Shown here: piece by piece, positions 1 through 64,000 of the stretch
How the letters are laid out: each line of letters starts with the position of its first letter
Numbering within the stretch: the stretch's first letter is position 1
DNA from: Candidatus Gastranaerophilales bacterium
GTDB lineage: Bacteria; Cyanobacteriota; Vampirovibrionia; Gastranaerophilales; Gastranaerophilaceae
NCBI GenBank assembly: GCA_944322785.1
Contig: CALUPW010000006.1
Span: 1 to 64,000 of the forward strand
Direction of reading: 5' to 3'
DNA: 64,000 nt
The notes under the pieces: generated by a model
What the model saw: only the letters and a program-made list of their open reading frames with translations
The model's database searches: none
What the model was told of the DNA's origin: nothing
Translations under genes and position numbers: made by a program

Positions 1-78
1 ACCTCTTGCTCCTTAATCTTATCTCATTTTGCTCTTGTTTCTATTATAACCTATTTCTCATCTCGCCGCAAGGGGGGG

Positions 79-321
79 TTAGAGAAATTCATATAAAGTT
101 GGTGCTTCTTGCACACTCACATTGTTTTCCGGGATTTTTAGAACTCTTACAGAAACTTTACGGTTTGCGTATTCAATTGTAATTGTATCTCCTATTTTAA
201 GCTGTTTTGCGGGCTTTGCCGTAATTCCGTTAACCAGCACCCGCCCGGTCTCAGAAACTTCGTTGGCAACTGTCCGTCTTTTTATCAATCTTGAAACTTT
301 TAAAAATTTGTCCAGACGCAT
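79..321 (-). CDS. rqcP: S4-domain RNA-binding protein RqcP-like
   Basis: An 80-residue protein that is almost entirely one S4 RNA-binding fold. The N-terminus MRLDKFLKVSRLIKRRT followed by a VNG turn is typical of the YabO/RqcP/HslR group. In Bacillus, RqcP binds stalled 50S-peptidyl-tRNA complexes and works with RqcH in C-terminal alanine tailing of nascent chains; that role is known of the family and only inferred here. The length (family about 80-90) and the RLDKFL start fit well. It is read away from the phosphoesterase at 420. No rqcH homologue lies in this window. HslR (Hsp15) is the alternative, but that family is longer. Confidence 0.85.
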   Translation of the reverse strand: MRLDKFLKVSRLIKRRTVANEVSETGRVLVNGITAKPAKQLKIGDTITIEYANRKVSVRVLKIPENNVSVQEAPTLYEFL

Positions 322-419
322 TATAATATTTTATTCCTTTCGTTATATTCAAATTTTAACATACAAAATTATTTATGATATAATTTGAATATAAAATTTT
401 AAGGGGTAAATTTATAAGA

Positions 420-1232
420 ATGAAAAGATTTTTTATTAATTTATTTATATTTTTGACGCTGATTTTGAGCGGGAACGGAACTTTTGCAAAAGATATAAAA
501 TTTATACAGGTTGCGGATGCTCATTATGCATTGAACAATGATTATTCAAAAGAAGTTCTTGAAAAAGCCGTTGAAAAGATTAATAAAGAAAAAGATGTTG
601 CTTTTGTAATTTTTACGGGTGATAACATCAACAGACCGAGAGAGGAAGACTTAATTGCATTTGTAAGGGAAGTTAATAAACTTAATGTTCCGTATTATCT
701 TGCTTTTGGAGATCACGATGTTTACAAGCACGGAGGACTTTCAAAAGCTAACTATATAAAAATAGTTAAAGACAACCATTTTTTTTACAAACCAAAAGAT
801 AACAATTATGTAATAAAAAAGAACGGATTTGTATTTCTTGTTGTGGACGGCGCAAAAGAAGTAATTCCGGGGTCTATAGGGTATTATAAAGACAGTACAA
901 TCGAATGGGTTGACAAACAGCTTAGCAAATACAAAAAATCTCCGGTGGTAATTTTACAGCATTTTCCGCTTTTGCCGCCGAAGGATAAAAAAACTCACAA
1001 AGTTTACAAACCGGAAAAATATCTTGAAATGCTTGAACAGCATAATAACGTAATTGCTATAGTTTCCGGACATTTTCATGTTAACAAAGAAACTATGCAA
1101 AACGGAATTTATCATATTTCAACACCGTCGCTTCTTGCCGAACCGAACAATTACAAAGTCATTGACATTGTTACAACTCCGGGATTTTCACCTATGATTT
1201 ACACGGAGCTTAAGCCGGCTGCGGAGAAGTAA
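420..1232 (+). CDS. secreted calcineurin-like metallophosphoesterase
   Basis: A 270-residue protein with an N-terminal signal peptide (about residues 1-23, hydrophobic core ending near GTFAKD). Metallophosphoesterase motifs follow in order: DAHY near residue 33 (variant of the DxH metal site), TGDN near 66, GDHD near 98 (GNHD variant), QHFP near 181 and SGHFH near 218. These are the two-metal ligands of calcineurin-like phosphoesterases. It is likely exported to the periplasm or cell surface; the substrate cannot be told from sequence. The start follows an AAGGGG site about 14 bases upstream. Confidence 0.85.
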   Translation: MKRFFINLFIFLTLILSGNGTFAKDIKFIQVADAHYALNNDYSKEVLEKAVEKINKEKDVAFVIFTGDNINRPREEDLIAFVREVNKLNVPYYLAFGDHDVYKHGGLSKANYIKIVKDNHFFYKPKDNNYVIKKNGFVFLVVDGAKEVIPGSIGYYKDSTIEWVDKQLSKYKKSPVVILQHFPLLPPKDKKTHKVYKPEKYLEMLEQHNNVIAIVSGHFHVNKETMQNGIYHISTPSLLAEPNNYKVIDIVTTPGFSPMIYTELKPAAEK

Positions 1233-1310
1233 AAAGTTGTTATTGCAATTTTTTAATAATATATTATAATTGTCATAGTTACAAGAGAGATGTTGAGGTA
1301 AAATAACATA

Positions 1311-2669
1311 ATGGATGAGTCGGGCAGCATAATATTTAATTTAATAGTAATCGGATTATTGCTTTTTTCAAACGGATTCTTCGTAGCATCCGAATTTGCA
1401 ATGGTTAAGGTTCGTAAAACAAGAATTGAACAACTTGTAAACGAAGGGAATTTTAATGCTAAAATTGCCCTCGAAGCAATTAAAGATTTAGACAAATTTA
1501 TTGCTGCTGTCCAGCTTGGCGTTACAATCTCAAGTATCGGTCTAGGTTGGGTCGGCGAAGGAACTCTTGCAAAAATAATTGAACCTTTGTTTGCATTTTT
1601 GCCTGGCATAAGTCAAAACATTGCCACTCATACAGCATCAGTTTCAATTTCATTTGCACTGATTACATTTTTACACGTTGTAATCGGCGAACTTATCCCG
1701 AAATCAATTGCACTTGAATATCCTGAACAAACGTCACTTGTAATTGCCCGTCCGATGCAGGCAATATCTTTTGTGTTTACACCGTTCATCTGGCTTTTGA
1801 ACGGTTTCGGCAACTGGGTTTTAAATCTTTTTCATGTTCCGCACAAACACAATGCATCTCTTGTTCACTCAACAGAAGAACTTGATATGCTTGTTAATGC
1901 AAGCTATAACGGCGGCGTGCTTAATGAAACGGAAAAAGATATCTTACATAATGTATTTAAATTTTCTGACCTTACCGCAAAACAGGTAATGGTACCGAGA
2001 ACTGATATGGTTTGCATCTCTATTGACACTTCTCTGGATGAATTAAACAAACTTGCGGCCGAAAGCCAGTACACAAGATATCCAGTTTATGACGAAGATA
2101 TCGACCATATCACAGGATTAATCCACGTAAAAGACTTATTTTCACTTTCCATAAAAGATGAAGTTTGTCCGATTGCAAAACTTCAACGTGATGTAATGCT
2201 TGTACCGGAAACAATCACTATGGATAATCTCGTTCTGGAATTCAAAAAAAGAAAAAGCCAGATGGCTATTGTAATTGATGAATTCGGCGGAACATCAGGA
2301 CTGATTACGCTGGAAGATGTTCTGGAAGAAATCTTCGGAGAAGTTCAGGATGAATTTGATGAAGAAGAAGAAATATGCGATATTGTTGAAGTAGAACCTA
2401 ATCATTTTGTGGCAAACGGAATGGTCAGACTGGATGAAATGGCTGAATTCTTCGGAATAAATAAAGACAAGCTTGATGATGAAGATGTTGATACGGTTGC
2501 GGGATTTGTTGTAAAACTTCTCGGAAAAATTGCCGAGGTAAACGACACCACAACTTTTGAAAATCTTACGTTCATAGTAAAAGAAGTTGACGGGGCAAGA
2601 ATTACAAAACTTGATATTATTCAAACAGTCGAGGCACCTGAGGAAACTGAAGAAGTTAAAAAAGATTAA
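1311..2669 (+). CDS. HlyC/CorC (CNNM) family transporter-like membrane protein
   Basis: A 452-residue protein with the standard HlyC/CorC order. An N-terminal CNNM (DUF21) domain has three to four membrane segments (about 8-30, 65-85, 98-125, 135-160), with the GEL(I/V)PKS motif near 127. Two CBS domains span about 215-335 (VMVPRTDMVCI, then IDEFGGTSGLITLEDVLEEIFGE). A C-terminal CorC/HlyC domain of about 80 residues ends in an acidic tail. The family is linked to magnesium and cobalt export or tolerance, not haemolysis; transport here is inferred. It stands alone and ends at a strong terminator at 2689-2725. Confidence 0.9.
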   Translation: MDESGSIIFNLIVIGLLLFSNGFFVASEFAMVKVRKTRIEQLVNEGNFNAKIALEAIKDLDKFIAAVQLGVTISSIGLGWVGEGTLAKIIEPLFAFLPGISQNIATHTASVSISFALITFLHVVIGELIPKSIALEYPEQTSLVIARPMQAISFVFTPFIWLLNGFGNWVLNLFHVPHKHNASLVHSTEELDMLVNASYNGGVLNETEKDILHNVFKFSDLTAKQVMVPRTDMVCISIDTSLDELNKLAAESQYTRYPVYDEDIDHITGLIHVKDLFSLSIKDEVCPIAKLQRDVMLVPETITMDNLVLEFKKRKSQMAIVIDEFGGTSGLITLEDVLEEIFGEVQDEFDEEEEICDIVEVEPNHFVANGMVRLDEMAEFFGINKDKLDDEDVDTVAGFVVKLLGKIAEVNDTTTFENLTFIVKEVDGARITKLDIIQTVEAPEETEEVKKD

Positions 2670-2688
2670 AATATAAATATCAATATTA

Positions 2689-2725
2689 AAACCTCTGTTC
2701 AAAAATGAACAGGGGTTTCTTTTTG
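2689..2725 (+). terminator. Rho-independent terminator after HlyC/CorC gene
   Basis: A 13-base inverted repeat (AAACCTCTGTTCA / TGAACAGGGGTTT, one G-T pair) with a four-A loop is followed by a T-rich run. It lies 20 bases after the stop codon at 2669. Confidence 0.9.
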
Positions 2726-2776
2726 AGTTTAAGGATAGGATAGCAAACTTTCTTACTCCGGATTTAGTTCTGATAC

Positions 2777-2812
2777 AAAAAATCCTGCCTTATTACAGAC
2801 AGGATTTTTTTA
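2777..2812 (-). terminator. terminator for the minus-strand gene 2834-3691
   Basis: AAAATCCTG pairs with CAGGATTTT around a 12-base loop, with T runs readable on both strands. It sits between two convergent genes. Confidence 0.75.
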
Positions 2813-2833
2813 TTTTATATAAACAATATGGTT

Positions 2834-3691
2834 TTATGCGTTTTCTTTCGGAGCTTCTTCCGGAGCTTTCGGAGCAGTCATTTTAGAACCAATATATGAA
2901 GCAAGTCCTAAAACAGCACCTGTTGCAACAGCCCATTTAGCACCGGCCCACAATCTTGTTTCTTTTGCGGCTTTTTTAACTGCGTTATAAACAGTTTTTG
3001 CATCATCAGAAGCACCCTCAGCTAATTTTTTCATACCGTCATTTGTATCAAAGTGTTCTAAGATTTTTCCTTTTGCTTTAGCTAAAGGTGCAATAACATC
3101 ATCAACTTTAGATTGTAAAGCATCTTTAGTTGTAATTGTGGATGTGCCGTCTGCTTTTTCTCCAAGGATGTCGGCATGCTTTTTAACAAAATCTTTTACC
3201 GCATTTTCATCAGGATTTTCACCTAATTTTTCAAACGCATTTTTCAATTTTGTTAATTCTTTACCGTTTTTGCTTTGGGATGCTTTTGAAGCAGCTTTAT
3301 CCACATAAGCTTTTTCCATTTTTTCTTTTAATTTCGCTGCATCTGTTTCCTCACCAAAAAATGCCTTTTTAGCATCTTCAAATTTGTCATCTTCAAACTC
3401 AATGCCGAATTTTCCTGCATTTTCTGCTGTGATTTTATCTTTCAAAGCTTGAGCTTCATTTGCTTCACCAATTAGGGTAGCAAATTTTTTCTTTGCATCC
3501 GCACCGGCTTTTGCAATCTGATCTTTTACATCATTGTCATAATAAGTTCTTACAAAAGCATCTGATGGAGCATCACCTTTTAATAACGGTTTTGAAAAAT
3601 ATCCGCCGTATGCTCCGCCGGCTAACAAACCTGCACCTGCACCTATGCCTGTATATACGGCATCTCTGTTGTTGTTTACTGCATCTACCAT
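2834..3691 (-). CDS. alanine/lysine-rich uncharacterised protein with two glycine-rich hydrophobic segments
   Basis: A 285-residue protein not matched to any named family. Residues 13-32 are a short glycine-rich hydrophobic stretch (TGIGAGAGLLAGGAYGGYF) and residues 246-266 a second one (AKWAVATGAVLGLASYIG). The long middle is charged, alanine- and lysine-rich and very likely helical. The C-terminus is a PEEAPKEN tail. The glycine-rich helix near each end resembles other small membrane-associated proteins in this window, such as 54727-55473. The start follows a good AAGGAAGG site. Family-level function is unknown. Confidence 0.7.
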   Translation of the reverse strand: MVDAVNNNRDAVYTGIGAGAGLLAGGAYGGYFSKPLLKGDAPSDAFVRTYYDNDVKDQIAKAGADAKKKFATLIGEANEAQALKDKITAENAGKFGIEFEDDKFEDAKKAFFGEETDAAKLKEKMEKAYVDKAASKASQSKNGKELTKLKNAFEKLGENPDENAVKDFVKKHADILGEKADGTSTITTKDALQSKVDDVIAPLAKAKGKILEHFDTNDGMKKLAEGASDDAKTVYNAVKKAAKETRLWAGAKWAVATGAVLGLASYIGSKMTAPKAPEEAPKENA

Positions 3692-4023
3692 ATTTTGTGT
3701 CCTTCCTTTTTAATACACACTTCTAATATATCTTTTATAAAAATTCTGAAGACTTTTATTTGCTATATTGTATCATTATACTTAACAATTATTTACAATT
3801 AACTATCAAAAGCCTTGCTACCATTAGACATAAATATTATATCACAAATTTGAAATTTTTGTTTAATTCACATGATTTTATATAAAACAATTTTTACTCT
3901 TTAATACAGGCGTCGTATATGAGCTTTAATTTTTCATTTATTTATCAACCTTTTAAATGATGTTAGATTTGCGGGATTGTATAGAATAATAATGTAACAT
4001 ATTTTAACAATTCAGGCGGATTA
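3692..4023. other. 332-base intergenic region between divergent genes
   Basis: AT-rich stretch holding the upstream regions of the hypothetical gene at 3691 (minus) and the sigma-factor gene at 4024 (plus). A plausible promoter for the sigma gene is TTGCGG with TATAGAAT/AATAAT near 3970-3995, followed by GGCGG just before its ATG. No RNA gene or repeat was recognised. Confidence 0.4.
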
Positions 4024-4851
4024 ATGGATCAAAGTTTTGATTTCACATCTTACAACAACATAAAAAGACTTTCGGAAGAGGAATTAACTGAACTTTGGGG
4101 GGAATATTTTAAAGACAAAACCCGAAAAGATGTTCGTGACACATTAATTGTTCAATACATTTATTTGATAAGATACGTTGTCGGACGTGTAAAAGTAACA
4201 CTTCCCGCAACTATTTCGATTGAAGATATTGCAGGTTACGGGGTTGAAGGTTTAATCAACGCAATTGAAAGATACTCGCCGCAAAAGAATACAAGATTTG
4301 AAACTTATGCACTTATCAGAATTCGTGGTGCAATTTTGGACAGAATAAGAGCACAGGATTTTCTTCCAAGGAGCGTCAGAAAAAAAATTAAAGACATCAA
4401 AAACGCTCAGGAACACTTGAAACAGGAACTCGGCCGAATGCCTACCACAACAGAAGTTGCGAATTTTCTTGAAATGGATCCTGATAAAGTTAACCAGCTT
4501 ATGGCGGAAGATACAACAATGACTTCCATTTATGAGAAAAAAGGTACAAGCGATGACAGCATGGAAATCATTGACACAATTCAGGACACAAACAAGCTTA
4601 ATCCTCAGGAGCAGATGGAGGAGAAAAACGTAAAACAGCAGCTTGAAAAAGCTCTCCAGCGGCTTCCTGAGCGTGAACGTGTAATAATGGTTCTTTATTA
4701 TCAGGAAAACATGACATTAAAAGAAATCGGCAACGCTTTAAATATGTCGGAATCACGTGTTTGCCAGCTTCATGCACAATCTATTATGAAACTGAAAAAT
4801 ATTTTGAGCGATGAAAGATCTTCCCGTCTTCACAAAAGCATAATCGCATAA
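4024..4851 (+). CDS. FliA/WhiG-family RNA polymerase sigma factor
   Basis: A 275-residue sigma-70-family protein. Region 2 covers about residues 35-110, with DIAGYGVEGLINAIERY, the FETYALIRIRGAILDRIR core and then LPRS. Region 3 covers about 125-185, and region 4 about 205-262 (LPERERVIMVLYYQENMTLKEIG, then SESRVCQLHAQS as the helix-turn-helix). The RGAILDxxRxxDxxPRSxR signature puts it in the FliA/WhiG/SigF group rather than the housekeeping group. Relatives drive flagellar, sporulation-like or, in cyanobacteria (SigF), pilus genes. Which regulon applies here is unknown; pseudopilin genes are a plausible target because four lie in this window. An OmpA/MotB-like gene follows tail to tail. Confidence 0.9.
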   Translation: MDQSFDFTSYNNIKRLSEEELTELWGEYFKDKTRKDVRDTLIVQYIYLIRYVVGRVKVTLPATISIEDIAGYGVEGLINAIERYSPQKNTRFETYALIRIRGAILDRIRAQDFLPRSVRKKIKDIKNAQEHLKQELGRMPTTTEVANFLEMDPDKVNQLMAEDTTMTSIYEKKGTSDDSMEIIDTIQDTNKLNPQEQMEEKNVKQQLEKALQRLPERERVIMVLYYQENMTLKEIGNALNMSESRVCQLHAQSIMKLKNILSDERSSRLHKSIIA

Positions 4852-4852
4852 T

Positions 4853-5413
4853 TTAACGGCTTTCTTCATAATCAAAAATAACAAAATCAACCCGCCTGTC
4901 AAACCCCGAATGTGAGGAAGAAACATTATCTTTAAACGGCATCATATCTCCAAACCCCAGTGCAAAAACTCTGTCAGGCGAAATTTTGCCGCAATAGACC
5001 AGATAATCAGTTATTGAATTTGCTCTTGCCATTGAAATTTCCCAGTTGGAATGGAAATCACCCTGCGGATTGTCGTGTCCTTCCGTATGGCTTTCAATTG
5101 TACAGTTGTTGCCGATTGTATTAAGCACATCTATTATTGCGTTTAAGGTAACCACACTTGACTGTCTAAGTTTTATACTGTTCCCTTGAAAAAATACATC
5201 CTCCTCAATACTGACAACAAGCCCCCTAGGCACAAGTGTATAAATGACCGGAGTTTCAGGAGGCAGTGAGTCCTCAAGCATCTTTTTTATCAGTACCGCT
5301 CTGTTATTAACTGCGGTGCTTACGAAAATAGTATTTATATCAGCTTCTGCAGCAACAACGGCGTATGAAATCTGTAAACCGAATATAAGCAGTAATAAAC
5401 AGAACAATTTCAC
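4853..5413 (-). CDS. OmpA/MotB-like C-terminal domain protein, secreted
   Basis: A 186-residue protein with a signal peptide (about 1-22, ending near AVVAAEA) and one OmpA-like peptidoglycan-binding domain from about residue 72 to 180. The fold is visible as LNAIIDVLNTIGN, IESHTEGHDN, then NWEISMARANSITDYLV, RVFALGFGD and FDRRVDFVI. The NxxLSxxRA element appears as NWEISMARA and the final RRVDF as the usual RRVEI. It probably binds peptidoglycan in the periplasm. There is no transmembrane anchor as in MotB. It ends only two bases from the sigma-factor gene's stop, tail to tail. Confidence 0.8.
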   Translation of the reverse strand: MKLFCLLLLIFGLQISYAVVAAEADINTIFVSTAVNNRAVLIKKMLEDSLPPETPVIYTLVPRGLVVSIEEDVFFQGNSIKLRQSSVVTLNAIIDVLNTIGNNCTIESHTEGHDNPQGDFHSNWEISMARANSITDYLVYCGKISPDRVFALGFGDMMPFKDNVSSSHSGFDRRVDFVIFDYEESR

Positions 5414-5494
5414 TTTACCCGACCTTTAAATATAACCGGCACCGTAAAAATTATTCTTTAAATAATAAAAGATTTCATTACCTGACTGTAAATT

Positions 5495-6709
5495 TTAAGG
5501 CTTAAGAACAGACAATACATAATTGCCGTTAAAATATTTTTGAGCACAATATTTAATCTGTTCGGGTGTAACATGCATAATTTGTTCTTTAATTTTTTCA
5601 TAAAAATCAAACCCGAGTCCAAGAATTCCGTATTGAGCGTAACTGCAGGCCTGCTGAGAATTTGTTTCGTATGCAAAAGCCCATTTGCCCAAAAGATTGT
5701 TTTTGGCATTTCCCAATTCTTCATCAGACACAGGTATATTTTTTATTTTTTCAATTTCTTCCTCAAAACCTTTAAGCGATATCTCAATGTTTTTAGGTTC
5801 TGTTGCTATATAAATCGAAAATGCGGCGCCCAGCCGGAATGCTTCATAAGAACTTCTGACAACATAGGCAAGTCCCTTTTTGTCACGGAGTTCTAAAAAT
5901 AGTCTTGACGAAAGCCCGCTTGCGCCCAGAATAATGTTTAACAATAACAATGCCGGATAATCAGCGCTGTCAACTGTTTCTGTGCGCCAGCCCTTTATTA
6001 TATGAGCCTGATTCGCGTCAGGTTTTGTTATTGTTACTTCTTTATTTTCTAATAGCGGTGCAGGCAATGCTTTTTCCGTTGCCTCAACTCCTTCCGGAAT
6101 ATCAGCCCAATTTTTATCCAGCACTTTTTCAACTTTGTCAAAATCAATATCCCCAACAAAAGTTATTATTTTTTTGCTGTTATTGAAAAGTTCGTTATAT
6201 GAGTCAATCACCTGTTCCTTTGTAACTCCGGAAAGATTTTCAAGAATTGTCGTATTTGAATATCCGTAACTGTGTTCTTCAAAAATATTCTTTGAAAAAC
6301 TATCCAAAACTTTTTGTCTCGGCGAATCTAATTCGGCGATCAATTCCCCGTTTAGTTTAGCCTTTTCTTTTTCAAACTCTTCAAATGTGGAATTTTTTAC
6401 CAAATCCGAAACAAGTTCAAGTGCACGTTCAAAATCTTCATTAAGGCACAAAAAACGGAATCTCAAATAATCCATCTTCATTTCTACTACAAAATCAATT
6501 CCGGAACTGTCAAATTCTTCCGCAATCTGTGCCGCGGTTCGAGTTTTTGTTCCCTGAAAAAGAAGCCGCGCCATCAAAGAATATACCCCGGGTGCCATGC
6601 CGTAATCCTTGATCGCAAAGTTTAAACAAACAGCTGATCTCGGAGTATCAAGATTTCTTTTATAAAAAAATTCAATATCATTATTCAGTTTGACAATTTT
6701 GTTTTCCAT
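5495..6709 (-). CDS. M16-family peptidase homologue lacking the HxxEH zinc site
   Basis: A 404-residue protein with two M16 (insulinase/processing peptidase) halves, about 1-200 and 205-400. Recognisable landmarks are LLFQGT near residue 50, FVGDIDFD near 190 and LRDKKGLAYVVRSSYEAF near 280-300, typical of the C-terminal half. Where active members have HxxEH just before LFKGT, this protein has S-L-M-A-R, so neither histidine nor the glutamate is present. It is therefore probably a non-catalytic partner subunit, as known in M16B pairs. No catalytic partner lies in the window. The start follows AAGGAGAGG. Length is normal, so it is not a fragment. Confidence 0.85.
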   Translation of the reverse strand: MENKIVKLNNDIEFFYKRNLDTPRSAVCLNFAIKDYGMAPGVYSLMARLLFQGTKTRTAAQIAEEFDSSGIDFVVEMKMDYLRFRFLCLNEDFERALELVSDLVKNSTFEEFEKEKAKLNGELIAELDSPRQKVLDSFSKNIFEEHSYGYSNTTILENLSGVTKEQVIDSYNELFNNSKKIITFVGDIDFDKVEKVLDKNWADIPEGVEATEKALPAPLLENKEVTITKPDANQAHIIKGWRTETVDSADYPALLLLNIILGASGLSSRLFLELRDKKGLAYVVRSSYEAFRLGAAFSIYIATEPKNIEISLKGFEEEIEKIKNIPVSDEELGNAKNNLLGKWAFAYETNSQQACSYAQYGILGLGFDFYEKIKEQIMHVTPEQIKYCAQKYFNGNYVLSVLKP

Positions 6710-6837
6710 AACCTCTCCTTAATAAGCAAATTCTATCACAAGTTTCAGCAAATAACAATGAATTATAAAAAACACTCCTATTACTTTTTCACAAACCAAA
6801 TATTGCTTTATTTATAAATGTATACTAGAATAACTAA

Positions 6838-7419
6838 ATGCAAAGAGTTTATAAAACATCAAATACTATAAATTGTTTTTTAAGATGGTTTATATTACCA
6901 CCGCTGATATCTGCTGGACTGGGGTTTTGCTTTAATTCCAATCAAAATGCTTTGTTTTTGGGCATACTATTTTTAGTGACAGCAATTGCTCTAGGAAAAT
7001 CTCCTACGAATTCTTCCTTTGCTAAAATCAACCACAAGACTATAATCCTAGACGAAGAAAATCAAAAAATGACTTTTAAAACACCGCAATATACTCGTAT
7101 TATTCCATTCCAAGATATTGAACGAATTGAATATACTAAACCTCAAAAAATCTTGCATAATGAGCATTACAGAAGTATTCATAGCGGTTTTAACTCTATT
7201 TATTTAGAGCATTTCAGAGTAGTCAAAAAAAACTCTGCAATAATTGATAATATTCCATTACTTAGTACTGAGATAATTGATATTTTAAATAAACATACAA
7301 GCGGCTCTCAAACTCTTTTGAAAGTTGGCAACAGGGCTGATAAAATTTTCATGAAAATTCTTGGTGCTATTTGGATTTTATTGTCCCTGACACTATTTTT
7401 TATCACAAATGGTCTATAA
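6838..7419 (+). CDS. uncharacterised membrane protein
   Basis: A 193-residue protein of no recognised family. Two hydrophobic segments lie at the start (about 15-31 and 36-52) and one at the end (about 172-190). The middle (about 60-165) looks like a soluble beta-rich domain: KTIILDEENQKMTFKTPQ, then RIIPFQDIERIEY. This resembles the layout of bacterial PH-like domain membrane proteins, but the similarity is only structural impression. No strong ribosome binding site is seen. It lies alone before the structured region ahead of kdsA. Confidence 0.6.
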   Translation: MQRVYKTSNTINCFLRWFILPPLISAGLGFCFNSNQNALFLGILFLVTAIALGKSPTNSSFAKINHKTIILDEENQKMTFKTPQYTRIIPFQDIERIEYTKPQKILHNEHYRSIHSGFNSIYLEHFRVVKKNSAIIDNIPLLSTEIIDILNKHTSGSQTLLKVGNRADKIFMKILGAIWILLSLTLFFITNGL

Positions 7420-7703
7420 TATCTAACCCTTATAAATAGATTTATAGTCAGAATAATTACCCCCAAAAGTCATGCGATAATATATGTAAACAAGAATTTA
7501 GCCTGGCACTCTACTGAACAAAACAACTAAGTATTGTTTTTAGAGAAGTAGACGGTGAGCCACGGTACACACTTGCAAGAGCTGGCCGGCAGGTGGCAAA
7601 AATCTGCATTTGAAGATTATCTTTGTTGTCTTTACTTAAAAGCAAACGCTACATTATAGTTCCGATGCTTGTAATTTTCAAGGGTTTTAATTATAATTTT
7701 GAT
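7420..7703 (+). ncRNA. GC-richer structured stretch upstream of kdsA (candidate RNA or leader)
   Basis: Non-coding stretch with a clearly higher GC content at about 7497-7620. A long hairpin is visible: CTCTA (7509-7513) pairs with TAGAG (7541-7545), and AAAACAA (7520-7526) with TTGTTTT (7534-7540) around the loop CTAAGTA. A second segment, 7551-7605, is GC-rich, with GCAGGT pairing with ATCTGC around 7590-7607. It matches no RNA family recognised by eye (not tmRNA, RNase P, SRP or T-box). A TATAAT box lies at 7692-7697, only 7 bases from the chosen kdsA start. Confidence 0.4.
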
Positions 7704-8528
7704 ATGGAAAATATAGCAAAAATTAAACTCGGAAACTTCGAAATAGGCTCAGACAAATTAACAATTATGGCAGGGCCTTGTGTCGCTGAAAGCAGAGAAA
7801 TCCTTGATGTTACAGCTAAAGGACTTAAAGAAATTACTCAAAAACTCGGTATAAATTTTATTTTTAAATCCTCTTTTGACAAAGCCAACCGTTCCTCAAT
7901 AAATTCATACAGAGGTCCGGGGATTGAAAAAGGACTTGAAATGCTTTCCGAAATAAAATCAAAATACAATGTTCCGATTGTAACGGACATTCATCTTCCC
8001 GAGCAGGCGGCAATTGCAGCTGAAGTTGCGGATGTAATACAAATTCCGGCATTTTTGTGCAGACAAACAGACCTTCTTGTTGCTGCGGCTAAAACCGGCA
8101 AAATCGTTAACATAAAAAAGGGTCAATTTTTAGCACCGGAACAAATGGGACAGCTTGTAAAAAAAGTAGAAGATTCGGGTAATAAAAATATTCTTCTAAC
8201 TGATAGGGGCGTATCTTTCGGATATAACAATCTTGTTGTTGACTATCGTGCAATCCCGATTATGCAAAATTTCGGATATCCGGTTGTGTTTGATGCAACC
8301 CACAGCGTACAGCTTCCGGGAGCGCAGGGAACATGTTCCGGCGGCGACAGAAGATTTGTACCGACGTTAGCAAAAGCAGCAATGGCCGCAGGCGCAAATG
8401 CTCTATTCTTTGAAGTTCACCCCGACCCCGATAAAGGTCTGTGTGACGGACCGAATATGCTGAGTCTTGATACAGCGGAAAAAGTATTTTCTATTTGTAA
8501 AAAAATATTTGACATTGTGAGAGTTTAA
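7704..8528 (+). CDS. kdsA: 3-deoxy-8-phosphooctulonate synthase
   Basis: Makes Kdo-8-phosphate from phosphoenolpyruvate and arabinose-5-phosphate in the cytosol, feeding LPS inner-core synthesis; its presence implies an outer membrane with Kdo. Family motifs are clear: MAGPCVAES near residue 22, [54 protein letters not shown] and FFEVHPDP. An in-frame extension reaches back to 7623, but 7704 is chosen because homologues begin close to this position (274 residues, normal length). No strong Shine-Dalgarno precedes it; TATAAT at 7692-7697 would give a near-leaderless transcript. It is the first gene of an operon with the MBL hydrolase and pheS. Confidence 0.93.
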
Positions 8529-9149
8529 ATGATTATAAAACAATATATTGCAGGCCCTATTGAGGCAAATAATTATCTTGTTGCGGATGAAAAAACAAAA
8601 GAAGCCGTTTTGATTGACTGTTCCGAAACAGTTGAAAAGCTTCTTAACGATGTCAAAACTCTCGGGTTAAATGTAAAATACATTCTGCTTACCCACGGAC
8701 ATTTTGACCATGTGATGGGCGTAAATGATATGAAAGAAAAACTTGGTGCAAAGGTTTTGATAAACGAAAAAGATAAATCTCAGGTTGAAATGACCAAAAC
8801 AATCCTTAGAACTTTCGGGATTTTCGTTGACAAAAATCCCGAGTATGATGAATTTATAGACGGAAATACAGAACTGAAAATCGGTGACATCCCGATTAAA
8901 ATTTTTGAAACTCCCGGTCACACTGAGGGCGGAATGTGTTATTATATTGACGGGAAACTTTTTTCGGGCGACACTTTATTTAAAAATTATGTCGGACGTA
9001 CGGATTTGCCCGGCGGAAATTTTTCAAAGCTTGAAAACAGTATTAAAAATATTTTATACAAACTTGATGACAGTACGGAAGTTTTTCCCGGACACAATGA
9101 AATGACCACGATAGGTTATGAAAAGAAACATAATGAAATTGTACAATAA
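8529..9149 (+). CDS. MBL-fold metallohydrolase, glyoxalase II-like
   Basis: A 206-residue metallo-beta-lactamase-fold hydrolase. The metal-binding motif HGHFDH is near residue 56, TPGHTEG near 130, SGDTLF near 149 and PGHNEMT near 190, giving a complete two-metal site. The length and motif spacing match the small single-domain glyoxalase II-like group (YcbL type), which lacks the full glutathione-binding C-terminus. Substrate is unknown; thioester hydrolysis is possible. The ATG directly follows the kdsA stop (TAAATG), so the two are co-transcribed and probably translationally coupled. Confidence 0.88.
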   Translation: MIIKQYIAGPIEANNYLVADEKTKEAVLIDCSETVEKLLNDVKTLGLNVKYILLTHGHFDHVMGVNDMKEKLGAKVLINEKDKSQVEMTKTILRTFGIFVDKNPEYDEFIDGNTELKIGDIPIKIFETPGHTEGGMCYYIDGKLFSGDTLFKNYVGRTDLPGGNFSKLENSIKNILYKLDDSTEVFPGHNEMTTIGYEKKHNEIVQ

Positions 9150-9158
9150 GAGGCGGAA

Positions 9159-10193
9159 ATGAAAGAACAACTGGAAAAAATTTATAGCGATGCATCTGCT
9201 GAAATTGAAAAATCAGCTTCAATAAATGATTTGGATGAAATTAAGGCAAAATATTTGAGCCGCAAAGGTGAATTTAACGAGATTAAAAAGAATTTAAAAA
9301 ATCTCTCAGACACAGACAAACGAATTGTCGGTTCGCTTGCAAACGAAATTACGCAGAAACTCGAGGCATCAATCAAATCAAAATATGATGAATTTTACAA
9401 AAAAGAACTTGATGCAAAACTTTTGAAAGAAAGAATTGACATAACTTTACCGGGGAAATTTGACAGAATGGGCAAGGCGCACCCTCTAACCACAACGACC
9501 AACGAAATTGTTTCAATTTTCCAGAGTCTGGGATTTTCGGTTGTATCAAACGACAAATCACCGGAAGTTGAAACCGAATATTATAACTTTGATGCGCTGA
9601 ATGTGCCGAAAGACCACCCTGCACGTGACATGCAGGATACGTTCTACGTAAAACATGCGTCGAATGTAATTTTGCGAAGCCAGACATCAGGTGCGCAAAT
9701 TCATGCAATGGAAGGAAAAAATCCGCCGATAAGAATTATTGCACCGGGAAGAGTTTACAGAAACGAAAATGTTAATGCTCGCAAAAACAACTTTTTCCAT
9801 CAGATTGAAGGGCTTTATGTTGACAAAGACATAACCTTCGGTGATTTAAAAGGTGTTTTGAATGAATTTATCAGAATTTACTTTGGCGCAAGCCGTCCGA
9901 CAAGATTCAGAAACAGCTTTTTCCCGTTCACAGAGCCTTCTGCAGAAGTTGACGTTCAATGTATTATGTGCGAAGGTAAAGGCTGCCGTACCTGTTCCGG
10001 AACCGGCTGGCTGGAAATTCTGGGATCCGGAATGGTTGATCCGAATGTTTTAAGGAATGTCGGAATTGATCCTGATATTTATTCAGGCTTTGCGTTCGGA
10101 ATGGGTGTTGAAAGACTTGCAATGCTCAAATATGCAATTGATGATATAAGACTTTTCTTTAATAACGACGAAAGATTTTTAAATCAGTTTTAA
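9159..10193 (+). CDS. pheS: phenylalanyl-tRNA synthetase alpha subunit
   Basis: Charges tRNA-Phe with phenylalanine as half of the PheS2-PheT2 enzyme. The N-terminal coiled coil (about 1-85) binds tRNA. The class II core follows: motif 2 as GRVYRNENVNARKNNFFHQIEG (about 198-220) and motif 3 as GFAFGMGVERLAML near 305. The length of 344 is typical. A Cys-rich stretch, CIMCEGKGCRTCSGTGW, near 270 is a common PheS feature. pheT is not adjacent, unlike in many bacteria. It lies 9 bases after the MBL gene with its own AGGCGG site and ends at a terminator. Confidence 0.95.
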   Translation: MKEQLEKIYSDASAEIEKSASINDLDEIKAKYLSRKGEFNEIKKNLKNLSDTDKRIVGSLANEITQKLEASIKSKYDEFYKKELDAKLLKERIDITLPGKFDRMGKAHPLTTTTNEIVSIFQSLGFSVVSNDKSPEVETEYYNFDALNVPKDHPARDMQDTFYVKHASNVILRSQTSGAQIHAMEGKNPPIRIIAPGRVYRNENVNARKNNFFHQIEGLYVDKDITFGDLKGVLNEFIRIYFGASRPTRFRNSFFPFTEPSAEVDVQCIMCEGKGCRTCSGTGWLEILGSGMVDPNVLRNVGIDPDIYSGFAFGMGVERLAMLKYAIDDIRLFFNNDERFLNQF

Positions 10194-10219
10194 TTTTATT
10201 TAAAAGTTAATTGCAAAAC

Positions 10220-10262
10220 AAAAAGATTCTTCCCGCATACACCAAAGGAAGAATCTTTTTTA
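10220..10262. terminator. bidirectional terminator between pheS and a pseudopilin gene
   Basis: AAAAGATTCTTCC (10221-10233) pairs with GGAAGAATCTTTT (10247-10259) and has T runs on both strands, serving the convergent genes pheS and 10285-11025. Confidence 0.88.
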
Positions 10263-10284
10263 TATATTTAAAACTTCCACATGA

Positions 10285-11025
10285 TTATTTCGGAAGATTT
10301 TTCCAGTATCCGCTTTTGTTGTCATCGGGATTTATGTCGTTCATCGCATAATAAGAACAGCCAACACCGTTTGCCTGTTGATTTGACTTTACAGAACACG
10401 GAGAGCCGGCAACAGTCGGCCATTTTGCATCCTCCAGCTCCTCTTCGGTATAAAGTTTTGACATTTGTAACGGTTTTATAACATCCTGATCATCAAGAAC
10501 TGCAAAGGTAAATATATCAAATCCATATCTGTTGGGTTTTTGATAAGGTCCGTTTGTATCAACATCAAAAAAGATTTGTGATGAATTAATCACAACACCG
10601 ACACTTGAACCATCCGGAAGAATTCTAAGCGGACGTGGAGCTCCGGTATATTCATAATCATCATTGCTGTCTTTTGAATTTCCTGTATAAAAAGTTACTG
10701 ATTTATTATAATTTGTAACAATATAATTTTCTGCAATATTTACAACCCCGAGATTTTTATAAAAAGTATCCCTCAATACTTTTGACTGAGGGTAAACTTT
10801 ATTAACCTCATCATATGTTGCATAAGCCTTGCGAAGATTTGTAACACCAAGTTCCTGCTGTGTCATAAGATATGCTTTTGAAAGATTTGAATAAGCCTTT
10901 TTAAATGCTGTTTCATAAACTTTTGCCTGATAATTCTTTATCAGCTGCGGAAACGTCATTGCGGCAACTATTCCGATTATGCCAAGTGTAATTAAGACTT
11001 CTGCCATTGTAAAAGCTTTTTTCAT
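10285..11025 (-). CDS. prepilin-type N-terminal domain protein (pseudopilin-like)
   Basis: A 246-residue protein beginning MKKAFTMAEVLITLG, a class III signal peptide: two lysines, then a cleavage site before F with E at mature position 5, and a hydrophobic helix IGIVAAMTFP. The rest is a long variable periplasmic domain with a helix (LSKAYLMTQQELG) and then beta-rich sequence. Prepilin peptidase would cleave between A4 and F5. The family belongs to type IV pilus or type II secretion-like assemblies; its assembly machinery is not in this window. It is divergent from an XRE regulator at 11157, as is the paralogue at 30539-31303. Confidence 0.85.
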   Translation of the reverse strand: MKKAFTMAEVLITLGIIGIVAAMTFPQLIKNYQAKVYETAFKKAYSNLSKAYLMTQQELGVTNLRKAYATYDEVNKVYPQSKVLRDTFYKNLGVVNIAENYIVTNYNKSVTFYTGNSKDSNDDYEYTGAPRPLRILPDGSSVGVVINSSQIFFDVDTNGPYQKPNRYGFDIFTFAVLDDQDVIKPLQMSKLYTEEELEDAKWPTVAGSPCSVKSNQQANGVGCSYYAMNDINPDDNKSGYWKNLPK

Positions 11026-11156
11026 ATTTCATCCTTTAATATATCAAGTTTTTAACACTTTCATATCGTAGCACATCATGTTACTTAATGCAATACATCA
11101 ATTTTATGACCTGATACATCCTTTTAATATAAAAAATATAAGGGTTAAATTTTATT
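11026..11156. promoter_or_regulatory. divergent promoter region of pseudopilin and XRE regulator
   Basis: A 131-base AT-rich region between divergent starts. It contains repeated ACATC(A/C) elements (within CACATCATG, ATACATCAA and ATACATCC, about 11069-11122) that could be operator half sites for the adjacent XRE protein. The AAGGG ahead of the XRE gene lies about 12 bases before its ATG. Confidence 0.4.
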
Positions 11157-11474
11157 ATGGATATCAAGAAAAAATTTGGGATAAAATTACGTGAAATACG
11201 TACAACTAAAGGATTTACACAGGAAAAAATGGCTGAAAAAATTGAAATTCAACCTGAAAACTACTCAAGAATTGAAAACGGACTTTCATTTCCAAAACCT
11301 GAAAATCTCGTTAAACTGAGCAAAGTTTTGGGGGTAGAAATCGCCGAACTTTTTCAATTCAATGAAATTAATGATTACGACGGAATTCTTGATGCCATAA
11401 TAGCTAAACTTCACAATGACAAAGAAGCAACTGTTATGACGTACAAATTTTTAAAAAGTCTGGGAAAATTATAG
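11157..11474 (+). CDS. XRE-family helix-turn-helix regulator
   Basis: A 105-residue protein whose first 65 residues are a Cro/C1-type helix-turn-helix: GIKLREIRTTKGFTQEKMAEKI, then ENYSRIENGLSFPKPENLVKLSKVLGVEIAELF. The C-terminal 40 residues are a short tail (DAIIAKLHNDKEATVMTYKFL) that may dimerise. It is a likely local DNA-binding repressor. It is divergent from the pseudopilin at 10285-11025, which makes that gene the obvious target; the same arrangement recurs at 31404. It ends tail to tail one base before the SIS-protein gene. Confidence 0.85.
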   Translation: MDIKKKFGIKLREIRTTKGFTQEKMAEKIEIQPENYSRIENGLSFPKPENLVKLSKVLGVEIAELFQFNEINDYDGILDAIIAKLHNDKEATVMTYKFLKSLGKL

Positions 11475-12539
11475 TTATTTTACAACTTTATTAAGCCCGT
11501 GGGGTTTGTCGACATTTCGTTTAAGTTTTTTGGCAATTTCAAGTGCCAGAAGCTGGATAATTACAACCAGACAGAAAAATTTCACAATAACGCTTTCACA
11601 GTCAATATTTATATGAAAGTCAGCATTTACTTTTTCATTTGAATTCCCGATTAAACAAAGTACAGGGTCATAATCTTCCTGAATTTTGTTTAAGTTTTTT
11701 ATTGCCGTATAACTTAAATCGTCAACAGAAATGTGAATTTGCGCCATTTTGTTATTTAAAACAGCAACATGCCCGTGCATGAACTCGCCAAGAATGCTTG
11801 AATAAACATTTATATATGAGGTTTCCTTAATTTTTAGGGAAGCTTCTTTGGCAATTGCATAAGAAATTCCGTCTGCTGTAACAACCAGATTTTTAAATTC
11901 CGATAAGGATTTTGCAACTTCTTTAATCTGCTCATGCAGTGAGTATGTTTCATTCACAAATTTTGATAATAATTTTAGCTGTTCCAGATACGGGTTTATA
12001 TCAATACCTTTAGTTTGCGCATATTTAAGAACAAGCAGAGTTGAACAGAGCATCTGAGTTGTTAAAGATTTGGTTGCTGCAATACTTTTTTCCTCACCCG
12101 CAAGACAGTCTATTTTGTAATCTGCAGCCTGCCAGATTGTTGACTCTTTTTTGTTTGTGATACAGAGAGTTTTCATCCCGTATTCTTTAGCTTTGTTAAG
12201 CGCCTTGTTTGTATCCGAAGTTTCCCCGGACTGGGTTATAAATACATAAAGAAAATCATTCCCGTGCGGAACAACAGATTTTAGGAGGAACTCGCTTGAA
12301 TAGATTGCGCCGGCTTCCATATCCGCAATATTGCCGAACAAATCTGCAGCATATCTTGCGCAGTGATATGATGAACCGCTCGCAACCAGAACGACTTTGC
12401 GAATATCTGAAGGTATTTCAAACTGTATTGAATTATCAGCACCAACATGAGCAGATAGAAGATTTTCAAGCACTATTGCCTGCTCAAAAATTTCTTCTTC
12501 CATGCTTGATTTTTTTTCGTTTTCTTCTTTAAAAAACAT
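11475..12539 (-). CDS. SIS-domain sugar isomerase, GlmS isomerase-half-like
   Basis: A 354-residue protein with two SIS phosphosugar-binding domains. It lines up with the isomerase half of glucosamine-6-phosphate synthase: MEEEIFEQ, ASGSSYHCARYAA (about 55), TQSGETSDTNKAL (about 105), KSIAATKSLTTQ (about 153), GEFMHGHVAVL (about 255) and the tail VDKPHGLNKVVK. The N-terminal glutamine-hydrolysing domain, with its catalytic Cys, is absent. It may therefore deaminate or isomerise aminosugar phosphates (AgaS, FrlB or NagB-like roles) rather than make glucosamine-6-phosphate from glutamine. The substrate is not assignable. gatB lies just upstream on the same strand. Confidence 0.82.
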   Translation of the reverse strand: MFFKEENEKKSSMEEEIFEQAIVLENLLSAHVGADNSIQFEIPSDIRKVVLVASGSSYHCARYAADLFGNIADMEAGAIYSSEFLLKSVVPHGNDFLYVFITQSGETSDTNKALNKAKEYGMKTLCITNKKESTIWQAADYKIDCLAGEEKSIAATKSLTTQMLCSTLLVLKYAQTKGIDINPYLEQLKLLSKFVNETYSLHEQIKEVAKSLSEFKNLVVTADGISYAIAKEASLKIKETSYINVYSSILGEFMHGHVAVLNNKMAQIHISVDDLSYTAIKNLNKIQEDYDPVLCLIGNSNEKVNADFHINIDCESVIVKFFCLVVIIQLLALEIAKKLKRNVDKPHGLNKVVK

Positions 12540-12555
12540 TCTGCACCATAAGAGT

Positions 12556-13998
12556 TTAACCGAGAATTTCTTTTAACAAATCATTAACAGCCTTTGGATT
12601 TGCACGGCCTTTTGTTTCTTTCATAACCTGACCGACAAAAAATCCGAGAAGCTGTGTTTTGCCGCCCTTGTAAGCTTCAACCTGCTGCGGATTTGCGTCA
12701 ACTACTTTTTTAACAACTTCTTTTATAGCATTTTCATCCGTAATCTGGCTTAAGCCTCGTTTTTCAACAATTGATGATGCCTTTTCACCTGTTTTCATCA
12801 TATCAACAATAATTTGTTTTCCGATGTTGTTTGAAATTGTATTCTTTTCAATCAATCCTATTAATTCAACAAGATTTTCAGGTGTAAGTTTTGTATCCGT
12901 AATTTCAATATGGTCTTCTTTTAAATATGCGGCAATTTCGCCCATAATAAAGTTTACAGCAATTTTTGGAGTTGCGCCTAGTTTAAGAACTTCGTCAAAG
13001 AACAATGCAAGTCCCATTTGTTCAACAATAACAGAAGCGTCATATTCACTCAATCCGAGTCCCATATATCTCTGGCGTTTAGCTTCGGGGAGTTCCGGCA
13101 TTTTGTCTTTAATCTCCTGAACCCATTCTCGGGAAATTTCAAGCGGCATCAAATCAGGCTCCGGGAAGTATCTGTAATCATGAGCATCTTCTTTTCCTCT
13201 CATTGATTTTGTTTCACGGGCATTGTCGTCCCACAATCTTGTTTCTTGAACAACTTCACCGCCCTCTTCAACTATTTCTATTTGTCTGTCAATTTCGTAT
13301 TCAATTGCCCGCTGTAACGCTGAAAAACTATTTACGTTTTTAATTTCAGCACGGGTACCGAATTTTTTTGAACCTTTCGGCATGATTGAAATGTTTGCGT
13401 CACATCTCATGGAGCCTTCTTCCAAATTACCGTCACAAACGCCGATATAACGGACAATATTTCGCAATTCTTCCATATACATTCTTGCTTCATCAGAACT
13501 TCTCATATCAGGTTCCGATACAATTTCAAGAAGCGGGGTGCCTGCACGGTTGAGGTCAACAAGAGAATAGCTTGAACCGGCAAGACCTGCTGCACCTGCG
13601 TGAACGAGTTTTCCTGCGTCTTCCTCAAGATGCGCACGTGTTATACCGATTCTTTTGCCTTTTATATCAATATATCCGTTTACGCAAATCGGTTCATCGT
13701 ATTGAGAAATTTGATATCCTTTCGGAAGATCCGGATAAAAATACTGTTTTCTGTCAAATTTGCAACGCTTCGGAATTTCGCAATTAAGAGCAAGCCCTGT
13801 AAGAATTCCCATATTAACAACTTCACGGTTCAATACCGGCAAAACTCCCGGCATTCCTAAGGTAATTGGACTTGTTTCGGAATTCGGTTCTTTACCGAAC
13901 TCTGTTCCGTCGGGGGCGAATATTTTTGATTTGGTTTTCAATTGAGCATGAACTTCCAAACCTATTACGACTTCATACTTGTCTCTTAAGCTTTCCAT
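12556..13998 (-). CDS. gatB: Asp-tRNA(Asn)/Glu-tRNA(Gln) amidotransferase subunit B
   Basis: GatB binds and activates misacylated Glu-tRNA(Gln) or Asp-tRNA(Asn), and GatA supplies ammonia to it. The 480-residue length is typical. Visible motifs: VIGLEVHAQL near the start, DRKQYFYPDLPKGYQISQYDEPI, RAHLEEDAGKL, DLNRAGTPLLEIVSEPD, GSMRCDANIS and DYRYFPEPDL. The C-terminal YqeY-like tail ends in GRANPKAVNDLLKE. Its presence suggests indirect Gln-tRNA or Asn-tRNA formation. gatA and gatC are elsewhere. The start follows AAGGAG. Confidence 0.95.
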   Translation of the reverse strand: MESLRDKYEVVIGLEVHAQLKTKSKIFAPDGTEFGKEPNSETSPITLGMPGVLPVLNREVVNMGILTGLALNCEIPKRCKFDRKQYFYPDLPKGYQISQYDEPICVNGYIDIKGKRIGITRAHLEEDAGKLVHAGAAGLAGSSYSLVDLNRAGTPLLEIVSEPDMRSSDEARMYMEELRNIVRYIGVCDGNLEEGSMRCDANISIMPKGSKKFGTRAEIKNVNSFSALQRAIEYEIDRQIEIVEEGGEVVQETRLWDDNARETKSMRGKEDAHDYRYFPEPDLMPLEISREWVQEIKDKMPELPEAKRQRYMGLGLSEYDASVIVEQMGLALFFDEVLKLGATPKIAVNFIMGEIAAYLKEDHIEITDTKLTPENLVELIGLIEKNTISNNIGKQIIVDMMKTGEKASSIVEKRGLSQITDENAIKEVVKKVVDANPQQVEAYKGGKTQLLGFFVGQVMKETKGRANPKAVNDLLKEILG

Positions 13999-14113
13999 AA
14001 ATTCTCCTTATATATCGACTTTTGTTTTTCTTATTTCTAAATCCGGCGATACAAACCGGAAGTTCTATTACAGCAATATTTTATCACAAAGAAAAATTAT
14101 TTAACTGCAAAAA

Positions 14114-14869
14114 TTATTCGGCAACTACCCGTGCAGGGAAATTATTGCGAAGAAGTTCATTTGCTGCGGCTTGAGCTTTATCTGCACTGCTGTATGAACC
14201 AGCTTGCAGTGTATATGAGCCGTTAAGGTTTTTAACAAATGCACTTACACCGATATTGGCTTCCGAAATTATACCTTTTGCAACTTCTGCCTGTTCTGCC
14301 GATGAATAACTTCCGACATAAACTTTATAAACTTTTGTTGACTGAGCGGGTACCGGTGCCTGCGGAACCTGTTGTGCTGAAGGCTGCGGCTGTTCCTGTA
14401 CCTGAGGTGCCGGTACTTTAGTCTGTTCTTTCTGCTGTTCAATCGGTTCTTCTTTAACTGGCATTGTATTTTGTTCGGGTTTTTCCAGAATTATCGGGGT
14501 TTCTTCCTGTTCTTGAAGCGGTTCTGCCTGAGGACGTTTTTCGGGAATTTTTACTTTTTCATCCAACTCTGGTGAAAATACGGAGTCTTCCCCGCCAACA
14601 CTGTTATCTTCTTCTTGAATTTGTTTTAGTCTGTTGTCAACATTTCCTCTGATTATGCCTTCTTCTTCGTATGTAATTTCAGGCTCATCCCCGATTGCAA
14701 TATCTACATCCGGCGACATTACTTTTGCCATTCCTAAAAATGCCAGCAAAAGTATAAAAAATGCCGAAACAAAAAGTATTAAACTCTGAAACGGTCTTTT
14801 GGTCAGCCTTTTTTTATATTCACGATAAGTTATATGTTCAGGATTCACTATTTGTTTAGGTTCATCCAT
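14114..14869 (-). CDS. SPOR-domain membrane protein
   Basis: A 251-residue protein with one transmembrane helix (about 27-49, LILFVSAFFILLLAFLGMA) after a short cytosolic N-terminus. An acidic and proline/glutamine-rich linker (about 60-170) follows, and then a C-terminal SPOR domain (about 173-250) with two repeats, KVYVGSYSSAEQAEVAKGII and YTLQAGSYSSADKAQAAANEL. SPOR domains bind denuded glycan strands of septal peptidoglycan, so a cell-division role is likely. It is the last gene of the operon HEAT-queC-DUF366-SPOR, two bases after DUF366. Confidence 0.87.
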   Translation of the reverse strand: MDEPKQIVNPEHITYREYKKRLTKRPFQSLILFVSAFFILLLAFLGMAKVMSPDVDIAIGDEPEITYEEEGIIRGNVDNRLKQIQEEDNSVGGEDSVFSPELDEKVKIPEKRPQAEPLQEQEETPIILEKPEQNTMPVKEEPIEQQKEQTKVPAPQVQEQPQPSAQQVPQAPVPAQSTKVYKVYVGSYSSAEQAEVAKGIISEANIGVSAFVKNLNGSYTLQAGSYSSADKAQAAANELLRNNFPARVVAE

Positions 14870-14871
14870 TT

Positions 14872-15426
14872 TTATACTCCTCTTACTTTTGTACTTGCAA
14901 ATATAATATCTTCAAGTTCATTTGAATAATTTTCCATTATTTCGTTAGCGAATTCTTTTATATCCGATATTCCTAAATCATTTTTAAGTCCGCATGCTTT
15001 TACCGGAGCGCCTTCGGAATCTATGTTGATACCAGTATGAATTAAGATTGAAGTCAAGGATTTTGTTGCTATTGAAACGGTTAACTTTTTACCCTCAACA
15101 AACAAATCATCCCCGTTTCTTATAACTTTTATTCCTCTTTTTTCAAGAGCTTCTTTTATTATACAAATCAAAAGCCGCTGGCGAAAAACACCTTCTGTTA
15201 AATCAACATTAAACTGTTCCGTTATAAAACTCAGCATTTCTTTGCTGTAAATGGGTTCGTTATTGATTACATCTTCAATATCAACCATTTCGGAAAGTTT
15301 GACTTCGCATTCGCCCGTAAACGCAACAATTGCATCGCCCTGTATTTTAAAATTTTTATATATCCAGTGCGGTGACAATTGCCAGCCTTCGTATTTAATT
15401 TCGTTTTCTATAAGTTTATATTTCAT
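14872..15426 (-). CDS. DUF366 family protein
   Basis: A 184-residue protein recognised as DUF366 from YEGWQLSPHWIY near residue 13, the IQGDAIVAFTGECEV segment, EMVDIEDV, and a C-terminal LTSILIHTGINIDSEGAPVKACGL. The family has no established activity; homologues often sit near 7-deazaguanine (queuosine) genes. Here its ATG overlaps the queC stop (TAATG), so it is translationally coupled to queC. A role in queuosine precursor metabolism is inference from this context. Confidence 0.75.
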   Translation of the reverse strand: MKYKLIENEIKYEGWQLSPHWIYKNFKIQGDAIVAFTGECEVKLSEMVDIEDVINNEPIYSKEMLSFITEQFNVDLTEGVFRQRLLICIIKEALEKRGIKVIRNGDDLFVEGKKLTVSIATKSLTSILIHTGINIDSEGAPVKACGLKNDLGISDIKEFANEIMENYSNELEDIIFASTKVRGV

Positions 15427-16097
15427 TACCTGTCAAACAGTTTGTTTATATATTTTGTATCTTTATTATACAACAAAGCATTTTTTAATCTCATACAAGA
15501 TTCACATACTTCGCAGTGTCTTTCCCCGCCCTGATAACAGCTGTAAACATATTCAAGCGGAATATTGTTGTTTAATGCCTGTTTTACTATATCATTCTTG
15601 TCATAATTTATCAAGGGAGCAAGAACTTTTGGGTGTTTTAAGGTTGAATATTCAAATTCTTTGTTTATGCATTCGATAAATTCTTTTGTATTGTCCGGAA
15701 AAGTTTGTGCCTCCTCTTTATTTGCTCCGATTATTAAAAAATCATAATCTTCGCTGTCGGCAAAACTGCCTGCAATATTCAAAAACAAGCCGTTACGGTT
15801 CGGCACCCAGACGTTTTTTGCACTTTCGTTCAAATTTGAAAGCTGAGTGCCTGTGGGAATTTCTTTTTCCGAACAAAGGGAAGTATGAGTAATGTTTTTT
15901 AAAAAATCCAATTTGATAACTTTATGTTTGAGATTATAATAATCACAAATCTTAGCAGATGATGAAATTTCCTCATTTACGGATTTTTGTCCGTAATCAA
16001 ATGTCAGAGCAAGCTCTACATTATATTTTTCTTTTGAAAGTCCCAGGCTGACCAGAGAATCCAGACCGCCTGAAAGTAAAACTATTGATTTAACCAT
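15426..16097 (-). CDS. queC: 7-cyano-7-deazaguanine synthase
   Basis: Converts 7-carboxy-7-deazaguanine to preQ0 with ATP and ammonia, on the queuosine tRNA-modification pathway. The ATP-pyrophosphatase loop LLSGGLDSLV lies near the N-terminus, TFDYGQKS near 33, VPNRNGLFL near 95, and a C-terminal four-Cys zinc site as CYQGGERHCEVCESC (about 187-201). The reading frame is open back to 16157, but the family start MVKSIVLLSGG is at 16097 and overlaps the end of the HEAT gene by 8 bases (ATGGTTAA). That gives 223 residues, the usual length. No other queuosine gene is in the window. Confidence 0.93.
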   Translation of the reverse strand: MVKSIVLLSGGLDSLVSLGLSKEKYNVELALTFDYGQKSVNEEISSSAKICDYYNLKHKVIKLDFLKNITHTSLCSEKEIPTGTQLSNLNESAKNVWVPNRNGLFLNIAGSFADSEDYDFLIIGANKEEAQTFPDNTKEFIECINKEFEYSTLKHPKVLAPLINYDKNDIVKQALNNNIPLEYVYSCYQGGERHCEVCESCMRLKNALLYNKDTKYINKLFDR

Positions 16098-17082
16098 CCA
16101 GTTCCTCTTTGAATTTTTTTGCGAATTCCTCATCTGCATCGGTTTCATATTCATCAATCAATGAAACTGCTTCTACTTTCAGAACATCCGAATAAAACGG
16201 CTCTCGAATTACTTCATCTAATATTGAACGACCTTGAAGATTATACAAAGCTACGAGTGCATTCTTTTTAACTTCGTCATCATCATCCAGAAGACAACCT
16301 TTTATTGTTTCAAAAGCTTCAGGATGGTCGCTTTCCATAATTGCCTCAATTGCATTTATTCTAATTTGCGGAGAATCATCCATCAGAGTCATTTTGAGTG
16401 CATTAAAAACTCTTTCGTTGTCGCTTAAGCGCAGTTTTCCAAGCGCTTCTATAACCCGTTCTTTTAGAAATGTGAACTTATCAATAATTCCCTGTTTTGT
16501 TTCCAGAATACTTACAAGAGGATCAACGGCTCTGATATCTCCCAGCATACCGAGAGCTGAGGCTGCAGACTCCCGAAGATAAACAGATTTTTCGTTCTCA
16601 TCTTTTACAACATCAATCAATGGCGCTACCGCATATTTGTCGCCGATTTTGCCGAGTGCATCCGCACAGGCAAATCTTACTTTGTAATTTTCATCTTTAT
16701 TATTTAAACAATATAAAAGAGGTGTAACAGCTGATGTGTCACGATAATTTGCAATCGCTTTTGCGCACATTACCCTAACATTTATATAATTTTCTTTCTC
16801 TTTTGCATCGAGATTTTCCGTATTTTTTAGCAGCAAAATATCAACAAGAACTGATAACGTCGAATGGTTTCGATGACGGTCTGCAAGAGCGATTACATTC
16901 ATCAAAATTCCGGCGGATTTGGAATTTGTTAATATATAATTATATATCTGCACGAGTTCTTCGTCGGAAAACGTCTTGTCCAGCTCTGATATACGTGAAA
17001 GTAAGGCTTCCTCATCTGAAGCATCTAACAAATTATATTTTTCGGCGATTGCCTCTAAATTTAATTTGCCGTCCTCGGTCAT
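16090..17082 (-). CDS. HEAT-repeat protein
   Basis: A 330-residue all-helical protein made of about seven HEAT or PBS-lyase-type repeats of 30-35 residues. The recurring pattern is A(x)ALGxxGDxRAVxPLxxxL, for example ADALGKIGDKYAVAPLIDVV, ASALGMLGDIRAVDPLVSIL and the IRINAIEAI and VKKNALVAL units. Such proteins are scaffolds or, in cyanobacteria, lyases for bilin attachment; with no phycobiliprotein context, a scaffold role is more likely. It starts the operon with queC, DUF366 and the SPOR protein, with an AAGGGAG site. Confidence 0.85.
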   Translation of the reverse strand: MTEDGKLNLEAIAEKYNLLDASDEEALLSRISELDKTFSDEELVQIYNYILTNSKSAGILMNVIALADRHRNHSTLSVLVDILLLKNTENLDAKEKENYINVRVMCAKAIANYRDTSAVTPLLYCLNNKDENYKVRFACADALGKIGDKYAVAPLIDVVKDENEKSVYLRESAASALGMLGDIRAVDPLVSILETKQGIIDKFTFLKERVIEALGKLRLSDNERVFNALKMTLMDDSPQIRINAIEAIMESDHPEAFETIKGCLLDDDDEVKKNALVALYNLQGRSILDEVIREPFYSDVLKVEAVSLIDEYETDADEEFAKKFKEELDG

Positions 17083-17253
17083 ATTTTGACTCCCTTAAGT
17101 TACCCCCTTGTATGATAGAAAAATACTATAAAAACGTTTTTTTTTCAAGCTGTTAACAATTTCTATAATATTTTTATTCGTTCTTATTCGTAAAAAACAT
17201 GGTGCAGGATTACAAAATCCAAACACCATGTCGTTAAACAGTTTTCTTAAAAA

Positions 17254-18039
17254 TTAAGCTTTTTGCAATTTTGCTTCCTGCTCTTTTTTATGTGCAAGGA
17301 ATTTATCGCCTAATTTGTTTGCTATCGGTGTGACAGCAACCGGTACAAGGTATCTGTAAATCATGGTTGCGATTAACAGAGTTTTTCCAACACCCATACC
17401 TTTTATTCTTCTTACCAGTTTCGGGTCATTACAATAGTCTGCAACATAATCTATCAAATCAATTTTATTTTTGCCTTCTTTTACCAATCGAGCATTTTCT
17501 TTCTCTATTATTTTAGCGATATCAGGCTTATTCAAATAAAGTTCCGCATATTTTTGTGTTACGGCATTCCATTTTTTATTCAACAAACCGTCAACAAGAT
17601 ATGCACCGGCTGTTGAAACGGCAAAGGTAAGAAAATGGTTTAAGGCAAGAACTTTTTTTCTATCACTGTCCATTTTATCTTCAGGAAGTTTTAAGGTTTT
17701 ATAAATATACATACCGGTTCCGACTGCTGCACCGGCTGTTACTATGTGATTTATAACAAAATTGCTTTCTTTGTTCTTTTCTGCAAATTTCGCAACAGTT
17801 TTTGTCGCCATCAGCTTACCGAATACATTTTTTGCAATCCAATCGGTAACGTTATCATAGGCTTTTGTTAACGGCTCCATAAATCTGGATCTTGACATTG
17901 CGGCTTCTGCCAGCGCATCGCTTGCATCTGCTACTTCTTTAGCAATATTACCCCTAAATGAAGGTGATTGCTGGTTTGAATTATTTTTTAAATTAAAATA
18001 GTTTTGATTATATTGTTGTGTATTAAAATTTACCTGCAT
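17254..18039 (-). CDS. uncharacterised membrane protein with N-terminal FxG motif
   Basis: A 261-residue protein of no named family. The N-terminal 25 residues are Asn/Gln-rich and lead into SPSFRGN (residues 25-31), the FxG motif shared by several proteins in this window. Hydrophobic segments lie at about 97-117 (VTAGAAVGTGMYIY), 133-152 (FLTFAVSTAGAYLV) and 221-240 (LLIATMIYRYLVPVAV). The C-terminus is basic and charged (AHKKEQEAKLQ). Its ATG overlaps the stop of the upstream gene (TAATG), so the pair is translated together. The two proteins share general layout but little alignable sequence. Function unknown. Confidence 0.72.
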   Translation of the reverse strand: MQVNFNTQQYNQNYFNLKNNSNQQSPSFRGNIAKEVADASDALAEAAMSRSRFMEPLTKAYDNVTDWIAKNVFGKLMATKTVAKFAEKNKESNFVINHIVTAGAAVGTGMYIYKTLKLPEDKMDSDRKKVLALNHFLTFAVSTAGAYLVDGLLNKKWNAVTQKYAELYLNKPDIAKIIEKENARLVKEGKNKIDLIDYVADYCNDPKLVRRIKGMGVGKTLLIATMIYRYLVPVAVTPIANKLGDKFLAHKKEQEAKLQKA

Positions 18040-18827
18040 TATTTAACACCTCCTTTAATTTCATTAAAGGCTTTGCTTGCTAAAACTGAATTTGCCATTT
18101 TCGTATTGTTCTCATTTTCTGCAACTGAAACTTTTTCTGATTTTTTTGTTTCTTTTTTCGGATCAATTCCGAAAACATATTTTAATATCGGAGGAATTAA
18201 TGCGATTGTAATTATTGATCTCGGAATACCTATTATAATATCCGGTCCCATTTTCATTAATTTTTCAACATTTCTATACATTGGAGTTTTTGTAAGTCCT
18301 TTTGCTTTCAAATCTCCAAGATATTTTTCGGCACCTTTGCCTAAAAATTGTGACGGACTTTTCTGAATTTTTTTCATTGCATCATCAAATGGTTTCATAA
18401 TAACAGATGAAAACGCAAATCCGATTACACCTGATGAAATAGCGTGGGCTGCTGCATTAAGTTTGTCTTTTTTATTTTTTCCGTCTTTATCCGGCAAAGC
18501 CATAATCGTTGCCGGTCTCAGCATACCTGCAAGCACCAGTGAAAAGAATGCATTACATGGAATCGGATTGGCTTCCGCATAATCCAAAAGTTTACCGAAA
18601 TATTTATTTGAGAGGATTTTTTCGCCTAAAGTTTTATTTAAAACTTTAGCGGCAGTCTCACTCGTTTTTTGCACCGGACTGCCGCTAAAATTCACATTAT
18701 ATCCTCTTGTATTTTTTTTGTCACACATTTCCGCATAATTTCGCTCCTTGAAAGCCTGCGGGTCTTTTGTGACCTCAGTTATCCCCGAATAATAGGGACT
18801 GTTGTAATTGAGTAAATTAATTTTCAT
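18039..18827 (-). CDS. uncharacterised membrane protein with N-terminal FxG motif
   Basis: A 262-residue protein, upstream partner of 17254-18039. NFSGSP lies at residues 46-51 after a polar N-terminus. Hydrophobic segments sit at about 93-112 (FFSLVLAGMLRPATIMAL), 127-148 (ISSGVIGFAFSSVIM) and 197-222 (IIIGIPRSIITIALIPPIL). A charged tail (KKETKKSEK) follows. No family recognised. The layout (polar FxG N-terminus, three hydrophobic segments, charged tail) matches 17254-18039 and 24373-25251, suggesting a lineage-specific set of membrane proteins. Confidence 0.72.
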   Translation of the reverse strand: MKINLLNYNSPYYSGITEVTKDPQAFKERNYAEMCDKKNTRGYNVNFSGSPVQKTSETAAKVLNKTLGEKILSNKYFGKLLDYAEANPIPCNAFFSLVLAGMLRPATIMALPDKDGKNKKDKLNAAAHAISSGVIGFAFSSVIMKPFDDAMKKIQKSPSQFLGKGAEKYLGDLKAKGLTKTPMYRNVEKLMKMGPDIIIGIPRSIITIALIPPILKYVFGIDPKKETKKSEKVSVAENENNTKMANSVLASKAFNEIKGGVK

Positions 18828-19024
18828 GTTCCACCAATTTTTTTGAGTAAAGTCTTGTACAATTATATTAAATCAAAGAAAAACTTTTTTTGCCACCTGT
18901 TTTAAAAAAGTTTACAATTATTTTTGAGTGTTTTTATAAAATTTACTCAAATTGCCTGACTGATTAATTTTTTTTAAATTAACCAGCTTTACAATTGGTG
19001 TTAAACTTACACTTTATATATACT

Positions 19025-19855
19025 TTACATATCTAATGCAATATCAAGCGCCGGCGCTTTTGCAACGATTGCACTTGAAGATATTATATCAACACCTGTT
19101 GAGGCAATTTCATTTACTGTTGAAAGTTTCACGTTGCCGCTGGCTTCAACGATGGCTGCGTTATTGATTAATTCTACCGCCTGTTTCATATCACTAACGC
19201 CCATGTTATCAAGCATGATAATATCGGCTTTGCATTTCACAGCTTCTTTTACCTGTTCTAATGTATCGCATTCAACTTCAATTTTGTGTGCATGTGAAAT
19301 ATTTTTGCGTAATTTTTCGACTGCATTTGTTATCGAACCTGCAAGACGAATATGATTGTCTTTTATCATCGCACAATCCGACAAATTAAATCTGTGAAGT
19401 GCTCCGCCTCCTGTTTTAACCGCATATTTTTCAAACATTCTGAAATTTGGTGTTGTTTTTCTTGTATCAACAATTTTGGCATGATAGGGGAAAATTGCAT
19501 CCTGATATTTTTTTGTTTCTGTTGCAATCCCGCTCATTCTCTGAATATAGTTGAGCGATAACCTTTCACCCATCAAAAGCTCTTTTGCAGGCCCTTTTAA
19601 ATCCGCAAGGCAGTCGCCTTTTTTTATAATGTCACCGTCTTTAAAATGAAAATCTATTTTTATATCACATGACAGCATTTTATAAACGGTTTTAAAAACT
19701 TCCACACCGCACAAAACACCGTCTTCACGTGTATTTAAAAAGCCTTTCAGTTTATCATTTTCATCCGCAAGATTTTCGGTTGTAATGTCACCATAGCCGA
19801 TATCTTCTATTAAGGCAGATCTTACATGATCTTCCATTAAAAATTTATTTAACAC
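19025..19855 (-). CDS. nadC: nicotinate-nucleotide pyrophosphorylase (carboxylating)
   Basis: Makes nicotinate mononucleotide from quinolinate and PRPP in de novo NAD synthesis. The 276 residues carry EDIGYGDITTENL near 16, ERLSLNYIQRMSGIAT near 97, DTRKTTPNFRMFEKYAVKTGGGALHRFNLSD near 129, KDNH near 166, EVECDT near 196, IIMLDNM near 213 and EASGNV near 235, a full active site. It lies 13 bases after nadB in an operon. nadA, needed between them in the pathway, is not in the window. Confidence 0.95.
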   Translation of the reverse strand: MLNKFLMEDHVRSALIEDIGYGDITTENLADENDKLKGFLNTREDGVLCGVEVFKTVYKMLSCDIKIDFHFKDGDIIKKGDCLADLKGPAKELLMGERLSLNYIQRMSGIATETKKYQDAIFPYHAKIVDTRKTTPNFRMFEKYAVKTGGGALHRFNLSDCAMIKDNHIRLAGSITNAVEKLRKNISHAHKIEVECDTLEQVKEAVKCKADIIMLDNMGVSDMKQAVELINNAAIVEASGNVKLSTVNEIASTGVDIISSSAIVAKAPALDIALDM

Positions 19856-19868
19856 ATTATTCTCCTTC

Positions 19869-21536
19869 TTAATTATTATTTATTCGATAAATTACAGACT
19901 CATTTGAACATTCAATGTTCATAGATTTTTTAATATCAGCCATTGATGTTCTTGTCAAAAAGCTGTGATGTCCGACTTCATCCGTTTGGAGGTAATCAGT
20001 TCTATAATGAGCGCCTCTTGATTCTTTACGTTTTAAAGCTGAAATTATAACCATTTCCGCAACAGTCAGCATATTTCTGAATTCATATTCGGATTTAGAA
20101 ATACATTTGTCGCTTCTGTGAAAATTAAGACGAAGCTGCTCCACATCTTTTAAAGAGTTTTTAAGATTTTCTTCATTTCTGAAAATACCCGCACCGTTCC
20201 ACATTATATTTTGAAGTTTTTTCTTCATCCCGGAAACGTCAATTTCTTCCAGATATATTTCATCTGAATATTTTTCGATTATATTTTTGATAGATTCATC
20301 TATTTGTTTTGGCGGCTTAAGTTCTAACGTTTTCAGATAATTTGCAACCTCAAACGCACAAACAACACACTCCAAAAGTGAATTACTTGCAAGACGGTTT
20401 CCTCCGTGGAGTCCGGTTGAAGCTGTTTCACCTATCGCATAAAGTCCGCTGATTGAAGTTTCACCTTCTATATCAGTCTTTATCCCGCCCATCATATAGT
20501 GTGCGGCCGGTGCAACAGGAATAAAATCTTTTGATATATCAATCCCGTTTTCAAGACATTTCTTTGAGATGTTCGGAAATCTTTCGGCAAGTTTGTTTTT
20601 GTCAATACATGCTGCGTTCAGATAAACATTATCCACACTGTGGTTAAGCATTTCCGTATAATTTGCCCGGGTTACAATATCTCGAGGAGCAAGTTCTTTC
20701 TTTTCATGATATTTGTACATAAATTCAATACCGTCAGAATCCACGAGTTTTGCACCTTCCCCACGCACGGCTTCAGATATCAAAAATCTGTTTTCATCCC
20801 CGTCAATTGCAAGTGCTGTCGGGTGAAACTGAACAAATTCCATATCCTGCATCATTGCTCCTGCATTAAACGCAAGCGCCATACCGTCCCCTGTTGCACC
20901 GATCGGATTGGTTGTATATTTGAATAATTGTCCTATTCCGCCTGTTGCAAGAATTATTGCAGATGAATAAATTACCTCATATTCCTTGGTAATATCATTA
21001 AATACAATAACGCCTTTGCATTCGTTTGCCATATTTACAAGAAGTTCAACCGCAACAGTTTCTTCATAAATATCAATGTTTTGATTTTCATAAACTTTTT
21101 TTGCAAGCGCTTCTTCAATCATTCTGCCTGTTGCATCACCGCCTGAATGAAGAACTCGCCGTACACTGTGTGCGGCTTCTAATGTAAAGGTAAATTGATT
21201 ATTATTATCTCTATCAAACTCAACACCGAAATTAAGCAAGTCTTTTATAACTTTATCGGAATTTTCAGAGATAAATTTTACTGTATTTAATTCACTTAAT
21301 CCGGCTCCTGCTTTTATTGTATCGCTTATATGCGAAGCTGTGGAATCGGACTTGTTTTCTTTCAAAACTCCGACCATTCCACCCTGTGCATATCTGGAAT
21401 TGCTTTCACCGAGTTTTGATTTAGTAATCAAAAGAATTCCATCCGAAAGCCGGGTTTGCTGCTCTATTTTTAATGCGGCATACAAACCTGCAATACCGCT
21501 TCCGATTATTATTGCCGAATATTTAGAATATTTCAT
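19869..21536 (-). CDS. nadB: L-aspartate oxidase
   Basis: Oxidises aspartate to iminoaspartate, the first step of de novo NAD synthesis; under anaerobic conditions fumarate can accept the electrons. The 555-residue flavoprotein has the dinucleotide-binding IIGSGIAGLYAAL at the start, SRYAQGG near 47, GVEFDRD near 95, HSGGDATGRMI near 130, MEFVQFHPTAL near 236, APRDIVTRA near 285, PAAHYMMGGI near 350 and GLHGGNRLASNSLLE near 378. The C-terminal helical domain has the usual ESRGAHYRTDY. First gene of nadB-nadC. Confidence 0.95.
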   Translation of the reverse strand: MKYSKYSAIIIGSGIAGLYAALKIEQQTRLSDGILLITKSKLGESNSRYAQGGMVGVLKENKSDSTASHISDTIKAGAGLSELNTVKFISENSDKVIKDLLNFGVEFDRDNNNQFTFTLEAAHSVRRVLHSGGDATGRMIEEALAKKVYENQNIDIYEETVAVELLVNMANECKGVIVFNDITKEYEVIYSSAIILATGGIGQLFKYTTNPIGATGDGMALAFNAGAMMQDMEFVQFHPTALAIDGDENRFLISEAVRGEGAKLVDSDGIEFMYKYHEKKELAPRDIVTRANYTEMLNHSVDNVYLNAACIDKNKLAERFPNISKKCLENGIDISKDFIPVAPAAHYMMGGIKTDIEGETSISGLYAIGETASTGLHGGNRLASNSLLECVVCAFEVANYLKTLELKPPKQIDESIKNIIEKYSDEIYLEEIDVSGMKKKLQNIMWNGAGIFRNEENLKNSLKDVEQLRLNFHRSDKCISKSEYEFRNMLTVAEMVIISALKRKESRGAHYRTDYLQTDEVGHHSFLTRTSMADIKKSMNIECSNESVIYRINNN

Positions 21537-21772
21537 AACTATATCCCTGTTAATCTGTCGATAATATTTTAACTTAAACCTGATTTTTTTTCTACCTGAT
21601 AAAAATAAATTTTTTATTAAGAATTATAATTTTACGGCTGATATGACATCAAATTTTATTTAAAAATCATCTGCTCTCAATATAAACACTCAAAATTTTT
21701 ATGCGGCTGATTTAAAAGCTGACCAAAGGTTTTTAAATAATAATGCCTGTAATAATTAAAATTGGAGGAGAT

Positions 21773-22441
21773 ATGACTGATTCAATTATAAGAATTCTGC
21801 TTGTAGAAGACCAGAAACTTATGCGGGTAGGATTAAAATCACTTTTTGAGGAACATAAAGAACTTGATATTGTATCAGAAGCCCAGTCAGGAAAAGAAGC
21901 CATCGAAAAATATAAGACAATCCATCCCGATATAACCTTGATGGATATAGGACTGCCTGATATGAGCGGGATTGAGGCGACAAAAAAAATATTGGAGATT
22001 GACTCAAAGGCAAAAATCATCATTTTAACGTCACATCTTTCGGAAAGCGAGGTTACGGATGCTCTTCATGCCGGCGCCTGCGCTTATGTCATGAAAGATA
22101 TAAATACTGAAATCTTAAAAATGATTATAAAAACAGTAAAAGACGGCGCAATGTGGCTTGATCCGCAGGCTGTACCGATATTGAGGGAGAAAAATTGCGG
22201 AGTCATTCCGCCCAGACAAATGTCAAGAGCAATGTTTAAAGAACAGCATGCAAACCTGACCCAGCGTGAATATGAAGTGTTAAAACTTGTTGTTGACGGC
22301 AAATCTAATAACGAAATCGCTCAAATTTTGACAATAAGCGAACACACTGCAAAAGCACATGTATGCAACATAATTCAAAAACTTGTTGTTGATGACAGAA
22401 CACAGGCTGCAGTTAAGGCTTTAAAAGAAGGACTTGTCTAA
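21773..22441 (+). CDS. NarL/FixJ-family response regulator
   Basis: A 222-residue two-domain regulator. The receiver domain (about 4-122) has VEDQ, the phosphorylation site as LMDIGLPDMSG, LTS and the K in AYVMKD. The LuxR-type helix-turn-helix (about 155-218) reads LTQREYEVLKLVVDGKSNNEIAQILTISEHTAKAHVCNIIQKL. An upstream ATG exists at 21743, but the GGAGGAG site 4 bases before ATG 21773 fixes the start. The cognate histidine kinase is not adjacent. A related stand-alone LuxR domain lies at 27644-27865. Confidence 0.9.
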   Translation: MTDSIIRILLVEDQKLMRVGLKSLFEEHKELDIVSEAQSGKEAIEKYKTIHPDITLMDIGLPDMSGIEATKKILEIDSKAKIIILTSHLSESEVTDALHAGACAYVMKDINTEILKMIIKTVKDGAMWLDPQAVPILREKNCGVIPPRQMSRAMFKEQHANLTQREYEVLKLVVDGKSNNEIAQILTISEHTAKAHVCNIIQKLVVDDRTQAAVKALKEGLV

Positions 22442-22527
22442 ACATTAACAAACGTAACAATAAAACCTTTTTACCTTAAGAATTTCTAAAACAAGACCGT
22501 ATATAAAAATGTAGAAAGGTTTTTATT

Positions 22528-22839
22528 ATGTTTGAAAATGATATTGACAATCTTTTAAAGGAACTTGCCGTATCAAAAATCTGGTCGGACGATTTTGCCT
22601 GCGCAATTAAAACGGAAGATGATTTAAGGATTATAAAAGAGGCCGCAAATCTGAAAGATAAAAACGGCAACAGATTGTATGATAATTTTCAACTTTTTCA
22701 ATTTTTGGGCTGTGAAGATAATATCAAAGCTGTTCTTGTTGAAAAATTTTGTACAAACCATTCTGATTTTCTAAACATAAATAATCCGCTTAATGTCATT
22801 GATACTATTAAAGAGCAGACTTCTCACGTTTCTGAGTAA
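22528..22839 (+). CDS. uncharacterised small acidic protein
   Basis: A 103-residue protein with no signal peptide or membrane segment and no recognised family. It is predicted to be mostly helical (NLLKELAVSKI, IKEAANLKDKNG, YDNFQLFQFLGCEDN). It follows the response regulator by 86 bases with its own AAAGG site and ends at a terminator. DLRIIKEAANLKDKNGNRLYD could suggest a small adaptor, but no function can be given. Confidence 0.6.
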   Translation: MFENDIDNLLKELAVSKIWSDDFACAIKTEDDLRIIKEAANLKDKNGNRLYDNFQLFQFLGCEDNIKAVLVEKFCTNHSDFLNINNPLNVIDTIKEQTSHVSE

Positions 22840-22840
22840 A

Positions 22841-22866
22841 TGAGGTTTGCAAAACCTCACATTTTT
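22841..22866 (+). terminator. terminator after gene 22528-22839
   Basis: TGAGGTTT and AAACCTCA form a hairpin with a very short loop, followed by CATTTTT, directly after the stop. Confidence 0.75.
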
Positions 22867-22971
22867 AATATATTTTGAATTTAAATATCTTAATGTTAAT
22901 CGGAAATTACTCCATAATATATTATTTATGTGCTATAATAAGTCCGGAGTAAATAAAAGAAAGCGGGTCGT

Positions 22972-23478
22972 ATGAAAAAATGGTTTTTAGTTGCATTCAG
23001 TGTTTTATTAATTTCAAATACAGTTCAGGCAAAAACTGATTTAAACTGTCCTGATGAAGTTCTTGCGAAAAAAGATTTGACGGTTCTGACAAAAGGTGAA
23101 CCCTTTTCCTATCCTCTGCCTGATGGTGCAATTATTGAATGTTACGGGGAAAAAATAGACGGAAGTATTAAGGCATTTAATGAATTTAATGACTATTTTG
23201 TTATGCGGGACGGACATTTGTATTCCAATACAATGCACAGGATTTACAAACCTCACAAAGCGGACAGATTAAAAAAAGTTGATCGTGCAGGACTACAAAG
23301 CGATAAAAAGACATTAAGATTATACGATCCGCTGTGGGAATGGTCAGGAAGACATCATAAACGAACAGTTAAAATAAATATTCAAACAGGCGAATATTTT
23401 ATGAACGGAACTCAGGACAACTGGACATGGTATAGAAATATAACAGCAACGGGTTATTGTCATGTAATTTATCCGTAA
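22972..23478 (+). CDS. uncharacterised secreted protein
   Basis: A 168-residue protein with a clear signal peptide (MKKWFLVAFSVLLISNTVQA, cleavage near 20-21) and a mature region with two cysteines (DLNCPDE, IIECYGE) plus one near the end (TGYCHVI). The sequence is rich in aromatic residues (WEWSGRHHKR, NWTWYRN). No family recognised. A TATAAT-like box (TGCTATAATAAG) lies about 30 bases before the start, and GAAAGCGGG serves as ribosome binding site. Probably periplasmic. Confidence 0.65.
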   Translation: MKKWFLVAFSVLLISNTVQAKTDLNCPDEVLAKKDLTVLTKGEPFSYPLPDGAIIECYGEKIDGSIKAFNEFNDYFVMRDGHLYSNTMHRIYKPHKADRLKKVDRAGLQSDKKTLRLYDPLWEWSGRHHKRTVKINIQTGEYFMNGTQDNWTWYRNITATGYCHVIYP

Positions 23479-23543
23479 ATATTTTAAAATCAATAAATCT
23501 TATAACTTTAAAATTCAAAAACTTCTTATTCAACATGAATAAT

Positions 23544-23575
23544 AAAAATTCCCGTTTTGTAACGGGAATTTTTAT
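23544..23575 (-). terminator. terminator following tRNA-Gly
   Basis: AAAAATTCCCGTT and AACGGGAATTTTT pair around TTGT; on the minus strand the T run follows 2 bases after the tRNA 3-prime end. Confidence 0.85.
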
Positions 23576-23576
23576 T

Positions 23577-23648
23577 AGCGGACGACGGGACTCGAACCCG
23601 CGACGTCAACCTTGGGAAGGTTGCATTCTACCACTGAATTACATCCGC
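23577..23648 (-). tRNA. tRNA-Gly (anticodon CCC)
   Basis: A 72-base cloverleaf on the minus strand: acceptor GCGGATG, D-arm with TTCAGTGGTAGAAT, anticodon loop TTCCCAA between CAACC and GGTTG (anticodon CCC, reads GGG), and T-arm CGGGTTCGAACCCG. CCA is not encoded. A terminator follows at once. A short reading frame on the other strand is spurious. Confidence 0.95.
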
Positions 23649-23808
23649 AGATATTTCCAAATCTATTTTAGCACTATTCAAAAAAAATTTAAAGTATTTT
23701 GAAATTTTAGATTTTTATAATCTTGATACCCCGAAATTTTTTTAACATTATTTTAACCTTTACAAATCTTCTCAATCTGATATAATAACTACAATGAAAG
23801 GAGTTTGT

Positions 23809-24189
23809 ATGAAAAATAAAATTTTAATAACTACGGTGATAACTTTAGGATTGATTTGTTCTATTGTTACAACGAATAATGTAATCGCAGCACAAACAAC
23901 AACCGGAAGTTCATCCGGCAAAGCAACAAAAGCCCAGCTTGATAAACTTGCAATGTCAATTCTTAAAGCTGCTGAAAAACGTGATAATGCCGCTATGCAG
24001 CCGTATTTTAATGAAATGATGCAAAAGGGGGTAACATCCGTAACCAGCCCGCAGGTTGTTGCAAAAAGAACGCCGCAGTGCCCGCCGGTCAAAATGGAAC
24101 TTAACGGGAAAAAACTCAGCGGAAAACTTTGCGCTCGTATGAGCTATGAATATGAAGGTAAAATATACTGGGTAGGATATTGTAAATAA
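23809..24189 (+). CDS. uncharacterised secreted protein
   Basis: A 126-residue protein with a signal peptide (MKNKILITTVITLGLICSIVTTNNVIA). The mature part has a Gly/Ser/Thr linker and then a small domain with two cysteines (RTPQCPPVKME and GKLCARMSYEYEGKIYWVGYC). The start at 23809 is preferred over the ATG at 23794 because AAAGGAG precedes it. It appears monocistronic. No family recognised. Confidence 0.65.
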   Translation: MKNKILITTVITLGLICSIVTTNNVIAAQTTTGSSSGKATKAQLDKLAMSILKAAEKRDNAAMQPYFNEMMQKGVTSVTSPQVVAKRTPQCPPVKMELNGKKLSGKLCARMSYEYEGKIYWVGYCK

Positions 24190-24218
24190 TAAAAATTATC
24201 TATTGAACAACTATCATT

Positions 24219-24308
24219 CAGGAACAGCACAAAATTCGACATTATAATAAGGCATATTAGGTTACATCATTTATGCGAACTTATATTTGGCAAGCTGTTC
24301 CTGTTTTT
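24219..24308 (+). other. 10-base perfect inverted repeat with T run, possible terminator or small RNA end
   Basis: CAGGAACAGC (24219-24228) is repeated inverted as GCTGTTCCTG (24294-24303) and followed by TTTTT. The 65-base loop is long for a terminator. The arms lie between a plus-strand and a minus-strand gene, both ending here. Confidence 0.45.
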
Positions 24309-24372
24309 CAATATTTCATTAATTTCTACGGATCTAAAATATTTCCGATTATTAAAACTTCAACGACAACTC

Positions 24373-25251
24373 TTATTTTTTAAAATTGTCAATTCCCGGT
24401 CCTACATATTTACCGATAAGAACATTTTCAACAAAATTGTCTATAGGTTTTATTGCCAGCCCCAGCGCTACAAATCCGCCGATTGTTTTAATAAATTTAC
24501 CTTTCATCATTTTACTTTTTTGGAATTTACTTAAAACACTTTTTATAGCAACATTTTCGGTCTGTCCATTTTTTAGGAACTTAACATAAACAGAGTACCA
24601 TTCACGGGCTTGGACTTTAGAAGTCGGATGGAGAAGGTCTTTTCGCAATTTAATTAAATCTTTAATTGTGCTTTCTGCATACTTGGCAAGATTTTCTTTT
24701 TTGTCTGTATGGAAAATTCTGAAAGATTTTTGTCTTTGCTTGAAATCCATATTATTCGAAACTCTATCAATAAAATCGTTGACGCATTCATCGTCTTTTC
24801 CGTCAAAGGCGTGCATTTTGCCGTTAGCAATAAATTCTTCCGCAATTCTGGAAACCTGCTCTTTTGAATTAAGAGTTATTTTATCTTCTGTTAATTTTCC
24901 GAACTGAGAAAACACTTTTTGTCCGGCTTTTACGGCAACCAGAGGGAGAAATATACTTGCCATCCCCTGAAAAATTGCCTGTTTTAGACATCTCTTTGAG
25001 TTCGGACTGTATTCGGTATTATTGTTTTTATATTTATCATATACATCCGCTCCTATATACATTAGAGCAGGAACCCAGCTCAAAGTTGCATATCCGCCGA
25101 TTATAGGCCTCAGTGCCTCACCCACTTCGTTTGTAAATGCAGCACCACGAAGCGGCCACCGCATTAATGGGTCACGATATTCACCGTCTTTATTTACAGT
25201 CTTATTATCGGCACAAAAGTTTCTGTTTTGCACATATTTTGTCGTTATCAT
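24373..25251 (-). CDS. uncharacterised membrane protein, three hydrophobic segments
   Basis: A 292-residue protein of no named family, similar in layout to 17254-18827: a polar N-terminus (MITTKYVQNRNFCADNK), a hydrophobic segment at about 48-68 (IIGGYATLSWVPALMYIGA), another at 92-110 (MASIFLPLVAVKAG), a charged helical middle, and a glycine-rich hydrophobic stretch near 259-275 (GGFVALGLAIKPID). The C-terminus is GKYVGPGIDNFKK. Likely lineage-specific. Function unknown. No strong ribosome binding site before the ATG at 25251. Confidence 0.65.
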   Translation of the reverse strand: MITTKYVQNRNFCADNKTVNKDGEYRDPLMRWPLRGAAFTNEVGEALRPIIGGYATLSWVPALMYIGADVYDKYKNNNTEYSPNSKRCLKQAIFQGMASIFLPLVAVKAGQKVFSQFGKLTEDKITLNSKEQVSRIAEEFIANGKMHAFDGKDDECVNDFIDRVSNNMDFKQRQKSFRIFHTDKKENLAKYAESTIKDLIKLRKDLLHPTSKVQAREWYSVYVKFLKNGQTENVAIKSVLSKFQKSKMMKGKFIKTIGGFVALGLAIKPIDNFVENVLIGKYVGPGIDNFKK

Positions 25252-25608
25252 TCAGCAAGAACCTCTTTCTCAAAACTAATTTATTTATTGAACAGGAGTA
25301 AATATTAAAATTTGCGGTTTTATTTACAATATTTTACACATATTTCTTAGAGTGTTTTTATCATTGCATAAATAATTTAACAAATATACTCGATAAACAT
25401 TTTTATCAGGATAATGTAAAAGAACAGATGGTTTGATTTCTTGTTACAGATGGTTTGATTATTTTAGGCAAATTTTGTAGTAAGTTGGGTTTTCAACCCA
25501 ACTTACGTTTTATTGTTAAAAAATCGTAACAAAATATGATTTACAGACAAATTATATATTTCACAGTTTTTAAGATTGACGTAAAATAAAAAGGAAAGGA
25601 AGTATCTT
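25252..25608. other. intergenic region, partly the upstream half of a duplicated unit
   Basis: AT-rich. From 25410 on, it is nearly identical to 26343-26541. It contains a 12-base perfect hairpin at 25480-25506 (GTAAGTTGGGTT-TTC-AACCCAACTTAC), not followed by a long T run, and the AAAGGAAAGGAAG site for the gene at 25609. No RNA gene recognised. Confidence 0.5.
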
Positions 25609-25910
25609 ATGAGAATTACAAACAACTGCTCATTATCAAATCCGGCAGCTTTTCAAGGGAAAATTAATCCGGAGTTAGTAAAAAAATTACAAAATCCAGA
25701 CAGAGATTTTAATCTCCAGATTCTTAAAGATTCCTTTACAAAAAGAAAAACGGAACTATTAAAAGAAGATAGAGAACTTTTAAAAGAAGTAACAAAAAAA
25801 GATATAATGGAAGACTACATGCAATACATCAAGTCCTATGCAGATCGTCTTGCGGCTGAATATTTGTCTAAAAATAAAAAATAATTATCCTTTGTTATAC
25901 CCAAAAATAG
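25410..25910 (+). repeat. direct repeat unit, copy 1
   Basis: About 501 bases that recur at 26343-26819, offset 933 bases, including the upstream hairpin, the ribosome binding site and a small gene. The two copies differ by few substitutions in the upstream part and by an in-frame 24-base indel in the gene. Confidence 0.92.
25609..25884 (+). CDS. small uncharacterised FxG-motif protein, copy 1 of a duplicated gene
   Basis: A 91-residue protein with AAFQGKI at residues 13-19 (FxG motif) after MRITNNCSLSNP, then a charged, helical, lysine/glutamate-rich body (KKLQNPDRDFNLQILKDSF, LLKEDRELLKEVTKKD) ending in LAAEYLSKNKK. No membrane segment. Function unknown. Its paralogue at 26542 lacks eight residues. 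An AAAGGAAAGGAAG site precedes the ATG. Confidence 0.7.
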   Translation: MRITNNCSLSNPAAFQGKINPELVKKLQNPDRDFNLQILKDSFTKRKTELLKEDRELLKEVTKKDIMEDYMQYIKSYADRLAAEYLSKNKK

Positions 25911-25920
25911 AATAAATTTG

Positions 25921-25952
25921 TCATTGCGAGCCTGCACAGGCGAAGCAATCCA
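25921..25952. repeat. palindromic interspersed repeat (TCATTGCGAG type)
   Basis: Nested inverted repeats: ATTGC (25923-25927) with GCAAT (25945-25949), and GCCTG (25930-25934) with CAGGC (25937-25941). This TCATTGCGAG...GAAGCAATC pattern is a common interspersed element in many bacteria. A degraded copy lies near 52785-52820. Confidence 0.7.
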
Positions 25953-26070
25953 GCTTTTCTCCACAACTCTCCCTGCTTAACAAAATTTCATATATACATC
26001 TTTTTTAGCAAATTTACATATTCAGACATTTTACAATACAAGTAACTCAATAATATAAAGGAGAAATATA

Positions 26071-26340
26071 ATGTCAATTATTACAGCAGTAAAATTAGCC
26101 ACAGCACAAAGAAAACTCGTAAAAAAAGTAGCAACATATAAAGGAAATGAATTTAAATACAATTCCGAAACATATAGTAGTATGCCTGACGCATTCAAAA
26201 GAACTGCTGATGAAATTGCAAAACTGTCCGGCGAGTATTCTAAAAATCCGATTAAAAATGTACAAAGTTGGATAAAAAGATTTTCTGCCATCAGAAACAG
26301 TGAGAAAGAAGTAAATGCCAGTTTAAAGGACATCAAGTAA
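26071..26340 (+). CDS. small uncharacterised basic protein
   Basis: An 89-residue, lysine-rich, helical protein (VKLATAQRKLVKKVATYKGNEFKYNSETY, then DEIAKLSGEYSKNPIKNVQSWIKRFSAIRNSEKE). No membrane segment and no FxG motif. It sits between the two copies of the duplicated gene and has a good AAAGGAG site. No family recognised. Confidence 0.6.
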   Translation: MSIITAVKLATAQRKLVKKVATYKGNEFKYNSETYSSMPDAFKRTADEIAKLSGEYSKNPIKNVQSWIKRFSAIRNSEKEVNASLKDIK

Positions 26341-26342
26341 TT

Positions 26343-26819
26343 GATTATGTAAAAGAACACATGGTTTGATTTCTTGTTACAGATGGTTTGATTATTTTAG
26401 GCAAATTTTGTAGTAAGTTGGGTTTTCAACCCAACTTACGTTTTATTGTTAAAAAATCGTAACAAAATATGATTTACAGACAAATTATATATTTCACAGT
26501 TTTTAAGATTGACGTAAAATAAAAAGGAAAGGAAGTATCTTATGAGAATTACAAACAACTGCTCATTATCAAATCCGGCAGCTTTTCAAGGGAAAATTAA
26601 TCCGGAGTTAGTAAAAAAATTACAAAATCCTGATAAAGATTTTAATCTCCAGATTTTTAAAGATTCTTTTACAATAAGAAAACCGGAACTATTAAAAGAA
26701 AATAGAGAACTTTTAAAGGAAGACTACATGCAATTCATCATGTCCTATGCAAATCGTCTTGCGGCTAAATATTTGGCTAAAAATAAAAAATAATTATCCT
26801 TTGTTATACACCAAAATAG
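26343..26819 (+). repeat. direct repeat unit, copy 2
   Basis: Second copy of 25410-25910, with the same 12-base hairpin at 26413-26439 and the same ribosome binding site. It is 24 bases shorter through an in-frame deletion in the gene. Confidence 0.92.
26542..26793 (+). CDS. small uncharacterised FxG-motif protein, copy 2
   Basis: An 83-residue paralogue of 25609-25884. The first 30 residues, including AAFQGKI, are identical; the body has scattered changes (DRDF to DKDF, TKRKTE to TIRKPE) and lacks the VTKKDIME segment. The frame is kept, which argues that both copies are used. Ends LAAKYLAKNKK. Confidence 0.68.
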   Translation: MRITNNCSLSNPAAFQGKINPELVKKLQNPDKDFNLQIFKDSFTIRKPELLKENRELLKEDYMQFIMSYANRLAAKYLAKNKK

Positions 26820-27324
26820 TCTGTAGGTTGGGTATACCTGCCCAACAATAATATTTATAGATATAAAGTCTGCAAAAAGTCTGTTTTCGCCCGTTTTCGC
26901 CTTTTTGAATCAAGCGACTTCTTTTGTTACTTTTCTCAAACTTGATGAAAATTTTTCGACCTTAAGAAAAATTTTCCGGCTAAAATTTCAAATGTCCTTG
27001 CCGAAAATAACCAAACCATTCGTACAAATTCAAATACAGCCTAAAGTTCCGCCACACAGGGATTACAGGTAAAAGTCAAAGGGTTAGACTTTAACGGACA
27101 CTAAACGGACTTTTCAAGTAATTTGGTTTGATTATTTTTGGACACTTCCGACTGGTTGAAACCTAAACACAAAGCCACTTTAAGGGGTAAAATCATTTTA
27201 ACCGTACACGATTGAAATGTCTGGTTTAATACAAATAACAAACCGAATATTAAACTACAATAAACATTACATTTATTACGAAACATTAAGACTTTTTCTT
27301 TTATTTGTTAACAATTGTAAACAT
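26820..27324. other. 505-base region without recognised genes
   Basis: Holds an imperfect hairpin (GTTGGGTATACCTGCCCAAC, about 26826-26845), similar in its arms to the hairpins of the duplicated units, and then non-coding sequence with no long frame that looks real. It lies next to tRNA-Arg, a common integration site, but no integrase or direct repeat of the tRNA end was found. It may be the remains of a mobile element, but this cannot be shown. Confidence 0.4.
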
Positions 27325-27356
27325 TAAAAAAGACTCCTTCTTCGGAGTCTTTTTTA
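27325..27356 (-). terminator. terminator following tRNA-Arg
   Basis: AAAAAAGACTCC and GGAGTCTTTTTT pair around TTCTTC; on the minus strand it follows the tRNA by 3 bases. Confidence 0.9.
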
Positions 27357-27359
27357 ATT

Positions 27360-27433
27360 TACGCGTGGAGGGATTCGAACCCCCGACCTTTTGGTTCGTA
27401 GCCAAACACTCTATCCAACTGAGCTACACACGC
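27360..27433 (-). tRNA. tRNA-Arg (anticodon ACG)
   Basis: A 74-base cloverleaf on the minus strand: acceptor GCGTGTG, D-arm AGCTCAGTTGGATAGAGT, anticodon loop CTACGAA between TTTGG and CCAAA (anticodon ACG, reads CGN with A34 modified to inosine), and T-arm GGGGGTTCGAATCCCTC. CCA is not encoded. Confidence 0.95.
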
Positions 27434-27643
27434 ATTTCAACCAAAAAGGTACAGTAAAATATTATCAAATAAATTTTTATTTTCAAGCCCTAATTTACAC
27501 TCAAAAAATTTTTCGTAAATTTATTTTAAAAAAGGATTTATTATTAATAAACTTGCTTTTTTTATTTTCAATTCTGTACCATAATAGAAAATAACAAGTT
27601 GAGCATGCTTAACTTAATTCTATGATTACGAAAGGCACGGTCT

Positions 27644-27865
27644 ATGAACACTAATTTTGAAGCCATCAAAAAATATGAACTTACCGAAAGAGAAGTAATG
27701 ATTTTGGGTTACATGTCCGAAGGTTATGACAACAGGGAAATCGCTCAAAAAATTTATGTAAGCATTCATACTGTTAAAGCCCATGTCAGTGCGATTATAA
27801 AAAAATTACATGCCAAAAACCGCACCCATGCAGCTTGCAAAGCTATCAGAATCGGTATATGTTAA
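27644..27865 (+). CDS. stand-alone LuxR-type helix-turn-helix protein
   Basis: A 73-residue protein that is only the output domain of a NarL/LuxR regulator: LTEREVMILGYMSEGYDNREIAQKIYVSIHTVKAHVSAIIKKLHAKNRTHAACKAIRIGI. There is no receiver or sensor domain, and the start has a clear ribosome binding site (GAAAGGCACGG), so it is not a fragment of a longer frame. It could bind DNA as a dimer without phosphorylation or compete with the full regulator at 21773-22441, whose helix-turn-helix is closely similar. Confidence 0.85.
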   Translation: MNTNFEAIKKYELTEREVMILGYMSEGYDNREIAQKIYVSIHTVKAHVSAIIKKLHAKNRTHAACKAIRIGIC

Positions 27866-27957
27866 CATTTTTATCCGAATTTCACCGTGTAATTTAATGT
27901 AACAATTTTGAATCTTTCATAAATTCTTATTATAATATTTGTGTGAGATATTAGTTT

Positions 27958-29805
27958 ATGAAAATAATTTTCAAAATTTTTATATTATTTTTTCTGTTTA
28001 TTTGTACATTTACTCAAATGGTGTCAGCCGAGGATGTGTACAAAGTAACATCTTTTAATTACGACACATCAAATTCTTTTATACTTTTGACTGTTCCGGA
28101 CACAATTGAGGAACCTGTCTTAAAAAGCATAAAAGTAGTTAAAATGGAAAACCCGACAAGAGCCTATTTTGATATAAATTCGGCTGTTCTGACCACTCCA
28201 AAGCAGGATTGGTCTTTTACTGCAAACGGGCTTAAACAGGTAATTGTGAGCCAGTTTTCGACAAATCCGGATGTGGTTCGGGTCGTTATGTACTTTGATG
28301 ACGACTTTGACTTAAACAACGTTCATTTTTACAGAATTAAAAATAATATAATTATAAAATTTAAAGATATAAATACCTGCCAAAACGATTATTTCCAAAA
28401 TATCTACAGGGATGATCATGCCTCAGCCAGCGACTTTTACGAATACTTGACAATGACAACGCCGGAAACTCCGCATGATGAAGTCGTTAGCCAGATTCAA
28501 GAAGCTTTCAACACCCAGCACACCTCCAAAAAAGATTTAAAACTTAACACAAAATACTATATTGACAGTATTACCCCGAAACAAAATGCGGTCTTGCTAA
28601 ACGGTTTTGGTTCAATAACAATTGAAAAACCGATGATTTTAACAAATCCATTGAGGATTGTTTATGATATTCCGAATACTCTTGTAAAAGGCGATATACG
28701 GAACACTGAATACAAAATCGGTGATTACGATTCTGTAAAAATAGGGCAGTTTTCGGTGAACAAAGCCAGAATTGTCATAACTACAAACGATGTAAATAAA
28801 TATATTCCTGTAATATCAAGCGACAACCAGTCCTTGTTGATTGCCAATTCTGACAAACTCGGAAACTACAATCTTTTTTCAAACATATCAAATATGATAT
28901 CCTATTCAACCGAAAAGATTGACGACCAGACAAGCTCAATGACACTGGCATTTACGGCGCCTGTTGTTCACGGTATTAACAGAACAAACGAAGAACTCAC
29001 AATGTTTCTTTATAATGTGCAAAGCTATAACGAAAATGATTTTCTTGCCGCATTTAAAGACACCGCATTTGCAAACGCACAAATCAGTCTGATACCTAAA
29101 ATCGGACTGAAACTAACTATTCCGCTTGAACAGAACAGTCTTGTAAATACCTTTCTTGGCGCAGACGGGAAAGCTTTAAAGATTATTGTAAAAGCGCCCA
29201 AAAAACAAACTGCCGTAACAGAACCCTCAGTTCCGCCGCCGCCGACTCAGCCCAAACCTCAGGGAAAAGGTATTAGAAAAGTTGTAATCGACGCCGGACA
29301 CGGAGGAAGTGATTACGGGGCAATCAGAAATGATATTAATGAAAAAGATATAACACTTGATGTTGCAAAACAGGTGCGGGATATGCTTGTTAAAAAAGGT
29401 TATATTGTACAGATGACCCGTGACGGAGATGAATATGTATCGCTTCAGGACAGAGTTGCAATAAGCGAAAACTTTGAACCGGATATTTTTGTAAGTATTC
29501 ACGTAAACTCAAGCACAGGAACAGAAGCAAGCGGTGTTGAAACTCACTATTACCATCAGGAGAGCTTAATGCTTGCTCAAACGCTTCATGCATCACTTGC
29601 CAGTGCAATTGACACCAAAAACAGAGGCTTGTTTAAATCCAAATTCTATGTAATAAACCACACAACCGACCCTGCAATATTGATGGAAATCGGATTTATA
29701 TCAAACGACAAAGAAAGAGCGGAACTTAACGGTTCTGCCAGAAAAAAAGCAACGGCAAAAGCTATAGTAGAAGGAGTGGAAAACTATTTTGACCAGATTA
29801 AATAA
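27958..29805 (+). CDS. N-acetylmuramoyl-L-alanine amidase with AMIN domain
   Basis: Cleaves the bond between MurNAc and the peptide stem of peptidoglycan, mainly in daughter-cell separation. The 615 residues hold a signal peptide (about 1-23), one or two AMIN-type beta domains (about 25-150 and 195-400, for example RAYFDINSAVLTTPKQDW and LRIVYDIPNTLV), a proline linker (EPSVPPPPTQPKPQ near 421) and a C-terminal amidase_3 domain (about 440-612). Zinc and catalytic residues are visible in DAGHGG, the E of NEKD, SIHVNS and MEIGF. AMIN-amidase order is as in cyanobacterial and proteobacterial AmiC. The murI gene overlaps its end. Confidence 0.92.
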   Translation: MKIIFKIFILFFLFICTFTQMVSAEDVYKVTSFNYDTSNSFILLTVPDTIEEPVLKSIKVVKMENPTRAYFDINSAVLTTPKQDWSFTANGLKQVIVSQFSTNPDVVRVVMYFDDDFDLNNVHFYRIKNNIIIKFKDINTCQNDYFQNIYRDDHASASDFYEYLTMTTPETPHDEVVSQIQEAFNTQHTSKKDLKLNTKYYIDSITPKQNAVLLNGFGSITIEKPMILTNPLRIVYDIPNTLVKGDIRNTEYKIGDYDSVKIGQFSVNKARIVITTNDVNKYIPVISSDNQSLLIANSDKLGNYNLFSNISNMISYSTEKIDDQTSSMTLAFTAPVVHGINRTNEELTMFLYNVQSYNENDFLAAFKDTAFANAQISLIPKIGLKLTIPLEQNSLVNTFLGADGKALKIIVKAPKKQTAVTEPSVPPPPTQPKPQGKGIRKVVIDAGHGGSDYGAIRNDINEKDITLDVAKQVRDMLVKKGYIVQMTRDGDEYVSLQDRVAISENFEPDIFVSIHVNSSTGTEASGVETHYYHQESLMLAQTLHASLASAIDTKNRGLFKSKFYVINHTTDPAILMEIGFISNDKERAELNGSARKKATAKAIVEGVENYFDQIK

Positions 29806-30586
29806 TTCCCCGATAGGATTTTTCGACTCCGGCGTCGGAGGCGTAACGGTTTTTGAACAGGTAAAAAAGCTGTTACCGGATGAAAATTATATATATTTTG
29901 GCGACACAAAAAACATGCCTTACGGCGAAAAAACTGAAACTCAGCTTCTGGAGTTTGCGGACAGAATTTTTAAATTTTTAGAAAAACAAAACTCTAAAGC
30001 TGTTATAATGGCTTGTAATACAACATCAGCCGTAGTTTATGAAAAATTAAAGAACAATTACGATTTTGAAATTTATCCGATAATTCAATCTGTTGCAAAA
30101 GAGATTGCAAAACTTCCGCTAAAAAAAATCGGAGTTTTCGCAACCCATGCAACCATAAACACTCACTGCTACAAAACAGAAATTCAACGATACAATCCGG
30201 ATATGGAGGTTTTTGAAATAGCATGTCCCGGGTGGGTGAAAATAGTTGAAAACGGTGAGGAGCAAACGAATGATGCAATAAATGCCGTGATGGAAAAAAT
30301 GGATGAAATGAAAAAATACAATCCGGAAAAAATCATTTTAGGCTGCACACATTATCCGTATCTTTTAGATATTCTCACCCAATTTGCAGAAAGAGAGTCA
30401 TTTATAAATCCCTCAATAGAATTTGCAAAAATTATAAAACAGGATTTAAAGACAAAAGGGCTTTTAAACACCACAGGCGGGAATAGTTTCGAAAAATTCT
30501 ATGTAAGCAAATCTCCGGAGAATTTTAAAAAAGCGGCGTCAATGTTTTATCAAATAAATGAGATGCCTGAGCTTGTGGATTTTTAA
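29789..30586 (+). CDS. murI: glutamate racemase
   Basis: Makes D-glutamate for the peptidoglycan peptide. It has 265 residues with FFDSGVGG near the start, GDTKNMPYG near 39, the catalytic cysteine in MACNTTSA near 73, and the second in LGCTHYP near 184, all expected for MurI. The start is TTG at 29789, inside the last 17 bases of the amidase gene and downstream of AAGGAG, so the two wall genes are coupled. Its 3-prime end overlaps the convergent pseudopilin gene by 48 bases. Confidence 0.95.
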   Translation: MTRLNNSPIGFFDSGVGGVTVFEQVKKLLPDENYIYFGDTKNMPYGEKTETQLLEFADRIFKFLEKQNSKAVIMACNTTSAVVYEKLKNNYDFEIYPIIQSVAKEIAKLPLKKIGVFATHATINTHCYKTEIQRYNPDMEVFEIACPGWVKIVENGEEQTNDAINAVMEKMDEMKKYNPEKIILGCTHYPYLLDILTQFAERESFINPSIEFAKIIKQDLKTKGLLNTTGGNSFEKFYVSKSPENFKKAASMFYQINEMPELVDF

Positions 30587-31303
30587 TAACTGATTTTTTT
30601 TAGGATAATCTTTCGGAATAGTCCAGCCGTTGCTTTGGATTAAAGCAGTACAAAAATATGGTGAAGGAGGATCATCAGCATTTCCGCCATTACGTTTACA
30701 ACCTTCATACAGCGATTCTTGTGTCCCGTCCCATTTGTATTTCCATGGTTCAAATCCTCTATTCAAATGATATTTCCAAATTTCTTGATAATCAGCATTG
30801 GCTACAGGAAGAAAATTAAACGGAAACATACAAACTCCATACCCTCTTATATTATAATTATATTTTTCAATACATTTATCAGCTTTTGACGGATAAAAAA
30901 TCCAGTCACGTGTAGTTTTTTGATTTTTCTGCTGCAGAGCGCTGCCATCCACAAAATATACAATTAAACATCCTCTGTTATCAATACTGTAATGAAGGAC
31001 ATTCATATTTGAACCCAAATACATTTTAAACCACTTTTCCGCTTCACTTGAACCTTCAACAGGCTTTCCGTCACTGTCGATTTGAGCACCTTTCAAATCT
31101 TGATACCAGTATTTTTTATCACCGTATTTTGCTTTTGCCAACAGAACAGCCTGATTTATTGAGGTGTAGAATTTTTTTAGACGGGTTTCAGTTATTTTGT
31201 AATTGTATTTTGTCATTAATATAGGAAAAGTCATAGCAGCAACAATTCCGATTATACCCAGCGTAATCAGAACTTCAGCCAATGTAAAAGCCCGTATTTT
31301 CAT
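30539..31303 (-). CDS. prepilin-type N-terminal domain protein (pseudopilin-like)
   Basis: A 254-residue protein beginning MKIRAFTLAEVLITLGIIG, a class III leader with cleavage expected before F6. The periplasmic domain has DGSALQQKN and ends in NGWTIPKDYP, which matches the end of the 51998 paralogue (DGWTIADDYPW). Here about 20 extra residues (KKNQLLKIHKLR...) follow and overlap the end of murI. An 8-A run lies exactly at the junction; one A fewer would give DYPKKISY and a stop. Divergent from an XRE gene at 31404. Confidence 0.83.
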   Translation of the reverse strand: MKIRAFTLAEVLITLGIIGIVAAMTFPILMTKYNYKITETRLKKFYTSINQAVLLAKAKYGDKKYWYQDLKGAQIDSDGKPVEGSSEAEKWFKMYLGSNMNVLHYSIDNRGCLIVYFVDGSALQQKNQKTTRDWIFYPSKADKCIEKYNYNIRGYGVCMFPFNFLPVANADYQEIWKYHLNRGFEPWKYKWDGTQESLYEGCKRNGGNADDPPSPYFCTALIQSNGWTIPKDYPKKNQLLKIHKLRHLIYLIKH

Positions 31304-31403
31304 ATAATTTCTCCATGATTATAGTCTACATTTAACTACTATTGTAGCTATAAAACTACTATAATAAGTGGATACTTATTTGTCAATATAATAAAATATT
31401 TAA
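31304..31403. promoter_or_regulatory. divergent promoter with putative operators for the XRE protein
   Basis: Contains two direct copies of AACTACTAT (31334-31342 and 31354-31362) and an inverted repeat CTAC-TATT-GTAG (31336-31347). These lie between divergent starts of the pseudopilin and XRE genes, where an autoregulatory operator would be expected. The XRE gene has no clear Shine-Dalgarno. Confidence 0.5.
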
Positions 31404-31652
31404 ATGCAAAAAGAAGAATTTCTAAAAGAACTCGGATTTACAATAAAAATTTCTCGAATGAGATTAAAAATTTCACAGGAAAAACTCGCCGAACTTGCCG
31501 ATTGCAGCCCTTCCTATATCGGTTTTATTGAAAGGGGCGAAAAAAGTATTTCTTTGTATAATTTTTTAAAAATTGCCTCAGTATTAAAAATCAATCTAGA
31601 AAACGTTTTTGAGTTATTTAAAAATCAAAACAACTCCAAACAATCATCATAA
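31404..31652 (+). CDS. small XRE-family helix-turn-helix regulator
   Basis: An 82-residue protein that is one Cro/C1-type domain: LGFTIKISRMRLKISQEKLAELADCSPSYIGFIERGEKSISLYNFLKIASVLKINLENVF. No other domain. It is divergent from the pseudopilin at 30539-31303, repeating the arrangement at 10285/11157. Its 3-prime end overlaps the end of the convergent DUF3326 gene by 28 bases. Likely controls the neighbouring pseudopilin promoter. Confidence 0.84.
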   Translation: MQKEEFLKELGFTIKISRMRLKISQEKLAELADCSPSYIGFIERGEKSISLYNFLKIASVLKINLENVFELFKNQNNSKQSS

Positions 31653-32596
31653 GTTGCAACTTCAATAATATTGTCGGACAAAAACAACTTTTTAGCCGTT
31701 ACATCAAGCATTGTTGCATTTTCTTTTATTGCGAAAACTTTTATATCCCGCTTTACAGCCTCAAAGACAGGCGTTGAACCCAGGGCATTGTAAGGCATCA
31801 CAAGATAATCAACATTCTGTATGGAAATACCGCCAGAATTCACAATTTTCGGCGCATTATTGAGTCCAAGAAGAACGCACGGAAGAAAAGTCGGCGTAAT
31901 ATATTCAGATGCCGCTTTCGGATTAACAAGTGCTGTTGATATGGAAAAATCAGCAAATGCAGGAGAATGAGCACATGGGACTTTGAATTTTCGTGAAATA
32001 CAATGTGAAATTATACCTTCAACTCCCCCGACAGGGTCAACCCCGCCGCCGTTCATATAATCTTCGTTATCATCTTCCGGATCTTCAAAAAGGCAAACAA
32101 TTGCAAGAGCTTCGGCGCCTTTTTTCAAAAGTTTTTCCGCTGCTCTGTACAGTGTATTTTCATTTTTTACAGCCCCAGTTGAAATTCCGCTTTCATTTAT
32201 AAAAAACTCTATTCCGACATCTTCATCCGTAATTTCATACCCTGTTACATCAACTCCGTAAACTGTTTTTACAGCACCGATTGTGTTTAAATGAATATTC
32301 AAAACCTCCTGCGGTATTGCACGGTCAAAAATCACGCCGATTCTATTATTCTGTGAAGGCTGCAACTCAAGATTTCCTTTGAAAAATTCATCCAGAATAT
32401 ACCCTTCCACATACAGCATGTTTTCATTAATTCCTGAAAAAACACCTGCATTTACCACATTCGGATTTACTATAAGTTTGGACTTTTCGGAAAATTTTCG
32501 TGCATAACAGCTTGCATCACCGGCAAACCCGCCGATACCGGCTCCGACTCCGGTCGGAACTATAAATACACCTAATTTTTCACCGCTTTTTAACAT
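31625..32596 (-). CDS. DUF3326 family protein
   Basis: A 323-residue protein from ATG 32596 (a TTG six codons upstream is possible). DUF3326 landmarks: FIVPTGVGAGIGGFAGDA near 10-27, NPNVVNAG near 43, LYVEGYILDEF near 59, GVIFDRAIP near 86, GGVDPVGGVEGIISH near 190, PCAHSPAF near 212 and PTFLPCVLLGLNNAP near 240. The family is known mainly from cyanobacteria and plants, with no settled function. Its presence supports a cyanobacterial-lineage host. No Shine-Dalgarno is visible, but TATATTAT lies just before the ATG, so a leaderless message is possible. Confidence 0.85.
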   Translation of the reverse strand: MLKSGEKLGVFIVPTGVGAGIGGFAGDASCYARKFSEKSKLIVNPNVVNAGVFSGINENMLYVEGYILDEFFKGNLELQPSQNNRIGVIFDRAIPQEVLNIHLNTIGAVKTVYGVDVTGYEITDEDVGIEFFINESGISTGAVKNENTLYRAAEKLLKKGAEALAIVCLFEDPEDDNEDYMNGGGVDPVGGVEGIISHCISRKFKVPCAHSPAFADFSISTALVNPKAASEYITPTFLPCVLLGLNNAPKIVNSGGISIQNVDYLVMPYNALGSTPVFEAVKRDIKVFAIKENATMLDVTAKKLFLSDNIIEVATYDDCLELF

Positions 32597-32610
32597 ACGT
32601 GGATAATATA

Positions 32611-32646
32611 ACAAACAAGCGGACTTTAAAAGCCCGCTTGATTTTA
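32611..32646 (-). terminator. terminator after coiled-coil gene 32653-33042
   Basis: On the minus strand CAAGCGGGC and GTCCGCTTG pair, followed by TTTGTT, 7 bases after the stop of the upstream gene. Confidence 0.75.
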
Positions 32647-32652
32647 TAATTT

Positions 32653-33042
32653 CTATTTTGCAGTTCCGCCGTATGTGAAATCGTTTTTGACGTTTGTTTG
32701 CAGAAGTTTCGTCCAGGAACTTTCAAATGTCGTTATCTCATTCAACCGTGTCTCATAATTGTTTTTGTCAAGTTCCAGCTGTTCTTCCCAGTTGTTTAAG
32801 TTTTGAAGCTCATATTCATGTTCTTTTTCAAGAATTTCCATAACCGCTTCATATTCATCCGGCGAATCTTCATAATATTCATAGTAATAATATTGCTGCT
32901 GATCATTGTATTTAGCCTGTAATTCAGCACTCTCTCTTGATGCATTCATCATGTTAAACATTACATTTGACAATTTTTCATTAATCATTGATTTTTGTTT
33001 GGTATACATCAACAATGTTTCTTGAATATTTGATATTGCCAT
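32653..33042 (-). CDS. uncharacterised coiled-coil protein
   Basis: A 129-residue protein, mostly helical. Residues about 5-45 (QETLLMYTKQKSMINEKLSNVMFN) and 65-118 (long heptad-like ELQNLNNWEEQLELDKNNYETRL) look like two coiled-coil arms separated by a tyrosine-rich acidic turn (QQQYYYYEYYEDSPDEYE). No signal or membrane segment. A similar but longer protein is at 35168-35707, and both resemble secretion-apparatus-type helical hairpins only in general form. Function unknown. Confidence 0.65.
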   Translation of the reverse strand: MAISNIQETLLMYTKQKSMINEKLSNVMFNMMNASRESAELQAKYNDQQQYYYYEYYEDSPDEYEAVMEILEKEHEYELQNLNNWEEQLELDKNNYETRLNEITTFESSWTKLLQTNVKNDFTYGGTAK

Positions 33043-33146
33043 CGCTCTCGTCCTCTTATTTTACTTCTCTTAATTATATAAAAACATTTTTAGTATGCTG
33101 TTTTCAGGCTTTGGGTATTTCGTTACATTTTTTAATAATTTGGATG

Positions 33147-33179
33147 ACAAGAGGCGCCGCCGCAGGCGGCACCTCTTGT
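33147..33179. repeat. GC-rich palindrome downstream of pseudopilin gene
   Basis: CAAGAGG-C-GCCGCC (33148-33161) pairs with GGCGGC-A-CCTCTTG (33165-33178) around GCA: 13 pairs with one mismatch, far more GC-rich than its surroundings and with no T run. It may be an inserted palindromic element that also protects the 3-prime end of the message. Confidence 0.7.
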
Positions 33180-33215
33180 GTAACCCCATACAAAGAACAC
33201 CCAGTCTATCCGATC

Positions 33216-34103
33216 TTATTTTTTATCATCGTACAAACTTTTTATCATTTCTTTTGTTGTCAGACCGCCTTTTTCCACTGAATATGGTGATCCAATAAGT
33301 ATTATATTGGACTTACCTGTACCACCCGAAAAGAAACTAAATAAATCATATCCCCATTTATTTGGACCCTTGTTCCCGTTTACATCAACGGCAAAAATCA
33401 TTGGAAACGAATATGCTATGATTATAACGCCATCCGATAAAACATAAGCAGTACCCTCATACAACATTGTCTGCTGCTGAAACCCCGGCTGACTATGAAC
33501 TTGTTCCAGAGCCTCTTCTTTACTTAAATCCGGATTCTTTTCCATTGCAATATCTTCAAAACCCTTATACTTTGGAATACAACCTTTAGGATATGCATTG
33601 CCCTTACAAGTTTGGCTTACATTTAAATTTTTAAGCAAAATTTCTCTGAATACAGCGCAATCCTGATTGCTATACCCCTTACCGGTAAGACCGGAAGCCG
33701 AAGATGCATCATTAATAGGATAATAACATTGCGGAGTGAAACCAATATCTACTTCGGATTTTAACAGTGCCTGCGTCAGTGTTGAATACGTCTTTTTAAA
33801 CTGATTTTTTAATATCATTTTTTCAGCTTTGTTTATCAGTGACGGCAGTGTCATGGCGGCTATTATTCCGATTATGCCGAGTGTTATCAAAACTTCTGCC
33901 AATGTAAATGCGGCCTTGCATCGCTTTTGCCGCCAAAAGTGCGAGATTGAATTAATTGGCATTGACAGACTCTGACTTCCGTCAGAGTGACGGAATGGGG
34001 TGCGTGGCATCCGGCGGTCTTCGGCTCTCCGGACTTTGCGGTGAAGGATGTTAGACTCTATACCCGTGATTCCGGCCTCCGAGCCAGAATCTTTTCCTAT
34101 CAT
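33216..34103 (-). CDS. prepilin-like protein behind a repeat-filled, possibly phase-variable 5-prime region
   Basis: The prepilin body starts near 33911 with KAAFTLAEVLITLGIIGIIAAMT, followed by a 220-residue periplasmic domain (QCYYPINDASS, DVNGNKGPNKWGYDLF). No ATG sits directly before the prepilin site. The in-frame ATGs at 34103, 34010 and 33962 have no Shine-Dalgarno, and the sequence between is made of palindromic repeats. The same frame stays open upstream to the 12-G run at 34253-34264, behind which a well-placed start lies (34293) in another frame. The true start is therefore uncertain; this entry uses the first in-frame ATG downstream of the G run. Confidence 0.7.
   Translation of the reverse strand: MIGKDSGSEAGITGIESNILHRKVRRAEDRRMPRTPFRHSDGSQSLSMPINSISHFWRQKRCKAAFTLAEVLITLGIIGIIAAMTLPSLINKAEKMILKNQFKKTYSTLTQALLKSEVDIGFTPQCYYPINDASSASGLTGKGYSNQDCAVFREILLKNLNVSQTCKGNAYPKGCIPKYKGFEDIAMEKNPDLSKEEALEQVHSQPGFQQQTMLYEGTAYVLSDGVIIIAYSFPMIFAVDVNGNKGPNKWGYDLFSFFSGGTGKSNIILIGSPYSVEKGGLTTKEMIKSLYDDKK
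33969..33988. repeat. palindromic repeat in pseudopilin leader
   Basis: ACTCTGAC-TTCC-GTCAGAGT perfect inverted repeat, followed by GACGGAATGG, in the region between the G run and the prepilin body. Confidence 0.75.
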
Positions 34104-34109
34104 AATAGA

Positions 34110-34133
34110 CCCTGAATCAAGTTCAGGGTGACA
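34110..34133. repeat. palindromic interspersed repeat (GAATCAAGTTC type)
   Basis: CCCTGAA-TCAAG-TTCAGGG followed by TGACA. The same design (7-8 base arms, TCAAG spacer, then TGAC) recurs at 52837-52860 and 52951-52974. On the coding strand it reads HPELDSGSI. Confidence 0.8.
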
Positions 34134-34242
34134 CTCTATTTTTTCGTCAAAAGAATTAAGACATGTCTTTTTAAGAGGCTTTGGACTTGAATTGTCCTTG
34201 TCCTCAAAATGACATAAGTCTAAATCGCAGCAGGAGCCTGTT

Positions 34243-34293
34243 TTACGGGTTGCCCCCCCCCCCCTGAAATACAGTCATATCAATAGTTTCCAT
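34243..34293 (-). CDS. 16-codon leader frame METIDMT... with a 12-G run
   Basis: Starts at ATG 34293 with AAGGGG about 8 bases upstream and reads METIDMTVFQGGGGNP, then TAA. The glycines come from the homopolymer at 34253-34264. Twelve G puts the frame into a stop; 11 or 14 G would put it in frame with the prepilin ORF 33216-34103, which is open up to this point. A near-copy lies at 53004-53054. Confidence 0.6.
   Translation of the reverse strand: METIDMTVFQGGGGNP
34253..34264. repeat. homopolymer of 12 C (12 G on the coding strand)
   Basis: Long single-base run inside the leader frame of the pseudopilin; a run of this length is a classic slippage site. An identical 12-base run in the same context is at 53014-53025. 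Confidence 0.9.
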
Positions 34294-34433
34294 ACTTTTA
34301 AGCCCCTTAATTTTTATAATTTCTACTATTTTATTATACTATATTTTTTAATTTATGAAAAGAGAAATCATACTGGAGATTGTTTAAGAAAATTTTTTAT
34401 AATATAATAATTATATTAAATTAGGAGAGAAAA

Positions 34434-35048
34434 ATGGATAAAGAAACTTATATGAGAATTATGGGCTATGTCCCGACTGTAATTGAGGCATCCTCAAGAG
34501 GTGAAAGATCATTTGATATATTTTCAAGATTATTAAGGGAAAGAATTATTTTCCTCGGTTCTGAAATTGATGATGAAGTTGCAAATTCAGTTGTTGCACA
34601 GCTTTTACTTCTGGACAGCGAAAACAACGAAAAAGACATTATGCTTTATATAAACAGCCCGGGCGGTGTAATTACTGCAGGAATGGCGATTTATGACACA
34701 ATGAACCTCATCAAATCCGACGTTTGCACAATCTGTCTGGGTGATGCAGCTTCAATGGGAGCATTTTTACTATGTTCCGGCGCCAAAGGCAAAAGAATGG
34801 CTCTTCCAAATTCCAGAATAATGATTCACCAGCCTCTAGGCGGCGCAAAAGGTCAGGCAACCGATATTGAAATTGAAGCAAAAGAAATTCTAAGAATGAA
34901 GGAAATGTTAATCAGCATAATTGCCGAAAATTCAGGACAGCCTTATGAAAAAGTTAAAGAAGACTGCGAACGTGATCACTTCCTTTCCGCATACGAGGCA
35001 AAAGAATACGGACTGATTGACAAAGTTATTGAAAAAGGCAATTCGTAA
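34434..35048 (+). CDS. clpP: ATP-dependent Clp protease proteolytic subunit
   Basis: Serine protease chamber that degrades proteins unfolded by ClpX or ClpA/C. The 204 residues contain the catalytic triad: Ser in GDAASMGAF near 103, His in MIHQPLG near 128 and Asp in CERDHFLSA near 178. [16 protein letters not shown] and IYEKVKED-like helices match the family. No propeptide beyond a few residues is apparent. A single gene with an AGGAGAG site, ended by a terminator at 35071; clpX is not adjacent. Confidence 0.95.
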
Positions 35049-35070
35049 CAAAACTTTACAAAACAACCCA

Positions 35071-35104
35071 AAACATGCAATTCTGCGGAGTTGCATGTTT
35101 TTAT
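35071..35104 (+). terminator. terminator after clpP
   Basis: AAACATGCAA and TTGCATGTTT pair around TTCTGCGGAG and are followed by a T-rich run. Confidence 0.85.
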
Positions 35105-35167
35105 ATATTTGTAAAGGTTAAAAGGTTACAAAGGTTAGTTACAAACAAATTCAGGTAGGAGTTTAGT

Positions 35168-35707
35168 ATGTCTCTCTTGGTTTTCGCATATCGGAAATAT
35201 GAGATTATACGTCAGAAAAGCGAATTAAATTATCGCATTATGGCGTTGACCAGAAAGCTGAATGAATTGCAGCAATATGCCGCAAACATCGGTGACGGAA
35301 CTTTGTCAATGAATGATATGCTGAACGTTCCTGCCTCAATGTTTAACCGTACAATGGCATTTATGATGTATTCACATAACGGAGCGTTAAGAGGAGCACA
35401 AATGAATATGCAGATGATGTCACCTCAAATCAATATGCAAATTCAACAAATGCAGGCGATGTCACAAACGCAGGATCCAAATGCTGCCGCTATGTATCAG
35501 CAATATATATTTAACAATCTGTATCAACAAGAGCTGCAAAAATATCAAAAACATGAACAAAAATTGTTAAATCAACAGGAAAAAGAAATTCAACAGGAAA
35601 AAGCAAGACTTGAAACTCAGTTAAGAATGCTTGAAGCTGAATTTGAAAGCACTGTTCAAAGTGAAAAACAAGCAGCACAAAGTTGGAAACCTGAGTATGT
35701 AGCATAG
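35168..35707 (+). CDS. uncharacterised methionine/glutamine-rich coiled-coil protein
   Basis: A 179-residue protein. Residues 1-40 form a basic helix (AYRKYEIIRQKSELNYRIMALTRKLNELQ). The middle is rich in Met and Gln (AQMNMQMMSPQINMQIQQMQAMSQTQD). Residues 118-170 are a long coiled coil (LQKYQKHEQKLLNQQEKEIQQEKARLETQLRMLEAEFE). No signal peptide. Similar in kind to 32653-33042. No family recognised; an AGGTAGGAG site precedes the ATG. Confidence 0.68.
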   Translation: MSLLVFAYRKYEIIRQKSELNYRIMALTRKLNELQQYAANIGDGTLSMNDMLNVPASMFNRTMAFMMYSHNGALRGAQMNMQMMSPQINMQIQQMQAMSQTQDPNAAAMYQQYIFNNLYQQELQKYQKHEQKLLNQQEKEIQQEKARLETQLRMLEAEFESTVQSEKQAAQSWKPEYVA

Positions 35708-35754
35708 ATTTAACTCCCAACCCCCATAATAACTGACCAATAACTCTTTCAAAG

Positions 35755-35781
35755 AGTCCGCAAAATTTTTGCGGGCTTTTT
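35755..35781 (+). terminator. terminator after gene 35168-35707
   Basis: AGTCCGCAAAA and TTGCGGGCT pair and are followed by TTTTT. Confidence 0.85.
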
Positions 35782-35820
35782 GGCTTTTTAAGAAAACTTA
35801 ACAACCCTTTAATGTCTGAT

Positions 35821-36333
35821 TTAGATATCCGTAACAATACAATCGACAGGCACATCAAATTTTTCGGCCGGAAGTTTGTTAAGCAATAGTTGATGTACAA
35901 CAGGAACAATTGTTCGTGCTGAGCAATCCTTTAAAAATCTGTCATAAAAACCGCCGCCATATCCAAGCCGGAAGCCGCTTTTGTCCACTGCAAGCGCAGG
36001 GACTATTACAAGATCCAAAATTTTAGAAGCAACCGGTGTTGTACAGGGCTCTTTTATTTTAAATCTTGAAACAACCAACTTATCATTCTTTTTAAACGGG
36101 CAAACAAGCAGATTATCCTCATCTGTTTTTGGCAGAAAAAAATTTTTATCATCATCAAGAAGTGATAATAGATTAATTTCATATTTTGCCGGATAAAAAA
36201 TCATCACATTACGGGCGTTTTTATAAAATTCGTGTTTTCTGATTTTGCCGGCAATTACACTGCTTACTGACGCAAGGTCAAGCGTTTTTCTGATACTTTT
36301 AGCCCATATCCTTAAGTCGGTTTTATTATCCAT
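35821..36333 (-). CDS. 5-formyltetrahydrofolate cyclo-ligase
   Basis: Converts 5-formyl-THF to 5,10-methenyl-THF with ATP, returning stored folate to one-carbon metabolism. The 170 residues include the N-terminal basic helix with RIWAKSIRKTL, FYPAKYEINLLSLL near 46, and the nucleotide-binding LGYGGGFYDRFL near 123, the family signature. A C-terminal PVDCIVTDI is also typical. Slightly short for the family (about 180-200). Divergent from the CobO-type gene at 36363. Confidence 0.9.
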   Translation of the reverse strand: MDNKTDLRIWAKSIRKTLDLASVSSVIAGKIRKHEFYKNARNVMIFYPAKYEINLLSLLDDDKNFFLPKTDEDNLLVCPFKKNDKLVVSRFKIKEPCTTPVASKILDLVIVPALAVDKSGFRLGYGGGFYDRFLKDCSARTIVPVVHQLLLNKLPAEKFDVPVDCIVTDI

Positions 36334-36362
36334 ATTTTTAATATATAATAAATTTTATAGAA

Positions 36363-36941
36363 ATGACAGATTTTTGCGAAAACAACTTAATAAATCCTGA
36401 TTGGGCAAAGCACGGCTATATTCAGGTTTATACGGGAAACGGCAAAGGAAAGACAACAGCTTCTCTCGGTCTTGCAATGCGAGCGCTCGGCAGATGCTGG
36501 AAAGTTTTAATTATTATGTTCACAAAAGGCGGAAACGATTACGGTGAACTTAATTCTTTCCGCAATCTTTCTCCTGAAATTGCAAAAAATCTAACAATTG
36601 TTCAGGCGGGTTTGGACAGAATTGTTTATGAGCAAAATAAAAACGCCGATGATGAAGCGGAAATTAAAAAAGGTTGGGAACTCGCCAAAAAGGTTATTAA
36701 AAACGATGAATACAACCTCGTTATTCTTGATGAAGCAAACATAGCAATTGATTTGGGATTGATTGACCTTGATGAAATGATTGAGGTTTTAAAAAACAAA
36801 CCCGATGAAATGGAGATTGTTTTGACCGGACGGAATGCAAATCCAAAAATTATTGAAATTGCACATCTGGTTTCCGAGATAAAACCGGTAAAACATTACT
36901 GGGATACCGGAATTGCGGCAAGAAAAGGGATTGAGTATTAA
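36363..36941 (+). CDS. CobO/BtuR-type ATP:corrinoid adenosyltransferase, paralogue 1
   Basis: Transfers the adenosyl group of ATP to cob(I)alamin or a cobinamide. The 192 residues carry the P-loop in YTGNGKGKTTASLGLAMRALG near 22, LIIMFTKGG near 50, LVILDEANIAIDLGLI near 120, ELVLTGR-like EIVLTGRNANPKIIEIAHLVSEIKPVKHYWDTG and the end ARKGIEY. It is about 60% identical by eye to 44723-45256. No other corrinoid gene is close, so a salvage role fits best. Confidence 0.9.
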   Translation: MTDFCENNLINPDWAKHGYIQVYTGNGKGKTTASLGLAMRALGRCWKVLIIMFTKGGNDYGELNSFRNLSPEIAKNLTIVQAGLDRIVYEQNKNADDEAEIKKGWELAKKVIKNDEYNLVILDEANIAIDLGLIDLDEMIEVLKNKPDEMEIVLTGRNANPKIIEIAHLVSEIKPVKHYWDTGIAARKGIEY

Positions 36942-36991
36942 AATACTTTTGATTTTGCCAAAGTTAATTTTATAATTTATATTTTTGTAAT

Positions 36992-37168
36992 TTAATAGCT
37001 TCTTCTCATTAAATCCGAAAGTTTAACTTCGGCTTTTGCAGGCTGAACCTGTTTTTTAACAGCCTTTTCAATCGGAGTAACGGTTTTAAACTGGGTTAAA
37101 CCTACCTTAATGCTATCCTCTGGCTTTAACATAAAAATTTCTTTGAAAAATTTGATAATATCGTTCAT
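36992..37168 (-). CDS. small uncharacterised protein, 58 residues
   Basis: An overlooked short frame with a perfect AGGAG site 7-8 bases before its ATG. The sequence is MNDIIKFFKEIFMLKPEDSI, followed by a lysine/valine-rich tail and ending LSDLMRRSY. The first part is an amphipathic helix (FFKEIFML) that could touch the membrane. It stands alone between the CobO-type gene and the HEAT-like gene. No family recognised. Confidence 0.55.
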   Translation of the reverse strand: MNDIIKFFKEIFMLKPEDSIKVGLTQFKTVTPIEKAVKKQVQPAKAEVKLSDLMRRSY

Positions 37169-37320
37169 AAAAATTCTCCTAACCGCTGGGGTTCATTAAC
37201 TATATAATACATTAAAACTACTCAACTGGCAAATTTCATTGTACTTTATGTTATATTATTTATACAAAGCTGGTATTGTCAGCATTTGAATTGTGATTTA
37301 GAAACGGAGAAAATACAAAA

Positions 37321-38034
37321 GTGACAACAAACGGGTATTATCAAACTCTTGATGAAAATTTTAATACAGCCTATGAATTGTTGCGGAATAACCAAAATCA
37401 CAATGAACTTATTGATATGCTGAAAAACGGTAATATTGTTCAAAAACAGCTTGCTGCACTAAAACTTGACACACTGAATAATGAAAAAGAAGCCATAATT
37501 CTGCTTGACAACCTGACAGGTCAGGATGGCAAAGTTCGGGAAGCTGTTTCGTTAAAAATCGCAGAATTTATGAAAAATAGCAAAATGCGAAATTTCTTCT
37601 GCGCAGATAAAAAATTTTCCGTATTTCTGGATGCAATAATAGATATAAACGGGAATATCTGCAGAAATATAATATCCGCCATTACAAACCTCAAAACCGA
37701 CAAAAATTTTTACGATGTTTTCTGTCCTGAACTCTTAAAACGCACATATAATCTTGCAAATATTATAAAAGACTTTGATTTTCAAGAGGGCAAATATAAA
37801 GTTAACAAAGAGGTTTTTAAACTGTACTGGTATCTTGAAACGATTTATCATTTTGCGGAGGTATCGGATATTTCCGAAATAAAAAAAATCTTAAATATAA
37901 CAAAATCAATTAATGAATATACAATACGTGAAAAAACTGCCAAAATTTTAACTACAGACTTTAAAGACAGTGATTTATTAAAAATTAAAGAACTGTTAAA
38001 AAATGATACAAACTATTATGTTCGCAGATTTTAG
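37321..38034 (+). CDS. HEAT-like helical protein
   Basis: A 237-residue protein with a GTG start about 10 bases after CGGAG. The sequence is helical throughout, with alternating units such as NGNIVQKQLAALKLDTL and DGKVREAVSLKIAEFM that resemble HEAT repeats, and a further IREKTAKILTTDFKDSDLL near the end. Repeats are less regular than in 16090-17082. A scaffold or binding role is likely; the partner is unknown. Confidence 0.62.
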   Translation: MTTNGYYQTLDENFNTAYELLRNNQNHNELIDMLKNGNIVQKQLAALKLDTLNNEKEAIILLDNLTGQDGKVREAVSLKIAEFMKNSKMRNFFCADKKFSVFLDAIIDINGNICRNIISAITNLKTDKNFYDVFCPELLKRTYNLANIIKDFDFQEGKYKVNKEVFKLYWYLETIYHFAEVSDISEIKKILNITKSINEYTIREKTAKILTTDFKDSDLLKIKELLKNDTNYYVRRF

Positions 38035-38190
38035 GTATATAATATTAAAATAAGCGGTACATTATATTAAGATATATTACAAAATTTTCCTGTTTTACAT
38101 GTTTTTCAGGCAATTTTTTCAAAAGAATATCCTTTATATATATAAGAGTTGCAAAACAGTTATCAGATGGGAAAATTAAAGGAGTAATTT

Positions 38191-38379
38191 ATGGCAAGAG
38201 TACTTATTTCAATGCCGGAAAGATTTTTAGACGAGATTGACAATCTGGCTCTAAATGAAAACCGCACAAGATCAGAATTGATTAGGGAAGCACTCAGAAC
38301 ATATATGTATCGTAATCAGGTGCGTAACACAAGAAGAGCGGAAAAAAATGCAGAAATCTTAGACAATCTGCTCGGTTAA
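38191..38379 (+). CDS. ribbon-helix-helix (CopG-type) DNA-binding protein
   Basis: A 62-residue protein with the RHH fold: ARVLISMPERFLDEIDNLALNENRTRSELIREALRTYM, beta strand first, then two helices. Such proteins are antitoxins or transcription regulators; the downstream frame at 38425 is not a known toxin. The start follows AAAGGAG. It stands as the first gene of a two-gene unit. Confidence 0.85.
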   Translation: MARVLISMPERFLDEIDNLALNENRTRSELIREALRTYMYRNQVRNTRRAEKNAEILDNLLG

Positions 38380-38424
38380 CAAAAAATTACAGGGAAAAAT
38401 TAAACACGGAATCAGGGGGAAAAT

Positions 38425-38595
38425 ATGGAAAACTTGGAAAAAGAATTTATGATGTCATCACTTGATGAATACTTCAACTTGTTAGATGAAGAAAACCAAA
38501 AACGCTCACAAATGGTTGCAAAATCATTAACAAAATATTTAAAAAAATCTCAAGAATACGGAAAATATGATGAGCTTCAAATTCAATCAAAATAG
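38425..38595 (+). CDS. small uncharacterised acidic protein, 56 residues
   Basis: A short frame that follows the RHH gene by 45 bases with its own CAGGGGG site. It reads MENLEKEFMMSSLDEYFNLL, then a lysine-rich helix (MVAKSLTKYLKKSQEYGK) and ends LQIQSK. It is helical, with no recognised domain, and could be the partner of the RHH protein. A terminator follows at 38656. Confidence 0.55.
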   Translation: MENLEKEFMMSSLDEYFNLLDEENQKRSQMVAKSLTKYLKKSQEYGKYDELQIQSK

Positions 38596-38655
38596 GAAGC
38601 CATAAGTCTTCCAAAAAATTTAAAAAAAACATTTTTGAATTTACAAAAGATTTGA

Positions 38656-38683
38656 AAAAGTCCTGCAAAGTTGCAGGACTTTT
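38656..38683. terminator. bidirectional terminator
   Basis: AAAAGTCCTGCAA and TTGCAGGACTTTT pair around AG, between the 56-residue gene and the convergent gene at 38691. Confidence 0.9.
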
Positions 38684-38690
38684 GTGATTA

Positions 38691-39053
38691 CTATTTAAAT
38701 TTCTTTAACAAGGCCTCGCCACGTGCAACAAGATCATCTGTTATTAGTTTAAATGTATCCATATTAAACGGCAGAGCGGAATCCGCCAGTTTAATCCGGC
38801 TTTTTGTTCCAGATTGAGATTTGGAATTTGAGAATTCGGCATAGGTCGTTTTGGGCATAATTACAACACCGTTTGGCAATCTTACCGGTCCGTTTTGGAT
38901 TGTTACGATGTCAATGTTTGTATATCTTTTGCCGGCACGGAATTTTTCAACCTGCTTAAACTGTTTTGCAGATAAATTTTCCCGAAATTTGGAAAGTGTA
39001 TTCGGGGAAAATTTGCCGCTGAATGATGTAGTTGTAACTAAATTTGCTTTCAT
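38691..39053 (-). CDS. small uncharacterised FxG-motif protein
   Basis: A 120-residue protein with TTTSFSGKF at residues 7-15 (FxG motif), then a lysine-rich helical stretch (KFRENLSAKQFKQVEKFRAGKRY) and a beta-rich part (IDIVTIQNGPVRLPNGVVIMPKTTY). No membrane segment. Ribosome binding site AGGAG. It resembles no named family. It shares the FxG N-terminus with 17254-18827, 25609, 26542, 54242 and 54727. Confidence 0.68.
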   Translation of the reverse strand: MKANLVTTTSFSGKFSPNTLSKFRENLSAKQFKQVEKFRAGKRYTNIDIVTIQNGPVRLPNGVVIMPKTTYAEFSNSKSQSGTKSRIKLADSALPFNMDTFKLITDDLVARGEALLKKFK

Positions 39054-39094
39054 TTTTGTCTCCTGCTATATTTTGCTTTATTGCTACAATGTTA

Positions 39095-39134
39095 CAAAAA
39101 AAGAGTTCACTTTTATAAAGCAAACTCTTTTTTA
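39095..39134 (-). terminator. terminator after tuf
   Basis: AAAAAAGAGTTTG and CGAACTCTTTTTT-like arms (39096-39107 and 39123-39133) around an AT-rich loop, with T runs on the minus strand. Confidence 0.8.
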
Positions 39135-39156
39135 AATATTTGTATTGTATCAAAAA

Positions 39157-40365
39157 TTATTCAATAATTTTGTCAACAACACCAGCACCAACTGTACGTC
39201 CGCCTTCACGAATAGCGAATCTCATACCTTCTTCAATAGCTACCGGAGCGATAAGTTCAACAGTCATAACAACGTTGTCACCGGGCATTACCATTTGTCC
39301 GTCAAATTGGATTGAACCGGTTACGTCAGTTGTTCTGATGTAGAATTGAGGTCTGTATCCAGGGAAGAAAGGAGTGTGACGTCCGCCTTCTTCTTTTGTC
39401 AGAACGTAAACGTTAGCTGTGAATTTAGTGTGCGGATGAATTGTTCCCGGTTTAGCAAGAACTTGACCGCGTTGAATTTCAGTTTTATCAACACCACGGA
39501 GCAAAGCACCGATATTGTCACCAGCTTGACCTTGGTCAAGAGATTTTCTGAACATTTCAACACCTGTAACAGTTGTTTTCTTAGTTTCGCCTAAACCAAC
39601 GATTTCAACTTCATCACCAACTTTTACAACACCACGTTCTACACGGCCTGTAGCAACAGTACCACGACCTGTGATTGAGAATACGTCTTCAACAGGCATC
39701 AAGAACGGTTTGTCCAAATCACGAACAGGTGTCGGGAAGTATGAATCGATTGCATCCATCAATTCCCAGATTTTATCAACCCATTTGTCTTGACCACGAG
39801 CGATAGAAGGATTAGCTTGAGCAGCTTCAAGAGCTTTCAAAGCTGAACCGTGGATGAACGGAATGTTGTCGCCGTCGAATTCGTATGAAGAAAGAAGTTC
39901 ACGAACTTCCATTTCAACAAGTTCCAACAATTCAGGGTCATCAACCATATCACATTTGTTCAAGAATACAACAAGGTTCGGAACACCAACTTGGCGAGCA
40001 AGAAGGATGTGTTCACGAGTTTGAGGCATAGCACCGTCTGTTGCAGCAACAACAAGAATTGCACCATCCATTTGAGCAGCACCTGTAATCATGTTTTTAA
40101 CATAGTCAGCGTGGCCCGGGCAGTCAACGTGAGCATAGTGTCTTGCTTGTGTTTCGTATTCTACGTGAGCTGTAGAAATTGTAATACCTCTTGCTTTTTC
40201 TTCGGGAGCAGCATCGATTTCATCAAATTTTTTCAATGCAGCTTGTCCGGCAGCAGCCAAAACTGCTGTAATCGCAGCGGTTAACGTTGTTTTACCGTGG
40301 TCTACGTGACCGATGGTACCAATGTTAACGTGCGGTTTGGTACGTTCATACTTTTCTCTTGCCAT
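39157..40365 (-). CDS. tuf: translation elongation factor Tu
   Basis: Delivers aminoacyl-tRNA to the ribosome with GTP. Its 402 residues contain [14 protein letters not shown] near 19, [14 protein letters not shown] near 59, [25 protein letters not shown] near 80, NKCDMVDD near 136 and the C-terminal RTTDVTGSI and [19 protein letters not shown]. The length is close to the family's 394. It is a single gene here, not in the str operon. Codon use is visibly more restricted than in its neighbours, as expected for a highly expressed gene. A terminator follows. Confidence 0.97.
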
Positions 40366-40477
40366 GAGATTAATCTCCTTTTTACTACTTATACTACTTA
40401 CTAATTTGGTATTTTAAGCCATAGTATAATAATATTTGCTCAATTTTTTTTGTCAAGGTGTGGACTCTATAGGCAAA

Positions 40478-40846
40478 TTATTTTCGGTTTTGTCTGAACT
40501 TATTTTTTCTCATCGGGGCTTTTTGCATTCCCTTTTGAATGTAATCGCCCGTTTTATTTAAACTTTTTACGGCAATATCTACATCCTCAATTGAAACATC
40601 ATGCAGGGGCAATTTTTGATATCTTTTAAAACCGAATTTCTTTAAAATACCTTCAATAAACCCGTCATAAATTTCTTTTACGGAAATTCTACCGTTACCT
40701 TTGCCTGTGTTGGGAATACGAAAGTCTGTTATTTTATCTAAATGTTTAATCAGCTCCGGCTCAAGCGACTCCCGCTTAAATCTTGTAACTCCGGGCTGGG
40801 TCATCGGAAAACGATAGCTTGATGTAAAATTAATTGTTTTATTCAT
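40478..40846 (-). CDS. small uncharacterised basic protein
   Basis: A 122-residue protein beginning MNKTINFTSSYRFPMTQPGVTRFKRES, then a helical charged region (EPELIKHLDKITDF, KEIYDGFIEGILKKFGFKRYQKLPLHDV) and a basic tail (MRKNKFRQNRK). INFTSSYR near the start recalls, but does not fit, the FxG motif of other small proteins here. No membrane segment. AAGGAG site present. No family recognised. Confidence 0.6.
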   Translation of the reverse strand: MNKTINFTSSYRFPMTQPGVTRFKRESLEPELIKHLDKITDFRIPNTGKGNGRISVKEIYDGFIEGILKKFGFKRYQKLPLHDVSIEDVDIAVKSLNKTGDYIQKGMQKAPMRKNKFRQNRK

Positions 40847-40904
40847 AATTACTCCTTAGATTTGTAATATCCAAGAAAAACCGTAAATATAATTTTTTGC
40901 ATAT

Positions 40905-40937
40905 CAAAAAAGAGTTCTTTTTCAAGAACTCTTTTTG
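40905..40937 (-). terminator. terminator after nusA
   Basis: AAAAAGAGTTC and GAACTCTTTTT pair around TTGAAAAA on the minus strand, 20 bases after the nusA stop. Confidence 0.85.
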
Positions 40938-40956
40938 GTGTATTTAAATCGTGATT

Positions 40957-42192
40957 CTAAACTTCTTCATCTTCTGAAGGTTCCTCAACCGGCTCATCCG
41001 TCTGAATATCTTCTTCATCATAAGCCTGTTGATTCATTTCTTCCTCAATTTCCTGTTTCAGTTCATCATCTTCTTCCTCAATTTCATCTTCTTGAGGTTC
41101 ATCCTGATAATTTTGAATATTTTGTGCCTCAGCCTTTTCCATTTGAGATACACTCTTGATATCTATTTTCCAGCCTGTAAGCTTGTGAGCAAGTCGTACA
41201 TTTTGACCTTCACGGCCGATTGCAAGACTTAATTGGTCATCCGGTACAACAACCATTGCATCATGAGCGTATTCATCATCGGCTAAGATATCAACCGACA
41301 CAACTCTTGCAGGTGAAAGTGCGTTTACGATATATTCAACAGGGTCTTCAGAATATCTTACAATATCAATTTTTTCGTTTTTAAGTTCTGAAACGATTGT
41401 TTGAATACGGCTTCCACGGGGTCCGATACAGGCACCGACAGAATCAACTTCCGGATCATTTGACCAGACTGCAATTTTTGTTCTATAGCCGGCTTCACGG
41501 GAAATTGATTTAATTTCGACAATTCCGTCCTCAATTTCCGGAACTTCAAGTTCAAAAAGTTCTCGGACAATTTCCGCATGCGCATGAGAAACTATTACCT
41601 GCGGAAGTCTTGTTGTTTCTTTTACATTTAAAACAAATACTCTGATACGGTTGCCGGGTTTGTAATATTCTCCGGGAATTTGTTCTTTTTGCGGCATAAT
41701 CGCATCTGTTTTGCCGATATTTACGATTACGTTACGGTTTTCCACACGTTGTATAATACCTGTAACAAGAGTTCCTTTTTTATCCATAAATTCTTGCAAA
41801 ACAAGATTTCTTTCAGCTTCTCGTATTCTTTGGGTAATCACCTGTTTGGCTGCCTGAGCGGCTATACGTCCGAATTGCTCCGGAGTAACTTCTATTTTAA
41901 CTTCGTCATCAACTTCAACGTCTTCATCAATTTCTTTTGCCTGAGCAAGTGAAATTTGTTCATCAGGATCTTCAACTTCGTTTACAACTACTTTTGTTCT
42001 AAATACACCGATTTCACCTGATTGTTCATCCAATATAGCTTCGACATTTGCAGATTCTTTGATTTTCATATGCTTTTTGTAAGCTGCAACCATTGCATCG
42101 CACAGGGAAGCTATCAAAACTTCTTTTGATATTCCTCTTTCACGTTCCAATTCTTCACATGCTTCAAAAAGTGCTGATCCTATTTTAATCAT
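40957..42192 (-). CDS. nusA: transcription termination/antitermination protein NusA
   Basis: Binds RNA polymerase and nascent RNA to govern pausing, termination and antitermination. The start at 42192 (MIKIGSALFEACEELERERGIS) follows AAAGG; the frame is open ten codons further but without a start signal. Order: N-terminal domain (1-130), S1 domain (about 138-205, KKGTLVTGIIQRVENRNVIV), KH1 and KH2 (about 210-345, with VGACIGPRGSRIQTIV and AIGREGQNVRLA). The acidic C-terminus of about 60 residues (EEDDELKQEIEEEMNQQ) is not a second AR domain pair. It follows rimP by 46 bases; infB does not follow. Confidence 0.95.
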   Translation of the reverse strand: MIKIGSALFEACEELERERGISKEVLIASLCDAMVAAYKKHMKIKESANVEAILDEQSGEIGVFRTKVVVNEVEDPDEQISLAQAKEIDEDVEVDDEVKIEVTPEQFGRIAAQAAKQVITQRIREAERNLVLQEFMDKKGTLVTGIIQRVENRNVIVNIGKTDAIMPQKEQIPGEYYKPGNRIRVFVLNVKETTRLPQVIVSHAHAEIVRELFELEVPEIEDGIVEIKSISREAGYRTKIAVWSNDPEVDSVGACIGPRGSRIQTIVSELKNEKIDIVRYSEDPVEYIVNALSPARVVSVDILADDEYAHDAMVVVPDDQLSLAIGREGQNVRLAHKLTGWKIDIKSVSQMEKAEAQNIQNYQDEPQEDEIEEEDDELKQEIEEEMNQQAYDEEDIQTDEPVEEPSEDEEV

Positions 42193-42238
42193 TTTTATAT
42201 ACCTTTCTGTCCTGAAGGACATTATATTAAATTGTCTT

Positions 42239-42721
42239 TTAATCTATATAAAGTTTTGCGGATTGAATGTTGCTTCTCGGTATTTGAAGTTCTCTGGCAT
42301 CTTCAAATCTAAAAAACTTCAACCCATCATTTTCATCAAAATCAAGTATTTCGCCTTTAAAAACTTTTTCTTCTTCCCCTTCAAGCGGGGTTTTAAGTTT
42401 TATACTTACGTTACGTCCTTTGAAGATTATAAATTCTTTATCGGATTTGAATTTACGCTCCAATCCGGGGGAGGAAACTTCCAGATAATATTTTACCGGA
42501 ATAAGTTCATCCAGAAAATCCGAAAGGCTCCGTGTAACCTTTTCGCAATCATCAAGAGTCACATCCTTTTCATTTGAATAAAGATATATCCGCAGGTACC
42601 ATCTGTGATTTTCTTTTGAAAAATCCACCTCAAGCGGGATATACCCGAAACGCATAGCTGTATTTTCTATTAACGGATTGATTTTTTCAAGAATTTCGTG
42701 TCTGTTAATATCCTGTTTCAT
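42239..42721 (-). CDS. rimP: ribosome maturation factor RimP
   Basis: Needed for 30S subunit maturation. Its 160 residues show the two RimP parts: YIPLEVDFSKENHRWYLRIYLYS and DDCEKVTRSLSDFLDE in the first domain (about 1-80), then the signature YLEVSSPGLERKFKSDKEF near 80-98, and an Sm-like beta domain (about 99-158). First gene of rimP-nusA, a widely conserved pair. Confidence 0.92.
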   Translation of the reverse strand: MKQDINRHEILEKINPLIENTAMRFGYIPLEVDFSKENHRWYLRIYLYSNEKDVTLDDCEKVTRSLSDFLDELIPVKYYLEVSSPGLERKFKSDKEFIIFKGRNVSIKLKTPLEGEEEKVFKGEILDFDENDGLKFFRFEDARELQIPRSNIQSAKLYID

Positions 42722-42755
42722 GGCACTTCCTTACGTAAAAACTACCCTGATGATA

Positions 42756-42784
42756 GAAAAAGAACGGGGGTGCCCGTTCTTTTC
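42756..42784 (-). terminator. terminator after coiled-coil gene 42852-44147
   Basis: AGAACGGG and CCCGTTCT pair around a short loop with A and T runs on both sides, between this gene and rimP on the same strand. Confidence 0.8.
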
Positions 42785-42851
42785 TCCTAAATCATTATAA
42801 ATTACATAAAATTAAAAGTAAAGTCTTATGTAAAGTTTTTAAAACTCAACC

Positions 42852-44147
42852 TTAAACACCTAATGATGCCATCATTTTAGCGCCGTCAGCCATAACCGGT
42901 TCGTCAGCAACTCTCTGGAATCCGGTTATCGTTGTATTGTCAACCATTGCATTGTATGTTGAAGCTATATTTTTATATTCTTCAATCATTTGTTGCTTTT
43001 TAGTTTCATCTGTTTCTTTGCTCAGGTTTTGAACCAGTTTTGTCAATTTGCCGTTCATATCTCGCAAATCTTTTCTTTCTGAATTTTCATATTTTGTTTG
43101 TTTTGCGGCGTATTCGTTTTTAGCTGAATTCAAACTTGAAATTTCACCTTCAACTTTTTCTTTGCTTGCTGTGTTTGTTTTGATTGACTTGTCAAGGTTT
43201 GTAATTTGAGTTTCTGTGTCTTGTTGTTGTTTTTGAAGATCAGCAAGTTGTTTTTCACAATCAGCTTTTTGCTGCTTCAATTGTTCGAGTTGAGCTCTGA
43301 TTTCAGCAGCATTACCATCATTACCAGCCATTGCAAGCTGTCCATTAAGACGATCAATTTGAGAATCAATTCCTCTCATTGTTGTTTTAGTGTTTTCTAT
43401 TTTAGTTTTAATTTCACCGAGTTGTCCTTCGGCTTCTGTTTTAGCTTGCGAATCACTTGTAATTTGTGTTTCATAACCATCTTTCAATTTTGTTTTTGAA
43501 TCTATCTGGCTGTTTACTGTTGCAAGCCCTGTTTCAATTTCTTTTGATGATTTTGCGGATGACAAATCGCCAAGAACATTTACGACTTCACCGCCGAGTT
43601 TTGTACCTGAGGCTGTATTTACATTTCGGTTTCCGGCAACCGGTGAAGAATTTGAAGCTTTTGTAGATGCAACAGCTTTTGTAACATCTCCCGCAAGACT
43701 GCCTAACTGATTTAACATGCCCATTGTAGACATTGCATCCATGCCGTTGCTGCGGTTTCTGTTATTCATGTTCATTGCATTTACGTATCTTTGCAACTCT
43801 TTATTCATTCTGTTAATGTCACGAGATACGCTGCGGGGGGTAGGTGCAAAACCTGTTGCGATACTTGCTGTCAACTCAGGTGTAACATTATGCATCGTAT
43901 AATCACCGGGATTAACAAATCTTGTGCCGCTTACAAATGCATTTTGACGTGTTGTGTTTTGCAAAGCTGCAAAAGCATTTTTTGCAGTTGCTGATTTTTC
44001 TGCTACGGATGAGGTTGAATTTGATGAGCCGGATGAAGATGCAGCAACTGTTTTTTCTGCATTAAATTTCGGAACGGATTTCAGACTGCCCTGTGGGAGA
44101 GCGGTCTTAAGTCCCGGTTTAAATTTTGTTGCTACGTTAATACTCAT
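42852..44147 (-). CDS. uncharacterised long coiled-coil protein
   Basis: A 431-residue protein. Residues 1-90 are Ser/Thr/Ala-rich (TVAASSSGSSNSTSSVAEKSA) and contain no signal peptide. Residues about 200-400 form a long coiled coil (IDSQIDRLNGQLAMAGN, LEQLKQQKADCEKQLADLQKQQQDTETQITNLDKSIKTN). The C-terminus is YNAMVDNTTITGFQRVADEPVMADGAKMMASLGV. Composition is unlike housekeeping neighbours and recalls secreted or scaffold proteins. KFNAEK near residue 28 is a weak relative of the FxG-type N-termini. Function unknown. Confidence 0.68.
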   Translation of the reverse strand: MSINVATKFKPGLKTALPQGSLKSVPKFNAEKTVAASSSGSSNSTSSVAEKSATAKNAFAALQNTTRQNAFVSGTRFVNPGDYTMHNVTPELTASIATGFAPTPRSVSRDINRMNKELQRYVNAMNMNNRNRSNGMDAMSTMGMLNQLGSLAGDVTKAVASTKASNSSPVAGNRNVNTASGTKLGGEVVNVLGDLSSAKSSKEIETGLATVNSQIDSKTKLKDGYETQITSDSQAKTEAEGQLGEIKTKIENTKTTMRGIDSQIDRLNGQLAMAGNDGNAAEIRAQLEQLKQQKADCEKQLADLQKQQQDTETQITNLDKSIKTNTASKEKVEGEISSLNSAKNEYAAKQTKYENSERKDLRDMNGKLTKLVQNLSKETDETKKQQMIEEYKNIASTYNAMVDNTTITGFQRVADEPVMADGAKMMASLGV

Positions 44148-44722
44148 AAAATTCTCTCTTTTATATACTTCTTATATATATAAAGTATATAATCGCTGAT
44201 AAATTGCCTTTCTGTTAATTATTTTGTAACAATTGTTTACAATAGTGTGAAACATCCGTATATCCATTTTATACCCTTAATATCTCTGTTTTATGCAGTG
44301 TTAATCTATGTACCCGAAAGTTTTAATAATTATTATCAATTATTAAAGTTGCTTAATATTGCATAAAATCCCCAAAATGCCGCAGCATGAGTTCTTCTGG
44401 AATTTGCAATAGATTGTTACCGTAACTTTACAAAAATTATGTAAATTTTTCGTCTGCTAATTTTTATTTGCCAAACCTTCTCTAAATCTCATTCTCTGGA
44501 TTCTGGTAAAAATTAATTGTAAAAAGATTGGCATGGAATGACCCTAACCTGTTTCTTTTTTTTTAATTTGTTCTATCATTGGATTACATCTTGGGAGGCG
44601 GGGATTGATAAAAATACATCCTCTCCTTTAGTCTTATAAATCCATGGAACGATTATGGTTTATTAAAATATCGTTTAAAATATGGATAAGCATTATAGTT
44701 TTTATTCGGAGGTAGTAGAGAA
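44148..44722. other. 575-base intergenic region
   Basis: AT-rich sequence between a minus-strand gene and the second CobO-type gene. No cobalamin riboswitch signature was recognised, which is notable ahead of a corrinoid gene. The CGGAGG site for the gene at 44723 lies at its end. No frame with a credible start was found and no repeat was noticed. Confidence 0.4.
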
Positions 44723-45256
44723 GTGTTAGAACATGGTTATATTCAAATTTACACGGGAGACGGAAAAGGCAAAACTACGGCATCATTAGGTCTTGCACTT
44801 CGAGCGCTCGGTCACGGCTGGAAAGTTCTTATTATACAGTTTACAAAGGGCGACAGCGCAACTTCATACGGTGAAATCGTTTCATCCTCAAAATTCCTTC
44901 CGAATCTTGACGTTGTACAGTTTGGAATGGACAGAGTATGCTATTCTCACAACGTTTGCATGGACGACTTTAAAGAAGCCAAAAAAGGATGGGAATTTGC
45001 CAAAAAAGCAATTCAATCCGGCGAATATCAGCTTATCATACTGGATGAAATCAATATTTGTACAGCAATGAATATGATTAAAGTTTCCGAAGTTAAAGAA
45101 GCTTTAATGAACAAACCGGAAAATCTGGAAATAGTTTTGACCGGACGCTATGCGCATCCGGAATTAAAGGCAATGGCTCACCTTGTTACGGAAATGAAAC
45201 CTATCAAACATTACTTTGATATGGGTGTAATGGCAAGACAGGGAATTGAGTATTAA
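44723..45256 (+). CDS. CobO/BtuR-type ATP:corrinoid adenosyltransferase, paralogue 2
   Basis: A 177-residue paralogue of 36363-36941. It has a GTG start after CGGAGG, the P-loop in YTGDGKGKTTASLGLALRALG near 9, LIIQFTKGD near 37, LIILDEINICTAMNMI near 108, EIVLTGRYAHPELKAMAHLVTEMKPIKHYFDMG and the end ARQGIEY. The eight-residue leading NPDWAKHG-type segment of the first copy is missing, so this one is the shorter form. Why two copies are kept is unknown; one may act on a different corrinoid. Ends before a terminator. Confidence 0.9.
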   Translation: MLEHGYIQIYTGDGKGKTTASLGLALRALGHGWKVLIIQFTKGDSATSYGEIVSSSKFLPNLDVVQFGMDRVCYSHNVCMDDFKEAKKGWEFAKKAIQSGEYQLIILDEINICTAMNMIKVSEVKEALMNKPENLEIVLTGRYAHPELKAMAHLVTEMKPIKHYFDMGVMARQGIEY

Positions 45257-45346
45257 TATAGAAGAGAGAGGGGAAAAATACTGCAAATCCGGCAGTAGCA
45301 AAAGACTTAAATTAATGTAAATCCTTTTTGTTTCAGAAATGAAATA

Positions 45347-45379
45347 CCGGACTGACTTCAGGGGAGGTCCGATTTTTTT
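45347..45379 (+). terminator. terminator upstream of the rpsB leader
   Basis: CGGAC and GTCCG enclose a second small hairpin (CTGACTTCAG) and are followed by a seven-T run. It separates the corrinoid gene from the rpsB transcript. Confidence 0.75.
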
Positions 45380-45480
45380 ATGATTTTTTTAAAAGGGAAC
45401 CTTAATATAAAAACACTCTTCACATTTTTTAACAATTTTACGTTTTTAATATTTTTTGAGTTTGCTAAATAAGATTTTTG

Positions 45481-45632
45481 TACTATTATATTATTGGTTA
45501 TACTAGTCCGATAGGTTTTGCCCTAGTTCAAAAGGGCGGAACGGGAAGGCTGAAATGCCGGACATATTCCGACCCCCCTGCGAATGGGACAGTATTTCCC
45601 GTAGTACTAAGTAAAAAAAAAGGAGAAAAACG
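45481..45632 (+). promoter_or_regulatory. rpsB promoter and structured 5-prime leader
   Basis: A promoter is suggested by TTGAGT near 45457 and a TACTAT/TATTAT-type box near 45481-45495. The following leader to about 45612 is much more GC-rich than its surroundings and folds by eye into several stems: GCCCT-AGTTCAAA-AGGGC (45520-45537), a closing stem ACGGGAA (45541-45547) with TTCCCGT (45596-45602), and inside it GGC-TGAAAT-GCC, CGGA-CATAT-TCCG and a CCC/GGG pair. TTATACTA (45498-45505) can pair with TAGTA-C-TAA near 45602-45610. It ends at the AAGGAG of rpsB, so ribosomal-protein feedback control is plausible. No known family matched by eye. Confidence 0.6.
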
Positions 45633-46424
45633 ATGCCAGTAGCATCTATGATTGAACTTTTGGAAGCCGGCGTACATTTCGGCCACCAAACACAAAGATG
45701 GAACCCTAAAATGAAACCGTATATTTACGGTGCAAGAAACGGAATTTATGTATTTGACCTTCGCAAAACTTCAGATTTGCTTGATAAAGCTTATGAAGTT
45801 GTAAGAGAATTTGCAGCACGCAACAAAAACATTCTCTTTGTAGGTACAAAAAAACAGGCTGCCGAAGTTGTAGCAGAAGAAGCACAACGTTCAGGCGCAT
45901 ACTATATTAACAGAAGATGGCTCGGCGGAATGCTTACTAACTTTGAAACAATCAGAGGCCGTGTCAGCAAATTAAGAGAACTGGAAGATTTCTTAAACAG
46001 CGGACACGCTGAAAAATTACCCAAAAAAGAAATCGCTCAATTGAACCGCCAGCTTTCAAAATTAAGCAAAACTTTAGGCGGAATCAAAGAAATGAGAGGA
46101 TTGCCGGATTTGATTTTTGTAATCGACCAGAAAAAAGATGAAATCGCAATTCTTGAAGCTAACAAACTCGGTATTCCGGTAATCTGCCTTGCCGATACAA
46201 ATGCAGATCCTTCAAATATTGATTACATTATCCCCGGAAACGATGATGCTATCCGTTCAATTAAATTGATTACCTCAAAACTTGCAGACGCAGTTCTTGA
46301 AGGCAAACAATTAAAAGAAAACAAAGCCAACACAACTCAAAAAATCGAAGAAATTAAAGCTGAAGATGCAGGAGTAGGTGTTGAGGAAACCGAAAAAGCA
46401 GAAGAAGTTGAAGAAGTAAAATAA
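45633..46424 (+). CDS. rpsB: 30S ribosomal protein S2
   Basis: Small-subunit protein that joins late and is needed for S1 binding. The 263 residues read [33 protein letters not shown] at the start, with [10 protein letters not shown] near 70, [13 protein letters not shown] near 93 and the [31 protein letters not shown] segment near 185. A charged tail of about 30 residues ([27 protein letters not shown]) extends past the usual end. AAGGAG precedes the start. It is followed by tsf 70 bases on. Confidence 0.97.
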
Positions 46425-46494
46425 AACACAGGACATGCAGTCCTTCAGGGCAATATTCCGGAGGACTGCTGTTTTAAAAATATAGGAGAGAAAT

Positions 46495-47358
46495 ATGAAT
46501 ATCACAGCACAAATGGTAAAAGAACTCCGTGACAAAACAGGTGCAGGCATGATGGATGCCAAAAAAGCTCTTGTTGAAACAGACGGCGATATGGAAAAAG
46601 CTATGGACGTGCTCCGTCAAAAAGGTATGGCTTCAGCTGACAAAAAAATGGGAAGAATTGCAGCAGAAGGACGTGTTGCATCAGCTATTGTTGACGGCGC
46701 AGGTGCTATGGTTGAAGTTAACTGTGAAACAGACTTTGTTGCGAAAAACGAAGAATTTCAAGAACTTGCAAACTGCCTTGCAAAAGCAGTAGCAGAATCT
46801 AATCCTAAAGATGTTGAAACATTTGTTGCATCAACATGCCCCAAATGCGGAAAAACAATTGAAGAAGTTATTAAAGAAAAAATCGCATCTATAGGTGAAA
46901 AGATTACCTTCAGAAGATTTGTCCGTTACGAAGGGAATGTAGCAACCTATATTCACAACGGCAAAATCGGTGTTTTACTGGTAACAGATAAAGAAGATGC
47001 CGAATTAATGAACGATTTATGTCTTCATATCGCATCAAATGCACCGGAATTCTTATCAAGAAAAGAAATTCCGCAATCTGTTATTGACCATGAAACAGAA
47101 ATTGAAATGGGTAAAGAAGATTTGCAAAAGAAACCTGAAAACATCAGAGCAAAAATTGTTGAAGGCAGAGTTAACAAACTTCTTGCTGCAAAAGTTCTTC
47201 TTGAACAGCCTTTTGTTAAAAACCCGGATGTTACTATTGAACAATTGATTGAAGGAAAACTTACAATCAAAGCGTTTACAAGATACGTACTCGGTGAAGG
47301 GCTTGAAAAACGTCAGGACAATTTTGCCGAAGAAGTTATGAGTCAGGTTAAAGGCTAA
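46495..47358 (+). CDS. tsf: translation elongation factor Ts
   Basis: Exchanges GDP for GTP on EF-Tu. The 287 residues begin MNITAQMVKELRDKTGAGMMDAKKALVE (UBA-like N-terminal domain) and contain the conserved VEVNCETDFVAKNEEF near 74. The dimerisation region and the C-terminal VNKLLAAKVLLEQPFVKNP follow. A CPKC pair at residues 115-118 sits in the core insertion and is not a general EF-Ts feature; it could bind a metal. It shares the rpsB transcript and ends at a terminator. Confidence 0.96.
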   Translation: MNITAQMVKELRDKTGAGMMDAKKALVETDGDMEKAMDVLRQKGMASADKKMGRIAAEGRVASAIVDGAGAMVEVNCETDFVAKNEEFQELANCLAKAVAESNPKDVETFVASTCPKCGKTIEEVIKEKIASIGEKITFRRFVRYEGNVATYIHNGKIGVLLVTDKEDAELMNDLCLHIASNAPEFLSRKEIPQSVIDHETEIEMGKEDLQKKPENIRAKIVEGRVNKLLAAKVLLEQPFVKNPDVTIEQLIEGKLTIKAFTRYVLGEGLEKRQDNFAEEVMSQVKG

Positions 47359-47376
47359 TCAAAAAACATAAAACTT

Positions 47377-47408
47377 AAAAATGCCGGTTAAAATAACCGG
47401 CATTTTTT
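47377..47408 (+). terminator. terminator after tsf
   Basis: AAAATGCCGGTTA and TAACCGGCATTTT pair around AAA and run into a T tract. Confidence 0.92.
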
Positions 47409-47486
47409 CATGATAAATCTTTTTACGGACTTGAAAACGATTTTAAAACCTGTTATCATAATATATATACGTAGAAAGGGATTGTG

Positions 47487-47630
47487 ATGGAATTAAAAAT
47501 AAAAGAAATTTCAAAGTTTTCTGATTGCGGCAAGAACAAAACAAAACTGGTCTTTTGTGATGAAAAAATTGAAAAAGAAATAATTTTTGAAGGCGAAGGG
47601 AAAATCAAAACTCCGGTTGCCGAAGTTTAA
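47487..47630 (+). CDS. small uncharacterised protein, 47 residues
   Basis: A short frame with a GAAAGGG site 6-7 bases before its ATG and a TATATATAC box about 20 bases further up. It reads MELKIKEISKFSDCGKNKTK, then LVFCDEKIEKEIIFEGEG and ends PVAEV. The two cysteines and alternating pattern suggest a small beta fold. A strong terminator follows the stop, which supports a real single-gene transcript. Confidence 0.55.
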   Translation: MELKIKEISKFSDCGKNKTKLVFCDEKIEKEIIFEGEGKIKTPVAEV

Positions 47631-47645
47631 AAAACATAGCTTTTT

Positions 47646-47686
47646 AAAAAGTGTCTTTTGCCGTTCAGGCATAAAGACACTTTTTA
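47646..47686. terminator. bidirectional terminator
   Basis: AAAAAGTGTCTTTTGCC and GGCATAAAGACACTTTTT pair around GTTCA, between the 47-residue gene and the convergent gene at 47700. Confidence 0.9.
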
Positions 47687-47699
47687 AATTTGGAAATAT

Positions 47700-48671
47700 T
47701 TAATATGTTTCCGGCAAATCCAGAGGTGCCAGCGGCTGATTATTTACAGGATCCGGTACAGACATCGGCTCGGCTGTATCCGGAACAGGCTGATTTTCCA
47801 TTTCCGGAGGATATTTTTTTGTGCGGCGGCGAAGATGAAATCCGTCATGTTCCTCATATTCAACATTGCCGCTATCTTCTGTCACTTTAGACTGTTCTTC
47901 TGTCGTATTTGACGGAACATCCGGAACCTCCTCAATTTGAGAGGGAGCTTGCTCTTGCAGATTGTCATTATCGCCCGTTGTATTTTCATTTGTTTCCTGT
48001 TCTTCCGCCATACTGAGAATTTTTTCTGAACCTTTATAAGTATTTTCCTCTACAGGCAAAGCCTCATCATTCTCATCATTCTCATCATCATCTTTGTTTT
48101 TCAGTTTGAAATTAAGAATAAATACCTGATTTTTGTCAATTACAATGTCCTGGCCTTTTTCTACATAAGAAAGCGGTGTGCTTTCATAAAGTGAAACCGC
48201 ACCTGATTTAAGTCTGCTGCCTTTTTCATTTTTAACAGCGCCTTCAACTGCCGCATATCCCATCGAAAGACCTTTGACAAAGTGATTGCCTACACTTAAT
48301 GCTGCCGATTTGGCAACACCTTTGTAATCAAATCTTGTTGTAAATTTACCTTTTACAATTTTGTTGTCTATTCGTTCTACTTTATGTACAATCCCATAGT
48401 TATCTGTATATTCGGTAAGAATGAATGAAAATGTTGCATCCCGTTTGAGCCTTTTGGGACTTGAAACATCAACTATATCACCTTTTAATATATTACCTTC
48501 CAATATCAACAGTTCATCATCGAGATTTAAATCTGTAACAGCTTTTACGGTTAGAGTTTCCGGCGGATTTTCGGTTGTAAAATCCGAAAGAGCTTCAACT
48601 TTTATAGTTTCCGCACTGGCAGGCATAATTGCCGCAAATAAAAATGCCAATAATATTACTGCTTTTTTCAT
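47700..48671 (-). CDS. uncharacterised secreted protein with acidic/proline-rich tail
   Basis: A 323-residue protein with a signal peptide (MKKAVILLAFLFAAIMPASA, cleavage near 20). A globular beta-rich domain (about 22-195: LNLDDELLILEGNILKGDIVDVSSPKRLKRDATFSFIL, then DIVIDKNQVFILNFKLKN) is followed by a long acidic, Glu/Asp/Thr-rich low-complexity segment (about 196-285). A tail of HLRRRTKKYPPEMENQ and Pro-rich repeats closes it. It is presumably envelope-associated. No family recognised; 48683-49072 is just upstream. Confidence 0.65.
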   Translation of the reverse strand: MKKAVILLAFLFAAIMPASAETIKVEALSDFTTENPPETLTVKAVTDLNLDDELLILEGNILKGDIVDVSSPKRLKRDATFSFILTEYTDNYGIVHKVERIDNKIVKGKFTTRFDYKGVAKSAALSVGNHFVKGLSMGYAAVEGAVKNEKGSRLKSGAVSLYESTPLSYVEKGQDIVIDKNQVFILNFKLKNKDDDENDENDEALPVEENTYKGSEKILSMAEEQETNENTTGDNDNLQEQAPSQIEEVPDVPSNTTEEQSKVTEDSGNVEYEEHDGFHLRRRTKKYPPEMENQPVPDTAEPMSVPDPVNNQPLAPLDLPETY

Positions 48672-48682
48672 ATAAATTTCCT

Positions 48683-49072
48683 TTATTTTTTCTTGTAAAT
48701 AAAATTACTATTAGTCTTTAAACCGTTGCAAAAATTTTGCATTTCCGACTGGCTCGGTGATTGAATAGCACCCGGAATACGGATTCTTTGTCCGTCTTTT
48801 AAAGAAATCTCCGGATAATAGCAATATCTTCTGCGCTCTCGTTTGCTTGAGCCGCAGCGGCGGGAATTTATGGTACATGATTCAATGTTATCTGCAGAAA
48901 AGGTTGATACTACTTTTTTGCCTGTTGTGACTCTGCAGAGTCCGTTTACACATTTGACTGTTTTATAAGGCAGGAACATATATATAATTCCAAAAATTGC
49001 CAAAAATACAAGAGATACAATTGATTTGCGCCCTCTGAAAAAATAATATATTATATCATGAATATAATTCAT
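48683..49072 (-). CDS. uncharacterised single-pass membrane protein
   Basis: A 129-residue protein with one hydrophobic segment (about 17-36, IVSLVFLAIFGIIYMFLPY), a preceding basic FFRGRK that suggests N-in topology, and then a small periplasmic domain with several cysteines (KCVNGLCRV, ESCTINSRRCGSS, RRYCYYP, FCNGL). The cysteine pairs may form disulphides. It is 11 bases upstream of 47700-48671 and likely co-transcribed. No family recognised. Confidence 0.6.
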   Translation of the reverse strand: MNYIHDIIYYFFRGRKSIVSLVFLAIFGIIYMFLPYKTVKCVNGLCRVTTGKKVVSTFSADNIESCTINSRRCGSSKRERRRYCYYPEISLKDGQRIRIPGAIQSPSQSEMQNFCNGLKTNSNFIYKKK

Positions 49073-49127
49073 TAACCTTACATACCCCTCTCTTATACAA
49101 CAATTAAACCATTATTAACCGGCTCTG

Positions 49128-51953
49128 TCAAGAAAAGAACGGCTTCAAATACTGCCCTGTATAAGAATTTTTAATTTTTGAAACCTGTTTTGGTGTACCT
49201 GTTGCCACGACCTGTCCGCCGCCGATTCCGCCTTCCGGCCCCAAATCAATTATATAGTCGGCAACCTTAATTAAATCAAGATTGTGCTCAATAATCAAAA
49301 TAGTATTTCCTTGATCCGCTAACGCTTGAATTATTTTGATAAGTTTGTCCAAATCAGCCCAGTGAAGTCCGACTGACGGCTCATCCATAAGATATAAAGT
49401 TTTTCCAGTTGCCCGTTTGTTGAGTTCGGATGCCAGTTTAATTCTTTGCGCCTCGCCGCCTGAAAGTGTTGTTGCACTTTGACCCAGTTTTATATAATCA
49501 AGTCCGACATCATTTAAGGTTTGAAGTTTATGCTTGATATTCGGAACGTTTTCAAAAAATGCAAGCGCTTCTTTTACACTCATATCAAGAACATCTGCAA
49601 TAGTTTTGCCTTTGTATTTAACCTCCAGAGTTTCACGGTTGTATCGTTTGCCTTTGCAGACCGGACATTTTACATAAACATCCGAGAGAAAGTTCATCTC
49701 GATTTTATTAACACCGTCACCTTTACATGCTTCACAGCGTCCGCCTTTTACGTTAAAACTGAACCGTCCGGCTTTGTATCCGCGCAATTTTGCTTCATTA
49801 GTTTTGGCATACAAATCTCTTATGTGCGTAAACAAATCAGTATATGTTGCCGGATTTGACCTTGGAGTTCTGCCTATCGGGGACTGGTCTATGGCAATAA
49901 TTTTATCGATATTTTCAAATCCTGTAATTTCATCAACACCCTGCGGTTTTGGTTTATCTTTGCGGAGTTTGTGAAGAGCATACTGATAAATTAAATCCTG
50001 CATCAAGGTTGATTTGCCGGAACCTGAAACACCTGTCAGAACAACTATTTTCCCGAGCGGGATTTCAACATCTATATTTTTAAGATTGTTCAAATGCGCA
50101 TTTTTAACGGACAAAAACTTTCCGTTGCCTTTACGAACTTTTTCGGGCACGGGTATGAATTTTTCACCGCTCAAATATTTTCCGGTAATTGATTTTGGAG
50201 CGTCAATAATATCCTGAATTGAGCCTGAGGCTATAATTTCACCGCCGAGAACTCCGGCACGGGGACCGATATCTACAATATAATCCGCATTTCTGATTGT
50301 TTCTTCATCATGTTCGACAACAATTAGAGTGTTTCCTAAATTACGAAGTTTTATCAGGGTTTTGATAAGTCTGTCATTATCACGCTGATGAAGCCCGATT
50401 GACGGCTCATCAAGTACATACAAAACTCCTGACAGACCGCTTCCGATTTGTGTCGCAAGCCTTATACGCTGAGCTTCGCCGCCGGATAAAGTTCCAGCCA
50501 TACGGGCAAGGTTCAGATAACTTAATCCCACGTCTTTTAAAAATTTAAGTCTTGCACGGATTTCATCCAGTATTTGTTTTGCAATTTGAATATGGTATTC
50601 ACTCAACTCCAAATACAAATCCGATATGAAGTCGTATTCTTCATCAATCGGCATCAAAGTAAATTCATAAATATTTTTGCCTTTTATTTTTACCGCAAGC
50701 GGAAAAGGTTTCAAGCGGGCACCATGACATGCCGTACAGGGAGTCATCACCATATATTTTTCAATTTCTTCCCGCCAGTAATCTGCATCTGATTCATGAT
50801 ATTTTTTCATCAAATACGGAATTACCCCGGGATAGCTGTGATAACGTGTTTCGTAACGCTTTGAGGTGAACCCTTTTATCCTCATTTTTATTATGTCATT
50901 TGCCCCGTAAAGTATAATATTTTGATGTTCCACAGGCAAATCTTCAAAAGGAATATCCTGATTGATGCCGTAGTATGAAGTCACGGATTCCAGCATATCT
51001 TTATAAAATGTTGTTGAAGACTTGTCCCACGGATAAATAGCTCCCCCGTTAATTGATTTTGTTCTGTCCGGAACTACTAAATCTGGCGAAATCGTATAAT
51101 CAACACCTATTCCGGAACATCTTTCACAGGCTCCGTAGGGGTTGTTGAATGAAAAAATTCTCGGAGCAAGTTCTTCAAAACTCAAATTACACTTGGGACA
51201 TGCCAGTTTTTCACTGTATATTATTTCCTTATCGCCGACAACATCGACAATTGCAATTCCGTCGGCTTTTTGAAGCGCAATTCCGACACTGTCTGCAATT
51301 CTTGACTGAGCTTCAGGTTTTACGACAATACGATCTATGACAACCGAAATATCGTGTTTTTTAGTTTTTGCAAGTTCAATTTCATCTTCATCAAGATTAT
51401 AAATTTCACCGTCAACTTTTACCCTTACAAAACCTTCCTGACGGAGTTCTTCAAAAGTTGACTGAAATTCGCCTTTTTTACCTCTTACAACAGGTGCAAG
51501 AATTTGAATTTTTGTTCCTTGAGAGAGTTTTAAAATGCTGTTTACGATTTCATCAATTGTCTGGGGCTTAATTTCCTCCCCGCAATTCGGACAATACGGT
51601 GTTCCGGCACGGGCATACAAAAGCCGCAGATAATCGTAAATTTCAGTGACGGTTCCGACCGTTGAACGTGGATTGTTGCTTGTGGATTTCTGATCAATTG
51701 AAATCGCAGGAGAAAGCCCGTCGATATATTCAACATCGGGTTTGTCCATCTGCCCGAGAAACTGGCGGGCGTAAGTTGAAAGGCTTTCAATATACCGTCT
51801 TTGACCTTCTGCAAAAATTGTATCGAACGCAAGAGAACTTTTGCCGGAACCTGAAACTCCAGTAAAGACGATAAGTTCGTTTTTTGGAATTTCCAGAGAA
51901 ACGTCTTTTAAGTTATGTTCTTTTGCCCCTTTTATTTTTATAGAGTCTTGCAT
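49128..51953 (-). CDS. uvrA: UvrABC system protein A
   Basis: Damage-recognition ATPase of nucleotide excision repair; dimeric UvrA loads UvrB at lesions. The 941 residues carry two ABC modules: Walker A GVSGSGKSSLAFDT near 31 and GVSGSGKSTLMQD near 640; signature LSGGEAQRIRLA near 490 and LSGGEAQRIKLA near 828; Walker B as VLYVLDEPSIGL and TLYLMDEPSVGL; zinc sites as CPNCGEEI, CPKC...CERC and CEACKGDG...CPVCKG. Full length. The 3-prime end of the next gene is upstream. Confidence 0.97.
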   Translation of the reverse strand: MQDSIKIKGAKEHNLKDVSLEIPKNELIVFTGVSGSGKSSLAFDTIFAEGQRRYIESLSTYARQFLGQMDKPDVEYIDGLSPAISIDQKSTSNNPRSTVGTVTEIYDYLRLLYARAGTPYCPNCGEEIKPQTIDEIVNSILKLSQGTKIQILAPVVRGKKGEFQSTFEELRQEGFVRVKVDGEIYNLDEDEIELAKTKKHDISVVIDRIVVKPEAQSRIADSVGIALQKADGIAIVDVVGDKEIIYSEKLACPKCNLSFEELAPRIFSFNNPYGACERCSGIGVDYTISPDLVVPDRTKSINGGAIYPWDKSSTTFYKDMLESVTSYYGINQDIPFEDLPVEHQNIILYGANDIIKMRIKGFTSKRYETRYHSYPGVIPYLMKKYHESDADYWREEIEKYMVMTPCTACHGARLKPFPLAVKIKGKNIYEFTLMPIDEEYDFISDLYLELSEYHIQIAKQILDEIRARLKFLKDVGLSYLNLARMAGTLSGGEAQRIRLATQIGSGLSGVLYVLDEPSIGLHQRDNDRLIKTLIKLRNLGNTLIVVEHDEETIRNADYIVDIGPRAGVLGGEIIASGSIQDIIDAPKSITGKYLSGEKFIPVPEKVRKGNGKFLSVKNAHLNNLKNIDVEIPLGKIVVLTGVSGSGKSTLMQDLIYQYALHKLRKDKPKPQGVDEITGFENIDKIIAIDQSPIGRTPRSNPATYTDLFTHIRDLYAKTNEAKLRGYKAGRFSFNVKGGRCEACKGDGVNKIEMNFLSDVYVKCPVCKGKRYNRETLEVKYKGKTIADVLDMSVKEALAFFENVPNIKHKLQTLNDVGLDYIKLGQSATTLSGGEAQRIKLASELNKRATGKTLYLMDEPSVGLHWADLDKLIKIIQALADQGNTILIIEHNLDLIKVADYIIDLGPEGGIGGGQVVATGTPKQVSKIKNSYTGQYLKPFFS

Positions 51954-51997
51954 AACTTAATTATGACATGTAAAAGATGAATTTCAATTTTGAAATT

Positions 51998-52903
51998 CTA
52001 CCACGGATAATCGTCCGCAATTGTCCAGCCGTCCTGCATTATTTTTGCCGCACAATATGCTCCGGTACCGCTGTGGCTGCAATTGGTATTTATTTCATCA
52101 TTTGTTTGGTCATATCCGTTTGCTCTTACTATATTTTTGTCAAAATCCACTGTAAACATAAAAACATCTTTGCCTATTACATTTGGGGGCTTTACTCCGT
52201 TAATATCCGCATAAACAGTTTGAGCTACACTATATTTATAAATATCTGAAACCTTATTACCATCGTCATCATATACAGGAATCCACCTTACCATTAAGAG
52301 AAAATACGCAGTTCCGTCATTTGTTATAAAAAAGACCCGACCTGCCCGGTAAATTGTATAAATTGCTATGCCCTGATATGTATTATTCCTATACATATAG
52401 CGAGGATATTTTTGATCATTGGAAGGCTCAAAAGGGAATGTACCTTCACTTAAAACCGTTGGAGAATGAAAATATGGTTTCCAGTAACTGTCAAAGAAAT
52501 TTATCATCACGTCCGGATCAATTTCGTCAGAAGTCGGGAAATACGCAGGGCCGTTATCTTCTTGAGCTTTGATTACAAGTTGACTTAATACTGTATAAAC
52601 CTTTTTAAGTTTATTAACTGTTACATGTTTTTGATAATTCCCGATTAAGGAAGGCAGTGTCATAGCAGCAACTATACCGATTATGCCGAGTGTCATCAAA
52701 ACTTCTGCAAGCGTAAAGCCAGCTTTGCTTATTATCTTAGCACTTCTACTCAAATGGCAGTGTTTGTTCAAATTTTTATACGTCATTGCGACTCTCGAAC
52801 AGGAATCTTTCAGGATTGTTTTTATCAAAATGATAGATTCTGAGTCAAGCTCAGAATGACGTGATTTAAAACCTGCCTGAGAGGAAGATTCGACACTTAT
52901 CAC
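51998..52903 (-). CDS. prepilin-like protein behind a repeat-filled, possibly phase-variable 5-prime region
   Basis: The prepilin body starts near 52723 with KAGFTLAEVLMTLGIIGIVAAMTLPSLIGNYQ and a 235-residue periplasmic part (PAYFPTSDEIDPDVMINFF, ending DGWTIADDYPW). The frame shown begins at GTG 52903, which has no ribosome binding site. It is open much further upstream, to the 12-G run at 53014-53025. The leader carries RHSELDSESI, the translation of a palindromic repeat. A start with a perfect Shine-Dalgarno lies at 53054 in another frame. It follows folP closely, so it would be the second gene of that transcript. Confidence 0.7.
   Translation of the reverse strand: MISVESSSQAGFKSRHSELDSESIILIKTILKDSCSRVAMTYKNLNKHCHLSRSAKIISKAGFTLAEVLMTLGIIGIVAAMTLPSLIGNYQKHVTVNKLKKVYTVLSQLVIKAQEDNGPAYFPTSDEIDPDVMINFFDSYWKPYFHSPTVLSEGTFPFEPSNDQKYPRYMYRNNTYQGIAIYTIYRAGRVFFITNDGTAYFLLMVRWIPVYDDDGNKVSDIYKYSVAQTVYADINGVKPPNVIGKDVFMFTVDFDKNIVRANGYDQTNDEINTNCSHSGTGAYCAAKIMQDGWTIADDYPW
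52837..52860. repeat. palindromic interspersed repeat
   Basis: ATTCTGAG-TCAAG-CTCAGAAT followed by GACG; the same design as at 34110 and 52951. On the coding strand of the pseudopilin it reads RHSELDSES. Confidence 0.85.
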
Positions 52904-52907
52904 GTCA

Positions 52908-52927
52908 CTCCGGCCTCCGAGCCGGAG
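52908..52927. repeat. palindromic repeat in pseudopilin leader
   Basis: CTCCGGC-CTCCGA-GCCGGAG, 7-base perfect arms. A degraded relative (GATTCCGGCCTCCGAGCCAGAATC) lies near 34068-34091 in the other pseudopilin leader. Confidence 0.75.
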
Positions 52928-52950
52928 GCTGTTTCTATCAGCACTGATAG

Positions 52951-52974
52951 ATTCCGGATCAAGTCCGGAATGAC
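52951..52974. repeat. palindromic interspersed repeat
   Basis: ATTCCGGA-TCAAG-TCCGGAAT followed by GACA; the same family as 34110 and 52837. Confidence 0.88.
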
Positions 52975-53003
52975 ATAAGGTTAAATCTCTGTCAGGAGCT
53001 GCT

Positions 53004-53054
53004 TTACGGGTTGCCCCCCCCCCCCTGTAATCCAGTCATATCAATAGTTTCCAT
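53004..53054 (-). CDS. 16-codon leader frame METIDMT... with a 12-G run, second copy
   Basis: Starts at ATG 53054, preceded by AAAGGAGCTTAATGT (perfect Shine-Dalgarno that touches the folP stop), and reads METIDMTGLQGGGGNP, then TAA. Only three residues differ from the copy at 34243-34293. With 11 or 14 G it would join the prepilin frame, open from here to 51998. Confidence 0.62.
   Translation of the reverse strand: METIDMTGLQGGGGNP
53014..53025. repeat. homopolymer of 12 C (12 G on the coding strand)
   Basis: The same length and flanks as 34253-34264 (CA before and CAACCCGTAA after the G run on the coding strand). Confidence 0.9.
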
Positions 53055-53067
53055 ACATTAAGCTCCT

Positions 53068-54210
53068 TTAATATTTTTCCATTACCTCAAGCAGCCTTTT
53101 ATGCAAAGGCACATTATGCACTCTAATATAATCCACTTTCTTTTCAATTGCAAGTGTGTTCAATGCAACAGTAAAAATATCCTTTATATCGTTGTCATAA
53201 TCACCGAGATTTAATAGTGATTTGCGGGAAAGCCCCAGCATAACTTCGCAACCCAGTCCGTAAAACTCCTCAATTCGTTTTATTATTTCAAAATTATCTT
53301 CCCGTGTTTTGCCGAATCCTATTCCGGGGTCTACAATAATATTCTCTTTTTTTATGCCTTTTAAGAGGGCAAAATCAATTTTTTCTTTCAATTTCAGATA
53401 AATTTCGTCAATCAAACTTTCATATTTAGGGTTGTCCTGCATATTTTGCGGGGTGCCTTTTGAATGCTGAAGAATGATTTTTACATCTTTTCCGGCAATC
53501 ACATCCGACATATTTTTATCATATTCAAATCCTGAAACGTCATTAATAATTGCGGCGCCGTTTTCAATACAAACCTTTGCAACTTCTGATGATCTTGTAT
53601 CAATACTTATCGGAATACAAAACCCGTTTTCTTTTGCAAAATCTAATAATGGCAAAATCCTGTCAATCTGAGCACCTGCTGAAACCGGTGTAGAATAAGG
53701 TTTTGTTGATTCGGCACCTATATCAATTATATCGGCTCCGGAATTTACCATATATTCAAAATGTTCTTTGGCTTTATCATAGTCCAAGAATTCGCCGCCG
53801 TCAGAAAAGGAATCCGGTGTAAGATTTAAAATTCCGACAATTTTTGGCTTTGTAAACGGCTTTTCTTTTAAAAATTTTTCAATTTCACCTGCCAGCATTT
53901 TTAATCCGAAAGGCTGTTTTTCAAGCTTCCTGGCAATCGTTAAGAGTTCCGAAAAACTTCCGCCCAGAATGCAATCCGTTTTTTCTGTTTTAGCGGTTAT
54001 TGTTTCCCTGTGGGTTGCACAGTCAGCACCGCAGGAAAGAGCGGTCTGTTTTAATATATTTGCCTGAGCTGCTGAAAGGTCATAGATTTTTATGTTTTTA
54101 TATCTGAATTTATTTGATGCGACGGATTTATAGGATTTGTCGAACCCTATTTTTTCAAGCTCTTTTTCTACATCGTTTGTTACAATTTCTTTTAAGATGA
54201 AATCTTTCAT
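53068..54210 (-). CDS. folP: dihydropteroate synthase, N-terminally extended
   Basis: Joins p-aminobenzoate to hydroxymethyl-dihydropterin diphosphate in folate synthesis. Residues about 122-380 are the pterin-binding TIM barrel: VGILNLTPDSFSDGG near 126, DIIDIGAESTKPYSTPVSA near 156, ISIDTRSSEVAKV near 200, INDVSGF near 220 and the VDPGIGFGKTREDN near 292. The first 120 residues are an extra domain (ILKQTALSCGADCATHR, LGGSFSELLTIARKLEKQPFGLKMLAGEI), known in clostridial-type DHPS of about 390-400 residues. The pseudopilin cassette starts 13 bases after its stop. Confidence 0.93.
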   Translation of the reverse strand: MKDFILKEIVTNDVEKELEKIGFDKSYKSVASNKFRYKNIKIYDLSAAQANILKQTALSCGADCATHRETITAKTEKTDCILGGSFSELLTIARKLEKQPFGLKMLAGEIEKFLKEKPFTKPKIVGILNLTPDSFSDGGEFLDYDKAKEHFEYMVNSGADIIDIGAESTKPYSTPVSAGAQIDRILPLLDFAKENGFCIPISIDTRSSEVAKVCIENGAAIINDVSGFEYDKNMSDVIAGKDVKIILQHSKGTPQNMQDNPKYESLIDEIYLKLKEKIDFALLKGIKKENIIVDPGIGFGKTREDNFEIIKRIEEFYGLGCEVMLGLSRKSLLNLGDYDNDIKDIFTVALNTLAIEKKVDYIRVHNVPLHKRLLEVMEKY

Positions 54211-54241
54211 AAAACCAGTTTATCAAAAAAATCAGAAAAAC

Positions 54242-54727
54242 TTAATTTTCATCCTCTTCAAGAGATTTAATGAATTTTGAGTTGTGAATGTGGTCATTAT
54301 AGGCAATTGTTGAAGTTTTTACAATATTTGTAAACCCTGTTAAAAGAGTCAAAACGGCAAGCCCGAACCCGAAAAATGATGCAACACCTATAAACGGTTT
54401 TGATTTAACAATTTTACTGATAACAGGTGCTTTTTGTGCCCAGCCCGTAATTGCTTCGGTGAATTCTTTTGCCATTCTGCCGAAACGGCTGAAGAGTGAT
54501 TTTGTTTCCGCTACAGGTTTTCTTGCAAGTTTTATGTTATCCATAACTTCTTGAGAAAGATAACCGGCTTTTTTGGCAGTACTGAAGTTTCTAAAACCGG
54601 CTTTGCTTCCGGCAGCCGCAATTGCTCCGCCGCCGACGGCTGCCTCGCCGACTTTTTTCTTCTTTTCTTCAATATCTTTTTTTGTATCTAATCCGCTTCC
54701 GGAAAATGATACAGGAGCAACTTTCAT
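54242..54727 (-). CDS. uncharacterised FxG-motif membrane protein
   Basis: A 161-residue protein. MKVAPVSFSGSG carries the FxG motif at residues 8-10, followed by a charged lysine-rich patch and an alanine/glycine segment (EAAVGGGAIAAAGSKAG). One hydrophobic segment lies near 113-133 (FIGVASFFGFGLAVLTLLTGF). The tail is acidic (KSLEEDEN). Its ATG overlaps the stop of the upstream gene (TAATG). It resembles no named family. Confidence 0.68.
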   Translation of the reverse strand: MKVAPVSFSGSGLDTKKDIEEKKKKVGEAAVGGGAIAAAGSKAGFRNFSTAKKAGYLSQEVMDNIKLARKPVAETKSLFSRFGRMAKEFTEAITGWAQKAPVISKIVKSKPFIGVASFFGFGLAVLTLLTGFTNIVKTSTIAYNDHIHNSKFIKSLEEDEN

Positions 54728-55473
54728 TATTCTTCTCCTTCAGAAGTCTTTTTAACGCCGTCCATAGCTTCAACTGCGCCTGAGGAAATACCGCCTGCAA
54801 CGCTCAGTGTTCCTATTGCTGCTTTTTTATAATTAATTCCTGCAATTTTGTTGTAAGCTTTTACAATTCCGTCCGCAATAAAACTGAATACGGCATCAAT
54901 TCCGCCGGTAACTTTTTGAACATATTTGTTTTCGGAAACTTTCTTACCTAATTTATTTAATGATTTTGCAAAACTTGAATCTTTTAAATTTGCAATTTTT
55001 TTATTTAATTTTGTTTTATTGTTTTGGTAGGTTTTAGTTTCTTTTATTGCTGCCCATTTTGTTGAAACAAACGTTTTCAGTTTGCCGAAACCTTTTTTAA
55101 CCGGCGTTGAAATATTATCCTTAAACTTTCCGGTGAACTTTTGTACGACATTGGATTTGTACATATCACGGAATGCAGCCATAATATATTTTGCACTCCA
55201 TCCTGTTGCCATACCGCCCAGCACGCCTGCAGCAAAAATTGAGCCGACCCTCATTGTCGTTTTTATAGGTTTTGGAACCTTAGCCTCATTTCGGGCAATC
55301 ATTTCATCAAAATTTTGTTTTTGATTTTCCCACAGCGCACGGTCTTCATCATCCTCATACTGTTGTTTCAACCGTTCTGTTTCCGACATATAGCCGGAGT
55401 CTTCACGGTCTGGACGTCTTTGCCCGAAAGCGGGTCTGAAATTTTGATTGATACCGGAATGAATTGTTAACAT
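54727..55473 (-). CDS. uncharacterised FxG-motif protein with two glycine-rich hydrophobic segments
   Basis: A 248-residue protein starting at ATG 55473 (MLTIHSGINQNFRPAFGQRR), where GGAG precedes it; six codons upstream is another ATG. PAFGQ is a variant of the FxG motif. Hydrophobic, glycine-rich segments sit at about 82-102 (SIFAAGVLGGMATGWSAKYIM) and near 221-238 (AAIGTLSVAGGISSGAV). The middle is very basic (KGFGKLKTFVSTKWAAIKETKTYQNNKTKLNKK). It pairs with 54242-54727 through a TAATG overlap, as 17254 pairs with 18039. Confidence 0.68.
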   Translation of the reverse strand: MLTIHSGINQNFRPAFGQRRPDREDSGYMSETERLKQQYEDDEDRALWENQKQNFDEMIARNEAKVPKPIKTTMRVGSIFAAGVLGGMATGWSAKYIMAAFRDMYKSNVVQKFTGKFKDNISTPVKKGFGKLKTFVSTKWAAIKETKTYQNNKTKLNKKIANLKDSSFAKSLNKLGKKVSENKYVQKVTGGIDAVFSFIADGIVKAYNKIAGINYKKAAIGTLSVAGGISSGAVEAMDGVKKTSEGEE

Positions 55474-55621
55474 ATTTTCTCCATTTCTCATACAGACTTG
55501 TCAAATAGTCTAATGGATGTAAAAAATCTTTTTTGCCGTTTTGTTTAAAATATATTAATAAAAATTTACAAACACTTTACACGAAAATATTATCTCATAT
55601 ATTTTGATTTTTGTAAAGATA

Positions 55622-56545
55622 TTATGAATTTTTGCAACCCTGCCAGGTTCCCCGTTCAATAAAAGTTCTGTCAATTTTATTCAGTGCATCCATTTTTTTG
55701 CCGAGCCATAAAGGAGCTATCAATGTTTCTTTTAAGCCGTTACCCGCAAGCCTGTGGATTGTCGTTGACGGCGGCAGATATTCAAGAAAATCACATACTG
55801 TTTTTATATATTCATCTTCATCCATAAATTCAATTTCGCCTGCTCTATACATATCAGCAAGCCTTGTATTTTCAAGAGCGCATAGCATATGAATTTTTAC
55901 ACCGTCAACTTTTAATTCCGCAAGTTTTTTCGCCGTCTGCATAATTTCGTCATGACTTTCCCAAAGCCCGAAAATCACATGTACACAAACATTTATACCT
56001 TTTTCTTTTGTTCTTTCGTAAGCTTTTAAAAAGCAGTCAAAATCATGCCCTCGATTTATCCGTTTAAGAGTCTTGTCATGGATTGATTGAAGCCCGTATT
56101 CAATCCATATTTCATAATCATCTTTGTAATTTGCAATCAAATTTAATTTTTCATCGTCAACACAATCAGGACGGGTTCCGATCGAAAGTCCGACAATTCT
56201 TTCATCGCAAAGAGAGGAATTATATATTTTTTCAAGTTCTTTAACCGGTTTGTAGGTATTGGAATAGGCCTGAAAATATGACATGAATTTCTCGGCTTTA
56301 AATCGTGTACTTAATGTTTTTATACCTTCTTGAATCTGTTCACTGATTGATAAAAGATTTGAGTGCGCCTGTGAAAAACTTCCGCCTTCATCACAAAATA
56401 TACATCCGCCCGTTGAAATGGTTCCGTCACGATTCGGACATGAAAAACCGGCATCAAGAGTTATTTTATAAACCTTGACACCGAATTTATTCTTTAAATA
56501 TGCACTATATTGATTATAACGTTTGTCTGTTCCGTTAAAAAGCAT
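55622..56545 (-). CDS. YhcC/TIGR01212-family radical SAM protein
   Basis: A 307-residue radical SAM enzyme of the TIGR01212 (YhcC) group: FGVKVYKITLDAGFSCPNRDG near 22, the CxxxCxxC-like cluster as CPNRDGTISTGGCIFCDEGG (Cys 36, 48 and 51), YFQAYSNTY near 90, GLSIGTRPDCVDDE near 119, WIEYGLQSIHDKTLKRINRGHDF near 147 and the HVIFGLW segment. The family has no proven reaction; related Elp3-type proteins act on tRNA. It is coupled to the upstream zinc-ribbon gene (TAATG). Confidence 0.9.
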   Translation of the reverse strand: MLFNGTDKRYNQYSAYLKNKFGVKVYKITLDAGFSCPNRDGTISTGGCIFCDEGGSFSQAHSNLLSISEQIQEGIKTLSTRFKAEKFMSYFQAYSNTYKPVKELEKIYNSSLCDERIVGLSIGTRPDCVDDEKLNLIANYKDDYEIWIEYGLQSIHDKTLKRINRGHDFDCFLKAYERTKEKGINVCVHVIFGLWESHDEIMQTAKKLAELKVDGVKIHMLCALENTRLADMYRAGEIEFMDEDEYIKTVCDFLEYLPPSTTIHRLAGNGLKETLIAPLWLGKKMDALNKIDRTFIERGTWQGCKNS

Positions 56546-56715
56546 TATTTTTCGTCTTCTTGACCGTCCAGAATCGGATAAACATAATGTTCACCGCAAT
56601 TCGGACAAACAACTTCCTGCTGTTTTCCTTTTTCAAGCTGGGCTACTTCAAATAGAGTTTTGCAGCCTGATTGCACACATCTGATTGCCCATGTCGGTCT
56701 GATTAATCTTGCCAT
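56545..56715 (-). CDS. small zinc-ribbon-like protein, 56 residues
   Basis: Short frame with a GAGGATA site and ATG at 56715; its stop overlaps the ATG of the YhcC gene (TAATG). The sequence is MARLIRPTWAIRCVQSGC, then KTLFEVAQLEKGKQQEVVCPNCGEHYVYP and an acidic tail. One C-x4-C and one C-x2-C make a plausible zinc ribbon. A nucleic-acid-binding partner of the radical SAM protein is a possibility only. Confidence 0.65.
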   Translation of the reverse strand: MARLIRPTWAIRCVQSGCKTLFEVAQLEKGKQQEVVCPNCGEHYVYPILDGQEDEK

Positions 56716-56918
56716 AAATTTATCCTCTTAATTACCTTCAATAAACTACTACATTTTATCATCAGAAAATCGTTTATGCAAGTTGTAATTTCCGCCGCAA
56801 AAGACTAACGCCACAGGCTGATTTAAATATGCAACCATGCAGTTATAATAATCTCGGGTTATGAATATCACAGCACTCGAATTTCTTAATTCCGCTCTAA
56901 AATTTAAGGAGAAGTCTT

Positions 56919-57218
56919 ATGAAACGTTTTTTTATAATTTTTTCAATAATGGTTGTTGCAATGCTTGCATTTTTTGACGCAAAGACAAGAATGAATGAAC
57001 TTGAAGAAGTTGCTGCAACAACGCCGAGTCAGATTGAAATGAAAAATGATTTGCAAAAATCAACAGGGGACGGAGTACAGGAAAAAACCACCGCACCTGC
57101 TAATCAAATGACTCTGCCTAACAATCAAAACAACAATCCTCAAATGCAGAATATTCCGCAGAAATTAAATCCTGAATTCAGACCTCAGCAAGATTTTGAA
57201 AAGAATCAAAGACCGTAA
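56919..57218 (+). CDS. uncharacterised small secreted or anchored protein
   Basis: A 99-residue protein with an N-terminal hydrophobic segment (MKRFFIIFSIMVVAMLAFFDAKT, signal peptide or anchor), then an acidic stretch and a long Asn/Gln/Pro-rich low-complexity region (NQMTLPNNQNNNPQMQNIPQKLNPE) to the end. No domain recognised. AAGGAG site. Its end overlaps the convergent gene 57206-58021 by 13 bases. Confidence 0.58.
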   Translation: MKRFFIIFSIMVVAMLAFFDAKTRMNELEEVAATTPSQIEMKNDLQKSTGDGVQEKTTAPANQMTLPNNQNNNPQMQNIPQKLNPEFRPQQDFEKNQRP

Positions 57219-58021
57219 ATAATTTCACCGAAATCACTTTCGTTCGTTCCTTTAATATCTTTTGAACGGAGAGTATCAAGTGTGGGCGGGTTCATTCTGA
57301 AAAATTTACTCGGTGCCGCAACACCCGTATTTTTTGGAGAAACTACCGGATTAGATGTTTTCGGGAAAAATCTTAATGTAACGTTTTGTGCAATACTTCT
57401 TGCAACTATTGCTTTGCTGTACAAATCGAGCTGTTCAAGTTTTAAAGCGGCTTCCGACGGCGACTTTGCCTTAAACTCATTGTTGTTATTCCCGAGTTTT
57501 TTACTGTAGTTTCCGCTCCACATAACAAGCCCGTTTACGGTATCAATCAACACTGCATTTGTTTCCAGTTCATAAGGGTAAACAATGCCAAAATCGGATG
57601 AAAGATTGAGAACTTCCCATACACTCCTGCGGAGATTGCTTTTTTTTGTCATTGCAGAACTGGAAATTAACAGTACGGATTTTGCAGAAAACGCATCTGA
57701 TATACTTTTTACGGATTCCATATCAATATTATTTGCTCTGTTATATTTTCTTAGAGTATTTGAGGTTAGAGCCTTTAATGATGCATCAGCATTCAATTTT
57801 TGTCTTACTGTAACAAGCGTAGGGGATGTAATCCCGTGGCTTGCGTTGAAATTTTCAATAACATCTTCCGCAAAAATATTTGAGGCTTCTTCATGGCAGT
57901 AATAGTTGTTACATACGTTCAAAATATCTGCCGGAAGCACCAGAACATTAAATGTAACAGCATAGGCTTTTAACGGAAAAAACAATAGAGAAATAAATAT
58001 CAATTTTAAAATTATTTTCAT
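57206..58021 (-). CDS. uncharacterised secreted protein
   Basis: A 271-residue protein from ATG 58021 (MKIILKLIFISLLFFPLKAYAVTF, signal peptide). A non-ATG frame extends 11 codons further but reads through the signal start and is not preferred. The mature part has two cysteines (LNVCNNYYCHEEAS), then alternating helical and strand-like segments (SVLLISSSAMTKKSN, NAVLIDTVNGLVMWSGNYSKKL). This pattern recalls periplasmic alpha/beta proteins such as the CsgG-like or peptidoglycan-associated lipoprotein type but is not a clear match. Confidence 0.62.
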   Translation of the reverse strand: MKIILKLIFISLLFFPLKAYAVTFNVLVLPADILNVCNNYYCHEEASNIFAEDVIENFNASHGITSPTLVTVRQKLNADASLKALTSNTLRKYNRANNIDMESVKSISDAFSAKSVLLISSSAMTKKSNLRRSVWEVLNLSSDFGIVYPYELETNAVLIDTVNGLVMWSGNYSKKLGNNNNEFKAKSPSEAALKLEQLDLYSKAIVARSIAQNVTLRFFPKTSNPVVSPKNTGVAAPSKFFRMNPPTLDTLRSKDIKGTNESDFGEIIYGL

Positions 58022-58113
58022 ACTTATTATTGTAACACAGATTTTCTCATTCAACTAACCGATTATTTTTAAATCCTTATAATTTAAAATAATAATTAAA
58101 CAGGAGAACCGGC

Positions 58114-58497
58114 ATGGATTATCAATTTTTGATGGAAAAAGCAAAAGAGGCGTCGAAAAATTCTTATTCACCTTATTCAAAATTCCCCGTCGGGGCATGT
58201 GTTCTCGGGAACAGCGGGAATTATTATTACGGCTGCAATTTTGAAAATTCAAGTTTCGGACTGACAATCTGTGCGGAAAGAAATGCAATAGGAAATGCAA
58301 TTGCAAACGGAGAAAAAGAAATCTTTGCGATTGCTATTTATTCACCGAACAGGGATGATTGTCTGCCGTGCGGGGCATGCCGTCAGGTTATTTCGGAATT
58401 TTGCAGGGATGAAGGTATTGATGTTATTACGGAAAAAGGCGGCAGGTTAGAAATCCGCAATATTAACGAACTTCTACCCGGAAGATTTAAGCTGTAA
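58114..58497 (+). CDS. cdd: cytidine deaminase
   Basis: Deaminates cytidine and deoxycytidine to uridine, part of pyrimidine salvage. The 127 residues have SPYSKFPVGACVL near 20, the catalytic CAERNAIGNAI near 52 and the zinc-binding PCGACRQVISEF near 84, which is the homotetrameric type with three zinc cysteines. AGGAG lies before the start. 58501-58752 follows by 3 bases and is probably co-transcribed. Confidence 0.94.
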   Translation: MDYQFLMEKAKEASKNSYSPYSKFPVGACVLGNSGNYYYGCNFENSSFGLTICAERNAIGNAIANGEKEIFAIAIYSPNRDDCLPCGACRQVISEFCRDEGIDVITEKGGRLEIRNINELLPGRFKL

Positions 58498-58500
58498 AAT

Positions 58501-58752
58501 ATGTATTTTATTGAACTTCTTGTAAAATATTTTCAAAAAGACCGTGTTGAGGATTTGATTGACAAATTTGAAAAAGAAAAGGCAATTGATCCGCTCAATG
58601 AAACTTTTGAAACGTTTGAGGATGAAAGTGAAAACTGCGAACATATTTTTATGCCAATTGACAGCACCGGTGAAACTTTTGCCTGCTCAAAATGCGGGCT
58701 TGTAATAGATAAAAAGGATTATGATAAACGAAATATTTTTAAAGACAGATAA
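58501..58752 (+). CDS. small zinc-ribbon-like protein
   Basis: An 83-residue protein. The first half is helical and charged (YFQKDRVEDLIDKFEKEKAID, acidic ETFETFEDESE). The second half reads CEHIFMPIDSTGETFACSKCGLVIDKKDYD: C-x-H then C-x2-C, an incomplete zinc ribbon. It follows cdd by 3 bases. A DNA or RNA-binding role is possible. No family recognised. Confidence 0.65.
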   Translation: MYFIELLVKYFQKDRVEDLIDKFEKEKAIDPLNETFETFEDESENCEHIFMPIDSTGETFACSKCGLVIDKKDYDKRNIFKDR

Positions 58753-58781
58753 CAGCCAATACAAATGTTAAAACTCTATGA

Positions 58782-60050
58782 TTAATTACCGAGGGCTGTT
58801 GTAGATTCCTGTTTTATCATTTGTGTAAGAATTTCTTTTGCTGTTTCAAGCTGAACATCCTTTTTATTTTTGATGTCATTCAGTGTCAAATTAACCTCAA
58901 TGTCGGGCGAAATGCCTTTTTTATTAATATCTGAGCCTGAAGGGGTTAAATATTTTGCAATTGTCAAATTTAAGCCGGTTTCATTTGGCAGGGGCATTAT
59001 TTTTTGAACCATGCCTTTTCCGAAAGTTCTAGTACCTAAAAGTTTGGCTTTTTTGTAATCTTTTAGCGCTCCTGACAGAATTTCACTTGCACTTGCACTT
59101 GCGCCGTCAACAAGAACAATCATGGGTTTGTCTATTTCAAACTTTGTATCCTGTGCGTAGATATCGTAACGATAATTGTCACGTCCTACTATGCTTACAA
59201 GATTTCCGTCAGGGATAAACAGGTTTGCGATAAAGATTGCATTCGGCAACAGCCCGCCGGTATTTCCGCGCAAGTCGAGAATAAGGCCCTGGGTATCTTT
59301 TGTTTTTTCGACAGCATCCATGAATTCATTAGGCGTTGAGGTTCCAAGAAAACTTGAAATCTGGATATACCCGATATTTTTGTCAACCGAACTTTTTACT
59401 GTTTTTATTTTTATTTCTTTGCGCATTACTTTTTTTATGAACTTGTCTTTGTTGCGCAGGATAGTCAATTGCACAAAAGTGTTTTCAGTACCTCTTACAA
59501 GATTGGCAACCTCCGACAGCGGAAGCCCGTTAACTTCTTTACCGTCAATATCAAGAATTACATCGCCTGCCTGAAGATTGGCAGCCTGAGCCGGTGTTCC
59601 GTCCATAACGTTTATTATATGAACTTTTCCAGATATGGATGCTATATTTACACCGATTCCCGTAATTTTTGAATTTATTGAGGTATTCTGGTCATTATAT
59701 TCGGATTTATCCATATATCTGGAATACGGATCATCAAGGCTTGCAAGCATTGTGTCAATGGCTACTTTTGCATCCGCATCTGTTTTAATTTTACCGTGAT
59801 AGTGCTCTTTCCATCTTGACCATGACTGATGATTCATTGAAGGGTCATAATAATTATTTTTAACGGTCAGCCACACATTATCAAAAAGTTTCTGGCTTGA
59901 AACGTGCTCATGATTTATAAGTTCGCTGGTATCCGGAACCGTCAGATTGCTGTTCACATTCATCACAAATTTGTTCAATGCAAACAGACAAATAACCGTC
60001 AATATAAATAATATTACCTGATTTCTCTTCATACGATAATTTAACATCAA
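58782..60050 (-). CDS. S41-family carboxyl-terminal processing protease
   Basis: A 422-residue serine protease that trims or degrades exported proteins. N-terminal membrane segment near 12-30 (ILFILTVICLFALNKFVMNV), PDZ domain near 120-205 (SINSKITGIGVNIASISGKVHIINVMDGTPAQAANLQAGDVIL), then the S41 core: GLILDLRGNTGGLLP near 253, the catalytic Ser in DGASASASEILSGAL near 312 and the catalytic Lys in GTRTFGKGMVQ near 339. Length and layout match CtpA/CtpB/Prc-type proteins. No substrate is indicated by context. Confidence 0.92.
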   Translation of the reverse strand: MMLNYRMKRNQVILFILTVICLFALNKFVMNVNSNLTVPDTSELINHEHVSSQKLFDNVWLTVKNNYYDPSMNHQSWSRWKEHYHGKIKTDADAKVAIDTMLASLDDPYSRYMDKSEYNDQNTSINSKITGIGVNIASISGKVHIINVMDGTPAQAANLQAGDVILDIDGKEVNGLPLSEVANLVRGTENTFVQLTILRNKDKFIKKVMRKEIKIKTVKSSVDKNIGYIQISSFLGTSTPNEFMDAVEKTKDTQGLILDLRGNTGGLLPNAIFIANLFIPDGNLVSIVGRDNYRYDIYAQDTKFEIDKPMIVLVDGASASASEILSGALKDYKKAKLLGTRTFGKGMVQKIMPLPNETGLNLTIAKYLTPSGSDINKKGISPDIEVNLTLNDIKNKKDVQLETAKEILTQMIKQESTTALGN

Positions 60051-60104
60051 GACGATTTTTTAATCAATATACTTTATAATTAGTCATATAAGATATTATA
60101 AATT

Positions 60105-60791
60105 TTACAAATCTTCAAAACCCGGTGATGTTGCCGGAAGCCCTTTGTAACCCTCATTTGACCTTACCGTCTTTTTTATATATTTGTTTGAATAGTTGCC
60201 TTTTTCAAACAGTTTTTTTAATGTATTCTCCCGATTTACAAGAGGATGAAGGGTTTCATCACTTTCCGGATAAACATCAAGAATTTCGCACCACACTGAT
60301 GCCTCCATTGTCCATGCGTAAGTTTCTTCTGCTATTGAATTGTATTCGTCCTGATGTAAAGCTTCATGTGACAAAAGAGCAGCTATTGCACCGGGAGGTG
60401 CATCTTTATGTTTCGGATTTATAAAAATATAAAGCCGACCGCCTTTTTTCCAGCCGAGAGCGTCAAAATCCGCATAATCAGGTCTTATTGTACTTAAATC
60501 TTTAAACATAACTCTTACAGGTTTTTGTGAAAGATTGTTGCCGAGGATTGCCCGTCTTGAAAACTCGCCGTTTGTATCTTTCAGCATATCAAGAGCAACG
60601 TGAAAAATATGATCTTCACTAACATCTTTATAAAGAGGTTTGATACGTTCAACATATTCCGCATTATATTTTTCGGGATAATTTTCCGGAATTATAACAG
60701 GCTCTTTTTTGCCAAAGGAATATGCAGGCAGGGTAATGGTTACTACAGCCGTTGCAATAGTTAATTTTATTATACTTTTAAAATCTTTCAC
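60105..60791 (-). CDS. uncharacterised secreted protein with HExxH motif
   Basis: A 228-residue protein with a signal peptide (about 1-25, ending LPAYSFG). SHEALHQDEY near 148 contains HExxH, the first zinc-binding motif of metallopeptidases, and an acidic EETYAW follows 11 residues on, which could supply the third ligand. Around it are DFDALGWKKGGRLYIFINPKHKD and MEASVWCEILDVYPE. A secreted zinc-dependent peptidase or a related hydrolase is plausible, but no family is recognised and the third ligand is a guess. Confidence 0.62.
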   Translation of the reverse strand: MKDFKSIIKLTIATAVVTITLPAYSFGKKEPVIIPENYPEKYNAEYVERIKPLYKDVSEDHIFHVALDMLKDTNGEFSRRAILGNNLSQKPVRVMFKDLSTIRPDYADFDALGWKKGGRLYIFINPKHKDAPPGAIAALLSHEALHQDEYNSIAEETYAWTMEASVWCEILDVYPESDETLHPLVNRENTLKKLFEKGNYSNKYIKKTVRSNEGYKGLPATSPGFEDL

Positions 60792-60883
60792 GTCCGCTTC
60801 TCTCCTTTGAATTACTACATACTTAACAGTATATCTTTATCTTATTTTAACGACAAATTTTTTAAAGACAAATTTAACTTTTA

Positions 60884-62452
60884 TTACTTTCTGTTAAGCA
60901 TCGCCAGTTCTTTATATAAACTTTTATATTCTTCACATTCAGGCGCAAGACTTTCGGCTTCTTTTATATATTCAAAAGCCGCCTTTACATCGTCTGCATC
61001 TCTGTATAATCCGCTCATTGCCGCATAATATTTCGGGTTATTTATATCATAGAATATTGCACGTTTCATGCATTCAACAGCTTCCTCAAAATCATTTTCT
61101 TTATTCCGCACCATTGAAAGATAATAGTAAGCCTCCGAACAATTTATATCAAGAGAAAGTGCATTTTGTGCAAATTGTTTTGATTTTTCAAAATCTCCTT
61201 TTAAATATGCGGCTTCTGCGCCCAGGACATAAGCCTCAAGGATATTTTCATTTTCCGCTGATATTTTTTCGACTATATCGAGAGCTTCATCGAACTTTTT
61301 TTCCATAATAAATATGCCGGCAAAGTCGCATTTGTATGAAATATTTTCGGGATATTCAAGAGTCAATTCCGAAAGCAGTTTTTCGGCTTTATCAAAAACT
61401 GATAATTCGCCATAGACTTTTGCAAGCGCAGATTTGATAAAACAGTCATCGGGATGTTTTTTAAGATTTTCTTCCAGCAAAATCTTTGCGCCGAGAAAAT
61501 CTTTATCCTCAAATTTTAGCAGAGCTTCAAGAACTTTTGTTCTGTAATGCTCCGGATTTAATTCAAGAATAAATTGAACCTCATTTTTTGCCCTGTCAAA
61601 ATCTTTTTGTTTGAAATAAAGATAGGCAAGCGAGTATCTGTAATCCGTGTTGTCCGGCGATAGTCCGATTGCTTTTTTATAGGCGCCTGCAGCTTCTTCA
61701 TGCCAGCCGTTCAAGAAGTATGCATTTGCAAGGTTGTAAAAATATAAAGAATTGTTTTTTGACATAGAGGATGCTTTTGAAAAGTATTTTATTGCATCCG
61801 TAAATTTTTCCTCATCCAGCGCAAACAATCCAAGATAATTTAAGACTTCGTCACTTTCCGTTATCCGTTCGAGTTTGTGAAAGATTTCATAAGATTTTTC
61901 AAACTCGTTTTTATCAAAATAAATTTTTCCTTTCAAAATTTCGGCGTCATCTGACTCTTCTTTAAGGCCTGATAGAACTTCCAGCGCTCTGTCAAAATCT
62001 CCTTTTTGATAAAGTGCTTTTGAATATTCAACCAAAACCTTATCGTCAACGGGTTTGGACTGAATATATTTTTCTATTTCATCATAATCTTTTTCCATTG
62101 CAAGAATTTTTATCAACTCTGCAAGACTTTTTGAGGTTCCGTCAAGCATATATATTTTTTCGGCGATTGTTTTTGCATCATTTATTTTATTTTCACGAAG
62201 GTAAATTTCCCGCAAAAGCTTGTAGGAATCAAGATGGGATTTGTCTTTTAAAAGAACTTTTTCAAGATATTTTTCCGCCCTAACATAATTGTGAAGCTGA
62301 AAATACAAATCCCCCAGCTGATACAAAATTTCTATATTATCAATTTCGGTTTCCAGTGTTTTATAAAGCATTTCAATAGCCTGCTTGTAACAGCCCTGCG
62401 ATTTAAGTTCAAAAGCCTGCTTTATATAATCCAAAACTTCACTATCCTGCAT
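60884..62452 (-). CDS. TPR-repeat protein
   Basis: A 522-residue protein built of about 14 tetratricopeptide repeats of 34 residues. Examples: ALDEEKFTDAIKYFSKASSMSKN, NGWHEEAAGAYKKAIGLSPDN, EYLKGDFEKSKQFAQNALSLDINC-like and KENDFEEAVECMKRAIFYDINNPKYYAAMS. No signal peptide or enzyme domain. It acts as a protein-interaction scaffold. It is 12 bases after the DivIC/FtsB-type gene and probably in its operon, so a link to envelope or division is possible. Confidence 0.88.
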   Translation of the reverse strand: MQDSEVLDYIKQAFELKSQGCYKQAIEMLYKTLETEIDNIEILYQLGDLYFQLHNYVRAEKYLEKVLLKDKSHLDSYKLLREIYLRENKINDAKTIAEKIYMLDGTSKSLAELIKILAMEKDYDEIEKYIQSKPVDDKVLVEYSKALYQKGDFDRALEVLSGLKEESDDAEILKGKIYFDKNEFEKSYEIFHKLERITESDEVLNYLGLFALDEEKFTDAIKYFSKASSMSKNNSLYFYNLANAYFLNGWHEEAAGAYKKAIGLSPDNTDYRYSLAYLYFKQKDFDRAKNEVQFILELNPEHYRTKVLEALLKFEDKDFLGAKILLEENLKKHPDDCFIKSALAKVYGELSVFDKAEKLLSELTLEYPENISYKCDFAGIFIMEKKFDEALDIVEKISAENENILEAYVLGAEAAYLKGDFEKSKQFAQNALSLDINCSEAYYYLSMVRNKENDFEEAVECMKRAIFYDINNPKYYAAMSGLYRDADDVKAAFEYIKEAESLAPECEEYKSLYKELAMLNRK

Positions 62453-62464
62453 ATTCCCTCAAGT

Positions 62465-62881
62465 TCACTTTTTCTTCTTATCTTTTTCGGTTTCTTTTTT
62501 AGGTTCGTTTATAATAACAAGTACTTCATCTTCTCCTGCCATTTTAAGATTGTTTCGAGCAATTCCTTCAAGAGATGTCGTCTTTGAAAACTGTTTTATA
62601 TCATCTTTCAAATCCTGATTTCGAGCTTCGGCCTCATCCCTAACTTTTTCAAGCGTGTTAATTTTCGACTTATATGAAATTGTTTTAGAAATATTAAGGA
62701 TTGCGCCGAATCCGACCTGAAGAATACAAAACACCAGCACAAGGGTTAAAAACGAATAATAAAACCCTTTTTTAACTTTATCTTTGCGGCGGCTTTTTGC
62801 GGCACGAACGGTTTTTCCGGAAACTTCCGGATTATTGCCGCTGACTTCACTATTAATATTTCTGTCATCTTCTGCCGTCAC
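62465..62881 (-). CDS. DivIC/FtsB-type septum formation protein
   Basis: A 138-residue protein with a basic cytosolic N-terminus (KSRRKDKVKKG), one membrane helix (about 41-65, YYSFLTLVLVFCILQVGFGAI), a coiled coil (about 70-107, SKINTLEKVRDEAEARNQDLKDDIKQF) and the family end TTSLEGIARNNLKMAGEDEVLVII. That is the layout of DivIC/FtsB, which joins FtsL and FtsQ/DivIB at the division site. A lysine-rich tail (PKKETEKDKKKK) is added. The TPR gene follows. Confidence 0.85.
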   Translation of the reverse strand: MTAEDDRNINSEVSGNNPEVSGKTVRAAKSRRKDKVKKGFYYSFLTLVLVFCILQVGFGAILNISKTISYKSKINTLEKVRDEAEARNQDLKDDIKQFSKTTSLEGIARNNLKMAGEDEVLVIINEPKKETEKDKKKK

Positions 62882-62949
62882 ACATACCTCACTTATAGTT
62901 AAATATTATAAACGAAATATTGCCGTTTAACAATTATGTATTAAGAAAT

Positions 62950-63819
62950 TTACAATTTAAAATTCGTTGTAAAATTTAGCTGTGACCACGTATTTCCGGT
63001 ATTTATATCATACGTGCGTTTTGCGCCTATATCAAAACGCATACGGTCAATATCTTTTTTTCCGAGAGGGTTGACCGAAAAAATCAGTTCACTTGAACGT
63101 CTGTTGCGGGTCATATCGGTGGACAATTCCTCACGAAGTGAAAACATGTTGTTAATCTTCCATTCCGGCGTTACGCTGAAATTGTCTGTTTGAATTTGTG
63201 TTGTTGTCATACTGTTCTTTTTATACTTTGAACTTAATGAAAAATATTTGCTGTCGTATTTTGTAAAAAGACTCGTTGCATTTTCAAGCTGTGATGTTGA
63301 TATTTCACTGTTAAACGTTGTTCCGAACGACCATTTGCCGTCCTGCTGTGTAAAATTTCGTGTTCTTGGGGAAATATAATATTCCTCCCCTTTAAACTTT
63401 GAAAGCGAATAAAGATTCTGCCCCGGTGAAAGAACTTTATTTTTATCGACAAGAGCTTCCGTAGCTATCTTTTCGGGGGCTTTGATGTTAAGTTCAAATT
63501 TTGTAGGATCTTCCATATACAAAACATCTTCCGCCCCTTCAACAAATTCCGCATAACCTTTTAAGGTCGTTGCATTAAGTACAATTGGTTCTTCTTCCGT
63601 TGTCAAAACTTCATAGGACTGCTCATCTTCTGTTTTATTGTCTTTATCTTTTTTGGATTTTTTAACATTTTCCTCCTGTGTTTCGTCCGGCTCATCATCA
63701 GGAAGCGCCCAGATAAAAATATTCGGCAGTTCAACATCTGCTGCAGGTTTTACGTCATCAGCAATCACAGGCGCATTAAAAAGTAAAATAACCGCAATAA
63801 GAAAAAAAATCCTTTTCAT
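62950..63819 (-). CDS. uncharacterised secreted, beta-rich protein
   Basis: A 289-residue protein with a signal peptide (MKRIFFLIAVILLFNAPVIADD). A charged low-complexity segment (about 42-70, ENVKKSKKDKDNKTEDEQ) leads to a beta-rich region. The second half alternates polar and aromatic residues (YYISPRTRNFTQQDGKWSFGTTFNSEIS, FSLSSKYKKNSMTTTQIQTDNFSVTPEWKINNMFSLREELSTDM) and ends in NFTTNFKL, like the strands and closing residue of outer-membrane barrels. Probably an outer-membrane or periplasmic protein; no named family. Confidence 0.62.
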   Translation of the reverse strand: MKRIFFLIAVILLFNAPVIADDVKPAADVELPNIFIWALPDDEPDETQEENVKKSKKDKDNKTEDEQSYEVLTTEEEPIVLNATTLKGYAEFVEGAEDVLYMEDPTKFELNIKAPEKIATEALVDKNKVLSPGQNLYSLSKFKGEEYYISPRTRNFTQQDGKWSFGTTFNSEISTSQLENATSLFTKYDSKYFSLSSKYKKNSMTTTQIQTDNFSVTPEWKINNMFSLREELSTDMTRNRRSSELIFSVNPLGKKDIDRMRFDIGAKRTYDINTGNTWSQLNFTTNFKL

Positions 63820-63871
63820 ATAATTATTTTACTATTTTATGCACGTTCCGGTCAACAAAAATTCTAAAAAA

Positions 63872-64000
63872 CTATTTTTCATCCGATTCAAGATTGTTAA
63901 GTGCATATTCACAGCACTGTTTTACGAGATTGTTTAACGAAACGCCCTGATTTTGCGCAACTGTTTGGAGGCGCTCCACCAATTCTGCAGGAAGACGAAA
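63872..64000 (-). CDS. Arc/RHH-type DNA-binding domain protein, cut by the window edge
   Basis: The C-terminal 42 codons of a minus-strand gene that begins beyond 64000. It reads FRLPAELVERLQTVAQNQGV, then SLNNLVKQCCEYALNNLE and ends SDEK. The LPAEL...SLNNLV pattern is an Arc/HicB-type ribbon-helix-helix, found in antitoxins and small regulators. The start is outside the window. Confidence 0.7.
   Translation of the reverse strand, partial: FRLPAELVERLQTVAQNQGVSLNNLVKQCCEYALNNLESDEK

Follow-up and report, generated by a model that had tools for sequence, protein, structure and literature searches.

A poly-G leader cassette before prepilin-like genes suggests a bank of switchable pilins in Candidatus Gastranaerophilales

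The genome studied here (1.95 Mb in 18 contigs) carries about 36 sites, counted as the union of leader, tract-flank and leader-tract searches, at which a short leader and a homopolymeric G-run precede genes of a type-IV-pilin-like family, and together these cassettes look like a genome-wide on/off switch bank for surface filaments. Comparison between copies gives good support for a switch at the G-run, since ON alleles with exactly the predicted ORF occur in paralogues and in sister species. Phase variation of pilin expression by replication slippage, with a strong OFF bias, is the reading that we consider probable on the grounds of sequence comparison. The true start of such a gene would be the short leader ORF, which in the locus analysed most closely begins at ATG 34293. 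With 12 G the ribosome would make a leader peptide of 16 residues and terminate, whereas a loss of one G (or a gain of two) during replication would fuse the leader via a spacer to the prepilin, so that the pilin would be made, its pre-sequence presumably being cut off by prepilin peptidase. The switching event would be replication slippage at the tract, the OFF bias would arise through selection, and the roles of the products as pilins are putative. If the loci, about 36 in number, each switch independently and most of them are OFF in most cells, a population would show differing sets of minor pilins.

The locus and its copies within the genome

The window, i.e. the whole stretch of 64,000 nucleotides that was analysed (C6:1-64000), contains the locus on its minus strand (33216-34338), with clpP (34434-35048, a Clp protease by Pfam) on one side and a small unknown ORF on the other. 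Read in the direction of the gene, a promoter-like TATAAT box (34333-34338), found by direct reading 45 nt 5' of the leader ATG, is followed by the Shine-Dalgarno site AAGGGG (34303-34308; AAGGAGC in most other copies) and by a type-1 leader, which starts at ATG 34293 and comprises METIDMTVF together with the CA of the codon that crosses the run (34265-34293). The homopolymer of 12 G comes next (34253-34264), in an OFF phase that would turn ON at 11 or 14 G, with, closely 3' of it, the TAA at which the leader ORF ends when 12 G are read (34243-34245) and the motif GCTCCT (34232-34237), which is complementary to AGGAGC and conserved at the nucleotide level. An in-frame spacer of 114 codons (33912-34252), made up mostly of palindromic repeats and without a stop in the pilin frame, then leads to the prepilin or pseudopilin body (AFTLAEVLITLGIIG...), which extends to its stop (33216-33911).

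An earlier note on this DNA, made from its letters alone, had described the ATG, the AAGGGG site and the 12-G run and had stated that the leader ends after 16 codons; direct reading bears this out, the translation at 12 G being METIDMTVFQGGGGNP, followed by the TAA at 34245-34243. The note had also predicted that 11 or 14 G would lead into the prepilin behind a leader of about 128 residues, which is correct because the joined frame is open for 344 codons 3' of the run and reaches the prepilin motif (FTLAEVLITLGIIG) after 114 of them. Such a pre-sequence is unusually long for a prepilin. The locus has the layout of a homopolymeric contingency locus, namely a run of at least 8 bases in the 5' part of an ORF whose downstream frame is open at another tract length. 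In addition, a Pfam profile search placed N_methyl (PF07963) above cut-off (E 1.9e-5) in ORF 33216-34103, the longest listed, which begins at an internal ATG, and by this profile the body has the N-terminal methylation motif and hydrophobic segment of a prepilin.

G-runs of at least 8 bases occur at only two places in the window (34253-34264 and 53014-53025), both in loci of the same type, and the G-run search gave 10 matches as against 0.28 in shuffled sequence. The second cassette (51998-53054, minus strand) has the leader METIDMTGLQ from ATG 53054, 12 G at 53014-53025 and thus the OFF phase, a spacer of 98 codons and a prepilin body. It sits directly behind an ORF (53068-54210) that appears dihydropteroate-synthase-like by eye. 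A few genes away from the first locus, an ordinary prepilin (30539-31303; MKIRAFTLAEV..., DUF6613) has a normal start and no G-run.

Throughout the genome the cassette has the order promoter-like box, Shine-Dalgarno site, short leader, G-run, stop, GCTCCT, spacer and prepilin. Searches with the leader peptide and with the tract and its flank returned 44 matches (many of the sites twice) and 33, respectively, in a genome with at least 69 prepilin-like matches. In most copies the upstream DNA is unrelated and similarity sets in at the Shine-Dalgarno site, extending over about 90 bp. Two leader types occur, METIDMTxFQ and M(V)KKQTMIEIQ (e.g. MVKKQTMIEIQ), and the run is followed by CAACCCGTAAAAC, GCTCCT and then a repeat-rich spacer of 43-258 codons. 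The palindromic repeat family CGTCATTCYGRACTTGAYYCRGAATCT comprises 72 dispersed copies genome-wide (for instance at C7:88456 and C10:33927), many of which are read in frame inside pilin pre-sequences.

The earlier note considered so long an open frame unlikely by chance, and this view was strengthened by a tract search that took sites without any condition on an open frame: at 25 of the 32 own-genome sites scored, the matching frame is open as far as the prepilin motif. The seven exceptions (L012, L014, L023, L024, L027, L033 and L037), in which the spacer contains stops or the pilin is absent from that frame, appear degraded or shifted. Counts of zero stops in the extracted modules depend on the rule of extraction and were left out of the argument, which uses this unconditioned figure. 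The note's reservation that the palindromic repeats are themselves open in the pilin frame is right as an observation, but in sister species, where spacers can be as short as 12-17 codons, the frame is equally open.

Distribution in relatives

Leader and tract recur together in 12 of the 14 genomes of the genus, and those cassette-bearing contigs that have a title belong to Candidatus Gastranaerophilales. Cassettes with unrelated leaders are present in at least four further genera of the family. In one of them (g22, represented by G034) an analogous but different cassette precedes nearly every prepilin examined, consisting of a MKxLxRxxH-like leader, G10, an early stop and the pilin 9-92 codons further on; genera g2, g4 and g10 (G014, G016 and G022) have cassettes with yet other unrelated leaders. 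Normal pilin starts were found in the sampled pilins of other genera, i.e. G028 and most of G032. Furthermore, the family has many poly-G runs of at least 10, whereas most genomes of the order's other families have few.

Two further sets of tracts were seen in these relatives. In G026, loci L118-L129 have G10 followed directly by TAAACCGCTCA, before prepilins with their own later starts, and these cassettes are possibly degraded or differently used. Tracts of G13-G15 in the context ACCCTTGTCCTGAGCGGCTTT... occur at L092 and L093 (CALUVG) and at L132-L135 (G029), several of them near contig ends, and possibly represent another poly-G repeat family. An exact-pattern scan also hit contigs of unrelated phyla (WOR-3, Bacteroidetes and others); the hits inspected had runs of 7-8 G and were due to chance, and the one match in viral contigs was irrelevant.

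Tract phase, selection and the level of switching

A census of 138 distinct modules from 13 genomes, 102 in the genus and 36 in G034, revealed a strongly skewed distribution of phases. Of the 102 genus modules, 77 exceed the pilin frame by one base (phase 1), 18 are in frame and 7 take the remaining phase; of the 36 in G034, 32 fall short by one base (phase 2), 3 are in frame and 1 is other. Expressed as ON and OFF this amounts to 18/84 in the genus and 3/33 in G034, about 15 % being ON across paralogues and species. ON and OFF alleles coexist, as they do at contingency loci, and the predicted continuous fusion ORF is present in ON alleles such as L026, L038, L050, L056 and others.

The earlier note had proposed a search for alleles of 11 or 14 G and a comparison of tract lengths between related genomes. 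ON alleles, with 11 G or its equivalents, were indeed found in paralogues and sister species, and lengths differ in near-identical DNA (13 vs 12 and 11 vs 12). For instance, the tract counts 13 G in L009 of the present genome but 12 G in the orthologous L046 of another species (G006), the 60 nt before the tract being identical and the 200 nt after it 99 % identical. A pair in G001 consists of L252 with 11 G (ON), which lies near a contig end, and L146 with 12 G (OFF), identical over 60 nt upstream and 95 % identical downstream, and a tandem pair in L172 of G034 has 10 vs 12 G. Near-identical pairs that differ by 1-2 G number these three only, and none are isolates of one strain.

Substitutions beside the tract are matched by changes in run length, and the phase is kept. 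Among copies with leader phase 2, 60 have 12 G and one has 13, and among those with leader phase 1, seven have 12 and 13 have 13 (Fisher p = 2.6e-9, which is not exact since the copies are related). Run length compensates for leader phase, and it is therefore the phase that is conserved rather than the length of the tract; this compensation rules out mutational equilibrium alone as the source of run length. Conservation of phase can result from selection against ON at most loci in most cells, with rare slips switching the gene, or from the need for a fixed out-of-frame phase. A few copies (L032 and L149) are in the OFF phase with an interrupted run and their pilin frames still open, which, like the compensation, speaks against a freely slipping tract.

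Pilin bodies are under purifying selection despite the mostly OFF state of the copies. For 42 pairs with dS of 0.1-1.5, mostly in the OFF phase, dN/dS was about 0.1-0.3 with a median of 0.18, from which we infer that the genes are expressed often enough for selection to act.

Slipped-strand switching, with the locus currently OFF, had been the inference of the earlier note, and of this the switch at the G-run stands by comparison between copies, while slippage in DNA would be the most economical mechanism. A point counter to free slippage is that one OFF phase dominates where a spread of lengths and both OFF phases would be expected, and the conservation of GCTCCT is left unexplained by a plain slippage switch. 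Tracts that slip freely do not usually show a phase so nearly fixed from locus to locus and across species and genera, so that slippage in RNA is also conceivable. In such a programmed mechanism, the main rival, possible although unlikely in our estimation, the tract would be kept one base off and a low, set output of pilin would be obtained by transcriptional slippage or ribosomal frameshifting, with the stop and GCTCCT/Shine-Dalgarno pairing as possible modulators. It would accord with the strong preference for a single out-of-frame phase that persists when the run length changes, with purifying selection on OFF-phase copies, and with a stop that ends 7-16 nt past the run in 75 of the 75 phase-1 genus modules examined. 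It is opposed, however, by in-frame alleles, which are common, by tract lengths that vary in near-identical DNA, and by the direction of the shift, which would have to be +1 (or -2) in the genus and -1 (or +2) in G034. The site is thus conserved but the direction differs by genus, and a uniform directional ribosomal frameshift is ruled out as a general rule.

The GCTCCT motif bears on both sides of this question. The motif or a close variant lies within about 33 nt 3' of the run, typically at about 20-30 nt, in about 90 % of the genus modules, and CTCC occurs in 91 % of them within 33 nt as opposed to 0 % in the next such interval. Relative to the pilin it is found in all three reading frames (32/30/24), so that conservation concerns the nucleotides and not the encoded residues. 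Its sequence is the complement of AGGAGC in the Shine-Dalgarno site of the same cassette, and predicted folds pair the two in 72 of 99 genus modules, compared with 29 of 99 when the downstream block is shuffled, which would fit RNA-level slippage. Covariation within the genus, however, was not significant (the 13 deviating modules fitted their own Shine-Dalgarno site no better than those of other modules, mean rank 0.51), and predicted folds in G034 showed no enrichment of the pairing (11 vs 14 shuffled). On these two results the stem between Shine-Dalgarno and anti-Shine-Dalgarno is not supported as a proven RNA structure. A more far-reaching version, in which dozens of pilin genes per genome across the family are selected to be one base off and expressed by RNA slippage on poly-G, while the stop and GCTCCT/anti-Shine-Dalgarno block initiation on termination and release it on read-through, seems doubtful to us.

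A gene of another kind also argues for a switch in DNA. At C3:164833-164855 (L069), an Acyl_transf_3 gene is divided by the same tract and flank (G12CAACCCGTAAAACAGCTCCT), its profile matching positions 4-59 before the tract and 76-299 after it. The downstream part lies in another frame than the pilins (QPVKQLLEW) and would be joined at 13 or 10 G. Tract and flank can therefore serve a gene unrelated to the pilins, of surface-modification type, and this is easier to reconcile with a switch in DNA than with a recoding signal specific to pilins.

We consider it improbable that the cassette is a 5' end in decay or silent, with leader and tract left over as relics and the pilins started within the spacer, e.g. 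at ATG 34103. G026, where the tract module lies far upstream, the frame is broken and the prepilins have their own nearby starts, would suit this explanation, as would the 7 of 32 own-genome copies with spacer stops or no pilin in frame. In many short-spacer copies, however, the run is not followed by any ATG, GTG or TTG; such a codon is missing from the pilin frame 3' of it in 55 of 99 genus modules and 29 of 36 in G034, and an independent pilin start is therefore impossible in those copies. This excludes both an independent start and reinitiation past the leader stop for many copies. Furthermore, the frame from tract to pilin is unbroken through spacers of 9-258 codons, and strong Shine-Dalgarno sites and promoter-like boxes precede the leader, with exact TATAAT 25-70 nt 5' of the leader ATG in 47 of 98 genus and 18 of 36 G034 modules (control stretches within pilin bodies: 3/96 and 0/36). 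Finally, an artefact, whereby the run is miscounted and the genes are truly in frame, is very improbable: the assemblies that supply the tracts are indeed drafts and Illumina sequencing has difficulty with G-tracts (such artefacts are reported in PMC9187656), but the phase is consistent over 138 modules and 13 genomes, 13-G runs with an adjacent A-to-G change hold the phase, unlike a counting error, and interrupted runs are readable, with both phases seen.

Comparison with known systems and implications

Several known systems share features with the cassette. In the sortase pili of Bifidobacterium breve (bbr_0113, bbr_1889; Penno et al. 2022, PMC9187656), a G11/G12 tract divides the first pilin gene so that two ORFs result, and mixed tract lengths have been measured in the population, replication slippage deciding expression of the pilus (PMC9187656). 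Like in that gut commensal, here a pilin gene is cut by a G-tract with the start before it. But whereas B. breve has sortase pili at two loci with measured slippage, the present pilins are of the type IV class, at about 36 loci with one cassette, and are known from sequence alone. Phase variation by slippage in the G-run, the account best supported here, comes close to the B. breve G-tract, with differences in the number of loci that have one cassette, the conserved OFF phase, a pre-sequence of up to 258 codons derived from repeats, and GCTCCT.

Rickettsia palindromic elements (RPE) are inserted in frame in proteins. The dispersed palindromic repeats described here, likewise read through in frame, can be likened to them in style, and unlike them lie in prepilin pre-sequences. 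Neisseria, too, has poly-G/C contingency loci, dozens per genome, and those of Campylobacter (reviewed in PMC8355987) switch surface genes by slipped-strand mispairing. Intragenic G/C tracts at dozens of sites per genome are common to both and to the present genome, but the latter differs in that a single cassette recurs before one gene family, species share the preferred OFF phase, and GCTCCT lies behind the tract irrespective of frame. Genes with programmed frameshifting or transcriptional slippage (PMC5009743, PMC3711429) similarly have a conserved frame transition at a homopolymer and a stop close behind, whereas in our case the direction of the shift varies by genus, true in-frame alleles exist and the product is only putative.

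Within the literature collection searched, no paper was found on phase variation in this order, and further searches gave no report of poly-G switching in Gastranaerophilales. If the proposed switch is true, uncultured gut Gastranaerophilales, a non-photosynthetic cyanobacterial line, would hold about 36 individually switchable pilins in 1.95 Mb, which would be, as far as is generally known, a large contingency set for a single gene family. This would also account for gene callers missing or mis-starting such pilin genes, and it would provide many parallel copies for asking whether poly-G switches in DNA or slips in RNA.
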